A stretch of DNA of 64,000 bases from Chryseobacterium sp. LJ668 (GTDB lineage: Bacteria; Bacteroidota; Bacteroidia; Flavobacteriales; Weeksellaceae), in assembly GCF_019613955.1 (NCBI RefSeq), contig NZ_CP080443.1, forward strand, positions 186,001-250,000. Direction: 5' to 3'. A program made the translations under genes and the position numbers. The notes beneath the pieces are model-generated. The model did no database searches and was not told where the DNA came from. It saw only the letters and a list, made by a program, of their open reading frames with translations. Positions 1 to 64,000 of the stretch are shown piece after piece; positions within the stretch are counted from its first letter, which is position 1; every line of letters begins with the position of its first letter.

Positions 1-1894
1 TGGGTTATCACAATTCTTAAAACTATTGGAAAAAGATATTATCATTACATTTCACACTGTTCTTCCAAGTCCTGATTTGCAATTGAAAAAACACGTACAG
101 GAAATTGCACATTGCTGCCAATCTATCATTGTAATGACGGAAATTTCTGCTATAATTTTGTCGAAAGAATATGGAATTCCGTTAGAAAAAATAAATATTA
201 TTGCTCACGGAACACATCTTCTTCCTCTTACAGATAAAACTGAATTAAAAGATAAATATGATCTGAATGGAAAAAAAGTACTGTCAACATTCGGATTATT
301 AGGTTCTGGGAAAAATATTGAAACGACCTTACAAGCATTACCGGAAATCATAGCTGATCATCCTGATGTTTTATTTTTAGTAATCGGAAAAACACATCCG
401 GGAATCGTAAAAAATGATGGCGAAGAATACCGTCAATTTCTTGAAAAAACAGTGCAGGATCTACGTCTTGAAAATCATGTAAGATTTGTTAATGCATATT
501 TACCTTTAGATGAGTTACTAGAATATCTGCAACTAACTGATATTTATCTTTTTACTTCAAAAGATCGAAATCAGGCTGTGAGCGGTACATTTTCTTATGC
601 AATCAGCTGCGGATGTCCTATCATTTCTACGCCAATTCCACACGCTGTAGAAGTTTTGAAAAAAGAAACAGGAATTATCATCGATTTTGAATCGCCAAAA
701 CAATTGGCAAATGAGGTCAATAAAGTTCTGAAAAACGAACAAATACAAGAGCTACTAAGAACTAATGCACTTGAAAAAATGGCCCCTACCGCATGGGAAA
801 ACTCATCCATATCTCACGCCCAACTTTTTGAAAAATCGGGTGCAAAAAAAATTCAATTGCAGTATGCTATACCTGAAATCAATTTAATTCATATAAAAAA
901 TATGACAACCGATTTTGGAATGATTCAGTTTTCTAAAATCAATAAACCTGACATTGATTCCGGATATACTTTGGATGACAATGCTCGTGCTTTAATTGCC
1001 ATTTGTGAACATTTTGAACAAACTCGGGATCAAGAAGATATAGAATTGATTGAGATTTATCTTGATTTTATAGAATTTTGCCAACAGCCTGATGGTAGTT
1101 TCCTGAATTATGTGAACGAGGAAAAAGAATTTACGCAACAGAACTATGAGACCAACTTAGAGGATTCCAATGGAAGAGCAATTTGGGCTTTAGGATATTT
1201 GATTTCAAAAAGAGATATTCTTAACGATCATCTTTTAGGAAAAGCAGAAAAAATAATTCAGAAAAATCTTCCTTTAGTACAAGATATATATTCAACCAGA
1301 GCAATGGCATTCATTATAAAAGGTTTGTACTATCAAAATTCTGACAAGAATATAACTTTACTTGATTTGTTAGCTGGTCGTTTGGAAAGAATGTATCTTC
1401 ATGAGGCTAAAGAAAACTGGCATTGGTTTGAAAGTTATCTCACCTACGGAAACAGTGTTTTACCAGAAGCGATGTTATGCGCATGGATGTCTACCGGGAA
1501 AAATAGTTATAAAAAAATAGCGATAGAATCCTTTCAATTTCTTTTGTCAAAGATATTCGTAAATAATTCTATTAAAGTAATTTCTAACAAAGGATGGCTT
1601 CAGAAACATGAAATGAAATTACATTCAAATGGCGGTGAACAGCCTATTGATGTTGCTTACACCATTTTAACATTATCAAAATTTCAAGAATGTTTCGGAG
1701 ATGAATCTCATTCCGAAATGATGCAGGATGCTTTCAACTGGTTTTTGGGAAAAAATCATTTGAATCGAATTATTTATAATCCTGCAACGGGCGGATGTTA
1801 TGATGGATTGGAAGAAAAAAGTGTTAATTTGAATCAAGGGGCAGAGTCTACAGTCAGTTATTTAATGGCAAGACTTTGTTTAGCTAAAGCTTAA
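1..1894 (+). CDS. Glycosyltransferase (GT4-like) with C-terminal alpha/alpha-toroid domain, 5' partial
   Basis: The reading frame is open to the left window edge, and the first in-frame start-like codon is only a TTG at 26, so the true start lies outside the window. The first ~260 residues look like the C-terminal Rossmann half of a GT-B glycosyltransferase (phrases STFGLLGSGKNIETTL and AISCGCPIISTPIPHAVEVL). The usual GT4 EX7E pair is not visible: the position before SCG is Ala-Ile rather than Glu-Ala. Residues ~290-622 resemble an all-helical toroid domain (SGYTLDDNARALIAI, NLEDSNGRAIWALGYL). Fusions of this kind occur in Bacteroidetes polysaccharide assembly. The sugar donor and acceptor cannot be told. 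Confidence 0.8.
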   Translation, partial: GLSQFLKLLEKDIIITFHTVLPSPDLQLKKHVQEIAHCCQSIIVMTEISAIILSKEYGIPLEKINIIAHGTHLLPLTDKTELKDKYDLNGKKVLSTFGLLGSGKNIETTLQALPEIIADHPDVLFLVIGKTHPGIVKNDGEEYRQFLEKTVQDLRLENHVRFVNAYLPLDELLEYLQLTDIYLFTSKDRNQAVSGTFSYAISCGCPIISTPIPHAVEVLKKETGIIIDFESPKQLANEVNKVLKNEQIQELLRTNALEKMAPTAWENSSISHAQLFEKSGAKKIQLQYAIPEINLIHIKNMTTDFGMIQFSKINKPDIDSGYTLDDNARALIAICEHFEQTRDQEDIELIEIYLDFIEFCQQPDGSFLNYVNEEKEFTQQNYETNLEDSNGRAIWALGYLISKRDILNDHLLGKAEKIIQKNLPLVQDIYSTRAMAFIIKGLYYQNSDKNITLLDLLAGRLERMYLHEAKENWHWFESYLTYGNSVLPEAMLCAWMSTGKNSYKKIAIESFQFLLSKIFVNNSIKVISNKGWLQKHEMKLHSNGGEQPIDVAYTILTLSKFQECFGDESHSEMMQDAFNWFLGKNHLNRIIYNPATGGCYDGLEEKSVNLNQGAESTVSYLMARLCLAKA

Positions 1895-1970
1895 CAAGAT
1901 TTTTATCATCTTTAGATAATTGGCAATACGGTCATTTTCATACTTCAATAGAACATTACAACTTCGAACA

Positions 1971-2016
1971 TTAAACACTAATTATACAGCATCAATATCA
2001 ATGAATTAGTGTTTAA
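1971..2016 (+). terminator. Inverted repeat, likely transcription terminator
   Basis: A perfect 13-bp inverted repeat (TTAAACACTAATT at 1971-1983 and its complement at 2004-2016) encloses a 20-nt loop and is followed by a T-rich stretch. It lies 75 bp after the glycosyltransferase stop and before the convergent DUF1275 gene, so it could serve both. Confidence 0.55.
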
Positions 2017-2092
2017 TTTTATGGTTAACAAACAAGAAAATTCAGTAATTTTTAAACGATTAAAGTGGCTAAATGAGATATAACTAAGCGGT

Positions 2093-2818
2093 CTATCTCA
2101 ACTTTCTTTTAAAAAAATAGTATCGATATAAAATCTTATCATACCAAATCGTAAAAAGTAGGGCTCCCGATGCAAATAGAAGTACTTTTATATAAAAGAT
2201 TTGATAGAGCCATCCTCCTATCACACATCCACAAAAAAAGCAAAGTATGATCGAAAGCTTCAGAAAAATATTTTTTTTAAGTTGCTGATATTTTAGTTCT
2301 TCTTTAATGAAAAATATTTGAGAAAACTCTATCCCTAAATCCGTAAATAACCCTGTAAGATGTGTTGTCCTTACAACAGACTGCGAAACTCTGGTTACTA
2401 AAGAGTTTTGGATTCCCATTGCAAAAAGGAGTATGAATGCAACCATGTTTGGTGTCAGCTGAAGGTTTACTTGCTTGAAACCAGAAAGACCTATCAAAGA
2501 AATAAGCAAAATTTCGATTAATAGGGGAATCAGGTGCGGACGAATCTTTTTACGTTTTGATAAAAATTCAATAATAAAACTAGACGTAAAAGATCCTAAG
2601 AGAAAACAGAGAATGAAAAGTAAATAAACAAAAGCTGTTCGATATCTATTCAATAGTATTTCCTCAGAAAAAAAAGCAAAATGCCCAGTGACATTTGTCG
2701 TAAGAACATTTACTGACAACACTCCGGTAATATTAACAATACCTGCAACAAAAGAAAGAGCTGAGGCTAGTTTAAGATTGTGAAAATAAGTTCTGCTTTT
2801 ACCTCTGTGATGAAACAT
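2093..2818 (-). CDS. YoaK/DUF1275 family membrane protein
   Basis: A 241-aa hydrophobic protein with about six membrane segments. The family signature appears near the N-terminus (FVAGIVNITGVLSVNVLTTN followed by VTGHFAFF) and in the middle (MGIQNSLVTRVSQSVVRTTHLTG). DUF1275 proteins are inner-membrane proteins of unknown function with a weak link to transport. An upstream TTG at 2854 would add 12 residues, but I chose the ATG at 2818. The gene is monocistronic and convergent with the glycosyltransferase. The 3' end is rich in Lys/Arg, as expected for a cytoplasmic tail. Confidence 0.8.
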   Translation of the reverse strand: MFHHRGKSRTYFHNLKLASALSFVAGIVNITGVLSVNVLTTNVTGHFAFFSEEILLNRYRTAFVYLLFILCFLLGSFTSSFIIEFLSKRKKIRPHLIPLLIEILLISLIGLSGFKQVNLQLTPNMVAFILLFAMGIQNSLVTRVSQSVVRTTHLTGLFTDLGIEFSQIFFIKEELKYQQLKKNIFLKLSIILCFFCGCVIGGWLYQIFYIKVLLFASGALLFTIWYDKILYRYYFFKRKLR

Positions 2819-3115
2819 CCTGTTAGGTTTAATCAATAAATTTATAGAACGCAATCAAATGAAGGTTCAAATTCCTCATTAAATTCATTCACTTACAATA
2901 GTATCGAAAATTATCCGTTTTCCTTTACTATTTGTGATAAGATTGAAATGAAAATTAAAACCAGTAAAAAACCTAATCTTAATGTAAATTGTTGGACATG
3001 GTTTTATAAAAAGACAATGATAACTAAGAGGTAATCCAATCCTAACTGAAATGTTTGCTAAAAAGCTTAAAATGCATCTGAAAAGACTAAACACATAAAG
3101 CTGACAATTTAAAAA

Positions 3116-4354
3116 CTATATGGTTATTACTTCCTTTCTATAATAGCCCATGCTCAAGTTAGATCTTATCTTATTAAATACAAGGAGAGTTCTCTTTACA
3201 TCCTCTAAAGTGTGAATAGCTGTGGGAATCAATCGTAACATAATTATTCCTTTCGGAACCACAGGATACATTACCAGAGAGCAGAATATTGCATGATTTT
3301 CACGTAAATCACTGACCAAGGCAGCAGCTTCATCTATAGATCCGTCAAGATATACAGGAGTTACCGGAGAATTGGTAGTACCTATGTCAAATCCTGCATC
3401 TTTCAATCCACTCTGAAGATTATTTGCAATAACCCATAGCTTTTCTCTAATTTCAGGTTTGGTGCGCATTAATTCTAAACGTTTTAAAGCACCAAATACC
3501 ATTGGCATTGGCAATGATTTAGCAAATATCTGAGAACGCATGTTATATTTCAGGAATAGAATAGCTTCTTTCGTACTGGCGATAAAAGCACCAATACCAG
3601 CAAATGCTTTAGCAAATGTCCCAAAATAAAAGTCAATACCATCCTGAACATTTTGCTCTTCTCCAGTTCCTGCGCCACTTTTACCAAGACATCCAATACC
3701 ATGAGCATCATCTACCAAAAGAGAAAAATTAAACTTGCCTTTTAAGGCGACAATTTCTTTTAGTTTTCCCTGGTCGCCTCGCATACCGAAAACGCCTTCG
3801 GTGATGACCAATATTGCTCCTTTTGTTTCTTTTATTATTTCCTTTGCACGCTCTAACTGTTTTTCACAATCTTTAATATCATTATGCTTGAAAACAAATC
3901 GTTTTCCGAGGTGAAGGCGTATTCCATCGATTATACAAGCATGCGATTCTGCATCATAAATGATCACATCTCTTCGATCTACCAGACAGTCGATTAAAGA
4001 TACCATTCCCTGATAACCATAATTTAATAAAAATGCATCTTCTTTTTGAACATAATCTGCAATCTTCTCCTCAAACTCTTCATGCAAGGTAGTATTTCCG
4101 GTCATCATACGAGCTCCCATTGGATAAGCAAGACCATACAAACGAACTCCTTCATTATCGGCTTCTCTGACTTCGGGATGGTTGGCCAATCCTAGATAAT
4201 TATTAAGACTCCATACTAATTTTTTCTTTCTATTAAAAAACATATTATTGCTGATCTGACCTTCAAGCCTGGGATACGCATAATATCCATGGGCATAATG
4301 AGCATGATCACCCAGTGGACCGAGACGTGTTTTTATTTTATCAATTATATTCAT
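3116..4354 (-). CDS. Alpha-oxoamine synthase family PLP enzyme (SPT/cysteate acyl-ACP transferase-like)
   Basis: A 412-aa fold-type I PLP enzyme. The internal-aldimine lysine is K249 in FGTFAKAFAG, and the PLP-ring motif is in LLVDDAHGIGCLG. The N-terminus (GPLGDHAHYAHGYYAYPRLEG, then LNNYLGLANHPEVREAD) matches the flavobacterial group that includes serine palmitoyltransferase and the cysteate acyl-ACP transferase of sulfonolipid synthesis. These enzymes condense an amino acid with an acyl thioester and release CO2. It is the last gene of a minus-strand block that also holds a methyltransferase and GcvH/GcvT-like genes. The amino-acid substrate cannot be read from the sequence. Confidence 0.82.
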   Translation of the reverse strand: MNIIDKIKTRLGPLGDHAHYAHGYYAYPRLEGQISNNMFFNRKKKLVWSLNNYLGLANHPEVREADNEGVRLYGLAYPMGARMMTGNTTLHEEFEEKIADYVQKEDAFLLNYGYQGMVSLIDCLVDRRDVIIYDAESHACIIDGIRLHLGKRFVFKHNDIKDCEKQLERAKEIIKETKGAILVITEGVFGMRGDQGKLKEIVALKGKFNFSLLVDDAHGIGCLGKSGAGTGEEQNVQDGIDFYFGTFAKAFAGIGAFIASTKEAILFLKYNMRSQIFAKSLPMPMVFGALKRLELMRTKPEIREKLWVIANNLQSGLKDAGFDIGTTNSPVTPVYLDGSIDEAAALVSDLRENHAIFCSLVMYPVVPKGIIMLRLIPTAIHTLEDVKRTLLVFNKIRSNLSMGYYRKEVITI

Positions 4355-4430
4355 TTTTTTATGTTGTTTTCGATATTTTTTTATTCTGGATTTATATAGA
4401 AGAATTAATGAGGTTCGTTATAAATTACTT

Positions 4431-5027
4431 TTAAATCACCTTTTTCCAAAAATTCAGTAGTCCATCGTACGCGGTATTTTCTAAATCAAAACTTTTGGGA
4501 ATCTCATCCCATTTACTCCAATATGTTACCAAACGTGTCCCTACGGGCGTTTCATCAAGCTGATTTCTGACATACTCTGAGTACTCATCATATAATTCTC
4601 TGTTTTTTTGTACTTCATCATCAATGGAGCATGTATGATCAATATTTTCGTAAAATGAATTAAAAAAATAAAATGCATCATAATCGGAAAAGGATATTTC
4701 CTTAATATTGGAATGAATAAAATTCACATTGTCAATATTATATTTGTCTGCAATTTTTTTTGAGATTTTTATTAGAGATTGTCTCTGCTCAACACCACAA
4801 AACCTTCCTGATGTCGAAGCAGCTCCTACCAAACAAAATTTACCGGCACCAGCACCTATGTCCAACACCTTACTATTTGAAGTTTCTGCTAAATAATGAG
4901 CTGCCATCTTTGCAACGGCAACTGGTGTCCAATGACGTTCTGCCAGTTCTTTTATACGAGGAGGATACAGCGAATTAAATTCGCTGTCTTTGACATCAAT
5001 ATTTAATTGTATATGTTTAAAAATCAT
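4431..5027 (-). CDS. Class I SAM-dependent methyltransferase
   Basis: A 198-aa Rossmann-fold methyltransferase. Motif I is VLDIGAGAGKFCLVGA near residue 55, the acidic end of strand 2 is GVEQRQSL, and the motif IV-like segment is YDAFYFFNSFYE. The start codon overlaps the stop of the upstream GcvH-like gene (ATGA-type overlap at 5024-5027), which indicates translational coupling and a shared pathway. The C-terminal half has a short insertion with few family landmarks, so the substrate is unknown. A small metabolite or an aminoketone made by the neighbouring oxoamine synthase would fit, but this is inference. Confidence 0.75.
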   Translation of the reverse strand: MIFKHIQLNIDVKDSEFNSLYPPRIKELAERHWTPVAVAKMAAHYLAETSNSKVLDIGAGAGKFCLVGAASTSGRFCGVEQRQSLIKISKKIADKYNIDNVNFIHSNIKEISFSDYDAFYFFNSFYENIDHTCSIDDEVQKNRELYDEYSEYVRNQLDETPVGTRLVTYWSKWDEIPKSFDLENTAYDGLLNFWKKVI

Positions 5028-5395
5028 AGTATTAATTTTAAATATTCTTCATGGGTTAATAATTCTTGTGTATAAATTTTAGCTGAAATACTCACTAACC
5101 AAAAATTATATGGATCTAGATTGACCTGTGATGGATGAGTATTTAAAAAAGTATTTAATGTTGTGATTTCGAATTCACAAGGCGCAACTAAAGAGAATGT
5201 TGCATTAGTTCCGTAAATCACTCCCCATGAAGCTGATTCCAACAATCTTTTTTCGTCGACATTCAATTCGATCAAGTCAATTTCTCCTATTTCTTTTTGA
5301 GCAAAATCAGTGATACCAATACAAAAATCACACAGCCCAATTTTCCTTAACCACAAATGGTTTTTAGTATAGTAGAGATTCTTAGGAATAATCAT
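5024..5395 (-). CDS. GcvH-like protein without lipoyl lysine
   Basis: A 123-aa protein with the glycine-cleavage H-protein fold: the N-terminal phrase is MIIPKNLYYTKNHLWLRKIG, then GITDFAQKEIGEIDLIEL, then a C-terminal DPYNFWLVSISAK. The lipoyl loop, normally ESVK followed by SD-x2-P, reads GVIYGTNATFSLVAP. No lysine is present, and the modified position is N64. It therefore cannot be lipoylated in the usual way. It overlaps the methyltransferase start and lies 120 bp after the GcvT-like stop. A structural, regulatory or decoy role is possible. It is more diverged than the second GcvH-like gene at 6260. Confidence 0.8.
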   Translation of the reverse strand: MIIPKNLYYTKNHLWLRKIGLCDFCIGITDFAQKEIGEIDLIELNVDEKRLLESASWGVIYGTNATFSLVAPCEFEITTLNTFLNTHPSQVNLDPYNFWLVSISAKIYTQELLTHEEYLKLIL

Positions 5396-5515
5396 ATTTC
5401 ATTTGATAAAGTTTAGTTTACTTTGGTTGATAACACCACATAGTGTATTTCTGATCTTATGCGAATTTTATTATAAATCTCAATTCTGCTGATCATAAAA
5501 AAGCATCAACAGTAT

Positions 5516-6247
5516 TTATTTCCATAAAGAAAAAAATCCCATTTCCAAACGAAGTGTATCTCTTGCCGCTAAACCGACAGGAACAATATGGTCGTCTTTT
5601 CCTGCTTTTAAAATGGCATCCCAAACATGTTCAGCATATTTATTTTCTACAAATATTTCAAACCCTCTTGCTCCTAGATAACCAGATGATGAGATCATCA
5701 CTTTGGAAATACATGCTAATTCACCAATTTTGAATTTTGTGCAGTCAATGCCTTCCAAATAGATATCTGTCAGTTTCTGAAGAGTGTGCAAAGCTTTTGG
5801 ACCTTGTACAATCATTAAAGTCATTGTATCCGTAACATTTGTTACTTCTGCATTTGGAATAGTATGTAAAAGAATCCAATCCATAACTTTCCGGATTTTT
5901 GAAGCATTAACCACCAAAAGATATCCCTTTTCACCAATACTATAAACCATCAAATCATCTATAATACCTTTGCTTTTGGACATGCAACTATAGTGTAATG
6001 TTCCGGCAGTAAGTTGTGGGGACTTATTCAAAGAAATCATTTGAACCAAGTCAAAAGCATCTTTTCCATGAATCAAAATCTTACCCATGTGTGATGCATC
6101 CAAAATACCAACACCTTTTTTTGTTGCCTCATCTTCCTGCTGTATTTCTGTATATTGAAGAGGCATTTGATAACCGGCAAATTCTATCATTTTTCCACCG
6201 AGGATGTGATGTATTGTATTAAGTGCCGTTTTCTTTATTTTTACCAT
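5516..6247 (-). CDS. GcvT-like protein, C-terminally truncated
   Basis: A 243-aa aminomethyltransferase homologue, whereas the family is usually ~360 aa. The N-terminal folate-binding region is well kept (MIEFAGYQMPLQYTE, GILDASHMGKILIHG, SSGYLGARGFEIFVE). The protein ends at RDTLRLEMGFFSLWK, where normal GcvT continues with LYGxD and a C-terminal barrel. The catalytic Asp of the N-S-A-x-x-x-KD motif is replaced: the segment reads NASKIRKVMDWI, with Val at the Asp position. No recognisable C-terminal remnant follows in the 120 bp downstream. It is probably unable to do normal aminomethyl transfer. Confidence 0.82.
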   Translation of the reverse strand: MVKIKKTALNTIHHILGGKMIEFAGYQMPLQYTEIQQEDEATKKGVGILDASHMGKILIHGKDAFDLVQMISLNKSPQLTAGTLHYSCMSKSKGIIDDLMVYSIGEKGYLLVVNASKIRKVMDWILLHTIPNAEVTNVTDTMTLMIVQGPKALHTLQKLTDIYLEGIDCTKFKIGELACISKVMISSSGYLGARGFEIFVENKYAEHVWDAILKAGKDDHIVPVGLAARDTLRLEMGFFSLWK

Positions 6248-6259
6248 CAGCAGACCGTC

Positions 6260-6661
6260 TTATAAACTTATTAAAACTGAATAGGAGTTTGATCGCAGCA
6301 ACCACTCTACATCGAAAAGATTATTCATTTTTATTTTGGCAATCCAACCCTCACCGTACGGATCGGAATTTAATAATTGAGGATTGAAAGCTAATTTTGG
6401 ATTCATCTCAATAATTTCACCGGCAATAGGCATAATAAGATCCGAGATTTTATTCACGGCCTCAATAGTTCCAAATATTTGTTCTTGTTTTATATTCTTT
6501 CCTAAAGTTTTAACTTTTACATAGATAATTCCTCCAAGTTCTTTCTGGGCAAAATCCGTGATTCCGACATATGCGGTATTACCTACAATTCTGATCCACT
6601 CATGATCTTCTGTATATAAGAGGTCTTTCGGAATTATCGTATCAACACTGTTTTTTTTCAT
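6260..6661 (-). CDS. GcvH-like protein with displaced lipoyl lysine
   Basis: A 133-aa glycine-cleavage H-protein homologue. It keeps the N-terminal LLYTEDHEWIRIVGNTAYVG, then GITDFAQKELGGIIYV, and the C-terminal NSDPYGEGWIAKIK. At the lipoyl site the canonical E-S-V-K is E-A-V-N (N70), and a lysine follows one residue later (K71). The register relative to the ISDLIMP turn is therefore off by one. The ATG at 6661 fits the family N-terminus; longer in-frame starts upstream add hydrophobic residues not seen in GcvH. The gene lies 12 bp before the GcvT-like gene, so the two are likely co-transcribed. No gcvP is present. Confidence 0.82.
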   Translation of the reverse strand: MKKNSVDTIIPKDLLYTEDHEWIRIVGNTAYVGITDFAQKELGGIIYVKVKTLGKNIKQEQIFGTIEAVNKISDLIMPIAGEIIEMNPKLAFNPQLLNSDPYGEGWIAKIKMNNLFDVEWLLRSNSYSVLISL

Positions 6662-6730
6662 AAAAAATAACACACTCATTATTGTTCTTTTGATATTTAA
6701 CCATATCATTTTTTTGTTTATTCAGTTTTT

Positions 6731-8338
6731 TCAACCAATCTTCGTAACATTTGTGTCAATCACAGGACCTCCCTGCATTATTTGTTCGTTGGCAAATGAC
6801 TCAAAGGATGTAAAGTTCAATCTAAATTGGGCTGCAAGATTAAGGGCTGTTTCATCATATGCAGATTTATCATCCCATGTATTTTTGGGATTTAATATTT
6901 CAGAAGGTACCCCGTCACATTCTATGGGTATCTTCAATCCAAATACAGCATCACGCACAAAATCTATATCTTCTAATTTTTTTTCTAATACTGCCGCAAT
7001 CATAGCTCTGGTGTAGGAAAGTTTAATACGTTCTCCTGTTCCGTAAGATCCTCCAGACCATCCTGTATTAATCAACCAGACTTTTACTTTATTTTCTATC
7101 AATTTTTTTCCTAACAATTCAGCATAGGTTGTTGGATGCAATGGTAAAAAGGGTTTTCCAAAACATGCAGAAAAAGTGGTCTGGGGTTCTGTAATTCCTG
7201 CTTCGGTTCCTGCTACCTTTGCAGTATATCCAGAAATAAAATGATACATCGCTTGACCAACAGTCAATTTTGAAATGGGAGGAAGTACACCAAAAGCATC
7301 ACAGGTCAAAAAGAAAATATTTTCCGGTACTCCACCAACAGATGGATGTACTGCATTGTCAATAAAATCAATAGGATAAGCTGCTCTTGTATTTTCAGTT
7401 ACAGAAATATTATCGTAATCAACGATATCTGTTCCGTCAACAAAACGCACATTTTCAAGCAAAGTTCCAAAACGGATAGCAGAAAAAATTTGGGGTTCTC
7501 TCTCTTCGCTCAGATTAACACATTTCGCATAACAGCCGCCTTCAAAATTAAAGACATTCTGATCGTCCCATCCATGTTCATCATCGCCAATTAGTTTTCT
7601 GGACGGATCTGCGGAAAGTGTAGTTTTACCTGTTCCTGAAAGTCCAAAAAATACAGATGTATCTCCTTGTACACCAATATTAGCCGAACAATGCATCGAG
7701 AGCACATTCTTTTCATAAGGAAGTATGTAATTTAAAACCGTAAAAATTCCTTTTTTGATTTCTCCGGTGTAGGCACTTCCTCCAATAAGAATGATCTTTT
7801 TTGAAAAATTAATGACTGTGAAATTATGCTGGCGTGTTTTGTCTACTTCCGGAACAGCTCTAAATTCAGGAGCTACTAATATAAGCCATTCGTGGTGAAA
7901 GGTTTCTAGTTCTTTGTCAGTCGGTCTTAAAAATAGATTATTAACAAATAAACTCTGCCATGGTTTTTCGGTAACAACCCTGATGTTTAATTGATACTCA
8001 GATTTTGCGCAGGCATAGGCATCTTTCACATAAATATCTCTGGCAGAAAGATGGGCAGCAACACTGCTGTATAATCTGTCGAAATCTTCGGGAAGAAACG
8101 GATGGTTAACCTCCCCCCACCAAATGGAATCTGTGGTATTCTCATCCTTCACAATATATTTATCCTTAGGTGAGCGTCCCGTAAATTCACCGGTATCACA
8201 AGCCAATGCTCCTGAACGGGTGATGACACCCTGGCTTTTCTTTAGCGTCTGGGCTATTAGTTGAGACACTGATAAATTCCAGTAGACTTCCTTTGTATTG
8301 TTAATCCCCAGATCTTTTAACTGCTCTAAATATTCCAT
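6731..8338 (-). CDS. pckA: ATP-dependent phosphoenolpyruvate carboxykinase
   Basis: A 535-aa cytosolic enzyme that converts oxaloacetate and ATP to PEP, CO2 and ADP. The P-loop is GLSGTGKTTLSADP near residue 234, followed by the metal-binding GDDEHGWDDQNVFNFEGGCY. The oxaloacetate-binding TGRSPKDKYIV and the C-terminal NTGWSGGSYGTGERIKL are also present. Length is normal for the ATP-dependent class. It is the first gene of the minus-strand block that continues into the GcvH/GcvT-like genes, 69 bp before the first of them. It diverges from a Crp/Fnr gene, and the 22-bp palindrome between them suggests oxygen or redox control of this gluconeogenic or anaplerotic step. Confidence 0.97.
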   Translation of the reverse strand: MEYLEQLKDLGINNTKEVYWNLSVSQLIAQTLKKSQGVITRSGALACDTGEFTGRSPKDKYIVKDENTTDSIWWGEVNHPFLPEDFDRLYSSVAAHLSARDIYVKDAYACAKSEYQLNIRVVTEKPWQSLFVNNLFLRPTDKELETFHHEWLILVAPEFRAVPEVDKTRQHNFTVINFSKKIILIGGSAYTGEIKKGIFTVLNYILPYEKNVLSMHCSANIGVQGDTSVFFGLSGTGKTTLSADPSRKLIGDDEHGWDDQNVFNFEGGCYAKCVNLSEEREPQIFSAIRFGTLLENVRFVDGTDIVDYDNISVTENTRAAYPIDFIDNAVHPSVGGVPENIFFLTCDAFGVLPPISKLTVGQAMYHFISGYTAKVAGTEAGITEPQTTFSACFGKPFLPLHPTTYAELLGKKLIENKVKVWLINTGWSGGSYGTGERIKLSYTRAMIAAVLEKKLEDIDFVRDAVFGLKIPIECDGVPSEILNPKNTWDDKSAYDETALNLAAQFRLNFTSFESFANEQIMQGGPVIDTNVTKIG

Positions 8339-8410
8339 ATCAAAATCAATTTATTATTACTGTAAAATTAGGCTGTTTAATACCAGAATAGAATGACCCA
8401 CGTGGCAATG

Positions 8411-8432
8411 AAATTTGATTTAAATCAAATTT
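8411..8432. promoter_or_regulatory. 22-bp perfect palindrome with FNR-type core
   Basis: The intergenic space between pckA and the divergent Crp/Fnr gene contains a perfect 22-bp palindrome. Its core, TTGAT-N4-ATCAA, equals the classical FNR box. The centre is 48 bp before the regulator start and 83 bp before pckA. It is probably the binding site of the adjacent regulator, giving autoregulation and control of the pckA block. Confidence 0.75.
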
Positions 8433-8452
8433 TCGCTTAATTAAAAATAGGT

Positions 8453-8460
8453 TAGATTTG
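8453..8460 (+). promoter_or_regulatory. Bacteroidetes -7 promoter element
   Basis: TAGATTTG matches the Bacteroidetes -7 consensus TAnnTTTG and lies 9 bp before the ATG of the Crp/Fnr gene. The palindrome sits just upstream, near the expected -33 position, so a bound regulator would overlap the promoter. Confidence 0.5.
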
Positions 8461-8469
8461 TACTAGATT

Positions 8470-9156
8470 ATGATCTCGAAATTCATTTTTAACAACCAAT
8501 ATCTATTTGAAGAGCTTCCGGAGGGTGATAAAGACATGTTTACTCAAGTAATGCATCAAAAAAATTACCGAAAAGACGAAGCAATATTTACTGATGGTAC
8601 AATGCCCAATGGCGTTTTCTATTTGAAATCAGGTAAAGTAAAAAAATATAAGGTTGATAATGACGGTAGAGAACAGATCATTTATATCTACAATGCAGGA
8701 GAGTTTTTCGGATATTCGGCCATCTTAAGTGAAGAGTCTTATGGCGATACTACACAAACTCTTGAAAACTCTGTGATTTCTTTTATTTCAAAGGATGATT
8801 TCCTTTCTTTACTTACTAAATCCGCCGTATTTTCTAGGTTACTTTTAAAATGCCTGAGTCACGAGTTTAGTGTTATGGCAAATTTAATGACCGTTCTCTC
8901 TCAAAGAACTGTTCGGGAACGAGTAGCCTTAAGTCTGCTTATTTTGCATGATAAGTACAAAATAAACAGCTCAGATGATGCTACTGTGTTTATTACATTG
9001 TCCCGTTCCGATTTAGCCAATATGGCTGGTACCGCAAGTGAAACGTTGGCACGTATACTTCATGGTTTTAAACAGGAAAAACTAATTATGATGGAAGGAC
9101 GTAAAATACAATTATTAGATTTTAAATTGTTAACTCAAATAGCAAATCTCATGTAA
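8470..9156 (+). CDS. Crp/Fnr family transcriptional regulator
   Basis: A 228-aa protein. Residues ~10-125 form a cyclic-nucleotide-binding-like beta-roll (GVFYLKSGKVKKYKV, GEFFGYSAILSEESYG). Residues ~150-228 form a winged helix with the recognition helix in SRSDLANMAGTASETLARIL. The E-x3-R pair of this helix matches FNR/CRP contacts to a TGA half-site, in agreement with the TTGAT boxes next door. There is no N-terminal Cys cluster, so no Fe-S centre is likely; a different effector must be sensed. It is transcribed divergently from pckA and convergently with the YeeE/YedE cluster. Confidence 0.88.
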   Translation: MISKFIFNNQYLFEELPEGDKDMFTQVMHQKNYRKDEAIFTDGTMPNGVFYLKSGKVKKYKVDNDGREQIIYIYNAGEFFGYSAILSEESYGDTTQTLENSVISFISKDDFLSLLTKSAVFSRLLLKCLSHEFSVMANLMTVLSQRTVRERVALSLLILHDKYKINSSDDATVFITLSRSDLANMAGTASETLARILHGFKQEKLIMMEGRKIQLLDFKLLTQIANLM

Positions 9157-9186
9157 ATGACAGTAGTATTTAAGATACTAAAAAAA

Positions 9187-9615
9187 TTAATGCGGTAATT
9201 TTTCCCTTACATATCCATACACCCAAGTTCCAAAAATTGCACTCACCAAAGTGATGATTACTGCAAATGCACCTGTCCCGATTTGTGCAAAAAGAGGTCC
9301 CGGACATGCTCCTGTGATTGCCCAGCCAAAGCCAAAAATCAAACCACCATAAATTTGCCCTTTATTGAATTTTTTAGGAGCTATTGAAATGGTTTCTCCA
9401 TCAATGGTTTTTATCCTGAATTTTTTAATGAGTAAAACAGAAATCATTCCGATGACAACTGCGCTTCCGATAACGCCATACATATGAAAGGACTGCAGCC
9501 TGAACATCTCCTGAATTCTGAACCAACTGATAATTTCAGCTTTTACAAAAACAATTCCGAATAAAACACCCACGATGAGGAATTTTAAATTATCATACCA
9601 TTTTTCTTTTTTCAT
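9187..9615 (-). CDS. YeeE/YedE family protein (DUF6691-type half)
   Basis: A 142-aa membrane protein with about four helices. The signature Cys lies in FGWAITGACPGPLFAQIG, as in YeeE/YedE thiosulfate or sulfur transporters. It is about half the length of a full YeeE, and with the next gene it makes a split two-subunit transporter, as is common in Bacteroidetes. It lies 12 bp after the other half and is likely in one operon with the MBL-rhodanese gene. It probably moves a sulfur species across the inner membrane. Confidence 0.85.
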   Translation of the reverse strand: MKKEKWYDNLKFLIVGVLFGIVFVKAEIISWFRIQEMFRLQSFHMYGVIGSAVVIGMISVLLIKKFRIKTIDGETISIAPKKFNKGQIYGGLIFGFGWAITGACPGPLFAQIGTGAFAVIITLVSAIFGTWVYGYVREKLPH

Positions 9616-9627
9616 TATTAAATAAAT

Positions 9628-10191
9628 TTAGAGTGAAAGAATTATCGGCAAAATAACATTTGCCATGAAAAAACCACCGATCATAAAGCAGATCGTTGCT
9701 ATTAAGGATGGCCATTGAAGATTTGAAAGTCCCATGATGGCGTGTCCGCTTGTGCAACCTCCGGCATATCGTGTTCCGAAACCGACTAGAAATCCACCAG
9801 CGACCATCAGGATAAAGCCCTTAATTGTCAACAAACTTTCAAAATTCATCAGCTGTGTAGGAACAAGATTGCTGTAATCTGTGATTCCATAGGTTGCCAA
9901 TTCTGCTTTAAGTTTTGGATTAACAACAATGTCTCCCGGATTCACAAGAAAATAAGCGGCAATCATCCCTCCAAAGAAAATACCCATCACAAAAAATAAA
10001 TTCCAGGATTCTTTTTTCCAATCATATTTGAAAAAACTAACATTTGCGGGAATACACGCTGCACAAATGTGCCGTAATGATGAACTGATTCCGAAAGATT
10101 TATTTCCTAAAATCAGAAGTGTAGGAACCGTGAGTCCAATCAAAGGGCCAGCAACATACCATGGCCAAGGTTCTTTTATGATTTCTAACAT
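9628..10191 (-). CDS. YeeE/YedE family sulfur transporter half
   Basis: A 187-aa membrane protein with about five helices. The conserved Cys is in FGTRYAGGCTSGHAIMGLS, the hallmark of the YeeE/YedE sulfur-relay family. Another Cys pair appears in SLRHICAACIPANVSF near the N-terminal third. It starts 15 bp after the MBL-rhodanese stop. With the 142-aa half it likely forms a thiosulfate or persulfide-linked permease feeding the cytoplasmic rhodanese/persulfide dioxygenase. Confidence 0.88.
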   Translation of the reverse strand: MLEIIKEPWPWYVAGPLIGLTVPTLLILGNKSFGISSSLRHICAACIPANVSFFKYDWKKESWNLFFVMGIFFGGMIAAYFLVNPGDIVVNPKLKAELATYGITDYSNLVPTQLMNFESLLTIKGFILMVAGGFLVGFGTRYAGGCTSGHAIMGLSNLQWPSLIATICFMIGGFFMANVILPIILSL

Positions 10192-10206
10192 GAATTTTAT
10201 TTTTTA

Positions 10207-11628
10207 TTATTTAATTGAGTTTAAAACTTTTGTTTGACAAACAAAATCGCTTATGGGAACATCAGTCTGTGCGATTGCATTAAAGCCGCCTTCAATTTCA
10301 GTGAAATTTCTGAAACCTCTAGCCTGAAGAATACTTGCAGCCATCATACTTCGGTAACCGCCTGCGCAGTGAAGATAAAAATGTTCGCTCGGTTCAATAT
10401 GATTCATCCAATTATTGATGTACGCTAAAGGTTTACTGTAAGCATTATCTACATGTTCTGCTAAGTATTCACTGTCTTTTCTAACATCAATGACTGTCAC
10501 ATTTTTATCCCTGATTTCATCTTCAAATTGTTTGGCAGAAATACGATGAACCCTATCTATCTCCTTGCCTGTCTTTTTCCAGGAAGTGAAACCACCTTTC
10601 AGAAAACCTAAAATATGATCAAACCCTACTCTGCTTAATCGTGTAACCGTTTCTTCTTCATTATTTTCATCGGTAACCAGTAAAATCGGTTGTTTGACAT
10701 CAGCAATCAAAGCACCTACCCAAGGTGCAAAATCTCCGTCTAATCCAATGTTAATCGATTGAGGAATATAACCTTTTGCAAAATCGTCATTATTTCTGAC
10801 ATCAAGAATCAAAGCACCGAAAAATTCCACAGTTTCCTCAAATTCTTCGGGAGAAAGCGCATGAAGACCTTTAGATAAAACTTCATCAAAACTGTCATAC
10901 CCTTTTTTATTCATCGCAACATTCATCCCGAAATAGGCTGGTGGCGGAAGAAGACCTTCTGTAACCGCTTTTATAAAGCTTGTTTTGTCATTTTGATTCA
11001 GAGCATAATTGGTCTTCTTTTGATTTTCCAACGTATCAACTGTTTCTTTCTGCATATTTTTTCCGCAGGCAGAACCAGCTCCGTGGGCGGGATAAACAAT
11101 AATTTCATCATCCAAAGGCAGAATTTTTTGATATAAACTATCGTAAAGAAGTCCGGCAAGTTCTTCCTGAGTCATATGTGCAGCTTTCTGGGCCAAATCT
11201 GGACGACCAACATCACCTAAAAACAACGTATCTCCACTGAAAAGAGCTTTTTCATTTCCTTTTTCGTCGATTAATAAAAAGGAAGAGCTTTCCATCGTAT
11301 GTCCGGGCGTATGTAAAATTTTAATTTTTACTGCTCCAATTTCAAAAATCTGACTGTCTTCCGCTATAATCGCATCAAACTCAGGTTTTGCTGTTGGTCC
11401 GTACACAATCAGCGCACCTGTTTTTTTACTTAAATCAACGTGACCACTTACAAAATCTGCGTGAAAATGGGTCTCAAAAATGTATTTTAATTTCACTTTA
11501 TCTTTTTGTAGTCTCTCGATGTACGGCTGAGTTTCTCTTAATGGATCAATGATTGCAGCTTCGCCATCAGATACGATGTAGTATGCTCCTTGAGCCAAAC
11601 ATCCCGTATAAATTTGTTCTATTTTCAT
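10207..11628 (-). CDS. MBL-fold persulfide dioxygenase-like protein fused to two rhodanese domains
   Basis: A 473-aa protein. Residues 1-~240 form an ETHE1-like metallo-beta-lactamase domain with HFHADFVSGHVDL, HTPGHTMESSSF and FSGDTLFLGDVGRPD. Residues ~255-345 form a first rhodanese domain (ILDVRNNDDFAKGYIP) whose active loop LLVTDENNEEET has no Cys. Residues ~365-460 form a second rhodanese with an intact active Cys loop, LHCAGGYRS. The layout is that of CstB-type persulfide dioxygenase/sulfurtransferases, which oxidise glutathione or CoA persulfide to sulfite and thiosulfate. The neighbouring TauE/SafE could export sulfite. Confidence 0.9.
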   Translation of the reverse strand: MKIEQIYTGCLAQGAYYIVSDGEAAIIDPLRETQPYIERLQKDKVKLKYIFETHFHADFVSGHVDLSKKTGALIVYGPTAKPEFDAIIAEDSQIFEIGAVKIKILHTPGHTMESSSFLLIDEKGNEKALFSGDTLFLGDVGRPDLAQKAAHMTQEELAGLLYDSLYQKILPLDDEIIVYPAHGAGSACGKNMQKETVDTLENQKKTNYALNQNDKTSFIKAVTEGLLPPPAYFGMNVAMNKKGYDSFDEVLSKGLHALSPEEFEETVEFFGALILDVRNNDDFAKGYIPQSINIGLDGDFAPWVGALIADVKQPILLVTDENNEEETVTRLSRVGFDHILGFLKGGFTSWKKTGKEIDRVHRISAKQFEDEIRDKNVTVIDVRKDSEYLAEHVDNAYSKPLAYINNWMNHIEPSEHFYLHCAGGYRSMMAASILQARGFRNFTEIEGGFNAIAQTDVPISDFVCQTKVLNSIK

Positions 11629-11676
11629 TTTTTAATATTTTATTTATTACAAAGGTCCTTTTATAATTTTTATTCT

Positions 11677-11697
11677 ACAGCCACTTTAGTTACACAA
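11677..11697 (-). promoter_or_regulatory. Repeated operator-like motif, copy 1
   Basis: On the minus strand a 21-bp motif, TTGTGTAACTAAAGTGGCTG plus T, lies 49 bp upstream of the MBL-rhodanese start. It is identical at 19 of 21 positions to a motif at 12541-12561 upstream of TauE. The core GTAAC-N4-GTnGC is a weak dyad of Crp/Fnr size. The adjacent Crp/Fnr gene at 12620 is the obvious candidate to bind it. Confidence 0.6.
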
Positions 11698-11703
11698 CGT
11701 CTT

Positions 11704-12495
11704 TTAGAGAAAAAGTTCTTTAATAAGGATATAAATACCCATGATCAGAACAAACCATCCGAAGGCAGGCTTTAATTTTTTACCATCAATTTTCTTAGAT
11801 ATTTGTGAACCGATGATGATTCCCAGTATGGCGACTGCAGAAATGGTTGCCAATAAATGCCATTCAATTCTGACGCTATTCATTGATGAAAAAAATCCAA
11901 CAAGAGAATTTAACGAGATGATCACGAGAGAAGTTCCTATCGCCACTTTCATCGGTTTCCTCAATAGATTGACCAATGCCGGAATAATCATAAATCCACC
12001 TCCGGCTCCGACCAGACCTGTTAAAATTCCTACAACAGAACCTTCTCCAGCTACTAAAAGTGTATTGGTTTTAGCTGAATAATTTGTTGTTTTCATTACC
12101 GTGCTTTTATGAATCATTTTATAAGAAGCAACAATCATTAATCCAGCAAAAATCACCAGAATAAAAATATCTTTGGTAAACGTTAAACTTCCAATTTTAA
12201 AAACTTTATCAGGAAGTAAAAGAAGAAGAAAATTGCGGGTAAGGAAAATGGAAACAATTGATGGTATACCAAAAATAAAAGCAGTTCTAAGATGAACCAG
12301 CCCTTTTTTAAAATAAGAAAACGAGCCAACCATACTGGTTACTCCGACAATAAACAGAGAATATTCTGTTGCTAAAAAAACATCAATACCAAAGAAGTAA
12401 ACTAAAACTGGAACAGTGAGAATGCTCCCACCACCACCTATTAATCCCAATGAAATGCCTATAAAAACAGATGCTATGTATCCAAAAATTTCCAT
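11704..12495 (-). CDS. TauE/SafE family sulfite exporter
   Basis: A 263-aa inner-membrane protein with about eight helices. The family's repeated glycine-rich segments are present: ISLGLIGGGGSILTVPVLVY in the first half and LTGLVGAGGGFMIIPALVNL in the second. I chose the ATG at 12495; the longer open frame upstream adds a polar, Cys-containing tail not typical of the family and overlaps the operator-like motif. In this cluster it likely exports sulfite or another organic sulfonate made by the MBL-rhodanese protein. Confidence 0.9.
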   Translation of the reverse strand: MEIFGYIASVFIGISLGLIGGGGSILTVPVLVYFFGIDVFLATEYSLFIVGVTSMVGSFSYFKKGLVHLRTAFIFGIPSIVSIFLTRNFLLLLLPDKVFKIGSLTFTKDIFILVIFAGLMIVASYKMIHKSTVMKTTNYSAKTNTLLVAGEGSVVGILTGLVGAGGGFMIIPALVNLLRKPMKVAIGTSLVIISLNSLVGFFSSMNSVRIEWHLLATISAVAILGIIIGSQISKKIDGKKLKPAFGWFVLIMGIYILIKELFL

Positions 12496-12540
12496 TTTTT
12501 CAATTTTATAATACAAAAATCGAAATACTGGTCTATTTGC

Positions 12541-12561
12541 ACAGCTACTTTTGTTACACAA
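12541..12561 (-). promoter_or_regulatory. Repeated operator-like motif, copy 2
   Basis: A minus-strand 21-bp motif (TTGTGTAACAAAAGTAGCTG plus T) lies 46 bp before the TauE/SafE start. It differs at only two positions from the copy at 11677-11697. The near-equal spacing to both start codons supports a regulatory site over chance. Confidence 0.6.
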
Positions 12562-12619
12562 CAAAAATTAATGAGTCATAATTTTTAGCAAGTTGTTAGA
12601 ATGAAGTTTGATGAAATTT

Positions 12620-13252
12620 TTAGATAGAATCTGAAAGCGTGATTTTATTTCTTCCCAACTTTAGTTTGCCTGAATCTTCCAATTGTTTCAGAAGTCTTGA
12701 GACTACTACTCTAGCTGTCCCAAGCTCATTGGCAAGTTGCTCGTGTGTCGTGATAATTGTTTTGGATTGAGACATTTCAGATTTTATATTGAGTAAATTC
12801 AATAACCTTTCGTCCACTTTTTTGAATGCAATAGCATTGATGATATCGAGTAATTCTTCGAAACGTTTATGATAGAGCCTGAAAATGTAATCCAGCCATT
12901 CGGGATATTCTTTGATAAAAAGAAAAACTTTCTCCATTGGCAAAAATAGAATTTCAGTGTCTTCTTCTACTTCAGCTTTTACAATGCTTTTTTCATTGTG
13001 CATTCCACCAAGGAAGGACATGATACAGCTTTCACCAGCTTTGATGTAGTATAATAAAATTTCTCTACCATCTTCCTCGGTACGGATTACCTTTATTAAG
13101 CCTTTCATCACAATCGGTATCGAGCGTATGGACGCATTTTCATCCAGAATGATATCTCCTTCGTGGTAGATTTTCCTAACTCCGTTTTGATTAAGTTGAT
13201 CGATTAAATCCGAAGAAGAACTGAACTCAGAAGATAAAGCAGTATTATTCAT
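12620..13252 (-). CDS. Crp/Fnr family regulator of the sulfur cluster
   Basis: A 210-aa regulator with an N-terminal effector beta-roll (VMKGLIKVIRTEEDGREILL, AGESCIMSFLGGM) and a C-terminal winged helix (THEQLANELGTARVVVSRLL). A Cys sits in the effector domain at the ESCIMSF position, which is the usual place of a sensing Cys in Bacteroidetes persulfide-linked Crp proteins; that is inference. It is the first gene of the minus-strand sulfur cluster, 124 bp before TauE. The repeated motifs upstream of TauE and MBL-rhodanese are likely its targets. Confidence 0.87.
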   Translation of the reverse strand: MNNTALSSEFSSSSDLIDQLNQNGVRKIYHEGDIILDENASIRSIPIVMKGLIKVIRTEEDGREILLYYIKAGESCIMSFLGGMHNEKSIVKAEVEEDTEILFLPMEKVFLFIKEYPEWLDYIFRLYHKRFEELLDIINAIAFKKVDERLLNLLNIKSEMSQSKTIITTHEQLANELGTARVVVSRLLKQLEDSGKLKLGRNKITLSDSI

Positions 13253-13503
13253 TTCTAATAATGTTTTACCAATATACGACTAATTAGGAACACATCATTA
13301 CAATCTTCCTCTAACATCAGGTACTAAAGGACTTTACAGTTCTTCACAGCAATAGTACAGAAATAATCATTATGTATCATTAACTCCAAAAGCCAACTAA
13401 TCAACTGCTGAGGCTATTATAAATCTATTTATTCATTACTCACACATCATGTTTTAGATATCAATTAAACATTTATCAAAATCAACCGATAAAAAGGCAG
13501 CTA
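13253..13503. other. Intergenic spacer, possible left side of the mobile element
   Basis: This 250-bp A/T-rich stretch separates the chromosomal sulfur cluster from the ssb side of the conjugative element. No tRNA, clear direct repeat or integrase was seen. One element end may lie here, but its partner is outside the window or unrecognised, so no att site is called. Confidence 0.4.
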
Positions 13504-13728
13504 ATGTATAGCGGCCAGCCTGTTCTTTTGCCAGCCAAAAGACTACGGCATAAACGGTTTCCTCCCTTAAGGTACCCTCCAATTATTCCGTTTCCTTTTG
13601 GCTTTTCCCTTTGCCCGCTAAGATTATCTGCTTTCTTTTTTCCGGTTTTTCTTTTGAAAAATATTCAGCGAAGCCCTAGGGGCTTTCATAGAAAGGACGG
13701 TGAAGAGATGGTGAACAAATCAAAATAA
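13504..13728 (+). other. G+C-richer structured leader upstream of ssb
   Basis: This 225-bp segment is clearly richer in G+C than its surroundings. It contains the repeated word GCCAGCC and a small hairpin (AAGCCC-TAG-GGGCTT at 13671-13685). It is open in one frame (74 codons), but the product is proline/phenylalanine-rich low-complexity text with no domain, so I do not call it a gene. Its position just before ssb suggests a leader, regulatory RNA or replication/transfer-related site of the conjugative element. Confidence 0.45.
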
Positions 13729-13749
13729 ACAATCTTACAAACGACGATT

Positions 13750-14160
13750 ATGAACATTATCGGAAGACTGACAAAGGATGCGGAAGTACGCAACTTGTCC
13801 AATCAAAAGCAGGTAGTTAATTTCTCAATTGCTACAAATGACAACTATCGCAACAAAAAAGGCGAACGAATCGAACAGACTACCTTCTTTGACTGCGCCT
13901 ATTGGATCTCTCCGAAAGTTGCTGACTTTTTAACGAAGGGCACTTTGGTAGAATTAAGCGGAAGAGCTTACCCATCAGCATGGATAGGAAAAGATGGTGA
14001 ACCTCATGCAGGCTTGAATTTCCATACTTCGCAAATTAAGGTACACAGCAGTAGCAAAATAATTCAACCGAATACTGCCGAATCAACGAAGTCAGATAAA
14101 AAAGGAACATCAAAATCTCAGTCAAATAACAGCGATAAGGATGATGACCTACCCTTTTAA
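13750..14160 (+). CDS. ssb: Single-stranded DNA-binding protein
   Basis: A 136-aa OB-fold SSB. The start MNIIGRLTKDAEVRNL, the core NKKGERIEQTTFFDCAYW and the acidic C-terminal tip DKDDDLPF are typical; the DLPF end binds partner proteins. The tail is shorter than in chromosomal SSB, as in plasmid and ICE copies. It leads a three-gene forward group with the DUF932 and RadC-like genes that conjugative elements of this lineage often carry. It probably coats transferred single strands. Confidence 0.93.
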   Translation: MNIIGRLTKDAEVRNLSNQKQVVNFSIATNDNYRNKKGERIEQTTFFDCAYWISPKVADFLTKGTLVELSGRAYPSAWIGKDGEPHAGLNFHTSQIKVHSSSKIIQPNTAESTKSDKKGTSKSQSNNSDKDDDLPF

Positions 14161-14199
14161 TAGTACCAAATTATTTTTAAATATCTAAACAATTTTATC

Positions 14200-15273
14200 A
14201 TGGCACACCAATTAAACTTCAATAGCAGGACGGGAAAATATTCATTTTTCAGCGTGAAGGAAAAAGCATGGCACAATTTGGGGCAAATCGTAGAAGATTA
14301 CCCGAAAAGCGAAGAAGCAATACAATTTGCAGGTCTTGATTACGAAGTGGCAAAATCACCACTTTTTACCAAAGGCTCTGGAATTATAGAAAATGACGAT
14401 AGTATCGAAATGATGAATTCCGAATTGGAAGTTCCCAATTATTTCGCCAACATCAGAACAGATAATAACACTGTTTTGGGAGTAGTTGGAAGAGACTACC
14501 AAATCGTACAAAACCGTGAAGCCTTTTCGTTTTTTGACTCTATTGTTGGTGGTGGAAACGGAATTTTATACGAGACCGCAGGAGCTTTGGGAAATGGGGA
14601 ACGTATTTTTATCACGGCTAAACTACCCGATTACATCAGAGTTGGAAACGGTGACGATATAACAGAAAAATATATTTTCCTTACAACCTCCCACGAAGGA
14701 AGCGGAAGTATTACCGCCGCTTTTACTCCAATCCGTATTGTTTGTCAAAACACTTTAAATGCATCATTGAGAAATATGAGTAATGTAATAAGAATCCGAC
14801 ATACAGCAGGAGCAAAACAGCGTTTGGATGATGCCCATAAAATAATGGGATTAGCAAATAACTTGAGCAAGGAATTGGAAACCATTTTTAATCATTGGGC
14901 AAAAATAAAAGTCAAAGATGATCAAATTAAAAAACTCATTCAATTGGCTTTATGTCCTAATAAAGAAACGTTAGATCATTTGCTTAAAGGAAATTCTGAC
15001 GAACTGTCAACCATGTTTAAGAATTCAGTTAACGATGCTTTTATGTATGCGATGATCAGTGATACCCAACAAATGGAAACCACAAAAGGAACTTTGTTTG
15101 GAGTTTATAATGCTGTCATAGGTTATTATCAAAATGTAAAGAACTATAAAAATGATGAAGCCAAATTACAGTCTATTGTATTGGGTGGTACTGCACAATT
15201 AAAATCTCAAAAGGCTTTTGATCTTTGCGAAAGGTTTGCCCATCAAGGTGCTGAACCAATTTTTATGAACTGA
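14200..15273 (+). CDS. DUF932 domain-containing protein
   Basis: A 357-aa protein of the phage/plasmid-like DUF932 (TIGR03299) family. Landmarks are KEKAWHNLGQIVEDYPKSEE near the N-terminus, VVGRDYQIVQNREAFSFFDS in the first third, and FTPIRIVCQNTLNASL in the centre. The biochemical function is unknown. The gene is a standard passenger between ssb and radC-like genes in Bacteroidetes conjugative elements and is likely involved in establishment or replication of transferred DNA. It lies 39 bp after ssb. Confidence 0.88.
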   Translation: MAHQLNFNSRTGKYSFFSVKEKAWHNLGQIVEDYPKSEEAIQFAGLDYEVAKSPLFTKGSGIIENDDSIEMMNSELEVPNYFANIRTDNNTVLGVVGRDYQIVQNREAFSFFDSIVGGGNGILYETAGALGNGERIFITAKLPDYIRVGNGDDITEKYIFLTTSHEGSGSITAAFTPIRIVCQNTLNASLRNMSNVIRIRHTAGAKQRLDDAHKIMGLANNLSKELETIFNHWAKIKVKDDQIKKLIQLALCPNKETLDHLLKGNSDELSTMFKNSVNDAFMYAMISDTQQMETTKGTLFGVYNAVIGYYQNVKNYKNDEAKLQSIVLGGTAQLKSQKAFDLCERFAHQGAEPIFMN

Positions 15274-15340
15274 TTTTTTGAATTCTATTTAAATTTTTAG
15301 TACGGGAAATTTAAGTCTCTGCCGTACAAGAGCAACCATT

Positions 15341-15784
15341 ATGAAATTCAATATTGTTAACGAAATAAAATTAAGCTATTCAAGAAAGGGAAATTCTGAG
15401 AAATTTATTTCTACTTCAAGTGATGCAGTAGATGTTTTCAGACAGCATTTTGACAAAAACGAAATGGACTACAGAGAATCATTTTTCGCCTTGTATGTAA
15501 ATCAGGCTCACAGAGTTTTAGGAATACGGAAAATTTCTGAATCAGGAATTTGTTCTACCATCGTTGATGTCCGGATTATTATGCAGGCTGCACTTTTATG
15601 TAATGCAACCGGTATTATATTGGCTCATAATCATCCGTCAGGAAATTTAAAACCTTCTGAAGATGATCTGAAAGTCACGCAGAAAATTAAAGAAGCTTCA
15701 AAATTTTTAGACATTCAGTTGCTGGATCATTGTATATTGACATCAACGCATTATATATCATTTGCAGACGATGGACATTTGTAA
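15341..15784 (+). CDS. RadC-like JAB domain protein
   Basis: A 147-aa protein made of the C-terminal RadC/MPN domain only. The JAMM metal site is visible as ILAHNHPSGNLKPSEDD, and the upstream glutamate position is in FFALYVNQAHRVLG. It lacks the N-terminal HhH part of chromosomal RadC. Such short copies are common on plasmids and ICEs next to DUF932 genes. A protease or DNA-linked role is assumed from the fold; no activity is proven. Confidence 0.9.
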   Translation: MKFNIVNEIKLSYSRKGNSEKFISTSSDAVDVFRQHFDKNEMDYRESFFALYVNQAHRVLGIRKISESGICSTIVDVRIIMQAALLCNATGIILAHNHPSGNLKPSEDDLKVTQKIKEASKFLDIQLLDHCILTSTHYISFADDGHL

Positions 15785-16319
15785 TAATTATAAAACAAAT
15801 GTAAACGGTAATTTAAAAGTTGCCGTTTTATTTTGTGGCGAAAAGACAATTCCTTCCGAAGGTCGGAACCGTCTTTTCGCTAATGTACAGAAATAACCCA
15901 TTGATTGCCCAGCGACGTACAGCACTGTCAATAAGTTATAGCAATTTTATAGAAAGTTCTTACTTGTTTTGATTTCAAATCAAAAACATTGAAAATTTGG
16001 AGCAACTCTCAGTTGTTACGAAGACAGCATTACGTTATTATAACCGTTAAAAAATTATTGATATGCGAGTGTTAGTACATAATTCGGTGTGTTGATTAAC
16101 TATTACAAAATATCAAATCTACTTTTTTTTAAGTGAAAAAAATGATATCACGAAAAATTTTCACAATTTAAACAATGTAATCGATTACTTAAAATTCGTT
16201 TACCCTTCAAATCCTTTATCAGTAAGCATTATTAAAAAAAATAGAATATTTCACACATATTATCTCTTTGTATTGAAATATTTATTATTTTTGACTCACA
16301 TTAATCAAAAATTATTTTT
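15785..16319. other. Intergenic region with palindromes
   Basis: This 535-bp gap holds the hairpin at 15838-15880, a 19-bp palindrome at 15967-15985 (TTTTGATTT-C-AAATCAAAA, FNR-like with one extra base in the spacer) and a 12-bp palindrome GTAATCGATTAC at 16177-16188. A TATTTTTG element at 16286-16293 matches the -7 consensus for the next gene. I see no coding sequence here. Confidence 0.5.
15838..15880 (+). terminator. Long hairpin after radC-like gene
   Basis: A 10-bp perfect stem (GCGAAAAGAC and its complement GTCTTTTCGC) encloses 23 nt that can form a further CCTTC/GAAGG hairpin. It lies 54 bp after the RadC-like stop. It lacks a strong T-tract, so it may be a terminator or a structured RNA end. 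Confidence 0.45.
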
Positions 16320-16604
16320 ATGAAAAAATTACTATTCGCGGCAGTTTTGTTTGCTGGTACAACTTTAGGATTTGCTAAAGAAAATGTAGAAAAAAATTCA
16401 GAACTTACAGTATCAGTACAAAATGTAGATAAAGCTGATCAATCAGCTTTAGGAAATTGGGGATGTACGGCTACAGCTTATCTTTATAATGAAGAGACAG
16501 AAGAGTATGAAGAATATCGTTCATTTTCTATCTGTTGCTATGACACACCCGAAGCAGCATGTAATGCCGCTTCAAATGAATTAAACGATCAAATAAATCC
16601 TTAA
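16320..16604 (+). CDS. Small secreted Cys-containing peptide
   Basis: A 94-aa protein with a clear signal peptide (MKKLLFAAVLFAGTTLGFAK) and a mature part of about 75 residues containing four Cys: one in GNWGCTATAYLY, two adjacent in FSICCYD and one in EAACNAAS. The middle is strongly acidic (NEETEEYEEY). It lies in the conjugative element between radC-like and tra genes, upstream of two GLPGLI genes and separated from them by a strong hairpin. I know no function; a secreted disulfide-bonded peptide or toxin-like effector is possible. Confidence 0.72.
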   Translation: MKKLLFAAVLFAGTTLGFAKENVEKNSELTVSVQNVDKADQSALGNWGCTATAYLYNEETEEYEEYRSFSICCYDTPEAACNAASNELNDQINP

Positions 16605-16620
16605 TTTTAAAAAAATTACA

Positions 16621-16652
16621 AATGGGCTTTTCTTATGTAAGAAAAGCCCATT
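16621..16652 (+). terminator. Strong hairpin between peptide and GLPGLI genes
   Basis: A perfect 15-bp stem (AATGGGCTTTTCTTA, loop TG, complement) is followed by ATTTTTG. It sits 16 bp after the peptide stop and 26 bp before the first GLPGLI start. It may end most transcripts after the peptide and let some read into the GLPGLI genes. Confidence 0.8.
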
Positions 16653-16677
16653 ATTTTTGTTTAAGTAAAATCTAACA

Positions 16678-17409
16678 ATGAAGAACACATACATATATTC
16701 TCTACTTTTAGTTTTAGTTTTTTCAATTACTACATTTGGACAAGAAAAAACATGGTTAATCGAATACCGTGCTATATCTAATTCCGGTGCAGTTGGAACA
16801 GGAAATATTTTAATATTTAATAAAAACAATTCTTTATATGGAAAATTAAAAAGCAATAATAAAGACAATGATCGTAAAGATGAGAGAATAGATAATAACC
16901 TATACATTCGTACAAACAAAAAATCTTTAGTATATAAAGACTTAGAGAAAAATTTGATGATATCTAATGAAAAAATATTCTTAGATAATTATGAAGTACA
17001 AGATGTAAACAATATTTTTAATTGGAAGCTTACTGAAGAGAAAAAAGAAATTTTAGGACGTATATGTAAAAAAGCAATTGTGGACTTTAGAGGTAGAACT
17101 TATGCTGCATATTATGATGAAAGTTTAAAATATCCTTTTGGTCCTTGGAAATTTTCGGGTCTTCCTGGTGTTATTTTAGAAATAAAATCTGAAGATAATT
17201 TTATAAAATATGAAGCATCATATATAAAAACGTCTGAAGACACAATTGATAATCCATTTAAAAACAGTAGTGACTTAATTCCTTTTCAAAAATATAAAGA
17301 AATGTATATAGAAAAATATAAAGAAAATACTGCGGAAAGGAAAGTAGGAGACCGTACTGTAAAAAGTGAAATGTCTAAAGGAGGAAAAGAAATATATATA
17401 GATTTTTAA
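16678..17409 (+). CDS. GLPGLI family protein
   Basis: A 243-aa exported protein. A signal peptide (NTYIYSLLLVLVFSITTFGQ) is followed by a lysine-rich beta domain. The family motif appears as FSGLPGVILEI near residue 160, preceded by the usual RTYAAYYDESLKYPFGPWKF. GLPGLI proteins are Bacteroidetes-specific secreted or periplasmic proteins of unknown function. The next gene starts 2 bp after its stop and is a second GLPGLI protein, so the pair is co-translated. Confidence 0.88.
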   Translation: MKNTYIYSLLLVLVFSITTFGQEKTWLIEYRAISNSGAVGTGNILIFNKNNSLYGKLKSNNKDNDRKDERIDNNLYIRTNKKSLVYKDLEKNLMISNEKIFLDNYEVQDVNNIFNWKLTEEKKEILGRICKKAIVDFRGRTYAAYYDESLKYPFGPWKFSGLPGVILEIKSEDNFIKYEASYIKTSEDTIDNPFKNSSDLIPFQKYKEMYIEKYKENTAERKVGDRTVKSEMSKGGKEIYIDF

Positions 17410-17411
17410 TT

Positions 17412-18263
17412 ATGAATAAGTTACTTTTTTTGTTTTTTTCTGTTTTTTTTATTGCGCTAAGTGGTCAAAATATAAGATTCTTTTATGATTATAAATTTGT
17501 AGCAGACTCAACTAAAATAGACTCTACTTTTACTGAATTAATGCATTTAGATGTAAGTGATATTGGTTCAAAATTTTATAGTAGGGATGTATATATTACA
17601 GATTCTATTGTTCAAGATAGAATAAAAAATAGACCAACGGTAAATCGTGTAATGATTAATAATTCAAATTTTAAAGGAAGAGTAAGAAATATTGTTGAAA
17701 AATATTATCCAAATTTCAATATAAACTATTTTACCAATATAGGTTTAGAACGTTATAGAGTAGATGAAAATATAGATTTGAAATGGGAAATTTTACCTGA
17801 TATAATGAAAATAGGTCAATTTACGGCTCAAAAGGCACAAACGGAAGTTTTTGGAAGAAAATGGATCGCTTGGTTTAGTAAAGATTACCCTATCCAAGAT
17901 GGCCCTTATAAATTTCATGGATTGCCCGGATTAATAATAAAGATTGAAGATATAACACACTCGCACATTTTTGAATTAAAAGGTGTGAAAAAACTTAATA
18001 ATAAGGAAAAATGGTCTAGCGAAAACGAAAGGAAAAACGCTAAAAAAAATATCATTGTTAATGAGAAAAAATTTAAAAAAGCATTTATAGAAGATCGAAA
18101 TGATCCAATGAAAACATGGAACAATAGTGCCGGAGGAATGGTTTCTTATACTGTTACTAATGCATCAGGAAAACCCGTTGATATGAGAGATGTTGTAAAA
18201 AACAGAGAAATGATGATTAAAAAAGACAATAACATATTAGAATTAGATTTAATTAAAAAATAG
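17412..18263 (+). CDS. GLPGLI family protein
   Basis: A 283-aa exported protein with a signal peptide (NKLLFLFFSVFFIALSGQ). The motif FHGLPGLIIKIED lies near residue 175 and is preceded by WIAWFSKDYPIQDGPYKF. It is a paralogue of the preceding gene (same domain, longer N-terminal part). The base composition is very A/T-rich. Together with the Cys peptide the two genes form a cargo group between the radC-like gene and the tra operon. Confidence 0.88.
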   Translation: MNKLLFLFFSVFFIALSGQNIRFFYDYKFVADSTKIDSTFTELMHLDVSDIGSKFYSRDVYITDSIVQDRIKNRPTVNRVMINNSNFKGRVRNIVEKYYPNFNINYFTNIGLERYRVDENIDLKWEILPDIMKIGQFTAQKAQTEVFGRKWIAWFSKDYPIQDGPYKFHGLPGLIIKIEDITHSHIFELKGVKKLNNKEKWSSENERKNAKKNIIVNEKKFKKAFIEDRNDPMKTWNNSAGGMVSYTVTNASGKPVDMRDVVKNREMMIKKDNNILELDLIKK

Positions 18264-18377
18264 TTTTTAAACTTACCATTATTCACAATAAAAAAAAAGA
18301 ATACCTATTTTTTTGAATAAAAAACAGGCTGAATTATTTTAAAAAAAAGATTATTTATACATACTTTATTTTAGGCA

Positions 18378-18403
18378 AAAATCCCATAATTAAATGGGAT
18401 TTT
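18378..18403 (+). terminator. Terminator between GLPGLI and tra operons
   Basis: A 10-bp stem AAAATCCCAT / ATGGGATTTT with a 6-nt loop, followed by GTTTTTT, lies between convergent genes and 6 bp from the traQ stop. The flanking A-run on the other strand makes it probably bidirectional. Confidence 0.8.
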
Positions 18404-18408
18404 GTTTT

Positions 18409-18855
18409 TTAGTCCTTATTACCAAATTGAAACTCAATTTCTCTTTCATTTCCAAAACTATCAATAATCCAGATTTTAAAGCTCTGTGACATTGTAGATG
18501 TTGAGGTATAATACAGACGAAACTCTTTATTCTTTAATTCATAAGAATCATTTTGGGAGTAAGGAATATCGTTGTAGTATTTCAGTATTCCGGTTCCATC
18601 AAACTGAAAATACCTGAGATAATATTGGGTTTCAGTAAAATTTCCGGATGGCAGAATTTTAACCCTGATCTCCACTGTTTCATCGTTCGCAATATCTTTA
18701 TGAACAGGCATGACTGAAACTTCAAATGGAAAATTCTGCTGGATTTGTAATTCCTCGTTGGTGCATGATGAAAGTATTGTTTCTGTGAAAATCAGGATTG
18801 GGATCACATACAGAATTCGTAAAAAGCATTTCGCTTTGTTGATATAATTTTTCAT
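18409..18855 (-). CDS. traQ: Conjugal transfer protein TraQ (DUF3872)
   Basis: A 148-aa lipoprotein-like protein with signal and lipobox region FTETILSSCTNEELQ. The beta-sandwich core QQNFPFEVSVMPVHKDIAND and the C-terminal KIWIIDSFGNEREIEFQFG are typical of DUF3872/TraQ. It is the last gene of the minus-strand tra operon and lies 10 bp after traO. TraQ is an accessory part of the Bacteroidetes type IV mating apparatus, with no known enzymatic role. No traP primase gene lies between traO and traQ here. Confidence 0.85.
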   Translation of the reverse strand: MKNYINKAKCFLRILYVIPILIFTETILSSCTNEELQIQQNFPFEVSVMPVHKDIANDETVEIRVKILPSGNFTETQYYLRYFQFDGTGILKYYNDIPYSQNDSYELKNKEFRLYYTSTSTMSQSFKIWIIDSFGNEREIEFQFGNKD

Positions 18856-18865
18856 AATGATTGAT

Positions 18866-19420
18866 TTATAAATTGATTCTTACTCCAATTCCGACTGAAG
18901 GTGTGAACTGATTCCGGGAAGTATTCCAAAGTATTTTTGTTCTGCCCGAAGCAATTATTGTGAAACGATCTGAAAGATAAATTTCTGCAGAAATTCTTCC
19001 AGCTGCTCCATATACGAATGATGATTTATGAATAATTACTGAGCCATCGTTTAAGATGCTCTCACCTCGATTGATTATTTCATACCCTGCGACAGCAGAT
19101 AGGGTCGTATTGACCATAAGGCTTTTTTTGCGGTTGCCAATCAGATTTAGACTGTAACCAGCTTCTGCACTGATAGTTTCTACAGGTATTTCAAAAGTTC
19201 GGTATGGGATTACTTCTCTGGAATATTCTAATGCATACAACAGGTAATTTCCTTTTTTAGCATGCACAATTAGTCCAGCATTTATAAAGTAATTATATGA
19301 ATTTTCTGAAAGTAATAAACCGGAAGTAATCTCTACACCTTTCTGTTTGGGAAGCATTCTCTGTGCACTAATCGTATGGCTTGCGATGAGCAATACCATG
19401 ATCATGATAAACTTTCTCAT
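18866..19420 (-). CDS. traO: Conjugal transfer protein TraO
   Basis: A 184-aa exported protein with signal peptide MIMVLLIASHTISAQ and an outer-membrane beta-barrel-like pattern (alternating strands, C-terminal SVGIGVRINL). The mature start RMLPKQKGVEITSGLLLSEN is typical of Bacteroidetes TraO. It starts 1 bp after traN ends. It is likely the outer-membrane component of the mating bridge. Confidence 0.87.
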   Translation of the reverse strand: MRKFIMIMVLLIASHTISAQRMLPKQKGVEITSGLLLSENSYNYFINAGLIVHAKKGNYLLYALEYSREVIPYRTFEIPVETISAEAGYSLNLIGNRKKSLMVNTTLSAVAGYEIINRGESILNDGSVIIHKSSFVYGAAGRISAEIYLSDRFTIIASGRTKILWNTSRNQFTPSVGIGVRINL

Positions 19421-19421
19421 T

Positions 19422-20321
19422 CTATTTCAGTTTTAAATGAATGTCCTTAACGAGCTTTGCATTGATCAAATCAGCATTTTCTACCTGAATTTTATGATGC
19501 CTTCCACCGTCTTTTTCAAAAACTTCAATTTCCAAGATCTGATCTTCCAGTAAAGTGAACTGATCTAATAGATAGACAACCTTTTCGTCGGATTGATGAT
19601 TGATCGTTTTCGTTATCAGGTATTCCCGAATGGGAGTCAGCACTTTATCCTGAACAACCGTTTTCTTTAGATTTTTCTTATCTACAATTTTAAAACTTAC
19701 AAAATCGATATTGTATAGAAGATTATTTATATTTCTGAATTTGAGCACGAAATAAAATTTTCCTTCGTGTAAATACAAAGATTGTAACAGCACATGAACT
19801 CCAAAACTTTTTGACCCTAGATGTTTGATGGTACTCTTGGGATTTTCATGCAAGGTTTTCATCATTAATTCTGTTAATGAAGCGGATTCTCCCTTAAGGT
19901 CTTCTAATAAAACCTCGGTCGAATATTTTTTTTCATTTTGCCTCTGCAATTTTAAAAGGTCATAGTTCAAAGTGTTAGGATAGGAACTGTAAAACACATC
20001 AAAGTTGTAGAATTTCCCGTCTTGAGTAATCACGGAAAAATTGGTTTCTTCTTCAAAATCTCTGACTCCGGCTTTAATTCGGAGTACATTTCCGACATCT
20101 TCTGCTTTGTTGGCAATGAGGTTTTCACTTCCCAAATCAACATACCGTATGGGCGATGGAAATAACAAATGGGAAGTTTTGTTATAGGTAACTTCCATTT
20201 TATAAGGTTCTAATTTAGCTTCGCTGAGCGAAGCAAATTCCGGCATTTCCTGAGCGTTGAGTGGACTCATTGAAACGGATATGAGGATGAATATCACCCA
20301 TTGTTTTAATATATTATTCAT
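19422..20321 (-). CDS. traN: Conjugative transposon protein TraN (VirB9-like)
   Basis: A 299-aa exported protein. The start is set at the ATG at 20321, giving the signal peptide NNILKQWVIFILISVSMSP. The longer open frame upstream runs into traM and is not needed. The mature part has the VirB9-like beta domains (PSPIRYVDLGSENLIANKAE, FSVITQDGKFYNFDVFYSS). Family knowledge places TraN in the periplasm/outer-membrane core complex with TraM and TraO. It lies 16 bp after traM. Confidence 0.88.
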   Translation of the reverse strand: MNNILKQWVIFILISVSMSPLNAQEMPEFASLSEAKLEPYKMEVTYNKTSHLLFPSPIRYVDLGSENLIANKAEDVGNVLRIKAGVRDFEEETNFSVITQDGKFYNFDVFYSSYPNTLNYDLLKLQRQNEKKYSTEVLLEDLKGESASLTELMMKTLHENPKSTIKHLGSKSFGVHVLLQSLYLHEGKFYFVLKFRNINNLLYNIDFVSFKIVDKKNLKKTVVQDKVLTPIREYLITKTINHQSDEKVVYLLDQFTLLEDQILEIEVFEKDGGRHHKIQVENADLINAKLVKDIHLKLK

Positions 20322-20337
20322 TATTTTAGTTTGTTGT

Positions 20338-21669
20338 TTAGTTATTTTTTGAAACCAGAAAAACCTGATGACCGGCTTTAATAGTGACTTTTGGAAGTCT
20401 GACCTTCTTTTGGAAATATCCAGATATACCCTGAACAACACCTTTTGTTAGATCTGCAGCAATTTGTTGTCCTGCTGATTGGGTCATCATAATATTCGTT
20501 CCTGAAGTCTGTCCCATATTTCCCAAAATTTCCGTTACTGCATTTTGTTCTGGTGAATAGGGAATATTGAGTCCTAGTTGTCCGTCATTGTCATGAATAT
20601 TAATTTCAACTTGCTGGATATTGCCTTTATATTCAATCGTGGAAATCTTTAGCTGCAGTCTTCCGCCTTGAAATTTACCGGATGCTTTTACCAGTGTTCC
20701 TGCAGGAATGAACATTTTTCCAAGCATCATCGGTTGTGAAAGTCTCAGTGAAACCATGCTTTCACTGGAAATGGTTTTTGTCTCATGGATGACTGCCTGG
20801 ATGCTGTTCTGGTTTTGAAAACTGGTAGTTTCATGCTCATTTTGCAACCCATTAAATCTGTTTTTTTCCAATCCTGTTAAAAGAGTACTGTCACTAACCT
20901 CTCGATAAATACTTGAAACCAGATTCTTTCTGACGGACTGGGCAGCAGTCACCTGAACTTTTTTCTGTTCGGCGTCCTTTTCAGGAAGTTGCTTTTCTTC
21001 AGATTTTTCCTGATTGGCAGATGTAGGAAGATATTTTGCAGCCATCTGATATGATTTTTCCATCAGTTCAAGTTGATCATTGATCGTTGTGCCGGTCGGT
21101 GATGAAACGTTTTGCGATGATTCATTTTTTAATCTGGAGATTTCTCTTTTCAGCTGACTGACTTCCTGATCATCTCGACTGTAAAAAGAACCCAATGTCT
21201 GTTGTGCATTGCGATAACTGTTGACTGCGTTATGGTCACCTTGTAAAATGTTACTGTTTGGATTTGTTGGAGATTGAGCATGTACACTTTCCATGTTACC
21301 ATCTTTTGAAGTTGCCGGATCAGTCCAGTAATCTGACAAAGTAGTGAGCGCATTTCTTTTCTCGTCATTTTTATTTTCCAACAATTGCTGTTCATACGCT
21401 TTCTGTTTGTCTGACTGTAATTGATCATCGGCAGCCTGTGGAATTACAGAATTAAAACCAACATCCTCAATAGTTGTTTTTTCTTTAGGTTTAAAAATCA
21501 GGTATAGGCATCCGACAAAAACGATAGTCATCAGAAAATAGATGAGTGGTTTCTTCAGTTCTTCCAGCTGTAATTTTCTGTTCTCCTGAACATCATTACT
21601 TGATGATGAGTCGGAAGATCCTTCAGTAATTCTTACCTGTGTTGTATTTGAATCTTTCATTCTAATCAT
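20338..21669 (-). CDS. traM: Conjugative transposon protein TraM (VirB10-like)
   Basis: A 443-aa inner-membrane-anchored protein. A cytoplasmic N-terminus is followed by a membrane helix (LIYFLMTIVFVGCLYLIF) near residue 45, a long Gln/Ser-rich periplasmic stalk, and a VirB10-like beta domain from ~300 (SMVSLRLSQPMMLGKMFIPA, GTLVKASGKFQGGRLQLKI). The start codon overlaps the traL stop (ATGA), showing translational coupling. It bridges inner and outer membranes in the type IV secretion system. Confidence 0.9.
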   Translation of the reverse strand: MIRMKDSNTTQVRITEGSSDSSSSNDVQENRKLQLEELKKPLIYFLMTIVFVGCLYLIFKPKEKTTIEDVGFNSVIPQAADDQLQSDKQKAYEQQLLENKNDEKRNALTTLSDYWTDPATSKDGNMESVHAQSPTNPNSNILQGDHNAVNSYRNAQQTLGSFYSRDDQEVSQLKREISRLKNESSQNVSSPTGTTINDQLELMEKSYQMAAKYLPTSANQEKSEEKQLPEKDAEQKKVQVTAAQSVRKNLVSSIYREVSDSTLLTGLEKNRFNGLQNEHETTSFQNQNSIQAVIHETKTISSESMVSLRLSQPMMLGKMFIPAGTLVKASGKFQGGRLQLKISTIEYKGNIQQVEINIHDNDGQLGLNIPYSPEQNAVTEILGNMGQTSGTNIMMTQSAGQQIAADLTKGVVQGISGYFQKKVRLPKVTIKAGHQVFLVSKNN

Positions 21670-21935
21670 TTTTGAATGTTGTTAATCGGTGTCGTTTTCA
21701 AGGATTGATTCATCGGTTGAATCCCTGTCGGAATGTTACTGATGTGTCCACCGATTGGAATGTTTTTACCGTTTGCACCGTTCACCCAAATCTGTACAAA
21801 TACACACAAGGTCAGCAAAGTGTATCCTGCTAGAAACACTTTTGTGAACAGCCGTTGTCGCTTTTCCGGCAAAGCTTTCCACTTTTGTTCTGTATGCAGA
21901 ATGTATTGAGCAATTGTTTTTCTAAACTTTTTCAT
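21666..21935 (-). CDS. traL: Small conjugative transposon protein TraL (DUF3989)
   Basis: An 89-aa protein with one membrane helix (FTKVFLAGYTLLTLCVFVQI) and a basic N-terminus (FRKTIAQYILHTEQKWKALP). Length, topology and position between traK and traM match TraL/DUF3989. It overlaps traM by 4 bp. It is an accessory inner-membrane part of the transfer apparatus. Confidence 0.82.
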   Translation of the reverse strand: MKKFRKTIAQYILHTEQKWKALPEKRQRLFTKVFLAGYTLLTLCVFVQIWVNGANGKNIPIGGHISNIPTGIQPMNQSLKTTPINNIQK

Positions 21936-21946
21936 AGGTTTTGGTT

Positions 21947-22570
21947 TTAACGGTCAACGGTTTCAACATCTTTATTCTCAACGACGTTGAATTTTTCAAT
22001 GGTAAATCCCTGAGGATTGCTGTCTGATCTCACAGAGTTCACCAGTGAACAGTTGGTAATCAGACTTCGTATCGTGAGATTGCTTGATCGAATAATAAAC
22101 TGTCGTGCAAAGGTTTGTACTGCATAAGGATAGTTGTTAAAATTGGCGACAACACTATCAACCTCGATCCTTTGCTGGATATTTCCACTGATTATCCGAT
22201 TGTAATATCCTTTCTCTGAAAGATCTTTGTAGTAATCAAAGGCAGACTGATCAGCCAGATTGAATGCTCTTTTGACATTGCTTTCAATCGCATTTTTATC
22301 GGGAGCAATCGTAAAGAACAGTTCATGAAAACGCCTCACATGTTCTCTTGCCTCTACAGGACGGTTGATGGACATATCCTGAGAAAGCGCAACCATCAGA
22401 GATTTTCCATTATCCAGAACATAGATCTTCTGTCGTTGTTCTTCTGCAAATTGGTAAGATTTAAAAATCACCAATCCCACTACTCCAAAGCATAATATGG
22501 CAAAAACAAAGGTGAATAACCGGATCTGTTTGAAACTGTTTTCTATATTTCTTAAGGTTTTAAATTCCAT
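21947..22570 (-). CDS. traK: Conjugative transposon protein TraK (VirB8-like)
   Basis: A 207-aa bitopic inner-membrane protein. The helix is FTFVFAILCFGVVGLVIFKS near residue 20, after EFKTLRNIENSFKQIRLF. The periplasmic domain with VREHVRRFHELFFTIAPDK-type features belongs to the TraK/VirB8 family. It nucleates assembly of the secretion channel. It lies 15 bp after traJ and 11 bp before traL. Confidence 0.9.
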   Translation of the reverse strand: MEFKTLRNIENSFKQIRLFTFVFAILCFGVVGLVIFKSYQFAEEQRQKIYVLDNGKSLMVALSQDMSINRPVEAREHVRRFHELFFTIAPDKNAIESNVKRAFNLADQSAFDYYKDLSEKGYYNRIISGNIQQRIEVDSVVANFNNYPYAVQTFARQFIIRSSNLTIRSLITNCSLVNSVRSDSNPQGFTIEKFNVVENKDVETVDR

Positions 22571-22585
22571 TGTTGTTAGGTTTAA

Positions 22586-23578
22586 TTATTTTAATAATCT
22601 TCCTGAAATATTGCCTGTTGCTGAACCGGCAGCGGCGCCAGCAATGTTTCCGGATTTCTGTGCGGTTTGGTTAACGTTTCTTGTGAAGTTTCCAGCTCCA
22701 CCTGCCTGGATCACCCAGCCTGTCACTGTGGGAACGGTAAAATATCCAATGATCCCAATAATCATATAAATGATGTAAACGGTGCTTGAAGTATCCGGAA
22801 TGAAGTTTGGATCAGACAGCATCTCGATATCTTTTTCAATAATAAGCGACTGAATCTTGGCAAGTATAGAACTGAAAATATCCGCAACCGGAAGCCATAA
22901 ATACACACTGATGTATCTGGTGAGCCATTGGGTGAGCGTACTCTGAAATCCATCCCAAACAGAAATCGCAAAAGCAATAGGTCCGAGGATTGATAAAACA
23001 ATCAAGAAGAAAGTCCGTATCGTGTCGATGACCAGTGCAGCAGATTGAAATAAGATTTCGAGGAATTCCCGAAAACCATCTCTAATGTCTTTTTTAATAG
23101 AAAACATTTCTCGTTCAATATACATTCCGGACATGGTGACCAGATCTGAAGGTGACCAGCCTAATTCTTCCAGTTTTTTATCAAATTCTTCATCGGAGAT
23201 CAGATACGCCATCTCAGGATTTCTGAGCATGGCTTCTCTTTCTAACAGGTCTTTTTTCTGCTGCAATTCATTGAGATCTAGAACCTGATCCTCCAACATG
23301 GAATGGCTTCCCTGAACGATGGGACTCAAAACGCCGTTAATACTTCCAAGCACAAGTGTTGAAAAGAACATGATGCAAATTCCGATCGCAAAAGGTCTTA
23401 ACATCGGAAACAGATCGATGGGTTCTGCGCGACTCAATGCCTGCCATACTTTGATGGCAACATAAAACAAGGCTCCTAATCCTGCAACCCCTTTGGCAAC
23501 AGCAGCCATGTCTGCACATAACGGCATCATTTCATCGTAAACGGAGCGAAGTAATTCGTGTAAGTTATTGGGTTCCAT
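22586..23578 (-). CDS. traJ: Conjugative transposon protein TraJ (VirB6/TrbL-like)
   Basis: A 330-aa polytopic membrane protein with about six helices (FAIGICIMFFSTLVLGSING, IRTFFLIVLSILGPIAFAIS, VYIIYMIIGIIGYFTVPTV). A conserved WDGFQSTLTQWLTRYISVYL segment and a Gly/Ala-rich C-terminus are typical of Bacteroidetes TraJ. It forms part of the inner-membrane channel. It begins 1 bp after the traI stop. Confidence 0.9.
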   Translation of the reverse strand: MEPNNLHELLRSVYDEMMPLCADMAAVAKGVAGLGALFYVAIKVWQALSRAEPIDLFPMLRPFAIGICIMFFSTLVLGSINGVLSPIVQGSHSMLEDQVLDLNELQQKKDLLEREAMLRNPEMAYLISDEEFDKKLEELGWSPSDLVTMSGMYIEREMFSIKKDIRDGFREFLEILFQSAALVIDTIRTFFLIVLSILGPIAFAISVWDGFQSTLTQWLTRYISVYLWLPVADIFSSILAKIQSLIIEKDIEMLSDPNFIPDTSSTVYIIYMIIGIIGYFTVPTVTGWVIQAGGAGNFTRNVNQTAQKSGNIAGAAAGSATGNISGRLLK

Positions 23579-23579
23579 A

Positions 23580-24212
23580 TTACCAGTATTTTTGGTTGGC
23601 AGTTCCGTACAAATTCAATACTCTTTGGGTATTGTTCTGTTTTTTTGCTCTTAGGTAGCTAACAGAAATATTCTTATTGGTGTAGTAGCGAACCAGATTA
23701 TGATAGTCTTTTACTTCTTTGTAGACCCGGTCAATGATGTCCATTCTTTCTTTGTCGTTCAGGGAAAGGCTGCTCGTATTGACGATCTGCTTTAAATCTT
23801 TCAATAGCTCTGTGCTCTCGTTTAATAGTTGGGAATATCCATTGGCAATGGCGGTCAGTTCCTGAGCATTGAAGTTGGGATCATTCAGCATCTTCCCGAA
23901 ATTATTGACATACATTTCCGAAACGTCGCCGACCATCAGTACGGTCTGCTGAACTTTTCTTGCATCTTTAACCAGATTATTGACGGCTTTGAGCTTGTCA
24001 TAATATTCCTTTCCCTGTTCGTAGACTTTTTTTACTTCATTGAAGTTTTTGACGACATTGGAGACGGTATTGGAAGTTTGTACAATTTCATTGGCTGAAT
24101 TTAAAATTCCTGAAGCGAGATTGGCCGGATCGGTCACTACGAATTGTGCTTTTGCGAATGTTGTTGTAGCAAGAACCGCTACCATCACAGTTTTAATGAT
24201 TAGATTTTTCAT
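23580..24212 (-). CDS. traI: DUF4141 protein TraI (VirB5-like)
   Basis: A 210-aa exported helical protein with a signal peptide (IIKTVMVAVLATTTFAKAQ) and a coiled-coil body (NEVKKVYEQGKEYYDKLKAV). The mature start FVVTDPANLASGILNSANEI is typical of TraI/DUF4141. It lies between traG and traJ, as in CTnDOT. It is likely a periplasmic pilus- or channel-associated factor. Confidence 0.87.
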   Translation of the reverse strand: MKNLIIKTVMVAVLATTTFAKAQFVVTDPANLASGILNSANEIVQTSNTVSNVVKNFNEVKKVYEQGKEYYDKLKAVNNLVKDARKVQQTVLMVGDVSEMYVNNFGKMLNDPNFNAQELTAIANGYSQLLNESTELLKDLKQIVNTSSLSLNDKERMDIIDRVYKEVKDYHNLVRYYTNKNISVSYLRAKKQNNTQRVLNLYGTANQKYW

Positions 24213-24235
24213 TGTTGTAAATTGTATTTGATTGA

Positions 24236-26743
24236 TTAATTTTCTTTGTTCAATTTGATTCTCTTTAATGAGATCCTCTTGATAGCGTGTTCGACATTGC
24301 CATCAAGTTCTGAAGCCAGATTCATGACTTCCAATTTTTCAGTTTCCTCGGTGGTGTATGCGAGATATTCTTCAGTAGATACTTCGGTAGCATAGACTGC
24401 GGAATGAGTTCCACCCAATCCGATCCAGACTTCTTTGTAGAGTCTTTTTGGATCATTGTTCATGTTGATGGAAAGTACCTGAGCTTTTTCCTTGTCAGTC
24501 AAACCAAGCATTGCCTGAATATCATCGAACTTATTCATGTATTTCCTTTGATCCAATAAGATCTTGCAGTCTGAATTGTTGATGATGCTTTCCTTGACAA
24601 TCGGTGATTGAATGATGTCATCGACTTCCTGCGTTACGACAATAGCTTCACCAAAGAATTTTCTTACGGTCTTGAATAAATATTTGATGTATTCTGCCAT
24701 GCCTTCTTTAGCAATCGCTTTCCATGCTTCTTCTATCAGAATGAGTTTTCTGATTCCTTTCAGTCTTCTCATCTTGTTGATAAAAACTTCCATAATGATG
24801 ATGGTTACGATGGGAAACAGTATCTTATGATCTTTGATGGCATCGATCTCGAATACAATAAATCGTTTGGACAATAGATCCAACTGTTTGTCTGAATTGA
24901 GCAGATAATCGTACTCGCCACCTTTATAATACGGCTCGAGAACATTCAGGAAGTTGGCAATGTCGAAATCTTTTTCACGAACTTTCTTTTGTTCTAAAAC
25001 TGCCTGATAATCGTCTTTAACATAATGGTAAAAACCATTAAATGATGGATGTTGATCTGTTTTTTTGATTTGCTCAATATAACCGCTGACAGCATTGGAT
25101 AACGCCACTTCTTCTGATCGTGTAGGCGGTTCGTCATCTCTTTTCCACAGGGTAAGGATCAAGGTTTTGATGCTCTCTCTTTTTTCAATATCAAAGATGC
25201 CATCGTCTGTGTAGAACGGATTGAATGCAATCGGGTTATCTTCGGTGTAGGTAAAATACACTCCGTCCTCCCCTTTTGTTTTGCCTTTAATCAATTCGCA
25301 TAAACCCTGGTAGGAATTTCCAGTATCAACTAAAAGAACATGAGCTCCCTGCTCATAATACTGTCTGACCATATGATTGGTAAAAAATGATTTACCGCTT
25401 CCTGAAGGTCCGAGAATAAACTTGTTACGGTTTGTAATGATTCCCTGCTTCATCGGAAGATCGGAGATGTCCAAGTGAATGGGTTTTCCGGTCAATCGAT
25501 CTGCCATCTTAATTCCAAAAGGAGACGGTGAATTCTGATAATTGGTTTCTTCGGTGAAAAAGCACAAAGCAGGTTCGATGAACGTGTAGAAGCTTTCTTC
25601 ACTGGGAAAATCACCTGCATTTCCGGGAATTCCTGCCCAATATAAAGTGGCTACATCTGTGGTATTATGACGGGGTTTACATTCCATCAAAGCCAAAGCA
25701 CTTCCTGTATCATTCTTGATCTGTTTTAATTCAGCAGGATTGTCTGACCACGACATCACATTGAAATGGGCACGGATGGATTGCAGTCCAAATGAATGGG
25801 CTTCATTGAGGTATTTTTCAATCCATTCTTTGTTGATCTGATTCGCCCGGCTGTATCTGGCCAGTGAGTGCATATTTCTGGCTGACTTTTCAAACTTACT
25901 TAAGTTGTCATCACTGTTGTCGATGAACAGATATTGATTGTAGATGTGATTGCAATTGAGTAAGAGTCCTACCGGAGAAGCAAATGACAGCAGACAATCG
26001 CTCCGATCTGTACTGAGTTTTTCGTAACGACTATGTGATGAAACCGTTCCGGGAAGATCATCGGTATCTGACAGTGTGTGCATACTGATTCGGTTATTGC
26101 CGATTCTCATTTCTTCAGCTCCCAGATTGATGTCCTGAAGGGAAGGATTGATGTCTCTGGATAAAGTCAGGTATTGTTCTAAAATTCCTGACTGATCTTT
26201 TGTTCCGGTGATTTCCTCTTCAGTCATTCTTTCCAGTCGCACATAACCGCTGTCATTCATGATTCTTTCCAACTGATCAACCGCTTCCATAAATCTGCTG
26301 ATGATTTCTTTATCTCTGATCTCTTTTGGGATGAGTTTTCCTTTGCATAAGGATGAGAAATTGCTCTGCATTCTCATTCTTTCTTTGCTTGTTTTGGTAA
26401 CAAAGAGATAGCAGTAATGATTCAGAAAAGGTCTTTCGTTGAAATGTCTTTCAAACGATTTAGACAGAAAACTCTGATCCTCTTTCGACAGATGGGGATT
26501 GTAGTTTTCTTTGATAAACCAATCCTGCTTATGAACGATGCTGTAATCCGGTAAAGTTTTGATCGCCTTAAACCATGCGGAATGGATGGCTTCATATTCT
26601 GCTGAAGCGACGGTAAACAATTCTGGCAATTTGACTTTAAAACAAACCGTCACATCTGCGTCTTTTGAAATAATACAGTTTTCTTCTAAAGCCAATAATG
26701 GGAACTTACTTTCAAGGGTAGCTGCTTTTGATGTATTTCTCAT
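24236..26743 (-). CDS. traG: Conjugative transfer ATPase TraG (VirB4-like)
   Basis: An 835-aa cytoplasmic ATPase that powers the type IV secretion system. Walker A is LGPSGSGKSFFTNH near residue 440 and Walker B is in RKLILIEEAWKAIAKE near residue 665. The N-terminal half carries the VirB4/TraG domain (PLLALEENCIISKDADVTVC). The stop overlaps nothing, and the start overlaps the traF end region by 4 bp (26740-26743), which indicates coupling. Confidence 0.94.
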   Translation of the reverse strand: MRNTSKAATLESKFPLLALEENCIISKDADVTVCFKVKLPELFTVASAEYEAIHSAWFKAIKTLPDYSIVHKQDWFIKENYNPHLSKEDQSFLSKSFERHFNERPFLNHYCYLFVTKTSKERMRMQSNFSSLCKGKLIPKEIRDKEIISRFMEAVDQLERIMNDSGYVRLERMTEEEITGTKDQSGILEQYLTLSRDINPSLQDINLGAEEMRIGNNRISMHTLSDTDDLPGTVSSHSRYEKLSTDRSDCLLSFASPVGLLLNCNHIYNQYLFIDNSDDNLSKFEKSARNMHSLARYSRANQINKEWIEKYLNEAHSFGLQSIRAHFNVMSWSDNPAELKQIKNDTGSALALMECKPRHNTTDVATLYWAGIPGNAGDFPSEESFYTFIEPALCFFTEETNYQNSPSPFGIKMADRLTGKPIHLDISDLPMKQGIITNRNKFILGPSGSGKSFFTNHMVRQYYEQGAHVLLVDTGNSYQGLCELIKGKTKGEDGVYFTYTEDNPIAFNPFYTDDGIFDIEKRESIKTLILTLWKRDDEPPTRSEEVALSNAVSGYIEQIKKTDQHPSFNGFYHYVKDDYQAVLEQKKVREKDFDIANFLNVLEPYYKGGEYDYLLNSDKQLDLLSKRFIVFEIDAIKDHKILFPIVTIIIMEVFINKMRRLKGIRKLILIEEAWKAIAKEGMAEYIKYLFKTVRKFFGEAIVVTQEVDDIIQSPIVKESIINNSDCKILLDQRKYMNKFDDIQAMLGLTDKEKAQVLSINMNNDPKRLYKEVWIGLGGTHSAVYATEVSTEEYLAYTTEETEKLEVMNLASELDGNVEHAIKRISLKRIKLNKEN

Positions 26744-27072
26744 GCTGTAGCTTTTTTAGAATTGATGTCGATGTATCTGAAAATGGACTTTCGGCTGATG
26801 ATATATTGCGGATGCTTTTTCTTCGCACCTAATTTCATCAGTCCATGCTCCCCATATTTTCTGTTTAGTGAGAAGGTCTGCCAAATCAATGTACTGCTGG
26901 TCAGTCCTCCAATGGCTAAACACATGTAGGTATTGACTCCGGCCATATAGAGGATCATGACCAAGACCAGGAGCCCGAGCAAACCTCCTGCGAAGATGAA
27001 GAGGTACTGCGCTTTCAGTCCTTTGAACTCAACCGTTCTCCCGATTCCTTTGTTGATATGATAAGTATTCAT
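26740..27072 (-). CDS. traF: DUF4133 protein TraF (VirB3-like)
   Basis: A 110-aa inner-membrane protein with two helices (AQYLFIFAGGLLGLLVLVMI, YMCLAIGGLTSSTLIWQTF). I chose the ATG at 27072, giving MNTYHINKGIGRTVEFKG, the conserved DUF4133 start. The longer frame overlaps traE out of phase. The C-terminal YIISRKSIFRYIDINSKKAT is typical. It acts with TraE at the base of the channel. Confidence 0.88.
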   Translation of the reverse strand: MNTYHINKGIGRTVEFKGLKAQYLFIFAGGLLGLLVLVMILYMAGVNTYMCLAIGGLTSSTLIWQTFSLNRKYGEHGLMKLGAKKKHPQYIISRKSIFRYIDINSKKATA

Positions 27073-27083
27073 AACACTGCTTT

Positions 27084-27389
27084 TTAAAGGAAGAATGAAC
27101 GGAGAATGGTCGCTGCAACGATCAGAAAAATACAGGCTCCGAACCAACTGGCTGCAGTCTTGCTGGTATCCGGATCACCACTACTGAATTTGTTGTAAAC
27201 CTTAACGCCTCCAATGAGTCCTACGACTGCTCCGATGGCGTAGATGAGTTGCGTGGCAGGCTCGAAATAAGAGGTCACCATTTGGGTGGCTTCGTTGATT
27301 CCCGCAGTGCCGTTGCCTTGTGCGAAGGTCTGAATGAAACTTCCTGTTAGCAAACATAATGTCAGAAGTCTGATTTTTAGTTTTTGCAT
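27084..27389 (-). CDS. traE: DUF4134 protein TraE (VirB2-like)
   Basis: A 101-aa exported protein with a signal peptide (IRLLTLCLLTGSFIQTFAQG) and two hydrophobic segments (LIYAIGAVVGLIGGVKVYNK, WFGACIFLIVAATILRSFFL). The fold and size match VirB2-type pilin. It is the first gene of the traE-to-traQ run. A -7 element at 27440-27447 lies 50 bp upstream. Confidence 0.9.
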   Translation of the reverse strand: MQKLKIRLLTLCLLTGSFIQTFAQGNGTAGINEATQMVTSYFEPATQLIYAIGAVVGLIGGVKVYNKFSSGDPDTSKTAASWFGACIFLIVAATILRSFFL

Positions 27390-27439
27390 AATTGATACAT
27401 TTTGTGTTACTGAAAACTGCGCTCTGCAGCTTTCGGAAA

Positions 27440-27447
27440 CAAATGTA
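27440..27447 (-). promoter_or_regulatory. Bacteroidetes -7 element before traE
   Basis: On the minus strand TACATTTG fits TAnnTTTG. It lies 50 bp upstream of traE and after the terminator at 27582-27600, so the structural tra genes probably have their own promoter. No good -33 TTTG was seen at the usual spacing. Confidence 0.5.
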
Positions 27448-27574
27448 TCAGAGGCATGATAGCATGATCTCTAATTGGAAGCAGCTGATAGACATTGGCT
27501 GTATGTTGCTTTTCTGAGATATAACATTTATTACAATCTCTAAAAAATCACTGACATTCGTATGGATTCAAAGC

Positions 27575-27600
27575 ATAAAAAACCCAGCAAAAAGCTGGGT
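27575..27600 (-). terminator. Rho-independent terminator after traD
   Basis: On the minus strand, ACCCAGC and GCTGGGT form a 7-bp stem with a TTTTT loop, followed by TTTTTTATG. It lies 150 bp after the traD stop and splits the tra genes into two transcripts. Confidence 0.82.
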
Positions 27601-27752
27601 AGAAACTAATAACCATGAAAACTCAATTAACTTAATAATGACACTTAATGAAGTAATAACTAAACCGAAAAAATATAATGAATTCTTAAATCAAGTTATT
27701 AACTGTTAAAGTAACATCATGGTTATTTTTTGATCAAGCTAGAGCTGAATTT

Positions 27753-28388
27753 CTATACAAACTTCTCTATGTCAAAATCATCTAAACCATATTTTTGGTT
27801 ATCTGAATTGATGATAACAGTATTCGAAGATGAAAGACTAGAGTCTAGTAGTTCAGCTATTTTTACTGCCCCTTGTTCAATAGAATTTTGTAAAATCTCT
27901 AATAAAACAGTCCCCTGTATTTTTAGCAGATCATTAATAACCATTTCTTTTTCAAATGGTTGCAACACTTCCTTATGTAGAATACGTCCTGTAGTACAGA
28001 GGTCGTCAAAGGTCGCACCCAGGGCAAGCGCATCATCCTCCACAATAACACCATACTTTTTCCACTCCTCTTCCTCCTCTTCTAAATCAGGTTGCGTGCT
28101 GAAAATCTCGTCAAGTTTTTCAGATGGAGTTTGAATATCAAACTCTTTATTTTCATCAATTTCAATATCTGTATCCTTCGGTATCACAGATATATTCTGA
28201 AAATTTTCAGCACTACGGTTTTGCACAAAAAGATTCGTACCTTGTTTAGGCAGACCTATTATTTCAGGTACATTAGGATTGCTTTTACTCGTTGAAATTT
28301 TTTCATCTGATTTTTTTCTGATCACTATTTTATCCTGCAAAAGCAGAGCAATGACAGTCAAAAGACATAGTACTATTAATATTTCCAT
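27753..28388 (-). CDS. traD: Conjugal transfer protein TraD
   Basis: A 211-aa protein with an N-terminal membrane helix (EILIVLCLLTVIALLLQDKI), an acidic linker (EFDIQTPSEKLDEIFSTQPD) and a helical C-terminal domain (DDLCTTGRILHKEVLQPF, GTVLLEILQNSIEQG). Position before traE and after the DUF3408 gene matches TraD of Bacteroidetes ICEs. The function is unknown beyond need for transfer. It starts 3 bp after the DUF3408 stop. Confidence 0.75.
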   Translation of the reverse strand: MEILIVLCLLTVIALLLQDKIVIRKKSDEKISTSKSNPNVPEIIGLPKQGTNLFVQNRSAENFQNISVIPKDTDIEIDENKEFDIQTPSEKLDEIFSTQPDLEEEEEEWKKYGVIVEDDALALGATFDDLCTTGRILHKEVLQPFEKEMVINDLLKIQGTVLLEILQNSIEQGAVKIAELLDSSLSSSNTVIINSDNQKYGLDDFDIEKFV

Positions 28389-28391
28389 AAT

Positions 28392-28790
28392 TCATAATAT
28401 GGGTTTAAAATGTTCGTTAAAATATGTAGTAATATCACTGCCAAATTCACTGAAATGATGTTCCAAAATATTGTCAATGTATGAGTATAATGTTGTTTTG
28501 TCTTCTAAATTCAACTGGACAATCCGAAGCAGTCTTTCGTGATATTCCGGTCGTATGTAAACGACCCTACCGTTGCGGCCGGAAGGGAACCGGTTGATTA
28601 AAAAAGTCTCTTCATAACCTAATTTCTTTGAAGAATTGTTTCGTGATTTTTCTTTGGCTTTTCCTTCTTTAAGCATATGTTGCGGTTGAATTTTATTAGA
28701 TGGTAGTTCCTCACCGCTTATAATATCCATCAGATAATCCTCGTCCACATCTCGTTCCTCAAACTCTTTATTTTTTTTATCTTGATCCAT
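28392..28790 (-). CDS. DUF3408 domain protein (TraB/TraC position)
   Basis: A 132-aa basic protein. The C-terminal half (VVYIRPEYHERLLRIVQLNL, IDNILEHHFSEFG) is the DUF3408 helix-turn pattern, which resembles ribbon-helix-helix partners of ParA. It lies between traA and traD, 11 bp after traA. It probably binds DNA and works with the ParA protein in partition or transfer control. Confidence 0.85.
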   Translation of the reverse strand: MDQDKKNKEFEERDVDEDYLMDIISGEELPSNKIQPQHMLKEGKAKEKSRNNSSKKLGYEETFLINRFPSGRNGRVVYIRPEYHERLLRIVQLNLEDKTTLYSYIDNILEHHFSEFGSDITTYFNEHFKPIL

Positions 28791-28801
28791 AATTAATTGT
28801 T

Positions 28802-29569
28802 TTACAATTGAGTAATACGTAGAAATTCTTCAATAAACAGATCCATTTTGGTAGCTTTTAATAGCTGAAAATCAGCAGCCAGCAGACTGGATTTGAAAAT
28901 ATAACTTCCGGTATCATCTGCCTCCTTTCTGAAACGCTTGCTGTCCATAATTTTAGTCTCCATTATTTTTAGTTGCAGCTCTTCAATAACATTTTGATAG
29001 GCATTATACAATCCCGTTTTTTCCCTACCATCTACCTGATTCCAAAATAGATGTAAAGATTGAAGCGTGTTTTCATCTTGAGTAATTGGCAATTGAAGAA
29101 ACGCTTTGGCAAATCCTAATGCGCTTTCTACAACCAAACGGTCAGCTGTAATTGGTGAGAAAATAAAATCCATTGATTTCAATGTAGTCAGTACTCCCCT
29201 TGTATTGGCAGTTCCCGGTAGATCAAAAAATATAACATCCGGTACTACTGACGAATCATCAACGTATTCGGATGCTTTCTCTAAAGCATTTTCAGACTTG
29301 CATTTAATAATTGGATATGCCTTTTTATTAATTGTTTGAAATTGCTTCATTGCTGTTTTTTTATGGTATTCGTTCTGCATAATGGTTTTCTTGTCCCGCT
29401 CCCTCATGTTGGTTAAACTGTGCTGTGGATAATCACAGTCCATAATGACAACATTATATCCTAATCGGTAATGAAGCACACTTGCCAGTAAACATGTTAT
29501 AGTTGATTTCCCAACGCCTCCTTTTTGGGTGGAAAAACTTATTTTTAATGTTTTTTTTGTAGTTTCCAT
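28802..29569 (-). CDS. traA: ParA family ATPase (TraA)
   Basis: A 255-aa deviant Walker ATPase. The N-terminal P-loop is FSTQKGGVGKSTITCLLA, with VIMDCDYPQHSL as the A' region and VIFFDLPGTANTRGVL as Walker B. It is the first gene of the minus-strand tra block. It likely positions the circular intermediate or the relaxosome. Upstream lies a 650-bp gap that ends in the oriT-like region and mobA on the other strand. Confidence 0.93.
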   Translation of the reverse strand: METTKKTLKISFSTQKGGVGKSTITCLLASVLHYRLGYNVVIMDCDYPQHSLTNMRERDKKTIMQNEYHKKTAMKQFQTINKKAYPIIKCKSENALEKASEYVDDSSVVPDVIFFDLPGTANTRGVLTTLKSMDFIFSPITADRLVVESALGFAKAFLQLPITQDENTLQSLHLFWNQVDGREKTGLYNAYQNVIEELQLKIMETKIMDSKRFRKEADDTGSYIFKSSLLAADFQLLKATKMDLFIEEFLRITQL

Positions 29570-30090
29570 TATTAGAAATTTTATTATTACTTTATTTATT
29601 TTACATTTCTAAAAGTTTAAATTTTCAGTATTTCCAAAATTGTTTCTCTGCTTTCCAGCAATATTTCAGCATATGCATTTTTAAGTAACTTTACCTAATC
29701 AGTTAATTATCTGAGAAACTACCTAACTGTACGTCAAACCATATGTTTTACTGCTTTTATACTTTTAAAACTTTATTCTTTTACGCTTACGTATTTGTAG
29801 TTAAGGTCTTTCAGGATCTTTGGTCTATTCCTTTATTCATTGTTTTAAGTAAAACGGTATAGCAAATAAAGCGATTCATATATCTGCTAATCTCATCATG
29901 TCCTATAATGGCTCGGATAGACTTTGTATGTCGTTCAAAAAATTACAATTCTAAAACCTGTAAACTTTTTCTTTGCGAATTAATATTTGTAGACAGTTCG
30001 ATATGGACTCTTGGCAATAGTAAATACTTAGGTGAATGAATAAAACTGGTTTTAACCATGATATCTAATTTACTTAAATAGTAAATCTAA
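29570..30090. other. Intergenic region between tra and mob divergent blocks
   Basis: This ~520-bp A/T-rich stretch separates traA (leftward) from mobA (rightward). I see no open frame of note, no tRNA and no strong repeat. It must hold the traA promoter, but no clear TAnnTTTG match on the minus strand was found. The oriT-like structure begins at its right end. Confidence 0.5.
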
Positions 30091-30163
30091 GTGTTCATCA
30101 GAACACGGCAAGTTGTGTTTTGAGTGCCTCATAACTGTTTTCAGTGCCTCAAAACAACTTGCC
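30091..30163. other. Predicted origin of transfer (oriT)
   Basis: A 6-bp hairpin GTGTTC-ATCA-GAACAC (30091-30106) abuts a long inverted repeat. The left arm is GGCAAGTTGTGTTTTGAG (30107-30124), and the right arm CTCAAAACAACTTGCC (30148-30163) is its complement apart from a 2-nt bulge. The 23-nt loop holds a direct repeat of GTGCCTCA. The structure ends 62 bp before mobA. Inverted repeats next to mob genes are the standard layout of oriT; the nic position is not known. Confidence 0.72.
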
Positions 30164-30225
30164 CTGCCGGGAGCTGGAAAACATTCTCCGAAGTCGAAGT
30201 TTTATAAATAAATATTTGAATCATT

Positions 30226-30657
30226 ATGAACGATCAAAATTATAAGTACAGAAATAAAGGTGGTAGAAAACCAAAGATAAATCCAAGCACCCATCGTCAC
30301 GTTTTTAGGCTGACGGATGAGGAAAATGATCGGCTGATGATGCTTTTTGAAGAGTCAGGACTTTCTAATAAAGCAAAATTCATAGTCTCTATGCTGTTTT
30401 CTAAAGAAATTAAAACGGTGAAAATTGATAAGGGAGCGGTAGATTTTTACATGAGATTGACCTCTTTTTATTCTCAGTTTCGTGCAGTTGGAGTCAATTA
30501 TAATCAGGTAGTAAAGTTATTACATACCCAGTTTTCTGATCGGAAAGCCGCTGCTTTTTTATACAAATTGGAAAAGCAAACTGTTGAGTTAGCAGTTTTG
30601 TGTAAAAAAATCATTGAGATTACGGAAGAATTTAATAGAAATAATCTAAAAAAGTAA
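30226..30657 (+). CDS. mobA: Mobilization protein MobA (relaxosome accessory)
   Basis: A 143-aa basic protein with a ribbon-helix-helix-like N-terminus (THRHVFRLTDEENDRLMMLF) and a helical C-terminal part (FRAVGVNYNQVVKLLHTQF), the MobC/MobA accessory family. It binds oriT and helps the relaxase. It is followed 7 bp later by mobB and preceded by the oriT-like repeat. Confidence 0.88.
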   Translation: MNDQNYKYRNKGGRKPKINPSTHRHVFRLTDEENDRLMMLFEESGLSNKAKFIVSMLFSKEIKTVKIDKGAVDFYMRLTSFYSQFRAVGVNYNQVVKLLHTQFSDRKAAAFLYKLEKQTVELAVLCKKIIEITEEFNRNNLKK

Positions 30658-30664
30658 GAATAAA

Positions 30665-31957
30665 ATGGTTGCAAAAATTGGGAGAAGCAGTAATCTATAT
30701 GGAGCTTTAGCCTACAATAATAAGAAAGTTGAGCGTGAGAAAGGAAAAATTTTGATGACCAATAATATGATTGAAACGACTGATGGCAGGTATACAGTAT
30801 CGCAATTAGCACATTCATTTGATTCTTATTTGGCTGCAAATCGAAATACAGAAAAGTACAGTTTGCATATCTCATTAAATCCTGATCCGAAAGATAAGGT
30901 CAGCGATGAGAATTTTATTGACCTCGCCCAGGATTATATGCAAAAACTTGGATATGGTGATCAGCCGTATGTTGTCTTTAAACATTTGGATATTGACCGT
31001 ACACACATACATATTGTTTCAGTAGTTATTGATGAGATGGGAAAAAAGATTTCAGATCGGTTTGAGAAAAGAAAATCAATGGAGATATGCAGAGAGTTGG
31101 AAAAGAAATACGAATTAGTACCTGCTGCGATGAAGAGAGATCAAAAATACGAGTTGCTTTTTCGTCCTGTTGATTACAAAGCTGGTGATGTTAAAAAGCA
31201 GATAGCTTCTGTAATCCGTCATCTTCCGAAATACTACCAGTTTAGGAGTTTGGCAGAATACAATGCTTTGATTTCTCTTTTTAATATTACATCGGAAAAA
31301 GTAGATGGTGAGCTACAAGGTAAATTACAAAGTGGCCTACTTTATTTTCCACTGAATGAAGAAGGTAAAATAGTAGGAAATCATTTTAAGGCATCTTTGT
31401 TTGGTAAAGATGCCGGCCTTTCTGCTTTAGAAGAACATTTTCTAAAATGTCGTGAATCTCTAAAAGATGACATCTTAAAATCTCATCTAAAAGAAGTTAT
31501 TGCGAACATTATGCAATCTACTTTCAATGAAAATGATTTTAAAAGCAATTTAATCAGACAGGGAATTAATACGGTCATCCGAAGAAACAGTAGCGGTATC
31601 ATGTACGGAATTACTTTTATTGACCATCGTTCAAAAACCGTTTGGAATGGCTCAAGTCTGGGGAAAGAATTTTCTTCCAATTCTTTAAGTGAAAGATGGA
31701 AAAATGAAAATCTACCAGAAAATAAAAAATTAAGCAAAGAAAAAAATGAAACCCTGACTACAAAAAAGTCGTCAGCTTCACTGTCAGAAAAACCACATCT
31801 TCTTTTCGATTTTTTAGAAACCCATCAGAAAGGCATACCATCTGAAGACGGCTTCATTGAATCAGTTGGGGGATTATTTTCATTTAATAGTGAAGGTGAT
31901 CATGAAGAACAGGAATTTGCGCATCGAATGAGAAAAAGACGGAACAGAAAACGCTGA
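30665..31957 (+). CDS. mobB: Relaxase MobB
   Basis: A 430-aa relaxase/mobilization nuclease. The metal-binding triad is in DRTHIHIVSVVIDEMGK near residue 113, and the N-terminal catalytic Tyr candidate is in SNLYGALAYNNKKVE near residue 12. The C-terminal ~120 residues are Lys/Ser/Glu-rich and end in a basic run, as expected for DNA binding. It nicks oriT and pilots the strand through the secretion channel. The coupling protein normally follows directly; here a nuclease gene intervenes. Confidence 0.92.
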   Translation: MVAKIGRSSNLYGALAYNNKKVEREKGKILMTNNMIETTDGRYTVSQLAHSFDSYLAANRNTEKYSLHISLNPDPKDKVSDENFIDLAQDYMQKLGYGDQPYVVFKHLDIDRTHIHIVSVVIDEMGKKISDRFEKRKSMEICRELEKKYELVPAAMKRDQKYELLFRPVDYKAGDVKKQIASVIRHLPKYYQFRSLAEYNALISLFNITSEKVDGELQGKLQSGLLYFPLNEEGKIVGNHFKASLFGKDAGLSALEEHFLKCRESLKDDILKSHLKEVIANIMQSTFNENDFKSNLIRQGINTVIRRNSSGIMYGITFIDHRSKTVWNGSSLGKEFSSNSLSERWKNENLPENKKLSKEKNETLTTKKSSASLSEKPHLLFDFLETHQKGIPSEDGFIESVGGLFSFNSEGDHEEQEFAHRMRKRRNRKR

Positions 31958-31977
31958 TTTATTATATAAAATTTTTT

Positions 31978-32985
31978 CTAGTTTTCCTTTTCTAATATAG
32001 CCTGCACTTTCTTTTGAAGCTCTTTTTTGTCAGGTAGATATAATTGATATTTTGAAACAAATATTTTGTTGGAAATTCCTCCGGTAGCATATTCGACCAA
32101 TACTTCATCTTTCTCCGCGGAAAGGATGATTCCTATGGGTTCATTATCATCTTCCATATTTTCTTCAGCTTTAAAATAGTTCAGATAGAGATTCATTTGC
32201 CCTATATCATTATGCTCGACCTGTTTTATTTTTAGGTCGATTAAAACAAAACACTTTAATATACGGTGGTAGAAAACCAAATCAATATAAAAATGTCTGT
32301 GTCGAAGTGATATTTTATATTGTCTTCCAACAAAAGCAAAACCTTTTCCCAATTCAAGAAGAAACAATTGAAGGTTGTCAATGATTTTTTGTTCTAATGC
32401 CTTTTCTGTTACCTGATGGCTCTGGGGAAGTTTAAGAAAATCTAACACATAGGGATCCTTAATCACTTCTGAAGAATCGGTGATGACATGACCTTGTTCA
32501 GATAATTGCAAAACGCCTTTTTTATCTTTGCTTAATGCCAATCGTTCAAATAACGCCGAATTAATTTGTCGGTCAAGTTCTCTATACCCCCAGTTTTCTA
32601 ATACGCTCTGCTTTTCGTAAAACTTTCTTGCGTTATCATCTGACACACCTAATAGAGTGACAATATGAGTCCAGCTCAATTTGGCAGGCACTGCCTGCCA
32701 TTTTTGATAGGCTAAATAAAATCTACGCATATCAAGGATGTTCCGCCTGCCAAATCCTTTTCCAAAACGATGTTTCAGATCCTTGGCAAGGCTCGCTAAC
32801 AAGCCACTTCCATACTCTGCACGTTCTTGACCAAGCTGCTCAAATTCTACGATGTGCCTGCCAATTTCCCAATTTGCTTTGACAAGCTCACTATTGATAG
32901 CTTTTACGGCATTTTGCCTTGCGGTTTCAATAGTAGAACCAATATTGTCCAGAAGTTCATTGTAGGTAGCCTGTGTTGGTATCAT
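31978..32985 (-). CDS. DUF1016 (YhcG) PDDEXK nuclease family protein
   Basis: A 335-aa protein in two parts. The N-terminal DUF1016_N domain contains NIGSTIETARQNAVKAINSE and FGRRNILDMRRFYLAYQKW. The C-terminal PD-(D/E)XK-like domain contains FYIDLVFYHRILKCFVLIDL with the K in DLKIKQ. I chose the ATG at 32985; the upstream TTG would add seven residues. It lies on the opposite strand to mobB and the coupling ATPase, between two genes that normally touch. DUF1016 proteins are linked to restriction or defence islands. Here it is most likely cargo that entered the mob module. Confidence 0.88.
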   Translation of the reverse strand: MIPTQATYNELLDNIGSTIETARQNAVKAINSELVKANWEIGRHIVEFEQLGQERAEYGSGLLASLAKDLKHRFGKGFGRRNILDMRRFYLAYQKWQAVPAKLSWTHIVTLLGVSDDNARKFYEKQSVLENWGYRELDRQINSALFERLALSKDKKGVLQLSEQGHVITDSSEVIKDPYVLDFLKLPQSHQVTEKALEQKIIDNLQLFLLELGKGFAFVGRQYKISLRHRHFYIDLVFYHRILKCFVLIDLKIKQVEHNDIGQMNLYLNYFKAEENMEDDNEPIGIILSAEKDEVLVEYATGGISNKIFVSKYQLYLPDKKELQKKVQAILEKEN

Positions 32986-33160
32986 TGTTCTTTTATAAGC
33001 AAACAAATTTAATCAATATTCCTAAAAGCAGTATATAAAATCGATACCAACTATTCTTCTGAGATATTGACAAATACCGCCAAATCATGACAGTAACTTC
33101 ACCATTAAGGACAACAATTTTGTAGGATTTTATATTCGCTCCAAATAATTACATATACTT

Positions 33161-35152
33161 ATGGGAGAAGATGATGCAAAAGGTTTGGCTAAAATAATGG
33201 GATTTATGAGAGCCATCAGTATTCTCTTAGTATTGATGCATCTCTACTGGTTTTGTCATAGTTTTTTTTTGGATCGTGGCTGGACTTTGAATCTGCTGAA
33301 TAAGATACTGTACAATTTTGATCAAAAGGCAGGTTTGTTTTCGAATCTTTTATATTCCAAAATATTTGCTTTAGTATTATTGGGATTGAGTTGCTTAGGA
33401 ACTAGAGGAGTGAAGAATGAAAAGATCAAATGGTCTAAAATCTATCTTGCTGCAGGGATTGGATTTTTCCTGTTTTTTCTAAATTTTCCTTTATTAAAGA
33501 TCGTATCTAAGATTGGTTATTTTCTATATATCCTTTGCACAGGGTTAGGGTATGTTTCTCTAATGGTTTCCGGAGTTTGGATGACCCGATTACTACGAAA
33601 TAATCTTATGGATGATGTTTTCAACAATGAGAATGAAAGCTTTATGCAGGAAACTAAACTGATGCAGAATGAATATTCTGTCAATCTTCCCACCAAGTTT
33701 TATTATAAGGGAAAATGGAACGATGGCTATATCAATGTTGTTAATCCCTTCAGAGCAACTATTGTTTTAGGAACCCCAGGCTCAGGTAAATCTTATGCGA
33801 TTGTCAATAATTATATCAAGCAGCATATTGAAAAAGGCTTTTCAATGTACATCTACGATTTTAAGTTTGATGACCTTTCAACAATTGCGTACAATCATCT
33901 GCTGAAGTATACCGACAAATACGAAGTAAAGCCTCAATTCTATGTCATTAATTTTGATGATCCTAGAAAAAGCCATCGCTGCAATCCACTAAATCCGGAT
34001 TTTATGACCGACATATCAGATGCGTATGAAGCAGCGTATACCATCATGCTGAATTTGAACAGAAGCTGGATACAAAAGCAGGGTGATTTTTTTGTGGAAT
34101 CGCCTATTATTTTACTGGCAGCAATTATTTGGTTTTTAAAAATCTATGAGGATGGAAAATATTGTACTTTTCCACACGCCATTGAACTGCTGAACAAAAA
34201 GTATTCTGATGTTTTTACGATATTAACTTCCTATCCTGACCTTGAAAACTACCTCTCCCCTTTCATGGATGCATGGCAAGGCGGAGCGCAAGATCAATTG
34301 CAAGGACAAATCGCTTCCGCTAAAATTCCTCTATCAAGAATGATTTCTCCACAGTTATATTGGGTAATGACCGGGGATGATTTTTCGTTGGATATCAACA
34401 ATCCTAAAGAACCAAAAATACTGTGTGTTGGAAATAATCCGGATAGACAGAATATCTATTCAGCTGCATTGGGTCTTTATAACTCAAGAATTGTAAAGCT
34501 GATTAATAAGAAAGGACAACTGAAAAGTTCCGTAATCATTGATGAGTTGCCCACCATATATTTCAGAGGACTGGATAATTTGATTGCAACAGCGAGAAGC
34601 AATAAAGTGGCAGTTTGTCTGGGATTTCAGGATTTTTCACAGCTGACCAGAGATTATGGAGTTAAGGAAAGTAAGGTGATTCAAAATACGGTTGGTAATA
34701 TTTTTAGCGGTCAGGTAGTGGGAGAAACAGCTAAAAGTCTGTCGGAACGTTTTGGAAAAGTTTTGCAGAAAAGACAAAGCATATCGATCAACAGAAATGA
34801 TACTTCAACGTCGATCTCAACACAACTGGATACCTTGATTCCTTCGTCGAAAATATCTACTTTAACGCAGGGAGTTTTTGTTGGAGCAGTTTCTGATAAT
34901 TTTGACGAAAGGATTGATCAGAAAATGTTTCATGCTGAAATTGTAGTCGATAATGAATTGGTGGCGGAAGAAACTAAAAATTATCAGAAAATACCTGAAG
35001 TTTTAAGTTTTGTAGATAAGGATGGAAATGATCAAATGAAACAAGTGATTGATGAAAATTATAGAAGAATTAAAACAGATATTTCGACCATTATCAATAA
35101 TGAGTTGGAAAGAATAAAAAATGATCCGGATTTACAGCATTTGATTCAGTAA
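33161..35152 (+). CDS. mobC: Type IV coupling protein (MobC/TraG-type)
   Basis: A 663-aa inner-membrane ATPase with four N-terminal helices (ISILLVLMHLYWFCHSFF and following). Walker A is LGTPGSGKSYAIVNNY near residue 207, and Walker B is in SSVIIDELPTIYFRGL near residue 465. It links the relaxase-DNA complex to the secretion channel. Family and position identify it as the VirD4-like partner of mobA/mobB. The start ATG at 33161 fits the first membrane helix. Confidence 0.92.
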   Translation: MGEDDAKGLAKIMGFMRAISILLVLMHLYWFCHSFFLDRGWTLNLLNKILYNFDQKAGLFSNLLYSKIFALVLLGLSCLGTRGVKNEKIKWSKIYLAAGIGFFLFFLNFPLLKIVSKIGYFLYILCTGLGYVSLMVSGVWMTRLLRNNLMDDVFNNENESFMQETKLMQNEYSVNLPTKFYYKGKWNDGYINVVNPFRATIVLGTPGSGKSYAIVNNYIKQHIEKGFSMYIYDFKFDDLSTIAYNHLLKYTDKYEVKPQFYVINFDDPRKSHRCNPLNPDFMTDISDAYEAAYTIMLNLNRSWIQKQGDFFVESPIILLAAIIWFLKIYEDGKYCTFPHAIELLNKKYSDVFTILTSYPDLENYLSPFMDAWQGGAQDQLQGQIASAKIPLSRMISPQLYWVMTGDDFSLDINNPKEPKILCVGNNPDRQNIYSAALGLYNSRIVKLINKKGQLKSSVIIDELPTIYFRGLDNLIATARSNKVAVCLGFQDFSQLTRDYGVKESKVIQNTVGNIFSGQVVGETAKSLSERFGKVLQKRQSISINRNDTSTSISTQLDTLIPSSKISTLTQGVFVGAVSDNFDERIDQKMFHAEIVVDNELVAEETKNYQKIPEVLSFVDKDGNDQMKQVIDENYRRIKTDISTIINNELERIKNDPDLQHLIQ

Positions 35153-35194
35153 AAATTACTCGAAGAGCGGATCTAGTGAATTTTCAGGGCAGGG

Positions 35195-35246
35195 TAAAGC
35201 CTCAAATCTATGTTAAATCAAAACAATTTTTGAGGCTTTATTTTAT
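35195..35246. terminator. Bidirectional terminator
   Basis: A 12-bp inverted repeat (TAAAGCCTCAAA at 35195-35206 and its complement at 35229-35240) is followed by TTTTATT. It lies between the coupling-protein stop and the convergent rteC stop. Confidence 0.7.
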
Positions 35247-35266
35247 TACACTACGTCTCAAACGCG

Positions 35267-36115
35267 CTACTCCCCTTCAGTATTACGAAAATGTTGATTG
35301 AGATTATCATTGACCATCTGGAGAAATTTCGTGGATCCTGTTTTCCGATTTCTAATTTCAAAAATGGTTTTATGGTAATTACCCAAGTTGATATCCAATG
35401 ATTTTTCCACAAACTTGATTACCTCGCTCAGCTCTATATTTCCACCGTTAAAACAGTTTAATTTATAAAGACCATACACTACTTCTACAAGTGCTACTTT
35501 AGATTCGGACCACACGAGTGGGGAATTTAAAGAATTGACTGTATCTTTATTTTGAATCTTTTCAATTTGCAATTTTAGAAATTCATCCAGTTTTTGATTG
35601 GCTTTGATCTGAGAAATATGATGATCATGTGAAGTTGTAAAATTTTCATCATAATCATAGAGTCCTGACGGAAGATTCATTTTTAAATCATATCTTTTTC
35701 TGACAAAATATTTATGATCTAAATAGGTGGCTTCACGTCGGTGGTAGCTGTAAAATTCTGCATGATCCTGATAGTATATGGTAAGCTTATCAATTTCTTT
35801 CGCAAAGTAGCTACGTTGTGCCTTTTCTCCGGCAGCAGGTTGATAGGTAAGAATTTGAATAATTTGTGAATGAAAAATAAATTGTGAAATGAATAAAGGT
35901 TTGATTTCTTTAAAAAAATGTATTTCGTCTGCAGCCGATTCAAATTCATGCGGAATGATCAGAGCTTTTAAATTAATGATTGATTCGTCAATCTTCCATA
36001 AACTTAATTCTGAAATCCTGACCAAATCACTGTGTTCAAATTCAATCAGCTCCAGATCATCCGTTAGACGCGCATACAAATGTTGTGCTTTTCTAAAAAT
36101 TGTTTTGTTAACCAT
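35267..36115 (-). CDS. RteC domain protein
   Basis: A 282-aa protein of the RteC family. RteC of CTnDOT activates excision and transfer genes after tetracycline induction. Landmarks are YSYHRREATYLDHKYFVRKR and the C-terminal winged-helix-like SLDINLGNYHKTIFEIRNRK plus STKFLQMVNDNLNQHF. No tetQ, rteA or rteB lies nearby, so the input signal here is probably different. It is convergent with the coupling ATPase and co-directional with the TPR regulator upstream. Confidence 0.88.
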   Translation of the reverse strand: MVNKTIFRKAQHLYARLTDDLELIEFEHSDLVRISELSLWKIDESIINLKALIIPHEFESAADEIHFFKEIKPLFISQFIFHSQIIQILTYQPAAGEKAQRSYFAKEIDKLTIYYQDHAEFYSYHRREATYLDHKYFVRKRYDLKMNLPSGLYDYDENFTTSHDHHISQIKANQKLDEFLKLQIEKIQNKDTVNSLNSPLVWSESKVALVEVVYGLYKLNCFNGGNIELSEVIKFVEKSLDINLGNYHKTIFEIRNRKTGSTKFLQMVNDNLNQHFRNTEGE

Positions 36116-36157
36116 GTCCTTTTTTTTAGAAAATTACAAACTTCCTGTGGTATTCTG

Positions 36158-37873
36158 CTAAAGCTCCCGTTCATTATCTTTGAGTTTCATCTTTATAAAG
36201 TCAGCAATTCCTATCCCATTGATTGATTTAAAATGGGCTGTAAAATTATTTCGCGAAGCAATTCCGCACATTTCAGACAACGCTTGGATGGTAAACTTAG
36301 GATAATTTTTATCTGAATTCAGTTGATGGGTGATATAATTAATTCTTAATTGCATAAGATAGACAGAAAAATTGACGCCTTTATGTTCATGAATAAATGC
36401 TGACAAATAAGTGGGATTGGTTTTGAAACGTGTCGCAAGTTTGACAACTGTTATTCCAGCTTCAAGAAATTGATTTTTATCTTCAAAAAATTGAATCTTC
36501 ATTTTGAGCATTTCGACTAAATCATCTGGCAACTCACCTTTAGTCTTTACGGAAGATTGCTCCTTTACGGGTAATGCTTCTTCCGGTTTCTTTATCCCAT
36601 TGAGTCGATCGATGAGCTCGGCATATCTTTTTTTTAAATTTTGCTCTCGTTGCTGGTATCTCCAAATCAGGAAAAGCACAAGGATTACAGAAAATATGAT
36701 GACAAGCACTATGGTCATCTGTTGTGTATTGATCGATTTTTCCAATTTATATTTTTCTTTAACCAGTCCCGCTATTTCAACGTCTTCGTAGATCTTTGCA
36801 GCCAAGTAGGCAAAGTCTTTCCTTATCCCTTGGTTTACCTCCAAGAGTTGATTGGTATAATACAACTGCTCTTTTTCATTCTTACTTTTTTTATAGTAGT
36901 CAATCAGACACATATACGCTTCTGTTGCTTCAGGCAAAATGAATTGATGTTTCTTGTAGATAGAATCCACTTTCTTTAATTCCAAGATTCCTTTTTTCTC
37001 ATCATCATTCTTTAGGTAAATATTTCCAAGGTAATAGTGGATCACCGATGCCCATGTAAAATCATTTTTCTGATTGAGAACAGGTAACGCCTTTTTTAAA
37101 CAATAGAGTGCATCATTGTATTGATTGTTCTTATAATAGATAATTCCAGCACATTTGAGAAAATAGGCACGCTCAAGAGTGAATTCTGATTTATTTCTTG
37201 TTGCTGCCAAACCTACTGTCAATAAACTATCAGCATTAGCATCTTGATTAAGATTCCGTTGGCATATAATCATCTGGTGCAAACTGTTCAGGTAGCCTCT
37301 GCAATAATTATAACGCAAATTCGCATTCACCTCATCTTTTAATTTATTTTCATTGAACTCGATGGATTGATTAAAAAGCTGCAGTGCCTTGTTGTAATAA
37401 CCAAGATAGCTTTTTACAACTCCCAGATGATAAATGATTTTATTTTGAAGATATTCATCATCAGTTTTTATCGCATACTGGTGAGCTTTAACATATTCAT
37501 TCGAAGCTAACTGAAATTTTCTCAAATTGAAATAGTAAATAATACCTTTTCCCAAATAAGCATCACTGATCAATTCATCTTTTTTAGACTTGAATGCAGC
37601 AGCTATTGTACTATCAGCATAAGAAAGCTTAGCATCTGTATCCTTAGAGAAATATACAGCGTCTTTGTATCCTAAACAGAGTTTTTCTAGGTTATTCTCT
37701 TTTTTCGCTTTCTCAATAAATGAACTGACATAAGGCAGGGCATTATGGTCTTCTTTTTCTAGATTTTCATATTTATTTCTTATATCAGCGTAGGACGGAC
37801 TGACAGTTTTTTGTGACAGCAGCATCGTTCCGACAGTTAAAAGAAAAAAAGCAAGTACTGTTCTTCTTGACAT
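36158..37873 (-). CDS. TPR-sensor AraC-type transcriptional regulator
   Basis: A 571-aa membrane protein. I set the start at the ATG at 37873 (the upstream TTG adds nine residues); this gives the signal/anchor MSRRTVLAFFLLTVGTMLLS. Residues ~40-370 hold tetratricopeptide repeats (AYLGKGIIYYFNLRKFQLAS, VVKSYLGYYNKALQLF). A single membrane helix (MTIVLVIIFSVILVLFLIW) precedes a coiled segment. The C-terminal ~110 residues are an AraC HTH (TIQALSEMCGIASRNNFTAH). It is divergent from the 38149 operon and so is its likely regulator. Confidence 0.87.
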   Translation of the reverse strand: MSRRTVLAFFLLTVGTMLLSQKTVSPSYADIRNKYENLEKEDHNALPYVSSFIEKAKKENNLEKLCLGYKDAVYFSKDTDAKLSYADSTIAAAFKSKKDELISDAYLGKGIIYYFNLRKFQLASNEYVKAHQYAIKTDDEYLQNKIIYHLGVVKSYLGYYNKALQLFNQSIEFNENKLKDEVNANLRYNYCRGYLNSLHQMIICQRNLNQDANADSLLTVGLAATRNKSEFTLERAYFLKCAGIIYYKNNQYNDALYCLKKALPVLNQKNDFTWASVIHYYLGNIYLKNDDEKKGILELKKVDSIYKKHQFILPEATEAYMCLIDYYKKSKNEKEQLYYTNQLLEVNQGIRKDFAYLAAKIYEDVEIAGLVKEKYKLEKSINTQQMTIVLVIIFSVILVLFLIWRYQQREQNLKKRYAELIDRLNGIKKPEEALPVKEQSSVKTKGELPDDLVEMLKMKIQFFEDKNQFLEAGITVVKLATRFKTNPTYLSAFIHEHKGVNFSVYLMQLRINYITHQLNSDKNYPKFTIQALSEMCGIASRNNFTAHFKSINGIGIADFIKMKLKDNEREL

Positions 37874-38087
37874 CAAGTAAATGTGATTGGTATTTTTCAA
37901 AAATAGATAAAAATATGTGAATTATCTTGAGTTTATAATGGAGATAATAGACTTTAAATGCCAAATGAAGAAATACGGTGGCGTGGTGCTTGTTTTTGGA
38001 ATTTTTTATCTGCACCAATATTGAAATAAGGGCATCCTAATTTTAATATCTGCTCCGCAAACCCTTTTATCAGGCACTTCTACCGTA

Positions 38088-38095
38088 TACCTTTG
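38088..38095 (+). promoter_or_regulatory. Promoter of the Cys-peptide/MauE operon
   Basis: TACCTTTG fits the Bacteroidetes -7 consensus. A TTTT at 19 bp upstream stands in place of the -33 TTTG. It lies 53 bp before the lipoprotein start and in the gap shared with the divergent TPR-AraC regulator. Confidence 0.6.
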
Positions 38096-38148
38096 GCTTA
38101 AGAATTCTAAATAATCCGGCCGGGACTAACCACAAAAATTTTATTAAA

Positions 38149-38376
38149 ATGAAAAAGTTAATCCCAATAGTAAGTTTAATAAGTGCATGTTTTGTACTTC
38201 ATAATTGCACCAATGAAGATCATGAATATTCTATTCAAGAAGAGGTACATCATAAAGTTTCTGATGATTCTCCATTGAGTAATACAAGTAGGAGCGATTC
38301 TACTAAATCTGAAGATAATGAATTGTATCCTGATCCTCCCGTTAAAGACACCCATGACTGGATAACAAAACCTTAA
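38149..38376 (+). CDS. Small lipoprotein-like peptide
   Basis: A 75-aa protein with a signal region (MKKLIPIVSLISACFVLHNC) ending in a lipobox-like Cys, followed by an acidic, His/Ser-rich stretch (NEDHEYSIQEEVHHKVSDD) and ending in DPPVKDTHDWITKP. The Asn at -1 of the Cys is unusual for a lipobox, but the position fits. It is the first gene of a forward operon with a 57-aa Cys peptide, a MauE-like protein and a DUF6520-type peptide. The function is unknown. Confidence 0.65.
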   Translation: MKKLIPIVSLISACFVLHNCTNEDHEYSIQEEVHHKVSDDSPLSNTSRSDSTKSEDNELYPDPPVKDTHDWITKP

Positions 38377-38386
38377 TCAAAATAGT

Positions 38387-38560
38387 ATGAAAACCAATCC
38401 CCATATCTCTGTAAAACGAACTTCGGGTCAATCATGTCCGACCAGCGGAACGTGGCAGTGTATGGGGAGTTTTGTAACAACAGTCACTATTGCAAAAGGT
38501 TCGAAACTTCCTGATTACTGCGGAATCCAAGTTCAATGGATACTAATCAGTATAAATTAA
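38387..38560 (+). CDS. 57-aa Cys-containing peptide
   Basis: A short open frame of 57 codons starts 10 bp after the lipoprotein stop and ends 17 bp before the ATG of the MauE-like gene, so it fits the operon exactly. It has no signal peptide. Three Cys are present, in GQSCPTSGTWQCMG and KLPDYCGIQVQW. The spacing CP-x-SG-x-WxC ... G-x2-P-x-YCG-x2-V-x-W looks like a small compact fold. It is below common length cut-offs. The nearby redox membrane protein suggests that thiol state matters. Confidence 0.62.
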   Translation: MKTNPHISVKRTSGQSCPTSGTWQCMGSFVTTVTIAKGSKLPDYCGIQVQWILISIN

Positions 38561-38577
38561 CGATAAAAAACATTCCC

Positions 38578-40095
38578 ATGAAAAAGTTAATCAGCCACAT
38601 TCCTTTCTCAGTAAGTTATTTTTTTGTCTTGCTTTTCTGTTATGCAGCCATCAGCAAAATGCTGGATTTTGAAAACTTTCAGGTACAGATTGGGCAGTCT
38701 CCTATGTTGAGCGCTTACGCTGGATTTGTTTCCTACGCGGTCATTGTTGTTGAAATGATTGTTGTGATTCTGCTGATTATAAAAAAAACTCAGCGTATCG
38801 CTTTGTATGCATCTACTGCGTTAATGACCGCTTTTACGACCTATATTATCATCATATTAACGTACAGTGATTTCGTTCCCTGTTCATGTGGGGGCATTCT
38901 TGAAGACTTGAACTGGACCGAACACCTGATCTTCAATATCGCATGCATTGTAATAGGAATTTTTGCCATCTACCCTACAAACGCATATACGAATTATTCA
39001 AAGAAAAGTGTTACGGTGTGTCTTTTTATCACCAATGCAATAAGCTGTTTAACAGTCATCATACTTTACATCAGTTCCGAAAATATCATTAAAGAGCACA
39101 ATAATTTTACAAGAAGGTTCATGATGCATCCCATCATTGAGCATGGCAAAGTAAAATTAGATAATAAATTCTATTATTTTGCCGGAATTGATCATGATAG
39201 AGTTTACCTCGGGAACAGGAAATTCCCACAACAGATTTCAATCATTGATTCCGCAATGAATCGATTGGAAAAAAATACGGTTGAATTGGATGTTTCTAAA
39301 CATTTGTACAGAAAAATAGAGATCAAAGTAGGCAACGGATATTATTACATCTATGACGGAACCGTACCCATTATCAAGAGAGGTCTATTAGGAAAATATC
39401 TTCCCTCAACTATAAGTGACAACGATGCTTACTTTTCCGAACTGGAAATTGTAAATCCTGATCATCTTGCTATAAGAACTCAAAGTAGTACCAATAAAGA
39501 ACTGATTATGGGTTCAATACGACTTAATAGTCACTCTGATAAAGTCTCTCTCTATCCCAAATTTCTGGAAAAACAGACCGATGGTATATTTGACAGTGAT
39601 GGAACATTAGCTGTAGACAGAGCTAACTCTCAGATACTCTATACCTATTCCTACAGAAATCAGTTTATTGTGGCAGATTCAGGATTTCAGATTCAGCGAA
39701 GACTTCGTACAATTGATACCGTTGCAACAGCAGCAATCAAATCCGTTTCGTTACCCGGAGGAATTTACAAGATGAAAAACAAACCTTTGAGAGTCAATGG
39801 AATATCCACAGTTTACCGGGGACTTCTCTTTAATCATTCCTATTTAAAAGGAAAATATGAATCGGATAAGAGGTGGAAGAAATCCAAAGTAATCGATGTC
39901 TATAAAACAAATTCAAATCGATATATCGGGAGCCTTTATCTAGAGAACGACGGTCGGGATTCTGTTTCTGACATTATTGTCACGGATCATTTTCTATACG
40001 CCATTAGAGGTAAAGAACTTCTTCAGTATCAGCTGACACAACCGATTTTAAAATACTTCGAAAAAGGCGAAGCCGAAAACCTTAACAAAGAGTAG
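38578..40095 (+). CDS. MauE/DoxX-like redox membrane protein with large extracytoplasmic domain
   Basis: A 505-aa protein. I chose the ATG at 38578, directly before KKLISHIPFSVSYFFVLLFC; the ATG at 38536 would overlap the 57-aa peptide. Residues 1-~165 form four to five helices of the MauE type with the Cys pair in DFVPCSCGGILEDL, the likely disulfide-exchange site. Residues ~180-505 are a beta-rich domain, possibly propeller-like (FYYFAGIDHDRVYLGNRKFP, GYYYIYDGTVPIIK). MauE proteins help form disulfides in exported proteins. The downstream Cys peptide is a natural client. Confidence 0.8.
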   Translation: MKKLISHIPFSVSYFFVLLFCYAAISKMLDFENFQVQIGQSPMLSAYAGFVSYAVIVVEMIVVILLIIKKTQRIALYASTALMTAFTTYIIIILTYSDFVPCSCGGILEDLNWTEHLIFNIACIVIGIFAIYPTNAYTNYSKKSVTVCLFITNAISCLTVIILYISSENIIKEHNNFTRRFMMHPIIEHGKVKLDNKFYYFAGIDHDRVYLGNRKFPQQISIIDSAMNRLEKNTVELDVSKHLYRKIEIKVGNGYYYIYDGTVPIIKRGLLGKYLPSTISDNDAYFSELEIVNPDHLAIRTQSSTNKELIMGSIRLNSHSDKVSLYPKFLEKQTDGIFDSDGTLAVDRANSQILYTYSYRNQFIVADSGFQIQRRLRTIDTVATAAIKSVSLPGGIYKMKNKPLRVNGISTVYRGLLFNHSYLKGKYESDKRWKKSKVIDVYKTNSNRYIGSLYLENDGRDSVSDIIVTDHFLYAIRGKELLQYQLTQPILKYFEKGEAENLNKE

Positions 40096-40120
40096 GCACC
40101 AATACAAAATCTTTTTTATT

Positions 40121-40396
40121 ATGAGAAAGTTCATTTTTCCTGTAGTCCTAGTATTAATGGGAACAGGTTCAGCGTTTGCTACCAAAGTGGTAAAAGAAAG
40201 CAAACAAGCCATTGAATCCGGATACCGTTTGGTGAACCACGGTGAAGGACAGTTTGAATGTATTAACACAGGGAAAGACTGTAGCACCGTTGCTGGAGGA
40301 CCTGTGTGTACATGGAGTGTTGATAATACAGTGCAGTTGCGTGCAGCAGCTTCTGAGACCATGTGCGGAGAACTCTTGTACGAGATTCAGCCATAG
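40121..40396 (+). CDS. DUF6520-type secreted peptide
   Basis: A 91-aa protein with a signal peptide (RKFIFPVVLVLMGTGSAFAT) and a mature part with four Cys (QFECINTGKDCSTVAG, GPVCTWSVD, ETMCGELLY). Start and length resemble the DUF6520 family of Bacteroidetes. It follows the MauE-like gene by 25 bp. A terminator follows its stop. The Cys count suits a client of the upstream redox protein; the final role is unknown. Confidence 0.78.
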   Translation: MRKFIFPVVLVLMGTGSAFATKVVKESKQAIESGYRLVNHGEGQFECINTGKDCSTVAGGPVCTWSVDNTVQLRAAASETMCGELLYEIQP

Positions 40397-40404
40397 TTAA
40401 AATG

Positions 40405-40432
40405 GAAGGACGCTAATAGCGTCCTTCTTTTT
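40405..40432. terminator. Terminator between convergent operons
   Basis: A perfect 10-bp stem GAAGGACGCT-AAT-AGCGTCCTTC is followed by TTTTTG on the plus strand. It overlaps the last codons and the stop of the S9 peptidase gene on the other strand, so the two operons share it. Confidence 0.85.
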
Positions 40433-42917
40433 GTCTTTCATTCATCTCTTTACTAATCCACTCAACTTCTTTCTGACTTTTAAGGAAATAGTTCCACCAT
40501 TCAATACTCCTTCTGTTAAGATCAAAAGTTTCCTTGGTCAAAATTCCTAAACTATGTTCCTGGTCTTTGTAGAACAGTGCAATAACAGGTTTTCTGTTTC
40601 TTAACAGCCCCATATAAAATACTTCAGTTTGATCCGGAGGAACATTGGTGTCTTTCGAACCGGTCCACAAAAGCATCGGAGCACTGACATTTTGCACAAA
40701 ATTAATCGGATCATTACGAAAATACAGTTCCCGGTTGCCCACAAAAGGCACATCAACTTCAAACTGTCCTGTTTCAAACCTTGAATAATTAGCCATTTGA
40801 AAAGTTTTGCTGTAAGAAAAATAAAACTGTGAAAGATTGCTGACCGAAGCTCCTGAGATAAAAGCAGCGAACCGTGTTGAGTGTGTTGCAATAAAATTGG
40901 TTTCGTATCCACCCATCGAATGACCTGTCAATCCAACCTTTTCAAAATCGATACTTCTATAATCTGCAACCGCATCCAACGCTGAATGCACACAGTCAAG
41001 TGCCGCGATACCAGTACCTCTGGAATCAAAGACCACATCGGGCTGGTAAACGAAGAAATCCTGTTCGATTAAAAGTCTTTTGCTAAATCCATCCTGTCCG
41101 ATTTCTCCCGCAATATACTTAGAAGAGCCCGACGACTGTTTCTGATATACCCGAACAATTAATGGATATTTCTTAGACGGATTATAATTAACAGGATAGG
41201 TTAAAAGCGCTTTTAAAGGGACACCTAAGCCGTTTTTAAAAGAGATGGTCTCTGCTCTCAGTTGTGATCCTTTTTTATCCTGCGCATTGCTTTGATAAAG
41301 CTGCACCTTCTGTTTTTGACCGGGATAAGACACAGATAATGCATCCGGGAAATTGAAATTTTCCTCAATGGTGAAAATTTTTCTGTTGCTCAAATCTGTC
41401 GCTGCCTCTTTAATCTTGCGGTCTGTTTCCGGAACAATTACTTTGTGGACACCATCTTTAAAATCAACAATTGAATTCAAGCCTTTATTCGCATTGAAAA
41501 GCCGCAATCGAATTGGTCGATCGACAACTATACTGCTAATCTGAAACTTTGTTTTCAGAAGAGAAAATCCAACCGTGCTTACTTTATCGGCAATCATAAC
41601 CTCAGCATTCTTTGAAACTTGAAGAGATCTGAGGGAATTGCTTTCAAGATGATAGGTATAAAGATCTGTCTTACCACTAAAAAAAAGATTTTGATGATCA
41701 TTTGCAAATACTGGAGAATGAAGACCAGGCTCTCTGATCAGGTTAAAGCTCTTTTTTTGTAGATCATAAACCTTCCATGCTTTATCTTTTCTGCTGTAAG
41801 AAACTGCATACCTCCCATTCTCCGATGCTGTTATTTCTGACGATTCAGGAAAAATCAATGTAGATTTTTTTTCAAGCAGGTCATACACATACAAATCATA
41901 CAATGGACTTCCATGTACATAATCATATGCTTCCCTGTTGGAAAAAGCCCAGATGTAGCGACTGCTGTTCAAGGCTGCAAACACCTCAAATGAATGGGTT
42001 GGAAGTTTTTGTACATTGCCTGATACAGCAATCAAATGCCAAAACCTGTAAACTGTTTTGTTATTTTTTCTAAATCGGAGATCCTTATCATTACCATACC
42101 AAACATCAACCATAGGATTATCTGCAACCGAAGCAGTAGAATCCGCAGCAATCAGAAAGGATTCTCCGTCATTAATTTCTGTAACTTTTATGGTTCTTTC
42201 AGGGATAAGCTGAATTTCTTCAGGTGCATATACCCTGCCGGTCATGCAATGGATCATCTTCAATGATCTTTTATCACCTGATGCATTTCGCTCACGGATA
42301 CTAAGATATTTGCCTGATGGCATTAATTCTATTTTTTCTACAACACCACGACCCCGATAAAGAACCACTGCTCTTTTGCCATTCCAGCAAATGATCTCGT
42401 ACGAAGCCTCTGATGTTCGACGCGTGATCAGAAGTTTCTGCCGATCTCCCGTAATCATTTGAATACTGTCCATTTCAGCTAAAACTTTAGCCCTTTCATT
42501 ATAAACCGTCAACAAATTCTGATGATCAACAATAAAATACTCTTTCGCATCTTTAATGATTCCGCCATTTTTAACAGATGAATAATTCATTTTGATACCG
42601 GTTTTCTGATCGGTAAATACTGCTTTTGAATTGCCAAAAGCAAATAGATAGTGACTCCCCAAAAAAGATTTAGTGATGTTAAATCCAACCAAAGTATCGA
42701 TGGGCATTTTTATGGAAGATGAAAAGATCAGCAACGTATCCGGATTCCCCAAATATGATTTGTTAACTGTAGCAAAACTTCCATCATCATTAATCATTAA
42801 GCTGTTGAGGGATGAAAAGCGGGATACCCATTCTTTCATTCCCTCGTCAGTCAGTTTTTGTGCAGACGGAAACATGACTCCACAAAATAGCAATATGATA
42901 ATACGCTGAAACATCAT
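40413..42917 (-). CDS. S9 family prolyl oligopeptidase-like exported peptidase
   Basis: An ~834-aa exported serine peptidase. The start at 42917 comes directly after the SusD stop and gives a signal peptide (FQRIIILLFCGVMFPSAQ). The central part is a propeller-like beta region. The C-terminal alpha/beta hydrolase has the nucleophile elbow GLTGHSMGGYETN near residue 667, Asp in LLWTGSKDTNVPPD and His in KDQEHSLG. It is the last gene of a SusC-SusD-S9 operon and probably cleaves an imported or exported peptide in the periplasm. Confidence 0.88.
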   Translation of the reverse strand: MMFQRIIILLFCGVMFPSAQKLTDEGMKEWVSRFSSLNSLMINDDGSFATVNKSYLGNPDTLLIFSSSIKMPIDTLVGFNITKSFLGSHYLFAFGNSKAVFTDQKTGIKMNYSSVKNGGIIKDAKEYFIVDHQNLLTVYNERAKVLAEMDSIQMITGDRQKLLITRRTSEASYEIICWNGKRAVVLYRGRGVVEKIELMPSGKYLSIRERNASGDKRSLKMIHCMTGRVYAPEEIQLIPERTIKVTEINDGESFLIAADSTASVADNPMVDVWYGNDKDLRFRKNNKTVYRFWHLIAVSGNVQKLPTHSFEVFAALNSSRYIWAFSNREAYDYVHGSPLYDLYVYDLLEKKSTLIFPESSEITASENGRYAVSYSRKDKAWKVYDLQKKSFNLIREPGLHSPVFANDHQNLFFSGKTDLYTYHLESNSLRSLQVSKNAEVMIADKVSTVGFSLLKTKFQISSIVVDRPIRLRLFNANKGLNSIVDFKDGVHKVIVPETDRKIKEAATDLSNRKIFTIEENFNFPDALSVSYPGQKQKVQLYQSNAQDKKGSQLRAETISFKNGLGVPLKALLTYPVNYNPSKKYPLIVRVYQKQSSGSSKYIAGEIGQDGFSKRLLIEQDFFVYQPDVVFDSRGTGIAALDCVHSALDAVADYRSIDFEKVGLTGHSMGGYETNFIATHSTRFAAFISGASVSNLSQFYFSYSKTFQMANYSRFETGQFEVDVPFVGNRELYFRNDPINFVQNVSAPMLLWTGSKDTNVPPDQTEVFYMGLLRNRKPVIALFYKDQEHSLGILTKETFDLNRRSIEWWNYFLKSQKEVEWISKEMNERQKEGRY

Positions 42918-42918
42918 G

Positions 42919-44295
42919 TTAATATCCTGGGTTTTGTGGTTTAAGATTTCCATTGAGCAGTAATTCTTTTTGCGGTATTGGCCAGAATCTATGATACTCT
43001 TTCCAATTAGGTTTGGTTGTGGTCAACTCACCGAGCTGATTATTTCTTTTGAGATCAAAAAATCGATGCCCCATCTCCGTGAAGAATTCACGACGGCTCT
43101 CCCGAAGTATTTCTTCCAGCAATACAATTTGAGCAATAGATGGACTGAGCGCAGCAATCCCTGCACGCTGCCTGGTCTTATTGACAAATGGGAGCGCTTC
43201 TGAAATTTTATTTTGCTGAGCGAGTGCTTCCGAAAGCAGTAAATACACCTCTTCAAGCCTGAAAACGACAGAATATTCCGTAGTATTAGCAGAACGCAGT
43301 TTATACTTTTCCGCACGGTACCAGGTATTTCCTGCTACAGTCACCGCTGCCATCCAGTTTTGTTTACGAAGATCCCCTGAAGGAAAAGCACTGATCAGCG
43401 ATGGCGTCAATGAATAAGAAGTTGGCGCAGCATTCACAAAATAGTACAGGGACGCTTCTTTTGTGGCATCTCCTGAATTTTTAGGTTTCAACTGCCATAG
43501 GATATGAGTTCCCGATTTTTGAAAGACCTTGGTAATATCATTCTGAAACTGGTACAAGGGGCTTTGAAGAATAACCTTTAAAATCGCTTCCGCCTGAACA
43601 AAATTCTTCTGCTCCATATACACTTTGGCAAGAAGAAGCTGTGCTGTTTTTTTATTGATAAAGATTCTCTCTGCATTTCTGTACTGATCGTTCAGTAAAG
43701 GGACCGCCTCTGAAAGATCACTTTCAATTCTTTCCAAAACTTCCTGTGATGGCGTCTTGGTGATGGTCTGATTGATCAAATAGTTAGTCGTTACAGGATA
43801 AGGGATATCCCCATAGATCTGCTGGAGATACAACAGGAGAAGAGATCGGATGGCTAATGTTTCGCCTACAATTCGTGCTTTATCTGCGGTCGAAATACCG
43901 CTTGAATACTCCATTCCTTCAAGAATACTGTTGGCGTAAAATATTTTCTGATAAGCAACCGTCCAGAATGTATTGACAGGAGTACTGGAATCAATTAGCG
44001 TGTTGGTGAATATTTCGGGAAAGCCATTGTTGATGGCTGTCTGGTGGTAGGTCAAATCATCGGTATAGATTCCCAAAAGTACCCCTGACTGATTGCCTGA
44101 TACTGGGGAACTGTCCCAAAGACCAGCATAAAGTCCTGATAGTGCTGCATTGGCGGTCTGTACATCGTTGAATATATTTTCAGTGTTGATTTGATTCTGC
44201 GGAAGATCTGTTTCAATCATTTTTTCGCAGGCGATTCCCGCCATAAGGATGCTCAGCATACCTCCATATTTTATTAAGTGAATGAGTGATTTCAT
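42919..44295 (-). CDS. SusD/RagB family outer-membrane lipoprotein
   Basis: A 458-aa lipoprotein with a signal and lipobox (IKYGGMLSILMAGIACEKM). The SusD fold is seen in NTENIFNDVQTANAALSGLY and in the C-terminal RREFFTEMGHRFFDLKRNNQ plus HRFWPIPQKELLLNGNL. I placed the start at the ATG at 44295; the longer frame overlaps the SusC gene. It forms the lid on the TonB-dependent SusC barrel. In this operon the ligand may be a peptide, given the peptidase next door and absence of glycosidases. Confidence 0.92.
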   Translation of the reverse strand: MKSLIHLIKYGGMLSILMAGIACEKMIETDLPQNQINTENIFNDVQTANAALSGLYAGLWDSSPVSGNQSGVLLGIYTDDLTYHQTAINNGFPEIFTNTLIDSSTPVNTFWTVAYQKIFYANSILEGMEYSSGISTADKARIVGETLAIRSLLLLYLQQIYGDIPYPVTTNYLINQTITKTPSQEVLERIESDLSEAVPLLNDQYRNAERIFINKKTAQLLLAKVYMEQKNFVQAEAILKVILQSPLYQFQNDITKVFQKSGTHILWQLKPKNSGDATKEASLYYFVNAAPTSYSLTPSLISAFPSGDLRKQNWMAAVTVAGNTWYRAEKYKLRSANTTEYSVVFRLEEVYLLLSEALAQQNKISEALPFVNKTRQRAGIAALSPSIAQIVLLEEILRESRREFFTEMGHRFFDLKRNNQLGELTTTKPNWKEYHRFWPIPQKELLLNGNLKPQNPGY

Positions 44296-44347
44296 TTTCT
44301 TTGTTTTGATTGTTGAATTTGTAAGTATTGTAATTTCCTTTACACCG

Positions 44348-47341
44348 TTACAGCGAAAGCGTTGCTCCAAAGGAATAGGTTCTGAGCGGAGGCAGAAAAC
44401 CAACCGATGAAAATTCAGGGTCTATTCCAAAGTATTTCGTCCAGGTGTAAAGGTTTTGTCCCTGGAAGTACAATTTAACTTCTCTGAATATTTTACCTTC
44501 TAAGGGAACACGATACGCCAGCTGTACATTTTTCAGTCTTATAAATGAGGCATCTGACACCGTCGCATCACTGACCTGAAAAAGCTGATGAGAAGCTGTG
44601 GGCGAAACGTGATAAGGCATATACATTCCGTTAGGATTTTCCGCAGACCATACATTGAGCGCTTCTACTGGAAGATTATTCATCTGACCCGGAGAAGCCA
44701 TAATACTGTTGTAATTGCGGCTCTCCTGTTTGACAAACTGTAACAGCACGGACAGATTCCAGTTCCCGTATTTAAAATCATTGGTCAATCCACCATAGAA
44801 ACGCTGACCGATATTCCTGATCACCTGCCGGTCATCGGGTGAAGAAATTTTTCCGTCACCGTTAAAATCAGTAAAGGCATACTGTCCGTTGGTGGCATTG
44901 ATGCCGTTATGCTGATAAAGCTTGATGATGCTTACAGACTGACCCACAACATAGGTATTGGCATACGAAGAACCTTCAAGACCGGGAAACGACAAAAGCT
45001 TGTTTCTCGGAAAACTGATATTAAATCCTGCATCCCATGTAAAGACATCCCCTCGGAGAAGGTCCCCTTTCACATCAAACTCCCAACCCTTATTTTGTAC
45101 GGTCGCACCCAAATTGGCAAGTACCGACGTAAATCCTGTTACTGCTGAAAGCTGATAACCGAGAAGCTGGCTTGATGACCGGTTGTCATAATAAGCAGCC
45201 GTCAGATTAAGCCTGTTCTTAAAGAGAGCCAATTCAACAGCAGTTTCGAACTTCAGGGTTTTTTCCCAGCTGAAGTCAGGATTGAAAAGCTTTGAAGGAA
45301 GCAATCCCACTACTCCATTATAGATAAGGGTTGACGTGATGTATGTGTTGAGATATTGGTTTTCACCAATGTTGTCACTGCCTGAAGAACCATAGCTCCC
45401 TCTTAGTTTACCGAAACTCAGCCATGAACTTTCTTTAAGTAAATTCTCCTTCGAAAAAATCCATGCGGCTCCAACCGCTCCGAAAGTCGCAAACTTGTTA
45501 TTGGGTCCGAACCTGCTGCTGCCATCCCTCCTTCCGGTCAGATTGAGAATATATTTTCCTGCATACTGATAATTGATTCTGCCGAACAATGCCGCATATC
45601 GGTATTCGGTCGTCACATCATCAGAAACCACTTTGGTCTGTGCCGCTCCGATATTATTGATGAAAACATTGCTTTCAAATCCCAAACCCTGAATCGCAGC
45701 ACTGGTATTGGTATCACGCTGATACGTTCCTCCTGCCAACAAATCAACCTGATGATTACCAACCTTAAAAACATAATTGATCTGCGGTTCAATAATCATC
45801 GAAAAGCGGTTTTGATTGCTCTTTGATGATGCAGACTGTGCTGAGGTCATCCCAGAGGACGGATTATTGGCAGTATGCGGACGAAGAGACCATTCTTCAA
45901 AAGCCTGATAGTTGATTCCACCATTTACTCTCAGGGTAAGGTTTTTCACTACTTCATAGGAAGCATTAATATTGTTCAGGAACTGCATCTGATCATTATT
46001 ATACGTATTCCTGTACGCCGCCAAAGGATTATTGAAGGTATTGTTCTCCCAGTTCAACTGACCGTTGCTATCATACAATGCAGGTGCATTGGGCGCAAGC
46101 AGATACGAAGTAGTGGTCATATCCGAAGTCAGTACATTATTATCCAATGATGAAAAAAGATTAGACATATTGAAACTGAACTTACGGTCAGTCGAACGAT
46201 GTGCAATATTTCCGGATATTGTATTGGTTCTATACCTGAAATCCTCTCCGAAAACCGTGGTCTGTTGATTATGTCCCAAGCTCAGCAAATAAGAAGTGTT
46301 TTCACTTCCACCGCTGAGGGAAAGCTGCGTATTGGATAAAACCGCTTTTTTCCCGATGAGTTCCCTGCGCCAATCCGTCATTCTACCCTGATCCCAGGTT
46401 CCGTTGACATCATAGGCATTGGCAGGATAAGTGCTGATGTTGTCATTAACAAAAGCCTGTTTTCGCATGTTGATGTACTGTTCCGTATTCATCATCTGCA
46501 ATCCCGATACAGCATGACTCATTCCGTAAGACGAATTAAGGGTCAATCTCAAATTCCCTTTCTTGGCTTTTTTAGTCGTAATCAATACAACACCATTCGC
46601 CCCTCTCGATCCGTAAATCGCTGTTGCATCAGCATCTTTTAAAATCTCAAAGCTTTCAATATCATTGGGATTAATGCTGTTTAGAGGATTGATGTTGGCT
46701 TGGGCAAGGACTGATCCGGCATAACGGGAATTCACTCCACCTCCTATCGGAACGCCATCCACAATATACAGCGGCTGATTCCCATCAATCTCAGAATTGC
46801 TTCTGGTACGCAGTGAATTTCTGCCTCTGATCTGAATATCAAAACCACCTCCCGGTGTTCCCGAGTTCTGCGTAATCGAAACCCCACTCATCCTGCCCTG
46901 TGCCGCAGCAAGGACATTCGTGACGGGTTGGTTTTCGATGTCCTTAGCGGAGATCTTGGCAATGCTACCTGTTCTTTCTTTGTCTTTGACTTTATAGTAG
47001 CCGGCATTGATCACCACTTCTTCGATGCCTTTGACTTTTGGGTTGAAGTTGAGGTTGACTCTTTCTTTGCCGTTGGGATAGATTCGCTGTTCTGCATATT
47101 CAGGATGTCTGAAGATGAGGACAGGGTTTTCTCCTGTAATCTGGAGCTGATAATTTCCTTGTGTATTGGTGACAGCGGTTTGATCACTTCTTTCCTCAGA
47201 GACAGAGACTCCTGAAAGAGGCTGGTCATTCACGGTAACTTTCCCCGTGATGGTCTTGGTCTGAGCCTTTAGGTTGCCGCAAATAAGGGTCAACATAAAG
47301 GCAAAGCCAATACTTCCTATAGTATTATAGGATTTTTTCAT
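44348..47341 (-). CDS. SusC/RagA family TonB-dependent receptor
   Basis: A 997-aa outer-membrane transporter. A signal peptide (GSIGFAFMLTLICGNLKAQ) is followed by a carboxypeptidase-D-like domain (ITGKVTVNDQPLSGVSVSEE), the plug (GRMSGVSITQNSGTPGGGFD, GANGVVLITTKKAKKG) and a 22-strand barrel ending in YSFGATLSL. The classical SusC signatures are complete. It is the first gene of the minus operon with SusD and S9 peptidase. A structured RNA lies 290 bp upstream on the same strand. Confidence 0.95.
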   Translation of the reverse strand: MKKSYNTIGSIGFAFMLTLICGNLKAQTKTITGKVTVNDQPLSGVSVSEERSDQTAVTNTQGNYQLQITGENPVLIFRHPEYAEQRIYPNGKERVNLNFNPKVKGIEEVVINAGYYKVKDKERTGSIAKISAKDIENQPVTNVLAAAQGRMSGVSITQNSGTPGGGFDIQIRGRNSLRTRSNSEIDGNQPLYIVDGVPIGGGVNSRYAGSVLAQANINPLNSINPNDIESFEILKDADATAIYGSRGANGVVLITTKKAKKGNLRLTLNSSYGMSHAVSGLQMMNTEQYINMRKQAFVNDNISTYPANAYDVNGTWDQGRMTDWRRELIGKKAVLSNTQLSLSGGSENTSYLLSLGHNQQTTVFGEDFRYRTNTISGNIAHRSTDRKFSFNMSNLFSSLDNNVLTSDMTTTSYLLAPNAPALYDSNGQLNWENNTFNNPLAAYRNTYNNDQMQFLNNINASYEVVKNLTLRVNGGINYQAFEEWSLRPHTANNPSSGMTSAQSASSKSNQNRFSMIIEPQINYVFKVGNHQVDLLAGGTYQRDTNTSAAIQGLGFESNVFINNIGAAQTKVVSDDVTTEYRYAALFGRINYQYAGKYILNLTGRRDGSSRFGPNNKFATFGAVGAAWIFSKENLLKESSWLSFGKLRGSYGSSGSDNIGENQYLNTYITSTLIYNGVVGLLPSKLFNPDFSWEKTLKFETAVELALFKNRLNLTAAYYDNRSSSQLLGYQLSAVTGFTSVLANLGATVQNKGWEFDVKGDLLRGDVFTWDAGFNISFPRNKLLSFPGLEGSSYANTYVVGQSVSIIKLYQHNGINATNGQYAFTDFNGDGKISSPDDRQVIRNIGQRFYGGLTNDFKYGNWNLSVLLQFVKQESRNYNSIMASPGQMNNLPVEALNVWSAENPNGMYMPYHVSPTASHQLFQVSDATVSDASFIRLKNVQLAYRVPLEGKIFREVKLYFQGQNLYTWTKYFGIDPEFSSVGFLPPLRTYSFGATLSL

Positions 47342-47382
47342 AATTTTGTAAAGTTTTTAATTAAACGATTCAATCCAATGCT

Positions 47383-47427
47383 CCTCCCAAACGTTTTAGT
47401 CAGCTAATGGGAAGGGGCTTTTTTTAT
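47383..47427 (+). terminator. Hairpin with T-run upstream of susC
   Basis: On the plus strand CCTCCCA pairs with TGGGAAGG (one bulge) across an 18-nt loop and is followed by GGC and seven T. Nothing on that strand needs it, so on the minus strand it may act as a structured leader of the SusC mRNA. A GGGAGGAG run on that strand lies far (~45 nt) from the start codon. Confidence 0.4.
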
Positions 47428-47628
47428 TGAATACTTTTCTTCTCAGGCTGAGCCTGACGAAGTGCTATTTCATTTTTTATAATATCACTACCGGATTCAT
47501 GTATTTGAAAACAAAACTTTCCTAAGTGCCTTTTGGTTTGAAAAAGGACATGGTGAGGTCTTTGAGCAGTGACCAAAAGACACCGGAAAGCATTAATTAA
47601 TATGAATGAAAATTTGTCCAAATAAGCT

Positions 47629-47660
47629 TAAAAAGCCGCAATAGGTTGTACACCCTATTG
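47629..47660 (-). terminator. Terminator of the structured RNA
   Basis: On the minus strand CAATAGG and CCTATTG form a 7-bp stem with an 8-nt loop, followed by CGGCTTTTTAAG. It is 34 nt after the closing stem of the RNA and separates it from the SusC leader. Confidence 0.72.
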
Positions 47661-47903
47661 TATCATGTCAAGATACTCTATGTGGTGAAGCGGGCTTAGA
47701 TTTTTATGTAGAAATGAGCGAACTGCATTGAAAGAAAAACGGCATGGAACTCTACATATCCAATTCGGGGTACTGGTATACCTTACATACAGATAAGAGA
47801 GCCCACGCCTAGGTCGTGAGCTTCCTGCTTATCATCTCGTATGTTAAAAATTACCAGTTTTCGAATTTGAGATTCTAAGCAATAGCTTCTATTATTCTTT
47901 GAA
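47629..47903 (-). ncRNA. Structured non-coding RNA, ~190-nt core, rod-like
   Basis: A set of nested perfect helices on the minus strand defines an RNA. The closing stem is GCTTAGA/TCTAAGC (47874-47880 with 47694-47700). Inside, a rod contains AATTCG/CGAATT (47862-47867 with 47762-47767), CTGGTA/TACCAG (47852-47857 with 47773-47778), CATAC/GTATG (47839-47843 with 47786-47790), GATAAG/CTTATC (47828-47833 with 47792-47797) and GCTCACG/CGTGGGC (47815-47821 with 47801-47807). A second arm is TATGTAGA/TCTACATA (47705-47712, 47751-47758). A promoter lies upstream and a terminator downstream. A 6S-like RNA of flavobacteria is one candidate identity. Confidence 0.75.
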
Positions 47904-47909
47904 GTATCG

Positions 47910-47941
47910 CAAAGTTACATTTCAGTAACCTATTTTACAAA
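47910..47941 (-). promoter_or_regulatory. Promoter of the structured RNA
   Basis: On the minus strand, TTTG (47938-47941) is separated by 20 bp from TAACTTTG (47910-47917). This is an exact match to the Bacteroidetes -33/-7 consensus TTTG-N19-21-TAnnTTTG. The expected start, near 47903, is about 22 nt upstream of the RNA's closing stem. Confidence 0.8.
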
Positions 47942-48011
47942 TATAATAATATTTTATCATTGCGCACAGAAAACCGCACTATTTTTTTACTCTTTCTTTT
48001 AATTTGTTACA

Positions 48012-48260
48012 ATGGACGATGAGAAAGACATAATTATTACTATTTGTAAGTATATTTATACAAACTGGATTTCACAGGCGGAATCACAGAGGGAGTTTGC
48101 GTCTAGATGCGGTATAGAAGAAAGTACTGCCAGAAGAATTAAAAACATTGCATTAGGTACCTCAAAGACCGACTATAATATGTCTTTAAGAACTTTAATT
48201 AGAATTTGTAAAAAACAAGAAATAAGTTTAGAAGATTTTTTCGGAAATATAAAAAGCTAA
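48012..48260 (+). CDS. XRE-like helix-turn-helix protein
   Basis: An 82-aa DNA-binding protein. The HTH is SQREFASRCGIEESTARRIK in the middle, and the C-terminal half (SLRTLIRICKKQEISLEDFF) is the usual fourth and fifth helix of the XRE fold. It has no effector domain. It is followed by a terminator and stands alone, so it probably controls its own promoter or a neighbour in the island. Such small regulators are common in mobile elements. Confidence 0.82.
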   Translation: MDDEKDIIITICKYIYTNWISQAESQREFASRCGIEESTARRIKNIALGTSKTDYNMSLRTLIRICKKQEISLEDFFGNIKS

Positions 48261-48290
48261 AATCCTGATGATGTCAGGATTTTCTTTTTT
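48261..48290 (+). terminator. Rho-independent terminator
   Basis: AATCCTGA and TCAGGATT form an 8-bp stem with a 5-nt loop, followed by TTCTTTTTT. It starts 1 bp after the XRE gene stop. Confidence 0.88.
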
Positions 48291-48309
48291 GTCTTACTCG
48301 TTTTTCTCT

Positions 48310-48502
48310 AGTTTTCATAAAGAAATTCCAAAAAGAAGTAATAAGAGAATCAAAAAATCAGACTTTCTGCACAAACTACCAGAATGAACTAGCCGAACTC
48401 CTTAGTGTTTCAAAAAGACAAATCTATTACTGTATATCATCAAGAAAAAATGGAATAGTACTTAGACAGATTCCACAGCAGACAATGCAAATCTTCTTTT
48501 AA
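48310..48502 (+). pseudogene. Remnant of a small HTH-like frame
   Basis: An open frame without a start codon ends at 48502. It reads NELAELLSVSKRQIYYCISS followed by GIVLRQIPQQTMQIFF, which looks like a helix-turn-helix (excisionase or MerR-like) end. No ATG, GTG or TTG in frame lies at a suitable place, so it is probably a decayed gene. The rest of the 48291-48608 gap shows nothing else except the promoter below. Confidence 0.35.
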
Positions 48503-48584
48503 AGCAAATTGTAGACTTTTAATATCACCAAAAGTTTTTGAGTTTAATTTTTTGCGAGTTTAATTTTGTATCTCATTTATTTGC

Positions 48585-48592
48585 TATGTTTG
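48585..48592 (+). promoter_or_regulatory. -7 element before the 79-aa gene
   Basis: TATGTTTG matches TAnnTTTG and lies 16 bp before the ATG at 48609. A TTTG at 16 bp upstream is closer than the usual 19-21 bp. Confidence 0.4.
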
Positions 48593-48608
48593 TAAAAACA
48601 ATTAACAC

Positions 48609-48848
48609 ATGGAATTACAAAACATTCTCAGAATTTCTAATGCTATAAATGAAAATACTATCAAAGTAGGTAAAACTATTGATAAAACGTTTGATAATAC
48701 GACTTACACTCATAAAAAATTAGAGCAGTTGGAAAAGGATATCTCGTATATCCATAGTAGCTTGGATCAGATCATTTCAAATCAAGGGTTATTAAATAGT
48801 AATTTAATAAAAATTGCAAACTCAATCGCTGAATTAAAGATGAAATAA
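48609..48848 (+). CDS. Small coiled-coil hypothetical protein
   Basis: A 79-aa protein with heptad-like hydrophobic spacing (THKKLEQLEKDISYIHSSLD), predicted to be a short coiled coil without a signal or membrane segment. I do not recognise the family. It has a plausible promoter and is convergent with the membrane protein gene at 48877. Confidence 0.5.
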   Translation: MELQNILRISNAINENTIKVGKTIDKTFDNTTYTHKKLEQLEKDISYIHSSLDQIISNQGLLNSNLIKIANSIAELKMK

Positions 48849-48876
48849 AATAAAGACCTCAATTAAGAGGCTTTTA

Positions 48877-49632
48877 TTATTTGTTTTTTGTGTTTTCAGT
48901 TTTTGTCTTAACTGCTTCGGGTTTAATCATAGGTCGGATAGTAGTTTTCCCACTTTGCTTAACTGCAATTGGCTGACTTGTAATGACTTTTCGTGGATCA
49001 ATTTTCGGTTTTTCTGCCATGGATGTTGATTTTTGGTAGTTAAGTATTTCCTTATAATTTTTCAATTCAAATTTTGTGTTCTCATTTCTATTTTCAAATA
49101 TAACAAATCCAGCAGTTAAAACATAAAAAAATGCCGCTCCTAATAACCAAAGAAAGTTAAAATAATACTTTTTTCTCTTTTCCCTATATGCTTTAATATT
49201 AAATGCTAAAGCAATTTCCTGTTCCCTAAGATAAGTGTGGTTGACATATTCATTCAATAAAGCTTCCTCATCTGTCGTTGGATCATCAGAGATATTTAAG
49301 TTTATCCTATAATTTTCTAAGATTGTTGTATAAAAGTATTCTGGTTCATGTATGTAGAGTACATCTTCGGGTCTATGAAATAAATAAGTGTATTTGATTG
49401 CAAAAAACAAGCAAATAAGTAAGGATAGAAAAGAACAGGAGAATACAATATTAAATCCTTCTAATTTAGCATCAATAAAATATTTAAATAATTCGATTAT
49501 ATAAACAAATATAAACGAATAAAGGACTATTAGAATGTTAAATTTACTTTCTATTTTACTATCCAATTCGTAATAAAAATCCAGTTGTTTAAGGTTAGTT
49601 TCAAGCTTACTCTCAAGGTCAAAAATTTTCAT
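48877..49632 (-). CDS. Hypothetical membrane protein, 2+1 helices
   Basis: A 251-aa protein. Two close helices lie near residues 30-85 (ILIVLYSFIFVYIIELFKYF, VFSCSFLSLLICLFFAIKYT), then a soluble helical stretch, then a third helix near 165 (NFLWLLGAAFFYVLTAGFVI). The C-terminal ~60 residues are Lys/Pro-rich and disordered. The pattern recalls membrane effectors of small-nucleotide defence systems, but I see no clear family motif, so the link is only a suggestion. No partner nucleotidyltransferase is nearby. Confidence 0.6.
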   Translation of the reverse strand: MKIFDLESKLETNLKQLDFYYELDSKIESKFNILIVLYSFIFVYIIELFKYFIDAKLEGFNIVFSCSFLSLLICLFFAIKYTYLFHRPEDVLYIHEPEYFYTTILENYRINLNISDDPTTDEEALLNEYVNHTYLREQEIALAFNIKAYREKRKKYYFNFLWLLGAAFFYVLTAGFVIFENRNENTKFELKNYKEILNYQKSTSMAEKPKIDPRKVITSQPIAVKQSGKTTIRPMIKPEAVKTKTENTKNK

Positions 49633-49841
49633 AGATATAATGGGTTAAATATTTCCTAAAACTTGAATTATAAGCCAACTGCGGATCTGCAAATTACGAA
49701 ATTTAGCCAATACATATAATTCTCAGCTTTGTATTTATCATCTTTTTTCCAAGCAATTGGTTCTTTCAAATAATTTAAAAGGTTAATAAAGCCGTTTGCT
49801 GTTTTTTGTGAGACGGTCGTATTCGGTCTATTCTGGCGAGG

Positions 49842-50183
49842 TTATGCTCCTGTTGATTCTTCAGATAATAACTTCTCTAATTTTTCAATAATGTCTTTCA
49901 CTTCTTGCTCAAGGTTTGCTCTGCTAAAAATGCTTATAAAATATCCTCGTCTATCAAAACCCTCTGGTCTCTCACCTCCTGAAGCTATTCCCAAAACTTT
50001 ATCATTACTTTTTAGCCAAATTTCAATCATTCCTGAAGCATTATCCATTACCCGACTACCTTCTTTTCTGATTTTTGCATTTCTTCCGTTTCTATAATCA
50101 TGATAAGCATCCCGATATTGCTTATTAAAATGCCTTAAGGATTCAATAGCTAACTGAATATCGTCTTTTTCTTCTTGTTCCAT
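49842..50183 (-). CDS. Hypothetical protein
   Basis: A 113-aa soluble protein, mostly charged, with LRHFNKQYRDAYHDYRNGRN in the first half and GIASGGERPEGFDRRGYFIS in the middle. I do not recognise it. The frame downstream of the stop stays open for a further 57 codons and looks coding (see findings), so the stop may be a premature nonsense codon or the next segment a remnant. Confidence 0.5.
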   Translation of the reverse strand: MEQEEKDDIQLAIESLRHFNKQYRDAYHDYRNGRNAKIRKEGSRVMDNASGMIEIWLKSNDKVLGIASGGERPEGFDRRGYFISIFSRANLEQEVKDIIEKLEKLLSEESTGA

Positions 50184-50332
50184 TTGTGGTTATTTTTTAT
50201 TTTCTTGGTTATTTTCAAACACAGTGATATTGTATTTTTCTCTCCGAATTTGATATTAAAAGGATTAGTCTTTATTTGGTAAACTTTCATGATCTTTTAT
50301 TCTGTCGTAGTAGGTGTGTTCTGCAGATGTCA

Positions 50333-50605
50333 CTAATGGTTTAGTAGATGTCCATATTTACTTGCCTTAAACTCATCAATAAACTTTTTATACTCGTTCA
50401 TGTTTAATATATCAACCTTTTCGATAGCAAGATAATCTTCGGTTTCAGTTAATTCATGGTCGATTTTCATATTTTTAAATGAAACATTATAGATTGAGTC
50501 AAGATATTTCTTTACTTCCTTTAGCTCGATGCTTCTACAAGGCAAGAGCTTGAAATCTTCTCCTGCTGGAACAGCAAAATGACCTGTAATTTGAATTTCG
50601 TTCAT
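50333..50605 (-). CDS. Hypothetical protein
   Basis: A 90-aa acidic protein (ITGHFAVPAGEDFKLLPCRS, ETEDYLAIEKVDILNMNEYK). No signal peptide, membrane segment or known motif was seen. It lies between the 49842 gene and the divergent 50792 operon. It could be an immunity or antitoxin-size protein, but nothing in the sequence proves that. Confidence 0.5.
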   Translation of the reverse strand: MNEIQITGHFAVPAGEDFKLLPCRSIELKEVKKYLDSIYNVSFKNMKIDHELTETEDYLAIEKVDILNMNEYKKFIDEFKASKYGHLLNH

Positions 50606-50791
50606 GTTTATTGTTTTAGTTTATCGAATATACAAAAGATTAATCACTCAATAGTTAATTTGTTCATATTTCCATAGAGCTTTTGCAAGTATTCTAAAGC
50701 CTTTTCCGCATCATTCTTACTGAAAGCTTATTAGTATATTCCTGAGATTATGTAAGTTTTTTAATACTTTTTTATTATAAATTTCTTATGG

Positions 50792-51733
50792 ATGAAAAAT
50801 TATTATAAATTTACCATTGCAATGGAAGATAATAATATTAAGATCAAATTAGACTTGGCTGAAAATGTTGATGTCGAGTTAGATAAGATGTCAATTACGG
50901 CTTTAGAGTCGTTTTTGAAAGTCACCAATGCGTTAAAAAACATTGCAGCGGCTGTATCTGAAAATGTTGTCTTCTCGATTGAAAAAGGTTCTGCGGCGGC
51001 TGTAGTCCATGGTTCTAAATATGAAATTCAGACGATTTATGGGAAAATAGATGAAGCCATAGAAGGTAAATCAGACGATGGAATTATTACTAAAAATCTT
51101 CGTGATATTCAGAATGAAATTAAGAACGATGTTTTACAATATCAATTTTTTTATTCCAATATTAAGCTAGAGGAAAGAATTAAGAACGCCACTAAGATCA
51201 AAAAAAAATCTAAATACAAATCTTATAGAAATGAATTTAGAATTCTTACCGGTAAATTTAATGAGGTAGGTGGGCAAACCATCAATTATCATTTAGAATA
51301 TCCTGGTGGCGGTCAGGAAACTATTGATTGTACAATTTCTGAAGCTTTAGAACTTAAAGATTTTTTATTTCAAAATATATCATGTTTAGTAAAAAAGAAG
51401 ATTGCTGAAAATGATATAGCAAAACCAACTTTTATTCATTGCACATTTTTAGCTGCAGATCAAATTTCACGTTTTAGAAATTTTGTTGATCTATTACAGG
51501 AGAAAGACGATATTATTGATAGATTAGATTTAATATATGATTTTTTTGATAGCTCTCCTTCAGTAATTGCTGATATGGCTGCCATGTTAAAAGCCTCCAT
51601 AAATTTATTTGATGATATCAATGAATTAAAAACCTTACTGATTATAAGTAAGGGCATGAAAGATAATGAACACATAAAAAATATAAGAAATAGTGTACTA
51701 AGTAATTTTGAACTTCAAATGAACAAACTGTAA
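50792..51733 (+). CDS. Hypothetical protein, first gene of a two-gene operon
   Basis: A 313-aa soluble protein of unknown family. The N-terminal half has beta strands with an Ala-rich turn (VVFSIEKGSAAAVVHGSKYE). The middle is basic (KNATKIKKKSKYKSYRNEFR). The C-terminal third is helical (DLLQEKDDIIDRLDLIYDFF, INLFDDINELKTLLIISKG). It is followed 1 bp later by a protein with a possible permuted papain-like fold. The two may be a structural pair. Confidence 0.6.
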   Translation: MKNYYKFTIAMEDNNIKIKLDLAENVDVELDKMSITALESFLKVTNALKNIAAAVSENVVFSIEKGSAAAVVHGSKYEIQTIYGKIDEAIEGKSDDGIITKNLRDIQNEIKNDVLQYQFFYSNIKLEERIKNATKIKKKSKYKSYRNEFRILTGKFNEVGGQTINYHLEYPGGGQETIDCTISEALELKDFLFQNISCLVKKKIAENDIAKPTFIHCTFLAADQISRFRNFVDLLQEKDDIIDRLDLIYDFFDSSPSVIADMAAMLKASINLFDDINELKTLLIISKGMKDNEHIKNIRNSVLSNFELQMNKL

Positions 51734-51734
51734 T

Positions 51735-52376
51735 ATGTTGGAGCTCATAAATACTGCCACAGAAAAAAATTATAAAAGCGATTTCATTGCAATAGGTTGT
51801 TGGAAAGATGGCGATGGAAACCCTTTTCATTCTGTATTTATTATAAAGTATAATAATGAAACATATCAGTATCATTACACCGGGGAAGATACTGATGCTA
51901 TCAAATACAATAAAGATATAAGATCAAATTGTTATCATAAAATTACTTTTACGATTCATCCACACATCATTCCTTCATTTATAATGATGTGCAAACAAAT
52001 TCAAAAAAAGGCAAATCCTAGATATGGTTTCTTTTATACAGGTGAATATTTTGACTTGAATGGTCAACATTTTTCTGAAAAGGAGATTGGTCAAACAATG
52101 ACATGTACAGGGTTTTGCCTGAATGTTCTCAAAGGATTCTTAGAAGAGAATTATATTGATTATACTGAGTGGACTGAAGAAACCCATCAGGAGTATAATT
52201 ATTTACAAAATTTTGCTGACGATCATGGTTTGAATGTTGAAGATATTGCAGAATCTCATCGCAGAATTTCACCCTTAGATCTGATATGCTCTGCATATTT
52301 TGCAGATTTACCAATAAAAAAAGAAAGTATTAATTCAAAAAAAGAAGAGGTATCTACTTACTTAGAATTTTCTTAA
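51735..52376 (+). CDS. Possible permuted papain-like (NlpC/P60-type) protein
   Basis: A 213-aa protein. A strand with His (GNPFHSVFIIKYNNETYQYH) comes before a helix with Cys (GQTMTCTGFCLNVLKGFLEE). This His-then-Cys order is that of circularly permuted NlpC/P60 or LRAT/YiiX-like families. I infer the fold from this pattern only; no third catalytic residue can be fixed. It is tightly linked to the gene before it. It could be a peptidase, amidase or acyltransferase, or an inactive relative. Confidence 0.5.
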   Translation: MLELINTATEKNYKSDFIAIGCWKDGDGNPFHSVFIIKYNNETYQYHYTGEDTDAIKYNKDIRSNCYHKITFTIHPHIIPSFIMMCKQIQKKANPRYGFFYTGEYFDLNGQHFSEKEIGQTMTCTGFCLNVLKGFLEENYIDYTEWTEETHQEYNYLQNFADDHGLNVEDIAESHRRISPLDLICSAYFADLPIKKESINSKKEEVSTYLEFS

Positions 52377-52474
52377 AATATATTCTTTTTTATATTCTTT
52401 TTGAAAACCATAAACATTTAATATAAGTATATTTTCGTAGCTTTATCATACTAATTCAAATAAATAAACGATAT

Positions 52475-52747
52475 ATGTCTTTAGTTTTTGACACAAAAGA
52501 AAAAAAGTTAATGCTTGCAGCTATTGACTTAGCTAAAAAAAATCACGAAGATAAGGAAGACTCCGATTACTTGGATCTGGTTGAAATAGAAAATGAAGTT
52601 ATGCTCGAAAATATTTTTCTATCGAGAAAACAAATCAGCCATATCGAAACCATTACAGGACCACTTTTAGATTTCCCTGAAGAGTATGAGCAAATGGATA
52701 TATATGATTTGGAAACAAAACTTCTTGATTATGTAGAATTACCATAA
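52475..52747 (+). CDS. Hypothetical small acidic protein
   Basis: A 90-aa acidic protein (KEKKLMLAAIDLAKKNHEDK, YLDLVEIENEVMLENIFLSR). No membrane segment or known motif. It is separated from the preceding operon by ~100 bp of A/T-rich sequence, so it may have its own promoter. Confidence 0.5.
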   Translation: MSLVFDTKEKKLMLAAIDLAKKNHEDKEDSDYLDLVEIENEVMLENIFLSRKQISHIETITGPLLDFPEEYEQMDIYDLETKLLDYVELP

Positions 52748-52763
52748 TTTGTATATTTACAAC

Positions 52764-52922
52764 ATGATTTTTCAAAAAGTCATAAACATTATTATCAATG
52801 CGGATTACTTGAGCACTCCTCATTTTTGTGTAATAAATATTACAAATCCTATATTTGTGATATTCAGGGGCGTCTTTATAGAAAAACAAGATTATTTTCT
52901 CACATCTTATAGAATGTATTAA
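52764..52922 (+). other. Short open frame, doubtful gene
   Basis: An ATG at 52764 opens a 52-codon frame (start MIFQKVINIIINADYLSTPH) 16 bp after the previous stop. It ends in the middle of the decayed gene that follows. It is hydrophobic without a clear signal cleavage site. I report it as possible but unproven. Confidence 0.25.
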
Positions 52923-53370
52923 TCTAGCAGAATCCAACCACATAAAAGCTGCCGAAGAAAAACTTGCTAATCATTATACTTCTAAAGAAATACAACAAAA
53001 GCAAAAGAGAAAAGAAACAGATAAGTTTATGAGTCATTGGAAAGATAGAAAACCTATTGTAAACAAAGATTTTCCAGCTCAAGGAACCGAAGAGGAGTAA
53101 GAGGAATTCACTCTAGAACGCTATGCCGTTAGATTTTTAACGAATTGGAAAAAAAACAATTATGGACAGATGGCTAAGCATATTTGTTTATTCTCTAAAG
53201 GAGATAATTTTGGAAAGGAAGCTGGGCGGGTTCGAAAAGTTTTTGAGCAAAGAAACTTAAAGGATTTTAAAATAATATCAGTTGAATATAAAGCTCCCGC
53301 AATTGCAGAAGTCAAAGTAAACGTGATGATCTTATTCAAAGAAATTGAATATAGAAAAAAATATTATTAA
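52882..53370 (+). pseudogene. Broken gene with an in-frame stop
   Basis: One reading frame runs from 52882 to 53370 with a single TAA at 53098-53100. Before it the text is helical and charged (AAEEKLANHYTSKEIQQKQK, FMSHWKDRKPIVNKDFPAQG). After it comes TLERYAVRFLTNWKKNNYGQ, then KVFEQRNLKDFKIISVEYKA, which looks like an NTF2-like alpha+beta domain. Only an internal ATG at 53170 could start the second half, cutting its fold. There is no good start for the first half either, so the gene is 5'-degraded and carries a nonsense mutation. Confidence 0.6.
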
Positions 53371-53501
53371 GATTGCTGTATCAGAATGAACAAAGAGAAA
53401 ATAAGAGTTATGGTTAAGTAGGAGGTGTTTGTAAATATATGGATTCTTTCTTCTTTCATAAGATAGAAATGCTAGATTATGAGGTGTAATAGAATCATAT
53501 T

Positions 53502-53530
53502 TAAAAAAGGCTCATCTTTCGATGAGCCTT
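53502..53530 (-). terminator. Terminator of the 48-aa gene
   Basis: On the minus strand AAGGCTCATC-GAAA-GATGAGCCTT is a 10-bp perfect stem followed by TTTT. It lies 16 bp after the stop of the 48-aa gene at 53546 and confirms the direction of transcription. Confidence 0.85.
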
Positions 53531-53545
53531 AACATTAGGCAATCA

Positions 53546-53692
53546 TTACAGTCTAGCGCAGTGTGAACATAATGGCTTACCGCCAGTTCCGCTCCGCTTG
53601 TTTTCTGTTTCAATATTGTTACCCTCCGTACAAGAAGTGTTGTTGTGGTGTACGGTTTGTTTGATGCTGTGAAAAGCTGTTGTTTTTGCCAT
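53546..53692 (-). CDS. 48-aa protein with KPLCxxC end
   Basis: A 48-codon gene that starts MAKTTAFHSIKQTVHHNNTS. It has a Cys in TSCTEGNNIE and a C-terminal Cys pair in GTGGKPLCSHCARL. The CxxC plus His and the terminator directly downstream support a real short gene. It is too short for normal gene finders. The C-terminal CxxC may bind zinc; no function is known. Similar short Gly-Thr-Gly-Gly-Lys-Pro-Leu-Cys proteins occur in related bacteria as far as I recall. Confidence 0.68.
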   Translation of the reverse strand: MAKTTAFHSIKQTVHHNNTSCTEGNNIETENKRSGTGGKPLCSHCARL

Positions 53693-53855
53693 AATTATTT
53701 TATTTATTTGTTAGCATTGTAAAAGTGGTCATTAAATAAATATAGTGTTTACGGGAATCCTCATTTCGATACATTTTTTAAAAAAAATTTTTATTATCAA
53801 ATTTTTTATCAATACCTTATTATTTTAGTAAATGAATAACTTGTAAATTTAGCAG

Positions 53856-54260
53856 ATGGCAGTAATATTAAAAATCGAAGTTTTAGAAGCTTTAAAAGAA
53901 AAAGTTATTGGAAATTTACCATTTGATGTAAATCAAAAAATTTACATAAGCGACCATATCTCTGCAAGAGATTTACTTCAGTTTTTTATAAAATCTACGA
54001 ACTCTGATGATTTTAAAAATATAAATATTCTCTCACCCTCTTTAGATACAGCAGATGACTTTGTAAAATTTACAAGTGATTTAATTAAAATTAAGTTAAT
54101 CACAGCAATGCTACAAGCTGCAACACAAATGGAATTAATTTCTGACAGCATGACACATGACGAAAAAATTAACTTCTTAATCGATCTTAAAAATTTAGAT
54201 AATATTGCAACAATTAATAGTATTATATCTGATACATTGGAAAATGATCTTATACACTAA
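53856..54260 (+). CDS. Hypothetical protein
   Basis: A 134-aa helical protein (VLEALKEKVIGNLPFDVNQK, DLIKIKLITAMLQAATQMEL). No signal or membrane segment and no family that I recognise. It precedes the helicase-nuclease gene by 123 bp on the same strand and may or may not share its transcript. Its size would fit an accessory protein of that helicase. Confidence 0.5.
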   Translation: MAVILKIEVLEALKEKVIGNLPFDVNQKIYISDHISARDLLQFFIKSTNSDDFKNINILSPSLDTADDFVKFTSDLIKIKLITAMLQAATQMELISDSMTHDEKINFLIDLKNLDNIATINSIISDTLENDLIH

Positions 54261-54383
54261 AACTATAAAGTTTTGAGTTCATTTCTTGAGATCTACGACA
54301 ATGATAGCATATTAAATTATAAAACTGCCTTACTTTAGAATTTATACTGCTTGAAAATTTATTAAAATTGTAATCATCTACCA

Positions 54384-56942
54384 ATGCACAAAAACACTTC
54401 TCCACAACTAAAATCCCAAGCCATCTACATTGACGGCAATGAAAGAACCGATGAAATAGAATCTTATTCTTTTGAGGGCGGTAAGTGTGTAGTGGTCTAT
54501 AAGAATAACGGTAAATCTTATTCATATCATCAAAACAAAATTCAAATTGTAAAATCTGCTCTAAAAACCCAAAAAGCAGAAAATATTTTCAGTTATTTTA
54601 AAGAAATTGCAGAGACCATTGGTTTGAAAACAGAGGAAGGAAATAATATTCTTGCCGACAGCTACGAAAGAATATCTTTTATTCCAGAGACTTTGATTCT
54701 TTCCAACTATTTTAATAAAAAACAACCGGAGAAAAATGAACGATCCTCTCCTATTGAGATTTTTCCATTTGGTTTTAATCTCAGTCAAAAAGATGGGGTG
54801 AATAATGCTTTTTCCTACCCTTTAAGTGTTATTGAAGGTCCTCCCGGAACAGGAAAAACACAGACTATCTTAAATATTATTGCCAATGCAGTGATGAACA
54901 ATCAAACTGTGGCGGTGGTTTCAAGCAATAATTCTGCAACCAAGAATGTTTTTGAAAAACTGGAGAAGAATGGAATCTCTTTTATGGCGGCACTTTTAGG
55001 AAGTTCTCAAAATAAAAAAGAGTTTATAGAATCCCAAACTGAGATCCCTGATTTGTCAGATTGGAGTTTATCTTTTGAAGAAGCAAGTGCACTTCAACAA
55101 TCCAATACCCTACTTTTTGCCCAGCTTTCAGAAAAACTGGAACTCAAAAATGAGCTGGCTTACCTGAAACTGGAGATTGAAAATATAGAAACTGAATATC
55201 AGCATTTCTCTTTCGCTAATACTTTGTTTGCAGAGGTTCGTTTTAAAAAGAATGTCAGTTCAGATCAGTTACTTTCACTTTGGATCACGATTGAAAACTA
55301 CGAGCAATTGGGTAAAAAATTCAATTGGTGGCGAAAATTGACTTTTCCTTTTCTGTATGGTGTAAGAGATAAAAACTTTTATGAACTGTCTTATCAGGAT
55401 TTAATCAGATTAGTTCAGTCGAAATATTACACGACAAAAATTTCAGAACTTAAGTTGAAGCGACAGGATTTAGAATCGGCATTGCAGGATTTTTCTTTCG
55501 ATGAAAAAATGAAAGATTATACAGACGTTTCGATGCAATTGTTTAAGAATATCCTTCATAAAAGGTATAACGGAAAACAACATAAGGAATATACAGAGCG
55601 TGATCTTCGCTCAAGATCACAAGAGTTCATCGAAGACTATCCGGTGATTATGAGTACAACCTATTCACTCAGAAGAAGTCTTGCTGAGAATGTGATGTAT
55701 GATTTTGTCATTATTGATGAGTCTTCACAGGTAGATCTGGCAACGGGGGTATTGGCTCTATCCTGTGCTAAAAGAGCGGTGATTGTAGGAGATTTAAAAC
55801 AGCTTCCGAATGTGGTTGATGCTCAGACGGCACAAAAGACGGATTTTATTTTTCAGAGCTATCAGCTTCCTGAAGCGTATCGTTATTCCAACCATAGTTT
55901 GCTTTCATCGATCACAGAAATGTTTCCTGATATTCCTAAAACGCTTTTAAAAGAACATTACCGCTGCCATCCTCAGATTATTGATTTTTGTAACCGCAAA
56001 TTTTACGACAACCAGTTGATTATTTTATCCGAAGCGAAAACAGACCGGAATCCTTTGGTCGTCTATAAGACTGTGGCAGGAAATCATGCACGGGAACGAA
56101 TGAATCAACGGCAGATCGATGTCATTACCCAAGAGATTATTCCACAGCAAAGTCTTGAAGATGTAGATTTTGGAATCGTAACGCCTTACCGTAATCAGAC
56201 TTCTGCGTTACAAAATACCTTTCAGGGAACCCAAATCAAAGCTGATACGGTAGACAAATTTCAAGGAAGAGAAAATGATGTGATTATTCTTTCCACGGTA
56301 GATAATGAAATATCAGATTTTACTGATAATCCGAATCGTTTGAACGTTGCTATTTCTAGAGCAAAAGATCAGCTGATTCTGGTTGTCAATGGAAATGAAA
56401 GTGAGAAGGACAATAATATCTCTGATCTTATTCGGTACATCGACTATCACAACTTCGACATTGTCAAAAGTGAGCTCCACTCTATTTTTGATCATCTGTA
56501 CAAAGGGTATGAAGAGAAACGAAGAGTCCTCCTATCAGGTCAAAAGAAAAAATCGGTTTTCGATAGTGAGAATTTAATGTACCTGCTCATCAATGAAGTT
56601 TTATCCCATGATGAATTTTCCAAATACGGTGTGGTTCTTCATTTTCCTTTAAGAAATCTTCTGCTGGATTTTGACAAACTTTCAGAAGAGGAAGAGCGAT
56701 ACGCTAAACATCATGCTACACATCTTGATTTTCTTATTTATAATAAGCTCGGTAAAAATCCTGTTTTGGCAATAGAAGTGGATGGGTATGAATATCATAG
56801 AAAAGAAAGCCTACAAGGTGAAAGGGATCAAATGAAGAATGAGATTTTGGAGAAGTATAGAGTTGCTTTACTGAGATTTTCTACAACAGGTAGTGGGGAG
56901 AGGGAGAGGTTGATTGATGCACTAAAAACGGTAAGAAAATAA
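54384..56942 (+). CDS. SF1 (Upf1/Dna2-like) helicase fused to a C-terminal PD-(D/E)XK-like nuclease
   Basis: An 852-aa protein. Walker A is IEGPPGTGKTQTILNIIA at residues ~150-167. A ~280-residue helical insertion follows. Motif II is VIIDESSQVDLATGVLAL near 442, motif III GDLKQLPNVVDA, motif V/VI VDKFQGRENDVIILSTVD and NRLNVAISRAKDQLILV. From ~775 the C-terminal domain reads HLDFLIYNKLGKNPVLAIEV with D-x-YEYH, a restriction-like fold of the Vsr/DUF2726 type. Such COG1112-like helicase-nuclease fusions occur in phage-defence loci, and the island context agrees. Confidence 0.85.
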   Translation: MHKNTSPQLKSQAIYIDGNERTDEIESYSFEGGKCVVVYKNNGKSYSYHQNKIQIVKSALKTQKAENIFSYFKEIAETIGLKTEEGNNILADSYERISFIPETLILSNYFNKKQPEKNERSSPIEIFPFGFNLSQKDGVNNAFSYPLSVIEGPPGTGKTQTILNIIANAVMNNQTVAVVSSNNSATKNVFEKLEKNGISFMAALLGSSQNKKEFIESQTEIPDLSDWSLSFEEASALQQSNTLLFAQLSEKLELKNELAYLKLEIENIETEYQHFSFANTLFAEVRFKKNVSSDQLLSLWITIENYEQLGKKFNWWRKLTFPFLYGVRDKNFYELSYQDLIRLVQSKYYTTKISELKLKRQDLESALQDFSFDEKMKDYTDVSMQLFKNILHKRYNGKQHKEYTERDLRSRSQEFIEDYPVIMSTTYSLRRSLAENVMYDFVIIDESSQVDLATGVLALSCAKRAVIVGDLKQLPNVVDAQTAQKTDFIFQSYQLPEAYRYSNHSLLSSITEMFPDIPKTLLKEHYRCHPQIIDFCNRKFYDNQLIILSEAKTDRNPLVVYKTVAGNHARERMNQRQIDVITQEIIPQQSLEDVDFGIVTPYRNQTSALQNTFQGTQIKADTVDKFQGRENDVIILSTVDNEISDFTDNPNRLNVAISRAKDQLILVVNGNESEKDNNISDLIRYIDYHNFDIVKSELHSIFDHLYKGYEEKRRVLLSGQKKKSVFDSENLMYLLINEVLSHDEFSKYGVVLHFPLRNLLLDFDKLSEEEERYAKHHATHLDFLIYNKLGKNPVLAIEVDGYEYHRKESLQGERDQMKNEILEKYRVALLRFSTTGSGERERLIDALKTVRK

Positions 56943-57050
56943 TTTCTTCTAATTACGGATTTCCGTATTTTATTTTGTTGTTATTGATTTAGATTTGTAA
57001 GTGTTCTCAATGAGATAAAATATCTAACAAATTTAAAATCAATACTAACC

Positions 57051-57455
57051 ATGAAAAAAAAACTACTCTACCTAACGATCTTACTATCGTTAATTTCTTG
57101 TACAACAAATTACTACACCGTTTTATTATCTGAAGATACTCCAATATACGGAAGTAGTAATAATGAAAGTATTGTAACAACAATACCAAAAGACACTCAA
57201 TTTTTCATTTCAACTAAAGCCAATAAGAAAAATTACAAAAGAATAAAATGGGACAATTATTTGGGCTGGGCATATAATCCAAGCTATACAACTTACAGTT
57301 CTTATACATCCTCTACCACGTATAACTCAACCAAATCAACTTCATCTTTCACACCACGTTCTAGTTCTGGTGGTTCTGTGCAAGTAAAGGGATATACAAG
57401 AAAAGATGGAACCTATGTAAGACCTCACACTAGAAGTGCACCGAGACGTAAGTAA
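57051..57455 (+). CDS. SH3-domain lipoprotein
   Basis: A 134-aa lipoprotein with signal and lipobox (KKLLYLTILLSLISCTTN). An SH3b-like domain follows (DTPIYGSSNNESIVTTIPKD, RIKWDNYLGWAYNPSYTTY). After a Ser/Thr-rich linker comes the end VKGYTRKDGTYVRPHTRSAP, a short repeat-like tail common in bacterial surface or cell-wall proteins. The role is probably binding at the envelope. A terminator follows 100 bp later. Confidence 0.72.
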   Translation: MKKKLLYLTILLSLISCTTNYYTVLLSEDTPIYGSSNNESIVTTIPKDTQFFISTKANKKNYKRIKWDNYLGWAYNPSYTTYSSYTSSTTYNSTKSTSSFTPRSSSGGSVQVKGYTRKDGTYVRPHTRSAPRRK

Positions 57456-57555
57456 TGCAATTACGGTAAGATGACAAGTAAACGAGACCATTTATGAGTG
57501 TGATCACCTTTTATTTTATCTCATAAAATGTAAAATTTTAAGTAGATAAATAAGA

Positions 57556-57583
57556 AACCTGCACTAAATGCAGGTTTTGTTTT
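57556..57583. terminator. Terminator between convergent genes
   Basis: AACCTGCA-CTAAA-TGCAGGTT is followed by TTGTTTTTC on the plus strand. It ends the SH3 lipoprotein transcript and lies 20 bp from the stop of the histone H1-like gene on the other strand. Confidence 0.82.
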
Positions 57584-57595
57584 TCTTATAATAAT

Positions 57596-57772
57596 TTATT
57601 TCTTTGATTCCTCAACAGAAACTTTTCTGAAATCCTTAAAAAGTTTGCTCAGTTCTAATGCTGATTTTCTTGCTCTTGTTCCAGCAGCTTTATTTCCTTT
57701 TTCAGATTGCTGATTTGCTTCAGTTGAAAATGCTTCAAATTCAGCATTGATTTTTTCGATAAGTTCTTTCAT
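57596..57772 (-). CDS. Histone H1-like (Hc1) DNA-binding protein
   Basis: A 58-aa basic protein, shorter than most gene-finder cut-offs. It starts MKELIEKINAEFEAFSTEAN and continues with NKAAGTRARKSALELSKLFK, ending FRKVSVEESKK. This is the Bacteroidetes histone H1/Hc1 family, which compacts DNA. The length agrees with the family. It is convergent with the SH3 lipoprotein and lies upstream of the DUF3945 gene end. Confidence 0.85.
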   Translation of the reverse strand: MKELIEKINAEFEAFSTEANQQSEKGNKAAGTRARKSALELSKLFKDFRKVSVEESKK

Positions 57773-57856
57773 AACGTGATTGTATAAAATTTAATTGAAT
57801 GACAAATATATTATTTTTTTTAAGTTTCACATGGGTTTCACTCTTGTTTAGAAAGT

Positions 57857-59230
57857 TTACATTTTGTGACCGTTAGATTTAACAACAGAATTTTTATTGC
57901 CTTCACCTAGTTTCTTCGGATTCTTAAAAGAAAACTCAAACTTCCCAATGTTCTTATCGAAACTGATGTAGCCTTGGTATTTTTTGCCTTTGCTGTCGGT
58001 GAGTCCGTTGATGTAGGAGGTCTCCCCTGCTTTGAGTTTTTCGATCTGCCATTTATGGAGAGGTTTGCCTCTGAAGGTGGCGGGTACTTCTGCTTTGATG
58101 GTATTTTGGAGGTTTTTATGTTGTAGCTGCAGTTGTAAGCCTTTGATATTTGAGTTGAATAGAAATTCCACATATCTTTTTTCTGCATTGAACTGAACCA
58201 TAGCATTGAACAATGTGCCTCTTTTGGAGATCATGTTTTCAATGAATAAAGGTTTGCCTTCTTTGAGGGTTTTCTTTTGTTCGTCGTTCAAGGTGACTCC
58301 GCTTAGGACTAATGGAAGCCTTATATGTTCTGCTCTTAATGCGATGAGTTCATTGGTCAGTCGGTCTCTGCTGATAACGGATGGGGTCAGTTCATCGGTC
58401 ATTGGGTTGATCAGGTTGACGATCCTGCCCATGTTCCCGGTTTCAAGAAGATTGTGTCGGTCTTCTTGGGTGAACTCATGACCAAATAGCTTTGTGGTAA
58501 AATCAGGTTCTTTTCTGACGGGATGAATGCGGACCTCAAGATATCCGACATCGTTGAGTCGTAAGGAAAGTCTGACATCCATGGCGGTTTTGATGGTTTC
58601 CTGATTAAATGTAATGGGAATCAAGGTGGGTGTTTTATATCCTTTAAGTAAGGGTTCTAATGCGTTGAGATATTTCAGTTTCTCTTGATTGAGATTGAGC
58701 TTGCTCATAATATTCCAGTCAATCTGTTCCGGGAGATAGCGGTACTGCTGTTCTTTAATGTGAGGTTGGATACTTTTACTTTGTTGGAACTGGGTGAGTT
58801 TATTTTGACGGTCTAATTGTGCTTGGACTGCATCAATGGAAACCGCATAGTCTTTGAGTTGGTCGATTTCTTTTACGGATGCTTGGTCGATGTAGTTTTG
58901 AAGGTCTTGGGCTATTTCTTTGGCTTCGTATTCGGTGATTTTGAAGAAAGTGAAATCTTCCGGGTTTTTTAACTGGTGGTAGAAGTCTGAATAGAATTGG
59001 GTGAAAGCATCTTCTTTTTGGTTGATTTTTAAGATGGGATTCGAGTATTCTTGGTTAGGTGCTGTGTGATTGATCGTTCCGTCTGGATTGATGTTTTGGA
59101 CGAGGCCGATGGTGTTGCTGTTGTTGTGGAGAACCAATAAGGTGTCCGAGGATGGTGTGTTTTGCGTTTGGTTGTGGTTTTGGTTTTGATGATGATCTTT
59201 TTTTGGATCCTGATTTTTATCTGTTTCCAT
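57857..59230 (-). CDS. DUF4099/DUF3945 domain protein of conjugative elements
   Basis: A 457-aa protein. An Asn/Gln/His-rich N-terminus is followed by a helical linker, a DUF4099-like part (EQIDWNIMSKLNLNQEKLKY) and a C-terminal DUF3945 repeat (LSGVTLNDEQKKTLKEGKPL, FRGKPLHKWQIEKLKAGETS). Family knowledge places these genes next to topoisomerase genes on Bacteroidetes ICEs. No topB is seen next to it here. Its presence 20 kb beyond the mob genes suggests that the conjugative element extends to this point, or that a second element is present. Confidence 0.85.
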   Translation of the reverse strand: METDKNQDPKKDHHQNQNHNQTQNTPSSDTLLVLHNNSNTIGLVQNINPDGTINHTAPNQEYSNPILKINQKEDAFTQFYSDFYHQLKNPEDFTFFKITEYEAKEIAQDLQNYIDQASVKEIDQLKDYAVSIDAVQAQLDRQNKLTQFQQSKSIQPHIKEQQYRYLPEQIDWNIMSKLNLNQEKLKYLNALEPLLKGYKTPTLIPITFNQETIKTAMDVRLSLRLNDVGYLEVRIHPVRKEPDFTTKLFGHEFTQEDRHNLLETGNMGRIVNLINPMTDELTPSVISRDRLTNELIALRAEHIRLPLVLSGVTLNDEQKKTLKEGKPLFIENMISKRGTLFNAMVQFNAEKRYVEFLFNSNIKGLQLQLQHKNLQNTIKAEVPATFRGKPLHKWQIEKLKAGETSYINGLTDSKGKKYQGYISFDKNIGKFEFSFKNPKKLGEGNKNSVVKSNGHKM

Positions 59231-59493
59231 TATATGCTTGATTTAGTGAAGATCTAAACTAAGCGGTATTTTCAGAGTTGATAATTTTTTAGTATTTGAT
59301 GACTTTAATTGGAAGGTGCTGCCCCATATTATTTTATTAAAACAAAGTAAGAGTAGAATAACATTTGTAGCGTTTATCGGACTAGTTAATCCAATGAGAA
59401 ACTTAGATGAGACTACACTGCCATTGATGCGACAATTTAGATCTTACATTCACAAAATACGTACATTTGAGTGTTAGCTGAAATCTTTGGAAA
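59231..59493. other. Intergenic region with -7 element
   Basis: A 263-bp gap between divergent genes. TACATTTG at 59462-59469 fits TAnnTTTG for the RES-like gene at 59494. No other structure was seen. Confidence 0.4.
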
Positions 59494-60346
59494 ATGACTG
59501 TACAAGAAGTAAAAAACATAGTTGATAAAATTGAGAATATAGATTCGTCAGATGAAAATGCTTACGAAAAAATTATTTTAGCATTAATGGAAATCAAACA
59601 TTTTCCAGTATTGCTTTATGATATTCCAGCAGGCTCAATATTATTTAGAAGCAGGACGAATAGTGAAGATGATTTTTTCCAGACGATTGATGAAATTTCA
59701 TTAACCCCGAATCAATTCATTCTGTCTTTTGGACGTTGTAATCGTCCCTTTCAGTCGAAATTCTACGCTTCAGAAAACCGCCCGACTTCGTTTATGGAAT
59801 TAGTTGAATATTGGTCAAAAGGTAAGAAACCTGGCGACTCTGTATATGTCACAATTGGCTGCTGGCACTTGATTAACGATTTAAGAACTATCGTTATTAC
59901 GACCCCAGATGCAGAAAATAGAGTAAATGAATACGATAAAAGAAATGGTGAAATTTTAGATAAATTTATTGAAGACTCTGCATCAGAAATTAGAGAAGCA
60001 AGTAAAGAAGTTTATAGATTCTTTTTTGACAAATTCCGTAAACCTTCAAAAGATGATCTTAAAAACTATCTAATTACAAGTGCAATAACAAATCTTAGTT
60101 TATCACTTACTGAAGGAAAAGCTTCTGGAATAACCTATCCAAGTGTCCCATTTGGTGGTCAAGGAGAATAACTTCGCAATCAATAGAGATTTTGTTAAGA
60201 AGGAAAATATGACTTTAATAAAGGTTATTAGAAACAAACTTAATATTACTCTTAATGAGCTTAATAAGTTCACATTTCAGGAATCAGAATTAATTGAGGC
60301 TATCAAAATTGATGGCGCAAAAAATGAAATTTCTTGGCCAAGTTAG
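59494..60346 (+). pseudogene. RES-like domain protein, frameshifted near its C-terminus
   Basis: The first frame (59494-60171, 225 aa) has RES-like features: Arg in GSILFRSRTNSEDDFFQ, then FGRCNRPFQSKFYASENRPT and SFMELVEYW, then VYVTIGCWHL. RES proteins use Arg, Glu and Ser to break down NAD. The frame stops at GGQGE, while the -1 frame continues without a break as NNFAINRDFVKKENMTLIKV to 60346. Loss of one A in GAGAATAAC explains this. The joined product would be ~284 aa. It is either a recent pseudogene or a shortened active protein. No Xre-type antitoxin gene is adjacent. Confidence 0.6.
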
Positions 60347-60491
60347 GTTTAAACTAATCACTGCTGACCAAAATGGCTGGATTTTCTTGTTTGAACTCTA
60401 ATTATCATGAAGTATTCTTTCTTTAGCTAGAAAGAATTCGGTTCACTTTTATGGGCAGCTATTTATTAAGAAAATCCACAGCTTTTTTTAA

Positions 60492-61103
60492 CTAAAGTTC
60501 ACTCACCAATCGAAAAGTCAAATTAATACGTTCATTCATATGCAAATTGGATTTAGCGACACGATGTTCCCAGTGCTCCTGCAAATCACCTTTCATCATT
60601 AACAAAGATCCATGTGGAAGCGGAATACTGTGTCTGCTTTGATGATGGTTTAGTTTTCTAAAGTCAAATTTTCGGGTCTGCCCGAGACTTAGAGATGCAA
60701 TGACCGGTCTATCTCCGTATCTGCTTTCCTTGTCTCGGTGCCATGCTACAGAATCATTATTATCACGATATAGATTAAGTAATACTGAATTAAATTCATG
60801 ACCAAAAACTTCTTCAATTTTGTTCTTTAAAGAAAGCAATTCAGGCGTCCATGCATTCACCTCGAATTCACTTCCTCCTAATTTGTATGATCTCTCACTA
60901 TCACCATACCATGCGGTCAAACGTGGAGTTAATACTTTTTTATCATACATCGTCTGAGTTCTCTGTTTCCAAGGAGTATTTTCCAAAAGTTGAGAAAAAA
61001 GCCGATCTGATTCTTCTGAAGTTAGAAAATGTTCTCTGAACTCTAAAAGATCCTTTGGGAAATCATAAAATTCTTCTGCGCTAAATAAACTGAGTTGACC
61101 CAT
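60492..61103 (-). CDS. alkB: Alpha-ketoglutarate-dependent DNA repair dioxygenase AlkB
   Basis: A 203-aa Fe(II)/2-oxoglutarate dioxygenase that removes alkyl groups from DNA bases. Fe ligands are H122 and D124 in WHRDKESRYGDRP and H180 in DLQEHWEHRV. The 2OG-binding arginines are R192 and R198 in NERINLTFRLV. I chose the ATG at 61103 (MGQLSLFSAEEFYDFPKDLL), the standard family start; the upstream in-frame start adds 14 residues. It is the distal gene of a damage-response group with the LexA-like repressor and DinB. Confidence 0.93.
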   Translation of the reverse strand: MGQLSLFSAEEFYDFPKDLLEFREHFLTSEESDRLFSQLLENTPWKQRTQTMYDKKVLTPRLTAWYGDSERSYKLGGSEFEVNAWTPELLSLKNKIEEVFGHEFNSVLLNLYRDNNDSVAWHRDKESRYGDRPVIASLSLGQTRKFDFRKLNHHQSRHSIPLPHGSLLMMKGDLQEHWEHRVAKSNLHMNERINLTFRLVSEL

Positions 61104-61174
61104 TGTCCTATTAACCTTTTTTATTATCTTTACACTATCCCACAATGGGAATTTTTTTTCATCATTTGTGTTTT

Positions 61175-61201
61175 AAGCTTTCCTAACAGGAAAGCTTTTT
61201 T
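61175..61201. terminator. Hairpin between repressor and alkB
   Basis: AAGCTTTCCT-AAC-AGGAAAGCTT is a perfect 10-bp stem with TTTT on the plus side and a T-poor minus side. It lies between the repressor stop and alkB. On the minus strand it may cause partial termination, lowering alkB readthrough from the repressor promoter. Confidence 0.55.
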
Positions 61202-61225
61202 GATATATACTATAAAATAAATTCT

Positions 61226-61990
61226 CTACTGAATATTTTTGTTAGAACTTCTGATCTCTGATCGAAGCTCCTCAAACATACTTCTGATTTCCTGGTATTC
61301 TAAGTTTTCAATTTTCAATTCCTGAGTATTGATGCTGCATGCAAACTCCCATATTTCATAGACTTCAGACCATTTGATTTCGTAGGGTTCATAAAAAGAA
61401 TTGTCAGAACTCACGAAACTACCAGAATCATTTTGCTTGGAATATCTCTTATAAACGATACCGTCTTTGGTGATAAAAATGTAGGTCTTTCCTTTTTTCA
61501 GATCCTTTTTATCTTCAACATATTTTCCAACGATATACGTTCCGTCATTGTAAGGTGGCATCGAATCACCATCCGCAGGAAAAGCCCGGAACTTTCCATT
61601 TCGGAGGAATGGAAGCGACAAATGCTGAAGCCCCTCCACAAATTCAGGATCATTATAACCACTTAGATATCCCATACTTGCTTTTTGAGGAACAATTTCA
61701 ATCCGGTTTTCTCCGGTATGATCTACTTTCATCGGAAGCAATATTCTGTTGTTCGGTAGGTTGACAATATCCTCCAAAGGATACTTTCGCAAATCCACAG
61801 TCAGCAGCAAATCAATGCTCACTTTATAGTATTTGGAAAGTTTCACCAGCAGTTCAATCGGTGGTTCCGATCTTCCGTCCTCATAAGTAGCATACCTTCC
61901 GCGCGTGATTGAAATTTCATCACCAACTTTCTGTTGGGATGCTTTCATTTTGTCTCTTAAAAACCTGATGTTTTCTGAAAAAATTGACAT
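61226..61990 (-). CDS. LexA-like XRE/S24 repressor
   Basis: A 254-aa repressor. Residues ~5-60 form an XRE HTH (QQKVGDEISITRGRYATYED). The C-terminal half is an S24 peptidase with nucleophile S143 in FPADGDSMPPYNDGTY and general base K181 in DGIVYKRYS. The layout matches phage C2/HdiR-like repressors that cleave themselves on RecA activation. It diverges from dinB; a 19-bp palindrome overlaps its own start codon and suggests autorepression and control of dinB. Confidence 0.9.
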   Translation of the reverse strand: MSIFSENIRFLRDKMKASQQKVGDEISITRGRYATYEDGRSEPPIELLVKLSKYYKVSIDLLLTVDLRKYPLEDIVNLPNNRILLPMKVDHTGENRIEIVPQKASMGYLSGYNDPEFVEGLQHLSLPFLRNGKFRAFPADGDSMPPYNDGTYIVGKYVEDKKDLKKGKTYIFITKDGIVYKRYSKQNDSGSFVSSDNSFYEPYEIKWSEVYEIWEFACSINTQELKIENLEYQEIRSMFEELRSEIRSSNKNIQ

Positions 61991-62008
61991 TGCTATAAAT
62001 TATAGCAA
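61990..62008. promoter_or_regulatory. 19-bp palindromic operator
   Basis: TTGCTATAA-A-TTATAGCAA is a perfect inverted repeat with a one-base centre. It starts at the last base of the repressor ATG and lies 44 bp before dinB. A related half-site (TTGCAATAA) follows near 62023. The XRE/S24 protein is the likely binder. Confidence 0.78.
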
Positions 62009-62051
62009 CAAATATACGAAATTTTGCAATAAAACGTAATAATTTTACACC

Positions 62052-63194
62052 ATGGAAAGAGCGATAGTGCATATGGATTTGGATACGTTTTTTGTCTCCT
62101 GTGAACGGTTAAAAAACTCCGAACTTGAGAAAAAGCCTGTGATCATAGGAGGTGGAGACCGTGGTGTGGTAGCATCCTGCTCTTATGAAACAAGGTTTTT
62201 CGGCGTACGAAGTGCCATGCCTATCAAAATGGCATTAAGATTATGTCCTGAAGCACGAGTTATCAAGGGAGATATGGATATGTACTCCAAAATGTCACAT
62301 ATGGTCACAGATGTGATTCAGGAAAAAGTACCTGTTTTGGAAAAAGCAAGCATCGATGAATTTTATCTGGATTTGTCAGGAATGGATAAATTCTTCGGAT
62401 GTTACCAGTGGACGAATGAAATCGTCGATGCGGTCACCAAAAATACCGGCTTACCGATAAGCTTTGCTTTATCAACCAATAAGACCGTAGCGAAAATCGG
62501 CACCGGAGAATCAAAACCAACCGGCAGATTTGAAATTCAGGAACAGAATATCAAACCTTTTTTAAATCCTCTTTCGGTCAAAAAAATTCCTATGGTCGGT
62601 AATGTAACCTTTCAGCTTTTATCAAGACTTGGGGTAAGAACCATTCAGACTTTATCAGAAACACCCATTGAAGTTTTACATCAACTCATCGGTAAAAACG
62701 GAAGCGAACTTTGGAAAAAAGCCAATGGAATCGATGATACTCCGATCGTTCCGTACTCTGAAAGAAAATCAATTTCCACAGAAAATACTTTTTCTCAGGA
62801 TACGATTGATGTTCAGAATCTGAAAAGCATCTTATCAGGAATGGTTGAGCAATTGGCTTTCCAATTGCGTCAGGAAAAATGGCTGACTTCAACGATCTCG
62901 GTTAAGATCAGGTATTCCAATTTTGATACTGAGACCAGGCAGTGTAGAATTCCTTATACCTCAGCAGACCATACTTTGCTCAAATATGTATTGGAACTCT
63001 TTAAAAAAGTGTACACCCGAAGAATGCGAATACGACTCATAGGCGTAAAATTCACAGGACTGGTTCATGGATGTCATCAGATGGATCTTTTTGAAGATAC
63101 CGAAGAACTGATTTCTTTATATCAAACCATGGATAAAATCAAAAACCGGTTTGGAACCGGGAGTGTGGGCAGAGCGTCCGGACTCTTAAGATAA
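62052..63194 (+). CDS. dinB: DNA polymerase IV
   Basis: A 380-aa Y-family polymerase. Motif 1 is IVHMDLDTFFVSCERL with the catalytic Asp, and the second metal site is KASIDEFYLDLSG. HhH elements (KKIPMVGNVTFQLLSRLG) and a little-finger domain follow. The C-terminus lacks an obvious clamp-binding peptide beyond MDLFED. It bypasses DNA lesions. A dnaE gene follows 9 bp later in the same operon, a pairing that suggests SOS mutagenesis. Confidence 0.96.
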   Translation: MERAIVHMDLDTFFVSCERLKNSELEKKPVIIGGGDRGVVASCSYETRFFGVRSAMPIKMALRLCPEARVIKGDMDMYSKMSHMVTDVIQEKVPVLEKASIDEFYLDLSGMDKFFGCYQWTNEIVDAVTKNTGLPISFALSTNKTVAKIGTGESKPTGRFEIQEQNIKPFLNPLSVKKIPMVGNVTFQLLSRLGVRTIQTLSETPIEVLHQLIGKNGSELWKKANGIDDTPIVPYSERKSISTENTFSQDTIDVQNLKSILSGMVEQLAFQLRQEKWLTSTISVKIRYSNFDTETRQCRIPYTSADHTLLKYVLELFKKVYTRRMRIRLIGVKFTGLVHGCHQMDLFEDTEELISLYQTMDKIKNRFGTGSVGRASGLLR

Positions 63195-63203
63195 TTAAAG
63201 ATT

Positions 63204-64000
63204 ATGTTTCTCAACTGTCACTCTTTTCACAGCCTTCGATACGGAACCATTTCTCTTCAGGATCTGGTTCAGCAGGCTGTCGATCATCAAATAAAAACTT
63301 TAGCGCTAACGGATATCAACACTATCACAGGAATTTACGATTTTTTCAAGCTATGCAATGACCATGACATTAAACCTATTGTAGGAATGGAAATCAGAGT
63401 CGAAAGTGAACTCTATTTTATCTGTCTGGCTAAAAACCAAAAAAGTGTCGGGGAGATTAACCGCTTATTGACCGCTTACAATTGTGACGGAAGTGAAATT
63501 CCAAAACATAATCCAAGCCTTGAAAATACCATTGTCATTTATCCCTTACATAACATTCCTGAAGTTTTGCAGGAACACGAGTATATTGGAATCAGACCCG
63601 AAGAATTGAACCATCTCGTAAAGCCTGATTTCAAAAAGCTGATAGATAAAATGGTCATCTTACAGCCTGTCACATTCACAACCAAACTGGATTATAATCT
63701 CCACAAAATCTTAAGAGCGATTGACAATAACACGCTCATCAGCAAATTGACTGATAACGATAATTGCAGAGACACCGAAACATTTGTCAATAAAAAAGAT
63801 CTGTTGGATCAATACCGCCATTATCCACAAATCATACAGAATACAGCGGATATTATTGATCAGTGTAGTTTTGATTATGATTTTTCAACTCCTAAAAACA
63901 AGCAGTATTTCACAGACAGCCGGGAGAATGATTTTAAGCTGTTGACCCAACTTGCTTACGAAGGTTTGGAAACGAGATATGGAAACGATCATCCCGAAGC
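63204..64000 (+). CDS. dnaE: DNA polymerase III alpha subunit, 3' partial
   Basis: The ATG at 63204 opens a frame that runs off the window; 265 codons are visible. The N-terminal PHP domain is clear (FLNCHSLHSFRYGTISLQDL, KTLALTDINTITGIYDF). The text KPIVGMEIRVESELYF is typical of DnaE. It is 9 bp after dinB, so it is likely a second DnaE that works with DinB in translesion synthesis, not the main replicative copy. Length and C-terminus cannot be judged. Confidence 0.92.
   Translation, partial: MFLNCHSFHSLRYGTISLQDLVQQAVDHQIKTLALTDINTITGIYDFFKLCNDHDIKPIVGMEIRVESELYFICLAKNQKSVGEINRLLTAYNCDGSEIPKHNPSLENTIVIYPLHNIPEVLQEHEYIGIRPEELNHLVKPDFKKLIDKMVILQPVTFTTKLDYNLHKILRAIDNNTLISKLTDNDNCRDTETFVNKKDLLDQYRHYPQIIQNTADIIDQCSFDYDFSTPKNKQYFTDSRENDFKLLTQLAYEGLETRYGNDHPE

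Follow-up and report, generated by a model that had tools for sequence, protein, structure and literature searches.

A patchily conserved gene block behind an FNR/DNR-type box combines PEP carboxykinase, glycine cleavage paralogues and a methyltransferase in Chryseobacterium

The window analyzed here, a stretch of 64,000 nucleotides from Chryseobacterium sp. LJ668, carries a block of genes that is apparently undescribed and seems to be conserved in Bacteroidota. A Crp/Fnr-type regulator is divergent from pckA, which is followed by gcvH2 (HA), gcvT2, a pseudo-gcvH (HB) and a methyltransferase gene (MT); an oxoamine synthase gene (AOS2) completes the block in the window. From the sequences, we tentatively read it as a stress-regulated accessory operon concerned with C3/C1 metabolism, which also carries the HB-MT pair and sometimes a second sulfonolipid-type synthase. 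No description of the block was found in a literature search, only one part of which queried its gene content, and to that extent the initial annotation was right to call the system undescribed.

Conservation of the block and its promoter box

An ORF check placed six co-directional ORFs on the minus strand at 3116-8338 with a single start/stop overlap, an ATGA at 5024-5027, as initially annotated. The product of pckA (6731..8338, minus strand) is an ATP-dependent PEP carboxykinase that scores above the cut-off in both PF01293 (PEPCK_ATP, 730 bits) and TIGR00224 (736 bits), and the C. aahli copy is 95% identical.

The initial annotation would have been refuted by absence of the block from all other genomes, a check that it passes. 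We compared 29 MT loci on named Chryseobacterium contigs from 27 genomes, in which two strains are counted twice (one as L092 and L097, the other as L079 and L096). Because the loci were retrieved by two MT peptide patterns, blocks without MT or with variant MT letters were missed. The order pckA-HA-T-HB-MT is present in 13 of the 29 loci, some with a broken member, and also in a Flavobacterium genome, where the block pckA is shortened (186 aa). HB is absent or a remnant in 11/29 loci and pckA was not found in 12/29, including L092 and L097, which are short contigs beginning at HA. MT is split by frameshifts in L099 and L100 and shortened in L097. AOS2 occurs in five of the 29 loci, plus one remnant, and the divergent regulator adjoins the block in 18. 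Judged from this gene order, the block is patchy yet conserved in Chryseobacterium, and its recurrence exceeds chance. Putative same-contig pairs (22 MT-HB, 6 MT-AOS2 and 5 HB-AOS2, among the matches listed) suggest linkage; the pairing covered 120 MT, 94 of 120 HB (weaker matches were dropped) and 119 of 120 AOS rows (one had no contig). FH2 and C. elymi, the only intact pair to be compared, gave dN/dS values of 0.032/0.588 for T, 0.056/0.621 for HA, 0.056/0.491 for HB, 0.042/0.590 for MT and 0.031/0.836 for AOS2.

An FNR/DNR-type box (TTGAYTTWAATCAM) lies upstream of the first block gene in all 23 loci examined, a set that omits L092 and L097, whose contigs begin at HA, and the duplicates L069-L071. 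The background across the same loci was 0.09 matches per kb, the boxes themselves included. The window copy, TTGATTTAAATCAA (8415..8428, no strand assigned), begins 90 bp before pckA. Six of the seven MT-only Chryseobacterium loci have no box. A promoter scan was uninformative (23 matches found vs 25.1 expected in shuffles). The regulator (8470..9156, plus strand) belongs to the Crp/Fnr family. According to the accessible part of PMC1274295, DNR/FNR/FixK regulators share the consensus box TTGATnnnnATCAA; a box of this type precedes the block operon and binding is predicted, but the block regulator lacks the FNR cysteines. Its single cysteine is at position 128, and the four Fe-S ligands of FNR were not found. 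A 4Fe-4S FNR oxygen sensor is therefore ruled out, and low oxygen is just one possible signal, NO being another. The FNR-type box supports the Fnr-like switch of the initial annotation.

In the accessory operon that we propose, the regulator would control the genes through this one box in response to NO or low oxygen. On the signal, PckA might re-route C3/C1 metabolism; in relatives with intact copies, GcvH2 and GcvT2 would join in this re-routing with a GcvP encoded elsewhere. AOS2, where present, may add a second acyl condensation of the cysteate type to make sulfonolipid bases.

It is possible, if short of probable, that the block is a regulon and not a pathway, and that its genes have only a stress signal in common behind one FNR/DNR-type box. 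In that case, pckA and gcvH2/gcvT2 would be spare central-metabolism genes, HB-MT an independent modification pair and AOS2 an independent lipid gene. The independent loss of members fits this reading, as does retention of the box where HB is missing (L080, L081, L083 and L085). MT also stands beside a related regulator in three genomes that are distant but belong to the same class, and there GcvH and the other block genes are missing. The independent losses, the shortened Flavobacterium pckA, the lack of a box in most MT-only loci, an MT fold match that favors no particular substrate, and the occurrence of MT and regulator without GcvH elsewhere count against an accessory operon. However, two families share the order pckA-HA-T-HB-MT, and AOS2 is placed exclusively beside the block, which suggests a closer tie than a shared signal.

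Glycine cleavage paralogues and decay of the window copy

The block shares its H and T families with the glycine cleavage system. In relatives, GcvH2 has the lipoyl motif, and a GcvT2 (L089) matches the solved GcvT 1yx2 end to end (residues 4-365 against 5-365, E 4e-104). On the other hand, the block has no P gene and has an extra lysine-free H paralogue, and T in the window is without its C-terminal domain. A complete glycine cleavage operon was not found, as there is no gcvP in the block; this absence, already remarked in the initial annotation, was confirmed. The sole GDC-P gene of the genome lies outside the block at C1:2723341, and the same genome has a canonical gcvH at C1:798836 and a canonical gcvT at C1:12845.

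The window GcvT2 (5516..6247, minus strand; GCV_T, 212 bits) is a remnant of 243 aa with only the N-terminal folate-binding domain, covering 2-234 of the 255 positions of the GCV_T profile; no profile match to the C-terminal domain was obtained. C. aahli shares the truncation, and dN/dS between the two copies was 0.090/0.220. Among 19 T ORFs in the 29 loci, 16 measure 365-371 aa. The window HA (GcvH-A, the second GcvH; 6260..6709, minus strand; GCV_H, 125 bits) has lost its lipoyl lysine (EAVNKISD): the position is N in the window and K in the other 21 of the 22 HA sequences. The initial annotation counted the non-canonical GcvH and GcvT among the parts of the system and did not notice that the window copies of GcvT and GcvH-A are decayed. 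We rejected the idea that they are specialized forms because most relatives have ordinary full forms; as read from the alignments, the truncation and the lysine loss are decay. In this genome, the GcvT/GcvH2 part is probably no longer working, while the sequences of pckA, MT, AOS2 and the regulator still appear to be under constraint. Since the window copy is degraded, it is unsuitable as a model of the system.

Such decay raises the question of whether the whole block is a hitch-hiker, a set of chance neighbors near mobile DNA with no present function. A conjugative transposon (TraG, TraJ, TraK, TraM, TraN, MobB, MobC) adjoins the block in the window, synteny with C. aahli breaks at window position 9443, broken copies of several members occur in more than one species, and the AOS2 copy of genome G554 holds a TAG. 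Nevertheless, the low dN/dS of the intact pair and the conserved promoter box make this reading unlikely.

Other second GcvH genes of the family were considered as the same system and rejected, as seven of the eight regions fetched have another context. In L123-L129, GcvH has a metallophosphoesterase gene on one side and a transporter gene on the other, with an ArsR-type gene close by (Pfam names come from L123 only), and L130 differs.

The HB-MT pair

HB (5024..5395, minus strand; GCV_H, 56 bits) is an H-protein paralogue without the lipoyl lysine. In an alignment of 28 HB sequences, the lysine column is N in 26, H in two and K in none, whereas canonical GcvH has K in 28/28. The gene overlaps MT by the ATGA, and the same four-base overlap of HB stop and MT start recurs in 17 of the 18 Chryseobacterium loci with a full HB (the overlap in L095 is longer) and in both Flavobacterium loci.

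MT (4431..5027, minus strand; Methyltransf_31) is a class I SAM methyltransferase of 198 aa. Its best sequence match is RumA (E 5e-4), DOT1/aKMT and Trm11-type methyltransferases gave no sequence match at E 1 or better, and family-name matches in the profile search were weak. The predicted structure resembles protein and RNA methyltransferases, a fold match that singles out no substrate.

HB may be a non-acylated H-protein fold in a stoichiometric complex with MT. It would dock MT on a partner of the H-protein (GcvT, GcvP or a lipoate enzyme), and MT would then methylate the docked partner. A speculative and rather unlikely proposal is that the pair is a two-subunit methyltransferase in which a lipoyl-carrier protein without its lysine provides the docking, and that under an FNR/DNR-type signal it methylates GcvT, GcvP or some other enzyme that depends on lipoate. 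If true, HB-MT would be a post-translational switch of glycine/one-carbon metabolism, for which we know of no counterpart. The block itself has a clear promoter box and includes H-proteins that lack the lysine, form a family and are coupled to a methyltransferase. Use of a GcvH-type protein outside glycine cleavage has a parallel in LbpA of the sHdr sulfur-oxidation system (PMC6067878, in the part available), but LbpA binds lipoate and HB lacks the usual lysine.

The oxoamine synthase

AOS2 (3116..4354, minus strand; Aminotran_1_2) has an intact ORF in the window, is 60-61% identical to both solved CFAT/SulA enzymes and matches 7u7h (E 8e-171) and 28eh (E 5e-166). By these comparisons, it is closest to cysteate-C-fatty acyltransferase, of which it forms a sister clade, and is a second CFAT/SulA paralogue; the window genome already has one CFAT, beside a cysteate-synthase-like gene. 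As in the CFAT/SulA enzymes of capnine and sulfonolipid synthesis, the PLP lysine and the Lys281 equivalent (IFAKSLP) are kept, the latter as K in 122/122 alignment rows; Lys281 separates cysteate acyltransferases from SPT (PMC9304779, in the part available). Because the column comparison with CFATs of the genus had one CFAT sequence, only its Lys281 count is used; the motif comparison was redone in the tree step with eight further CFAT sequences. Two residues downstream of the PLP lysine, AOS2 has F where CFAT/SulA has M (intermediate rows also have F). In the tree (35 rows), it forms its own clade (97/94) outside that of the characterized enzymes (97/98), which it joins at 89/93; 7u7h and 28eh have long branches and their placement is less sure. 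Window AOS2 gave a dN/dS of 0.087/1.90 against FH2, with dS near saturation.

AOS2 is present in at least 7 of 173 Chryseobacterium genomes, always 1.0-1.2 kb past gcvT2 (7/7), among the matches listed; extra AOS matches in G534 and G617 fall outside these and are not counted. A single new pathway to an aminoketone lipid or a signal, whose GcvH/GcvT parts would serve the oxoamine synthase by carrying or transferring groups, would suit this exclusive placement and the apparent constraint, but it is very unlikely, since AOS2 is absent from most mapped block copies, HB lacks the carrier lysine and AOS2 retains the SulA-type active-site lysine. What holds of the initially suggested aminoketone-type lipid is that cysteate acyltransferase, the nearest family, makes AOS2 a relative of aminoketone-lipid enzymes.

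AOS2 marks a second clade of cysteate-acyltransferase-like enzymes besides the CFAT known from Chryseobacterium gleum and other sulfonolipid producers (PMC11211663, in the part available). The block offers a concrete means of asking if one-carbon metabolism and lipids of the sulfonolipid type respond to an FNR/DNR-type signal in Bacteroidota. A gene for a DUF1275 membrane protein (2093..2854, minus strand; PF06912) is a recurrent neighbor of the block, found at varying positions in the fetched flanks of 17 of the 29 loci.

Gene content and distribution of the block

The six co-directional open reading frames described in the initial annotation at 3116-8338 are all present on the minus strand, as is their one start/stop overlap (a single ATGA, 5024-5027). 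Their Pfam and NCBIfam names are PEP carboxykinase (pckA), GcvH (HA), folate-binding domain of GcvT (T), a weaker GcvH (HB), class I methyltransferase (MT) and alpha-oxoamine synthase (AOS2). HB overlaps MT and has lost the lipoyl lysine. A Crp/Fnr-family gene lies upstream in divergent orientation, and the canonical gcvH, gcvT and gcvP of this Chryseobacterium genome are sited elsewhere. The closest named locus is that of C. aahli (MT, 93%). Searches of the openly accessible literature yielded no account of the block.

With MT as the anchor, 29 Chryseobacterium loci on named contigs were mapped. HA is present in 21 of these, T in 19, the regulator in 18, pckA and the membrane protein DUF1275 in 17 each, full HB in 18 (plus two remnants) and AOS2 in five (plus one remnant). 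The order pckA-HA-T-HB-MT is conserved in 13/29 loci, certain of them with a broken member; MT stands without any other block gene searched in 5/29 and with an HB remnant in 2/29. T at at least 79% identity occurs in 25 of 173 genus genomes, the truncated copy of the window not counted. HB scores above 200 bits in five of 395 order genomes, every one Chryseobacterium; at E 1e-22 it matches 36/395, those beyond the top five scoring below 90 bits, and at E 1e-27 two of 165 Flavobacterium genomes. MT is matched at E 1e-30 in 10 of 395 phylum genomes. One Flavobacterium genome carries DUF1275, the regulator, a shortened pckA, a 71-aa ORF, HA, T, HB and MT; a different one has the regulator, HB and MT. 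In two distantly related Bacteroidota genomes, MT is followed by a SulP-type permease (L118, 7850-9499; L119, 8389-10065), as called by Pfam on the L118 copy, to which the L119 protein start is nearly identical in letters.

Promoter box and regulator

The intergenic region of the window contains TTGATTTAAATCAA at 8415-8428; the loose box pattern has two matches across the whole window against 0.95 expected. At all 23 block loci examined, including four without HB, TTGAYTTWAATCAM stands ahead of the first block gene; it also stands ahead of the second MT in the Flavobacterium genome with the more complete block. The loose pattern is matched in one of seven MT-only Chryseobacterium loci and one of the five remaining loci outside the genus, and a palindrome of the TTGA or CTGA type occurs at each of the three distant loci where a regulator sits next to MT. 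Boxes of this type are recognised by FNR and DNR (PMC1274295). The single cysteine of the regulator rules it out as a 4Fe-4S sensor. The second MT copy of that Flavobacterium genome (L200, 12197-12793) lies 137 bp downstream of a perfect TTGATTTAAATCAA box of its own.

The block may be a stress-regulated accessory operon, in which the signal of the regulator would act on the block, HB would serve as a docking subunit for MT, MT would methylate a target, and AOS2, sometimes added, would supply a product of its own. As a whole this mechanism is tentative, and a loose stress regulon is rated equally likely.

Local decay and a probable mobile element nearby

T is 365-371 aa long in 16 of the 19 ORFs from the mapped Chryseobacterium loci, and that of locus L089 can be aligned to solved GcvT over its full length. 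The copies of the window and C. aahli both end at GFFSLWK, with the C-terminal domain absent, and their TGYTGE stretch reads SGYLGA and SGYTGA, respectively; broken copies also occur in C. defluvii and C. sediminis. The lipoyl lysine of HA is retained in 21 of 22 sequences, with N at that site in the window alone. In one pairwise comparison between the window and C. aahli, dN/dS was 0.026/0.437 for pckA, 0.030/0.528 for MT, 0.019/0.295 for the regulator, 0.099/0.818 for HA, 0.091/0.305 for HB and 0.090/0.220 for T. On these values, constraint on T, and to a lesser degree on HB, looks relaxed. Between the relative FH2 and C. elymi, the sole intact pair compared, dN/dS indicated constraint on all block genes.

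Synteny with C. aahli breaks off at 9443. A 166-bp segment from the C. aahli flank matches 58016-58180, and together these suggest that the block adjoins an element that may be as long as about 49 kb. This interval (approximately 9443-58180), the bulk of which is absent from the corresponding C. aahli site, probably holds a conjugative transposon with Tra and Mob genes (TraN, TraM, TraK, TraJ, TraG, MobB and MobC at about 19.4-35.2 kb), SSB, RadC and TIGR03299. Because C. aahli retains part of the sulfur-transport gene spanning the break, insertion in the window and deletion in C. aahli are both possible. In C. defluvii and C. pennae the block likewise adjoins an SSB gene of this type, with a PRTRC gene also in the former. 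This setting may explain the patchy distribution of the block. Adjacent to the transposon is a sulfur module made up of a Sulf_transp protein, an MBL-rhodanese protein, TauE and a second Crp-like ORF.

AOS2 and other GcvH settings

Among solved proteins, AOS2 is closest to the Alistipes finegoldii sulfonolipid enzyme SulA (7u7h) and to a cysteate-C-fatty acyltransferase (CFAT; 28eh). It retains the lysine that sets SulA apart from serine palmitoyltransferase (PMC9304779). In a 35-row tree, AOS2 forms its own clade (97/94) adjoining that of the characterised enzymes, the placement of 7u7h and 28eh being less sure because both are long branches. An ordinary CFAT-type gene (60%) is found at C1:3012973 of the source genome, adjoining a cysteate-synthase-like gene (543 bits against a cut-off of 600). 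CFAT-type matches at E 1e-100 occur in 171/173 genus genomes and AOS2 (at least 83%) in 7/173, in all seven on the strand of T and 1.0-1.2 kb past it; one of the seven (G554) contains TAG. Protein starts judged by eye at the five named AOS2 loci and at the locus with the remnant revealed no other lipid gene beside AOS2. The single pathway to an aminoketone-type lipid or signal proposed in the initial annotation is improbable.

The canonical CFAT and cysteate-synthase-like genes are adjoined by a large B12-binding radical SAM-type protein (L121, 2523-4718) that reaches no family cut-off.

In seven family genomes (L123-L129), GcvH is located between a metallophosphoesterase and an SBF-family, Acr3-like transporter, near an ArsR-type gene; the Pfam names of these neighbors derive from L123. 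Since arsenic binds lipoyl dithiols, a GcvH in an operon of this type merits a look.
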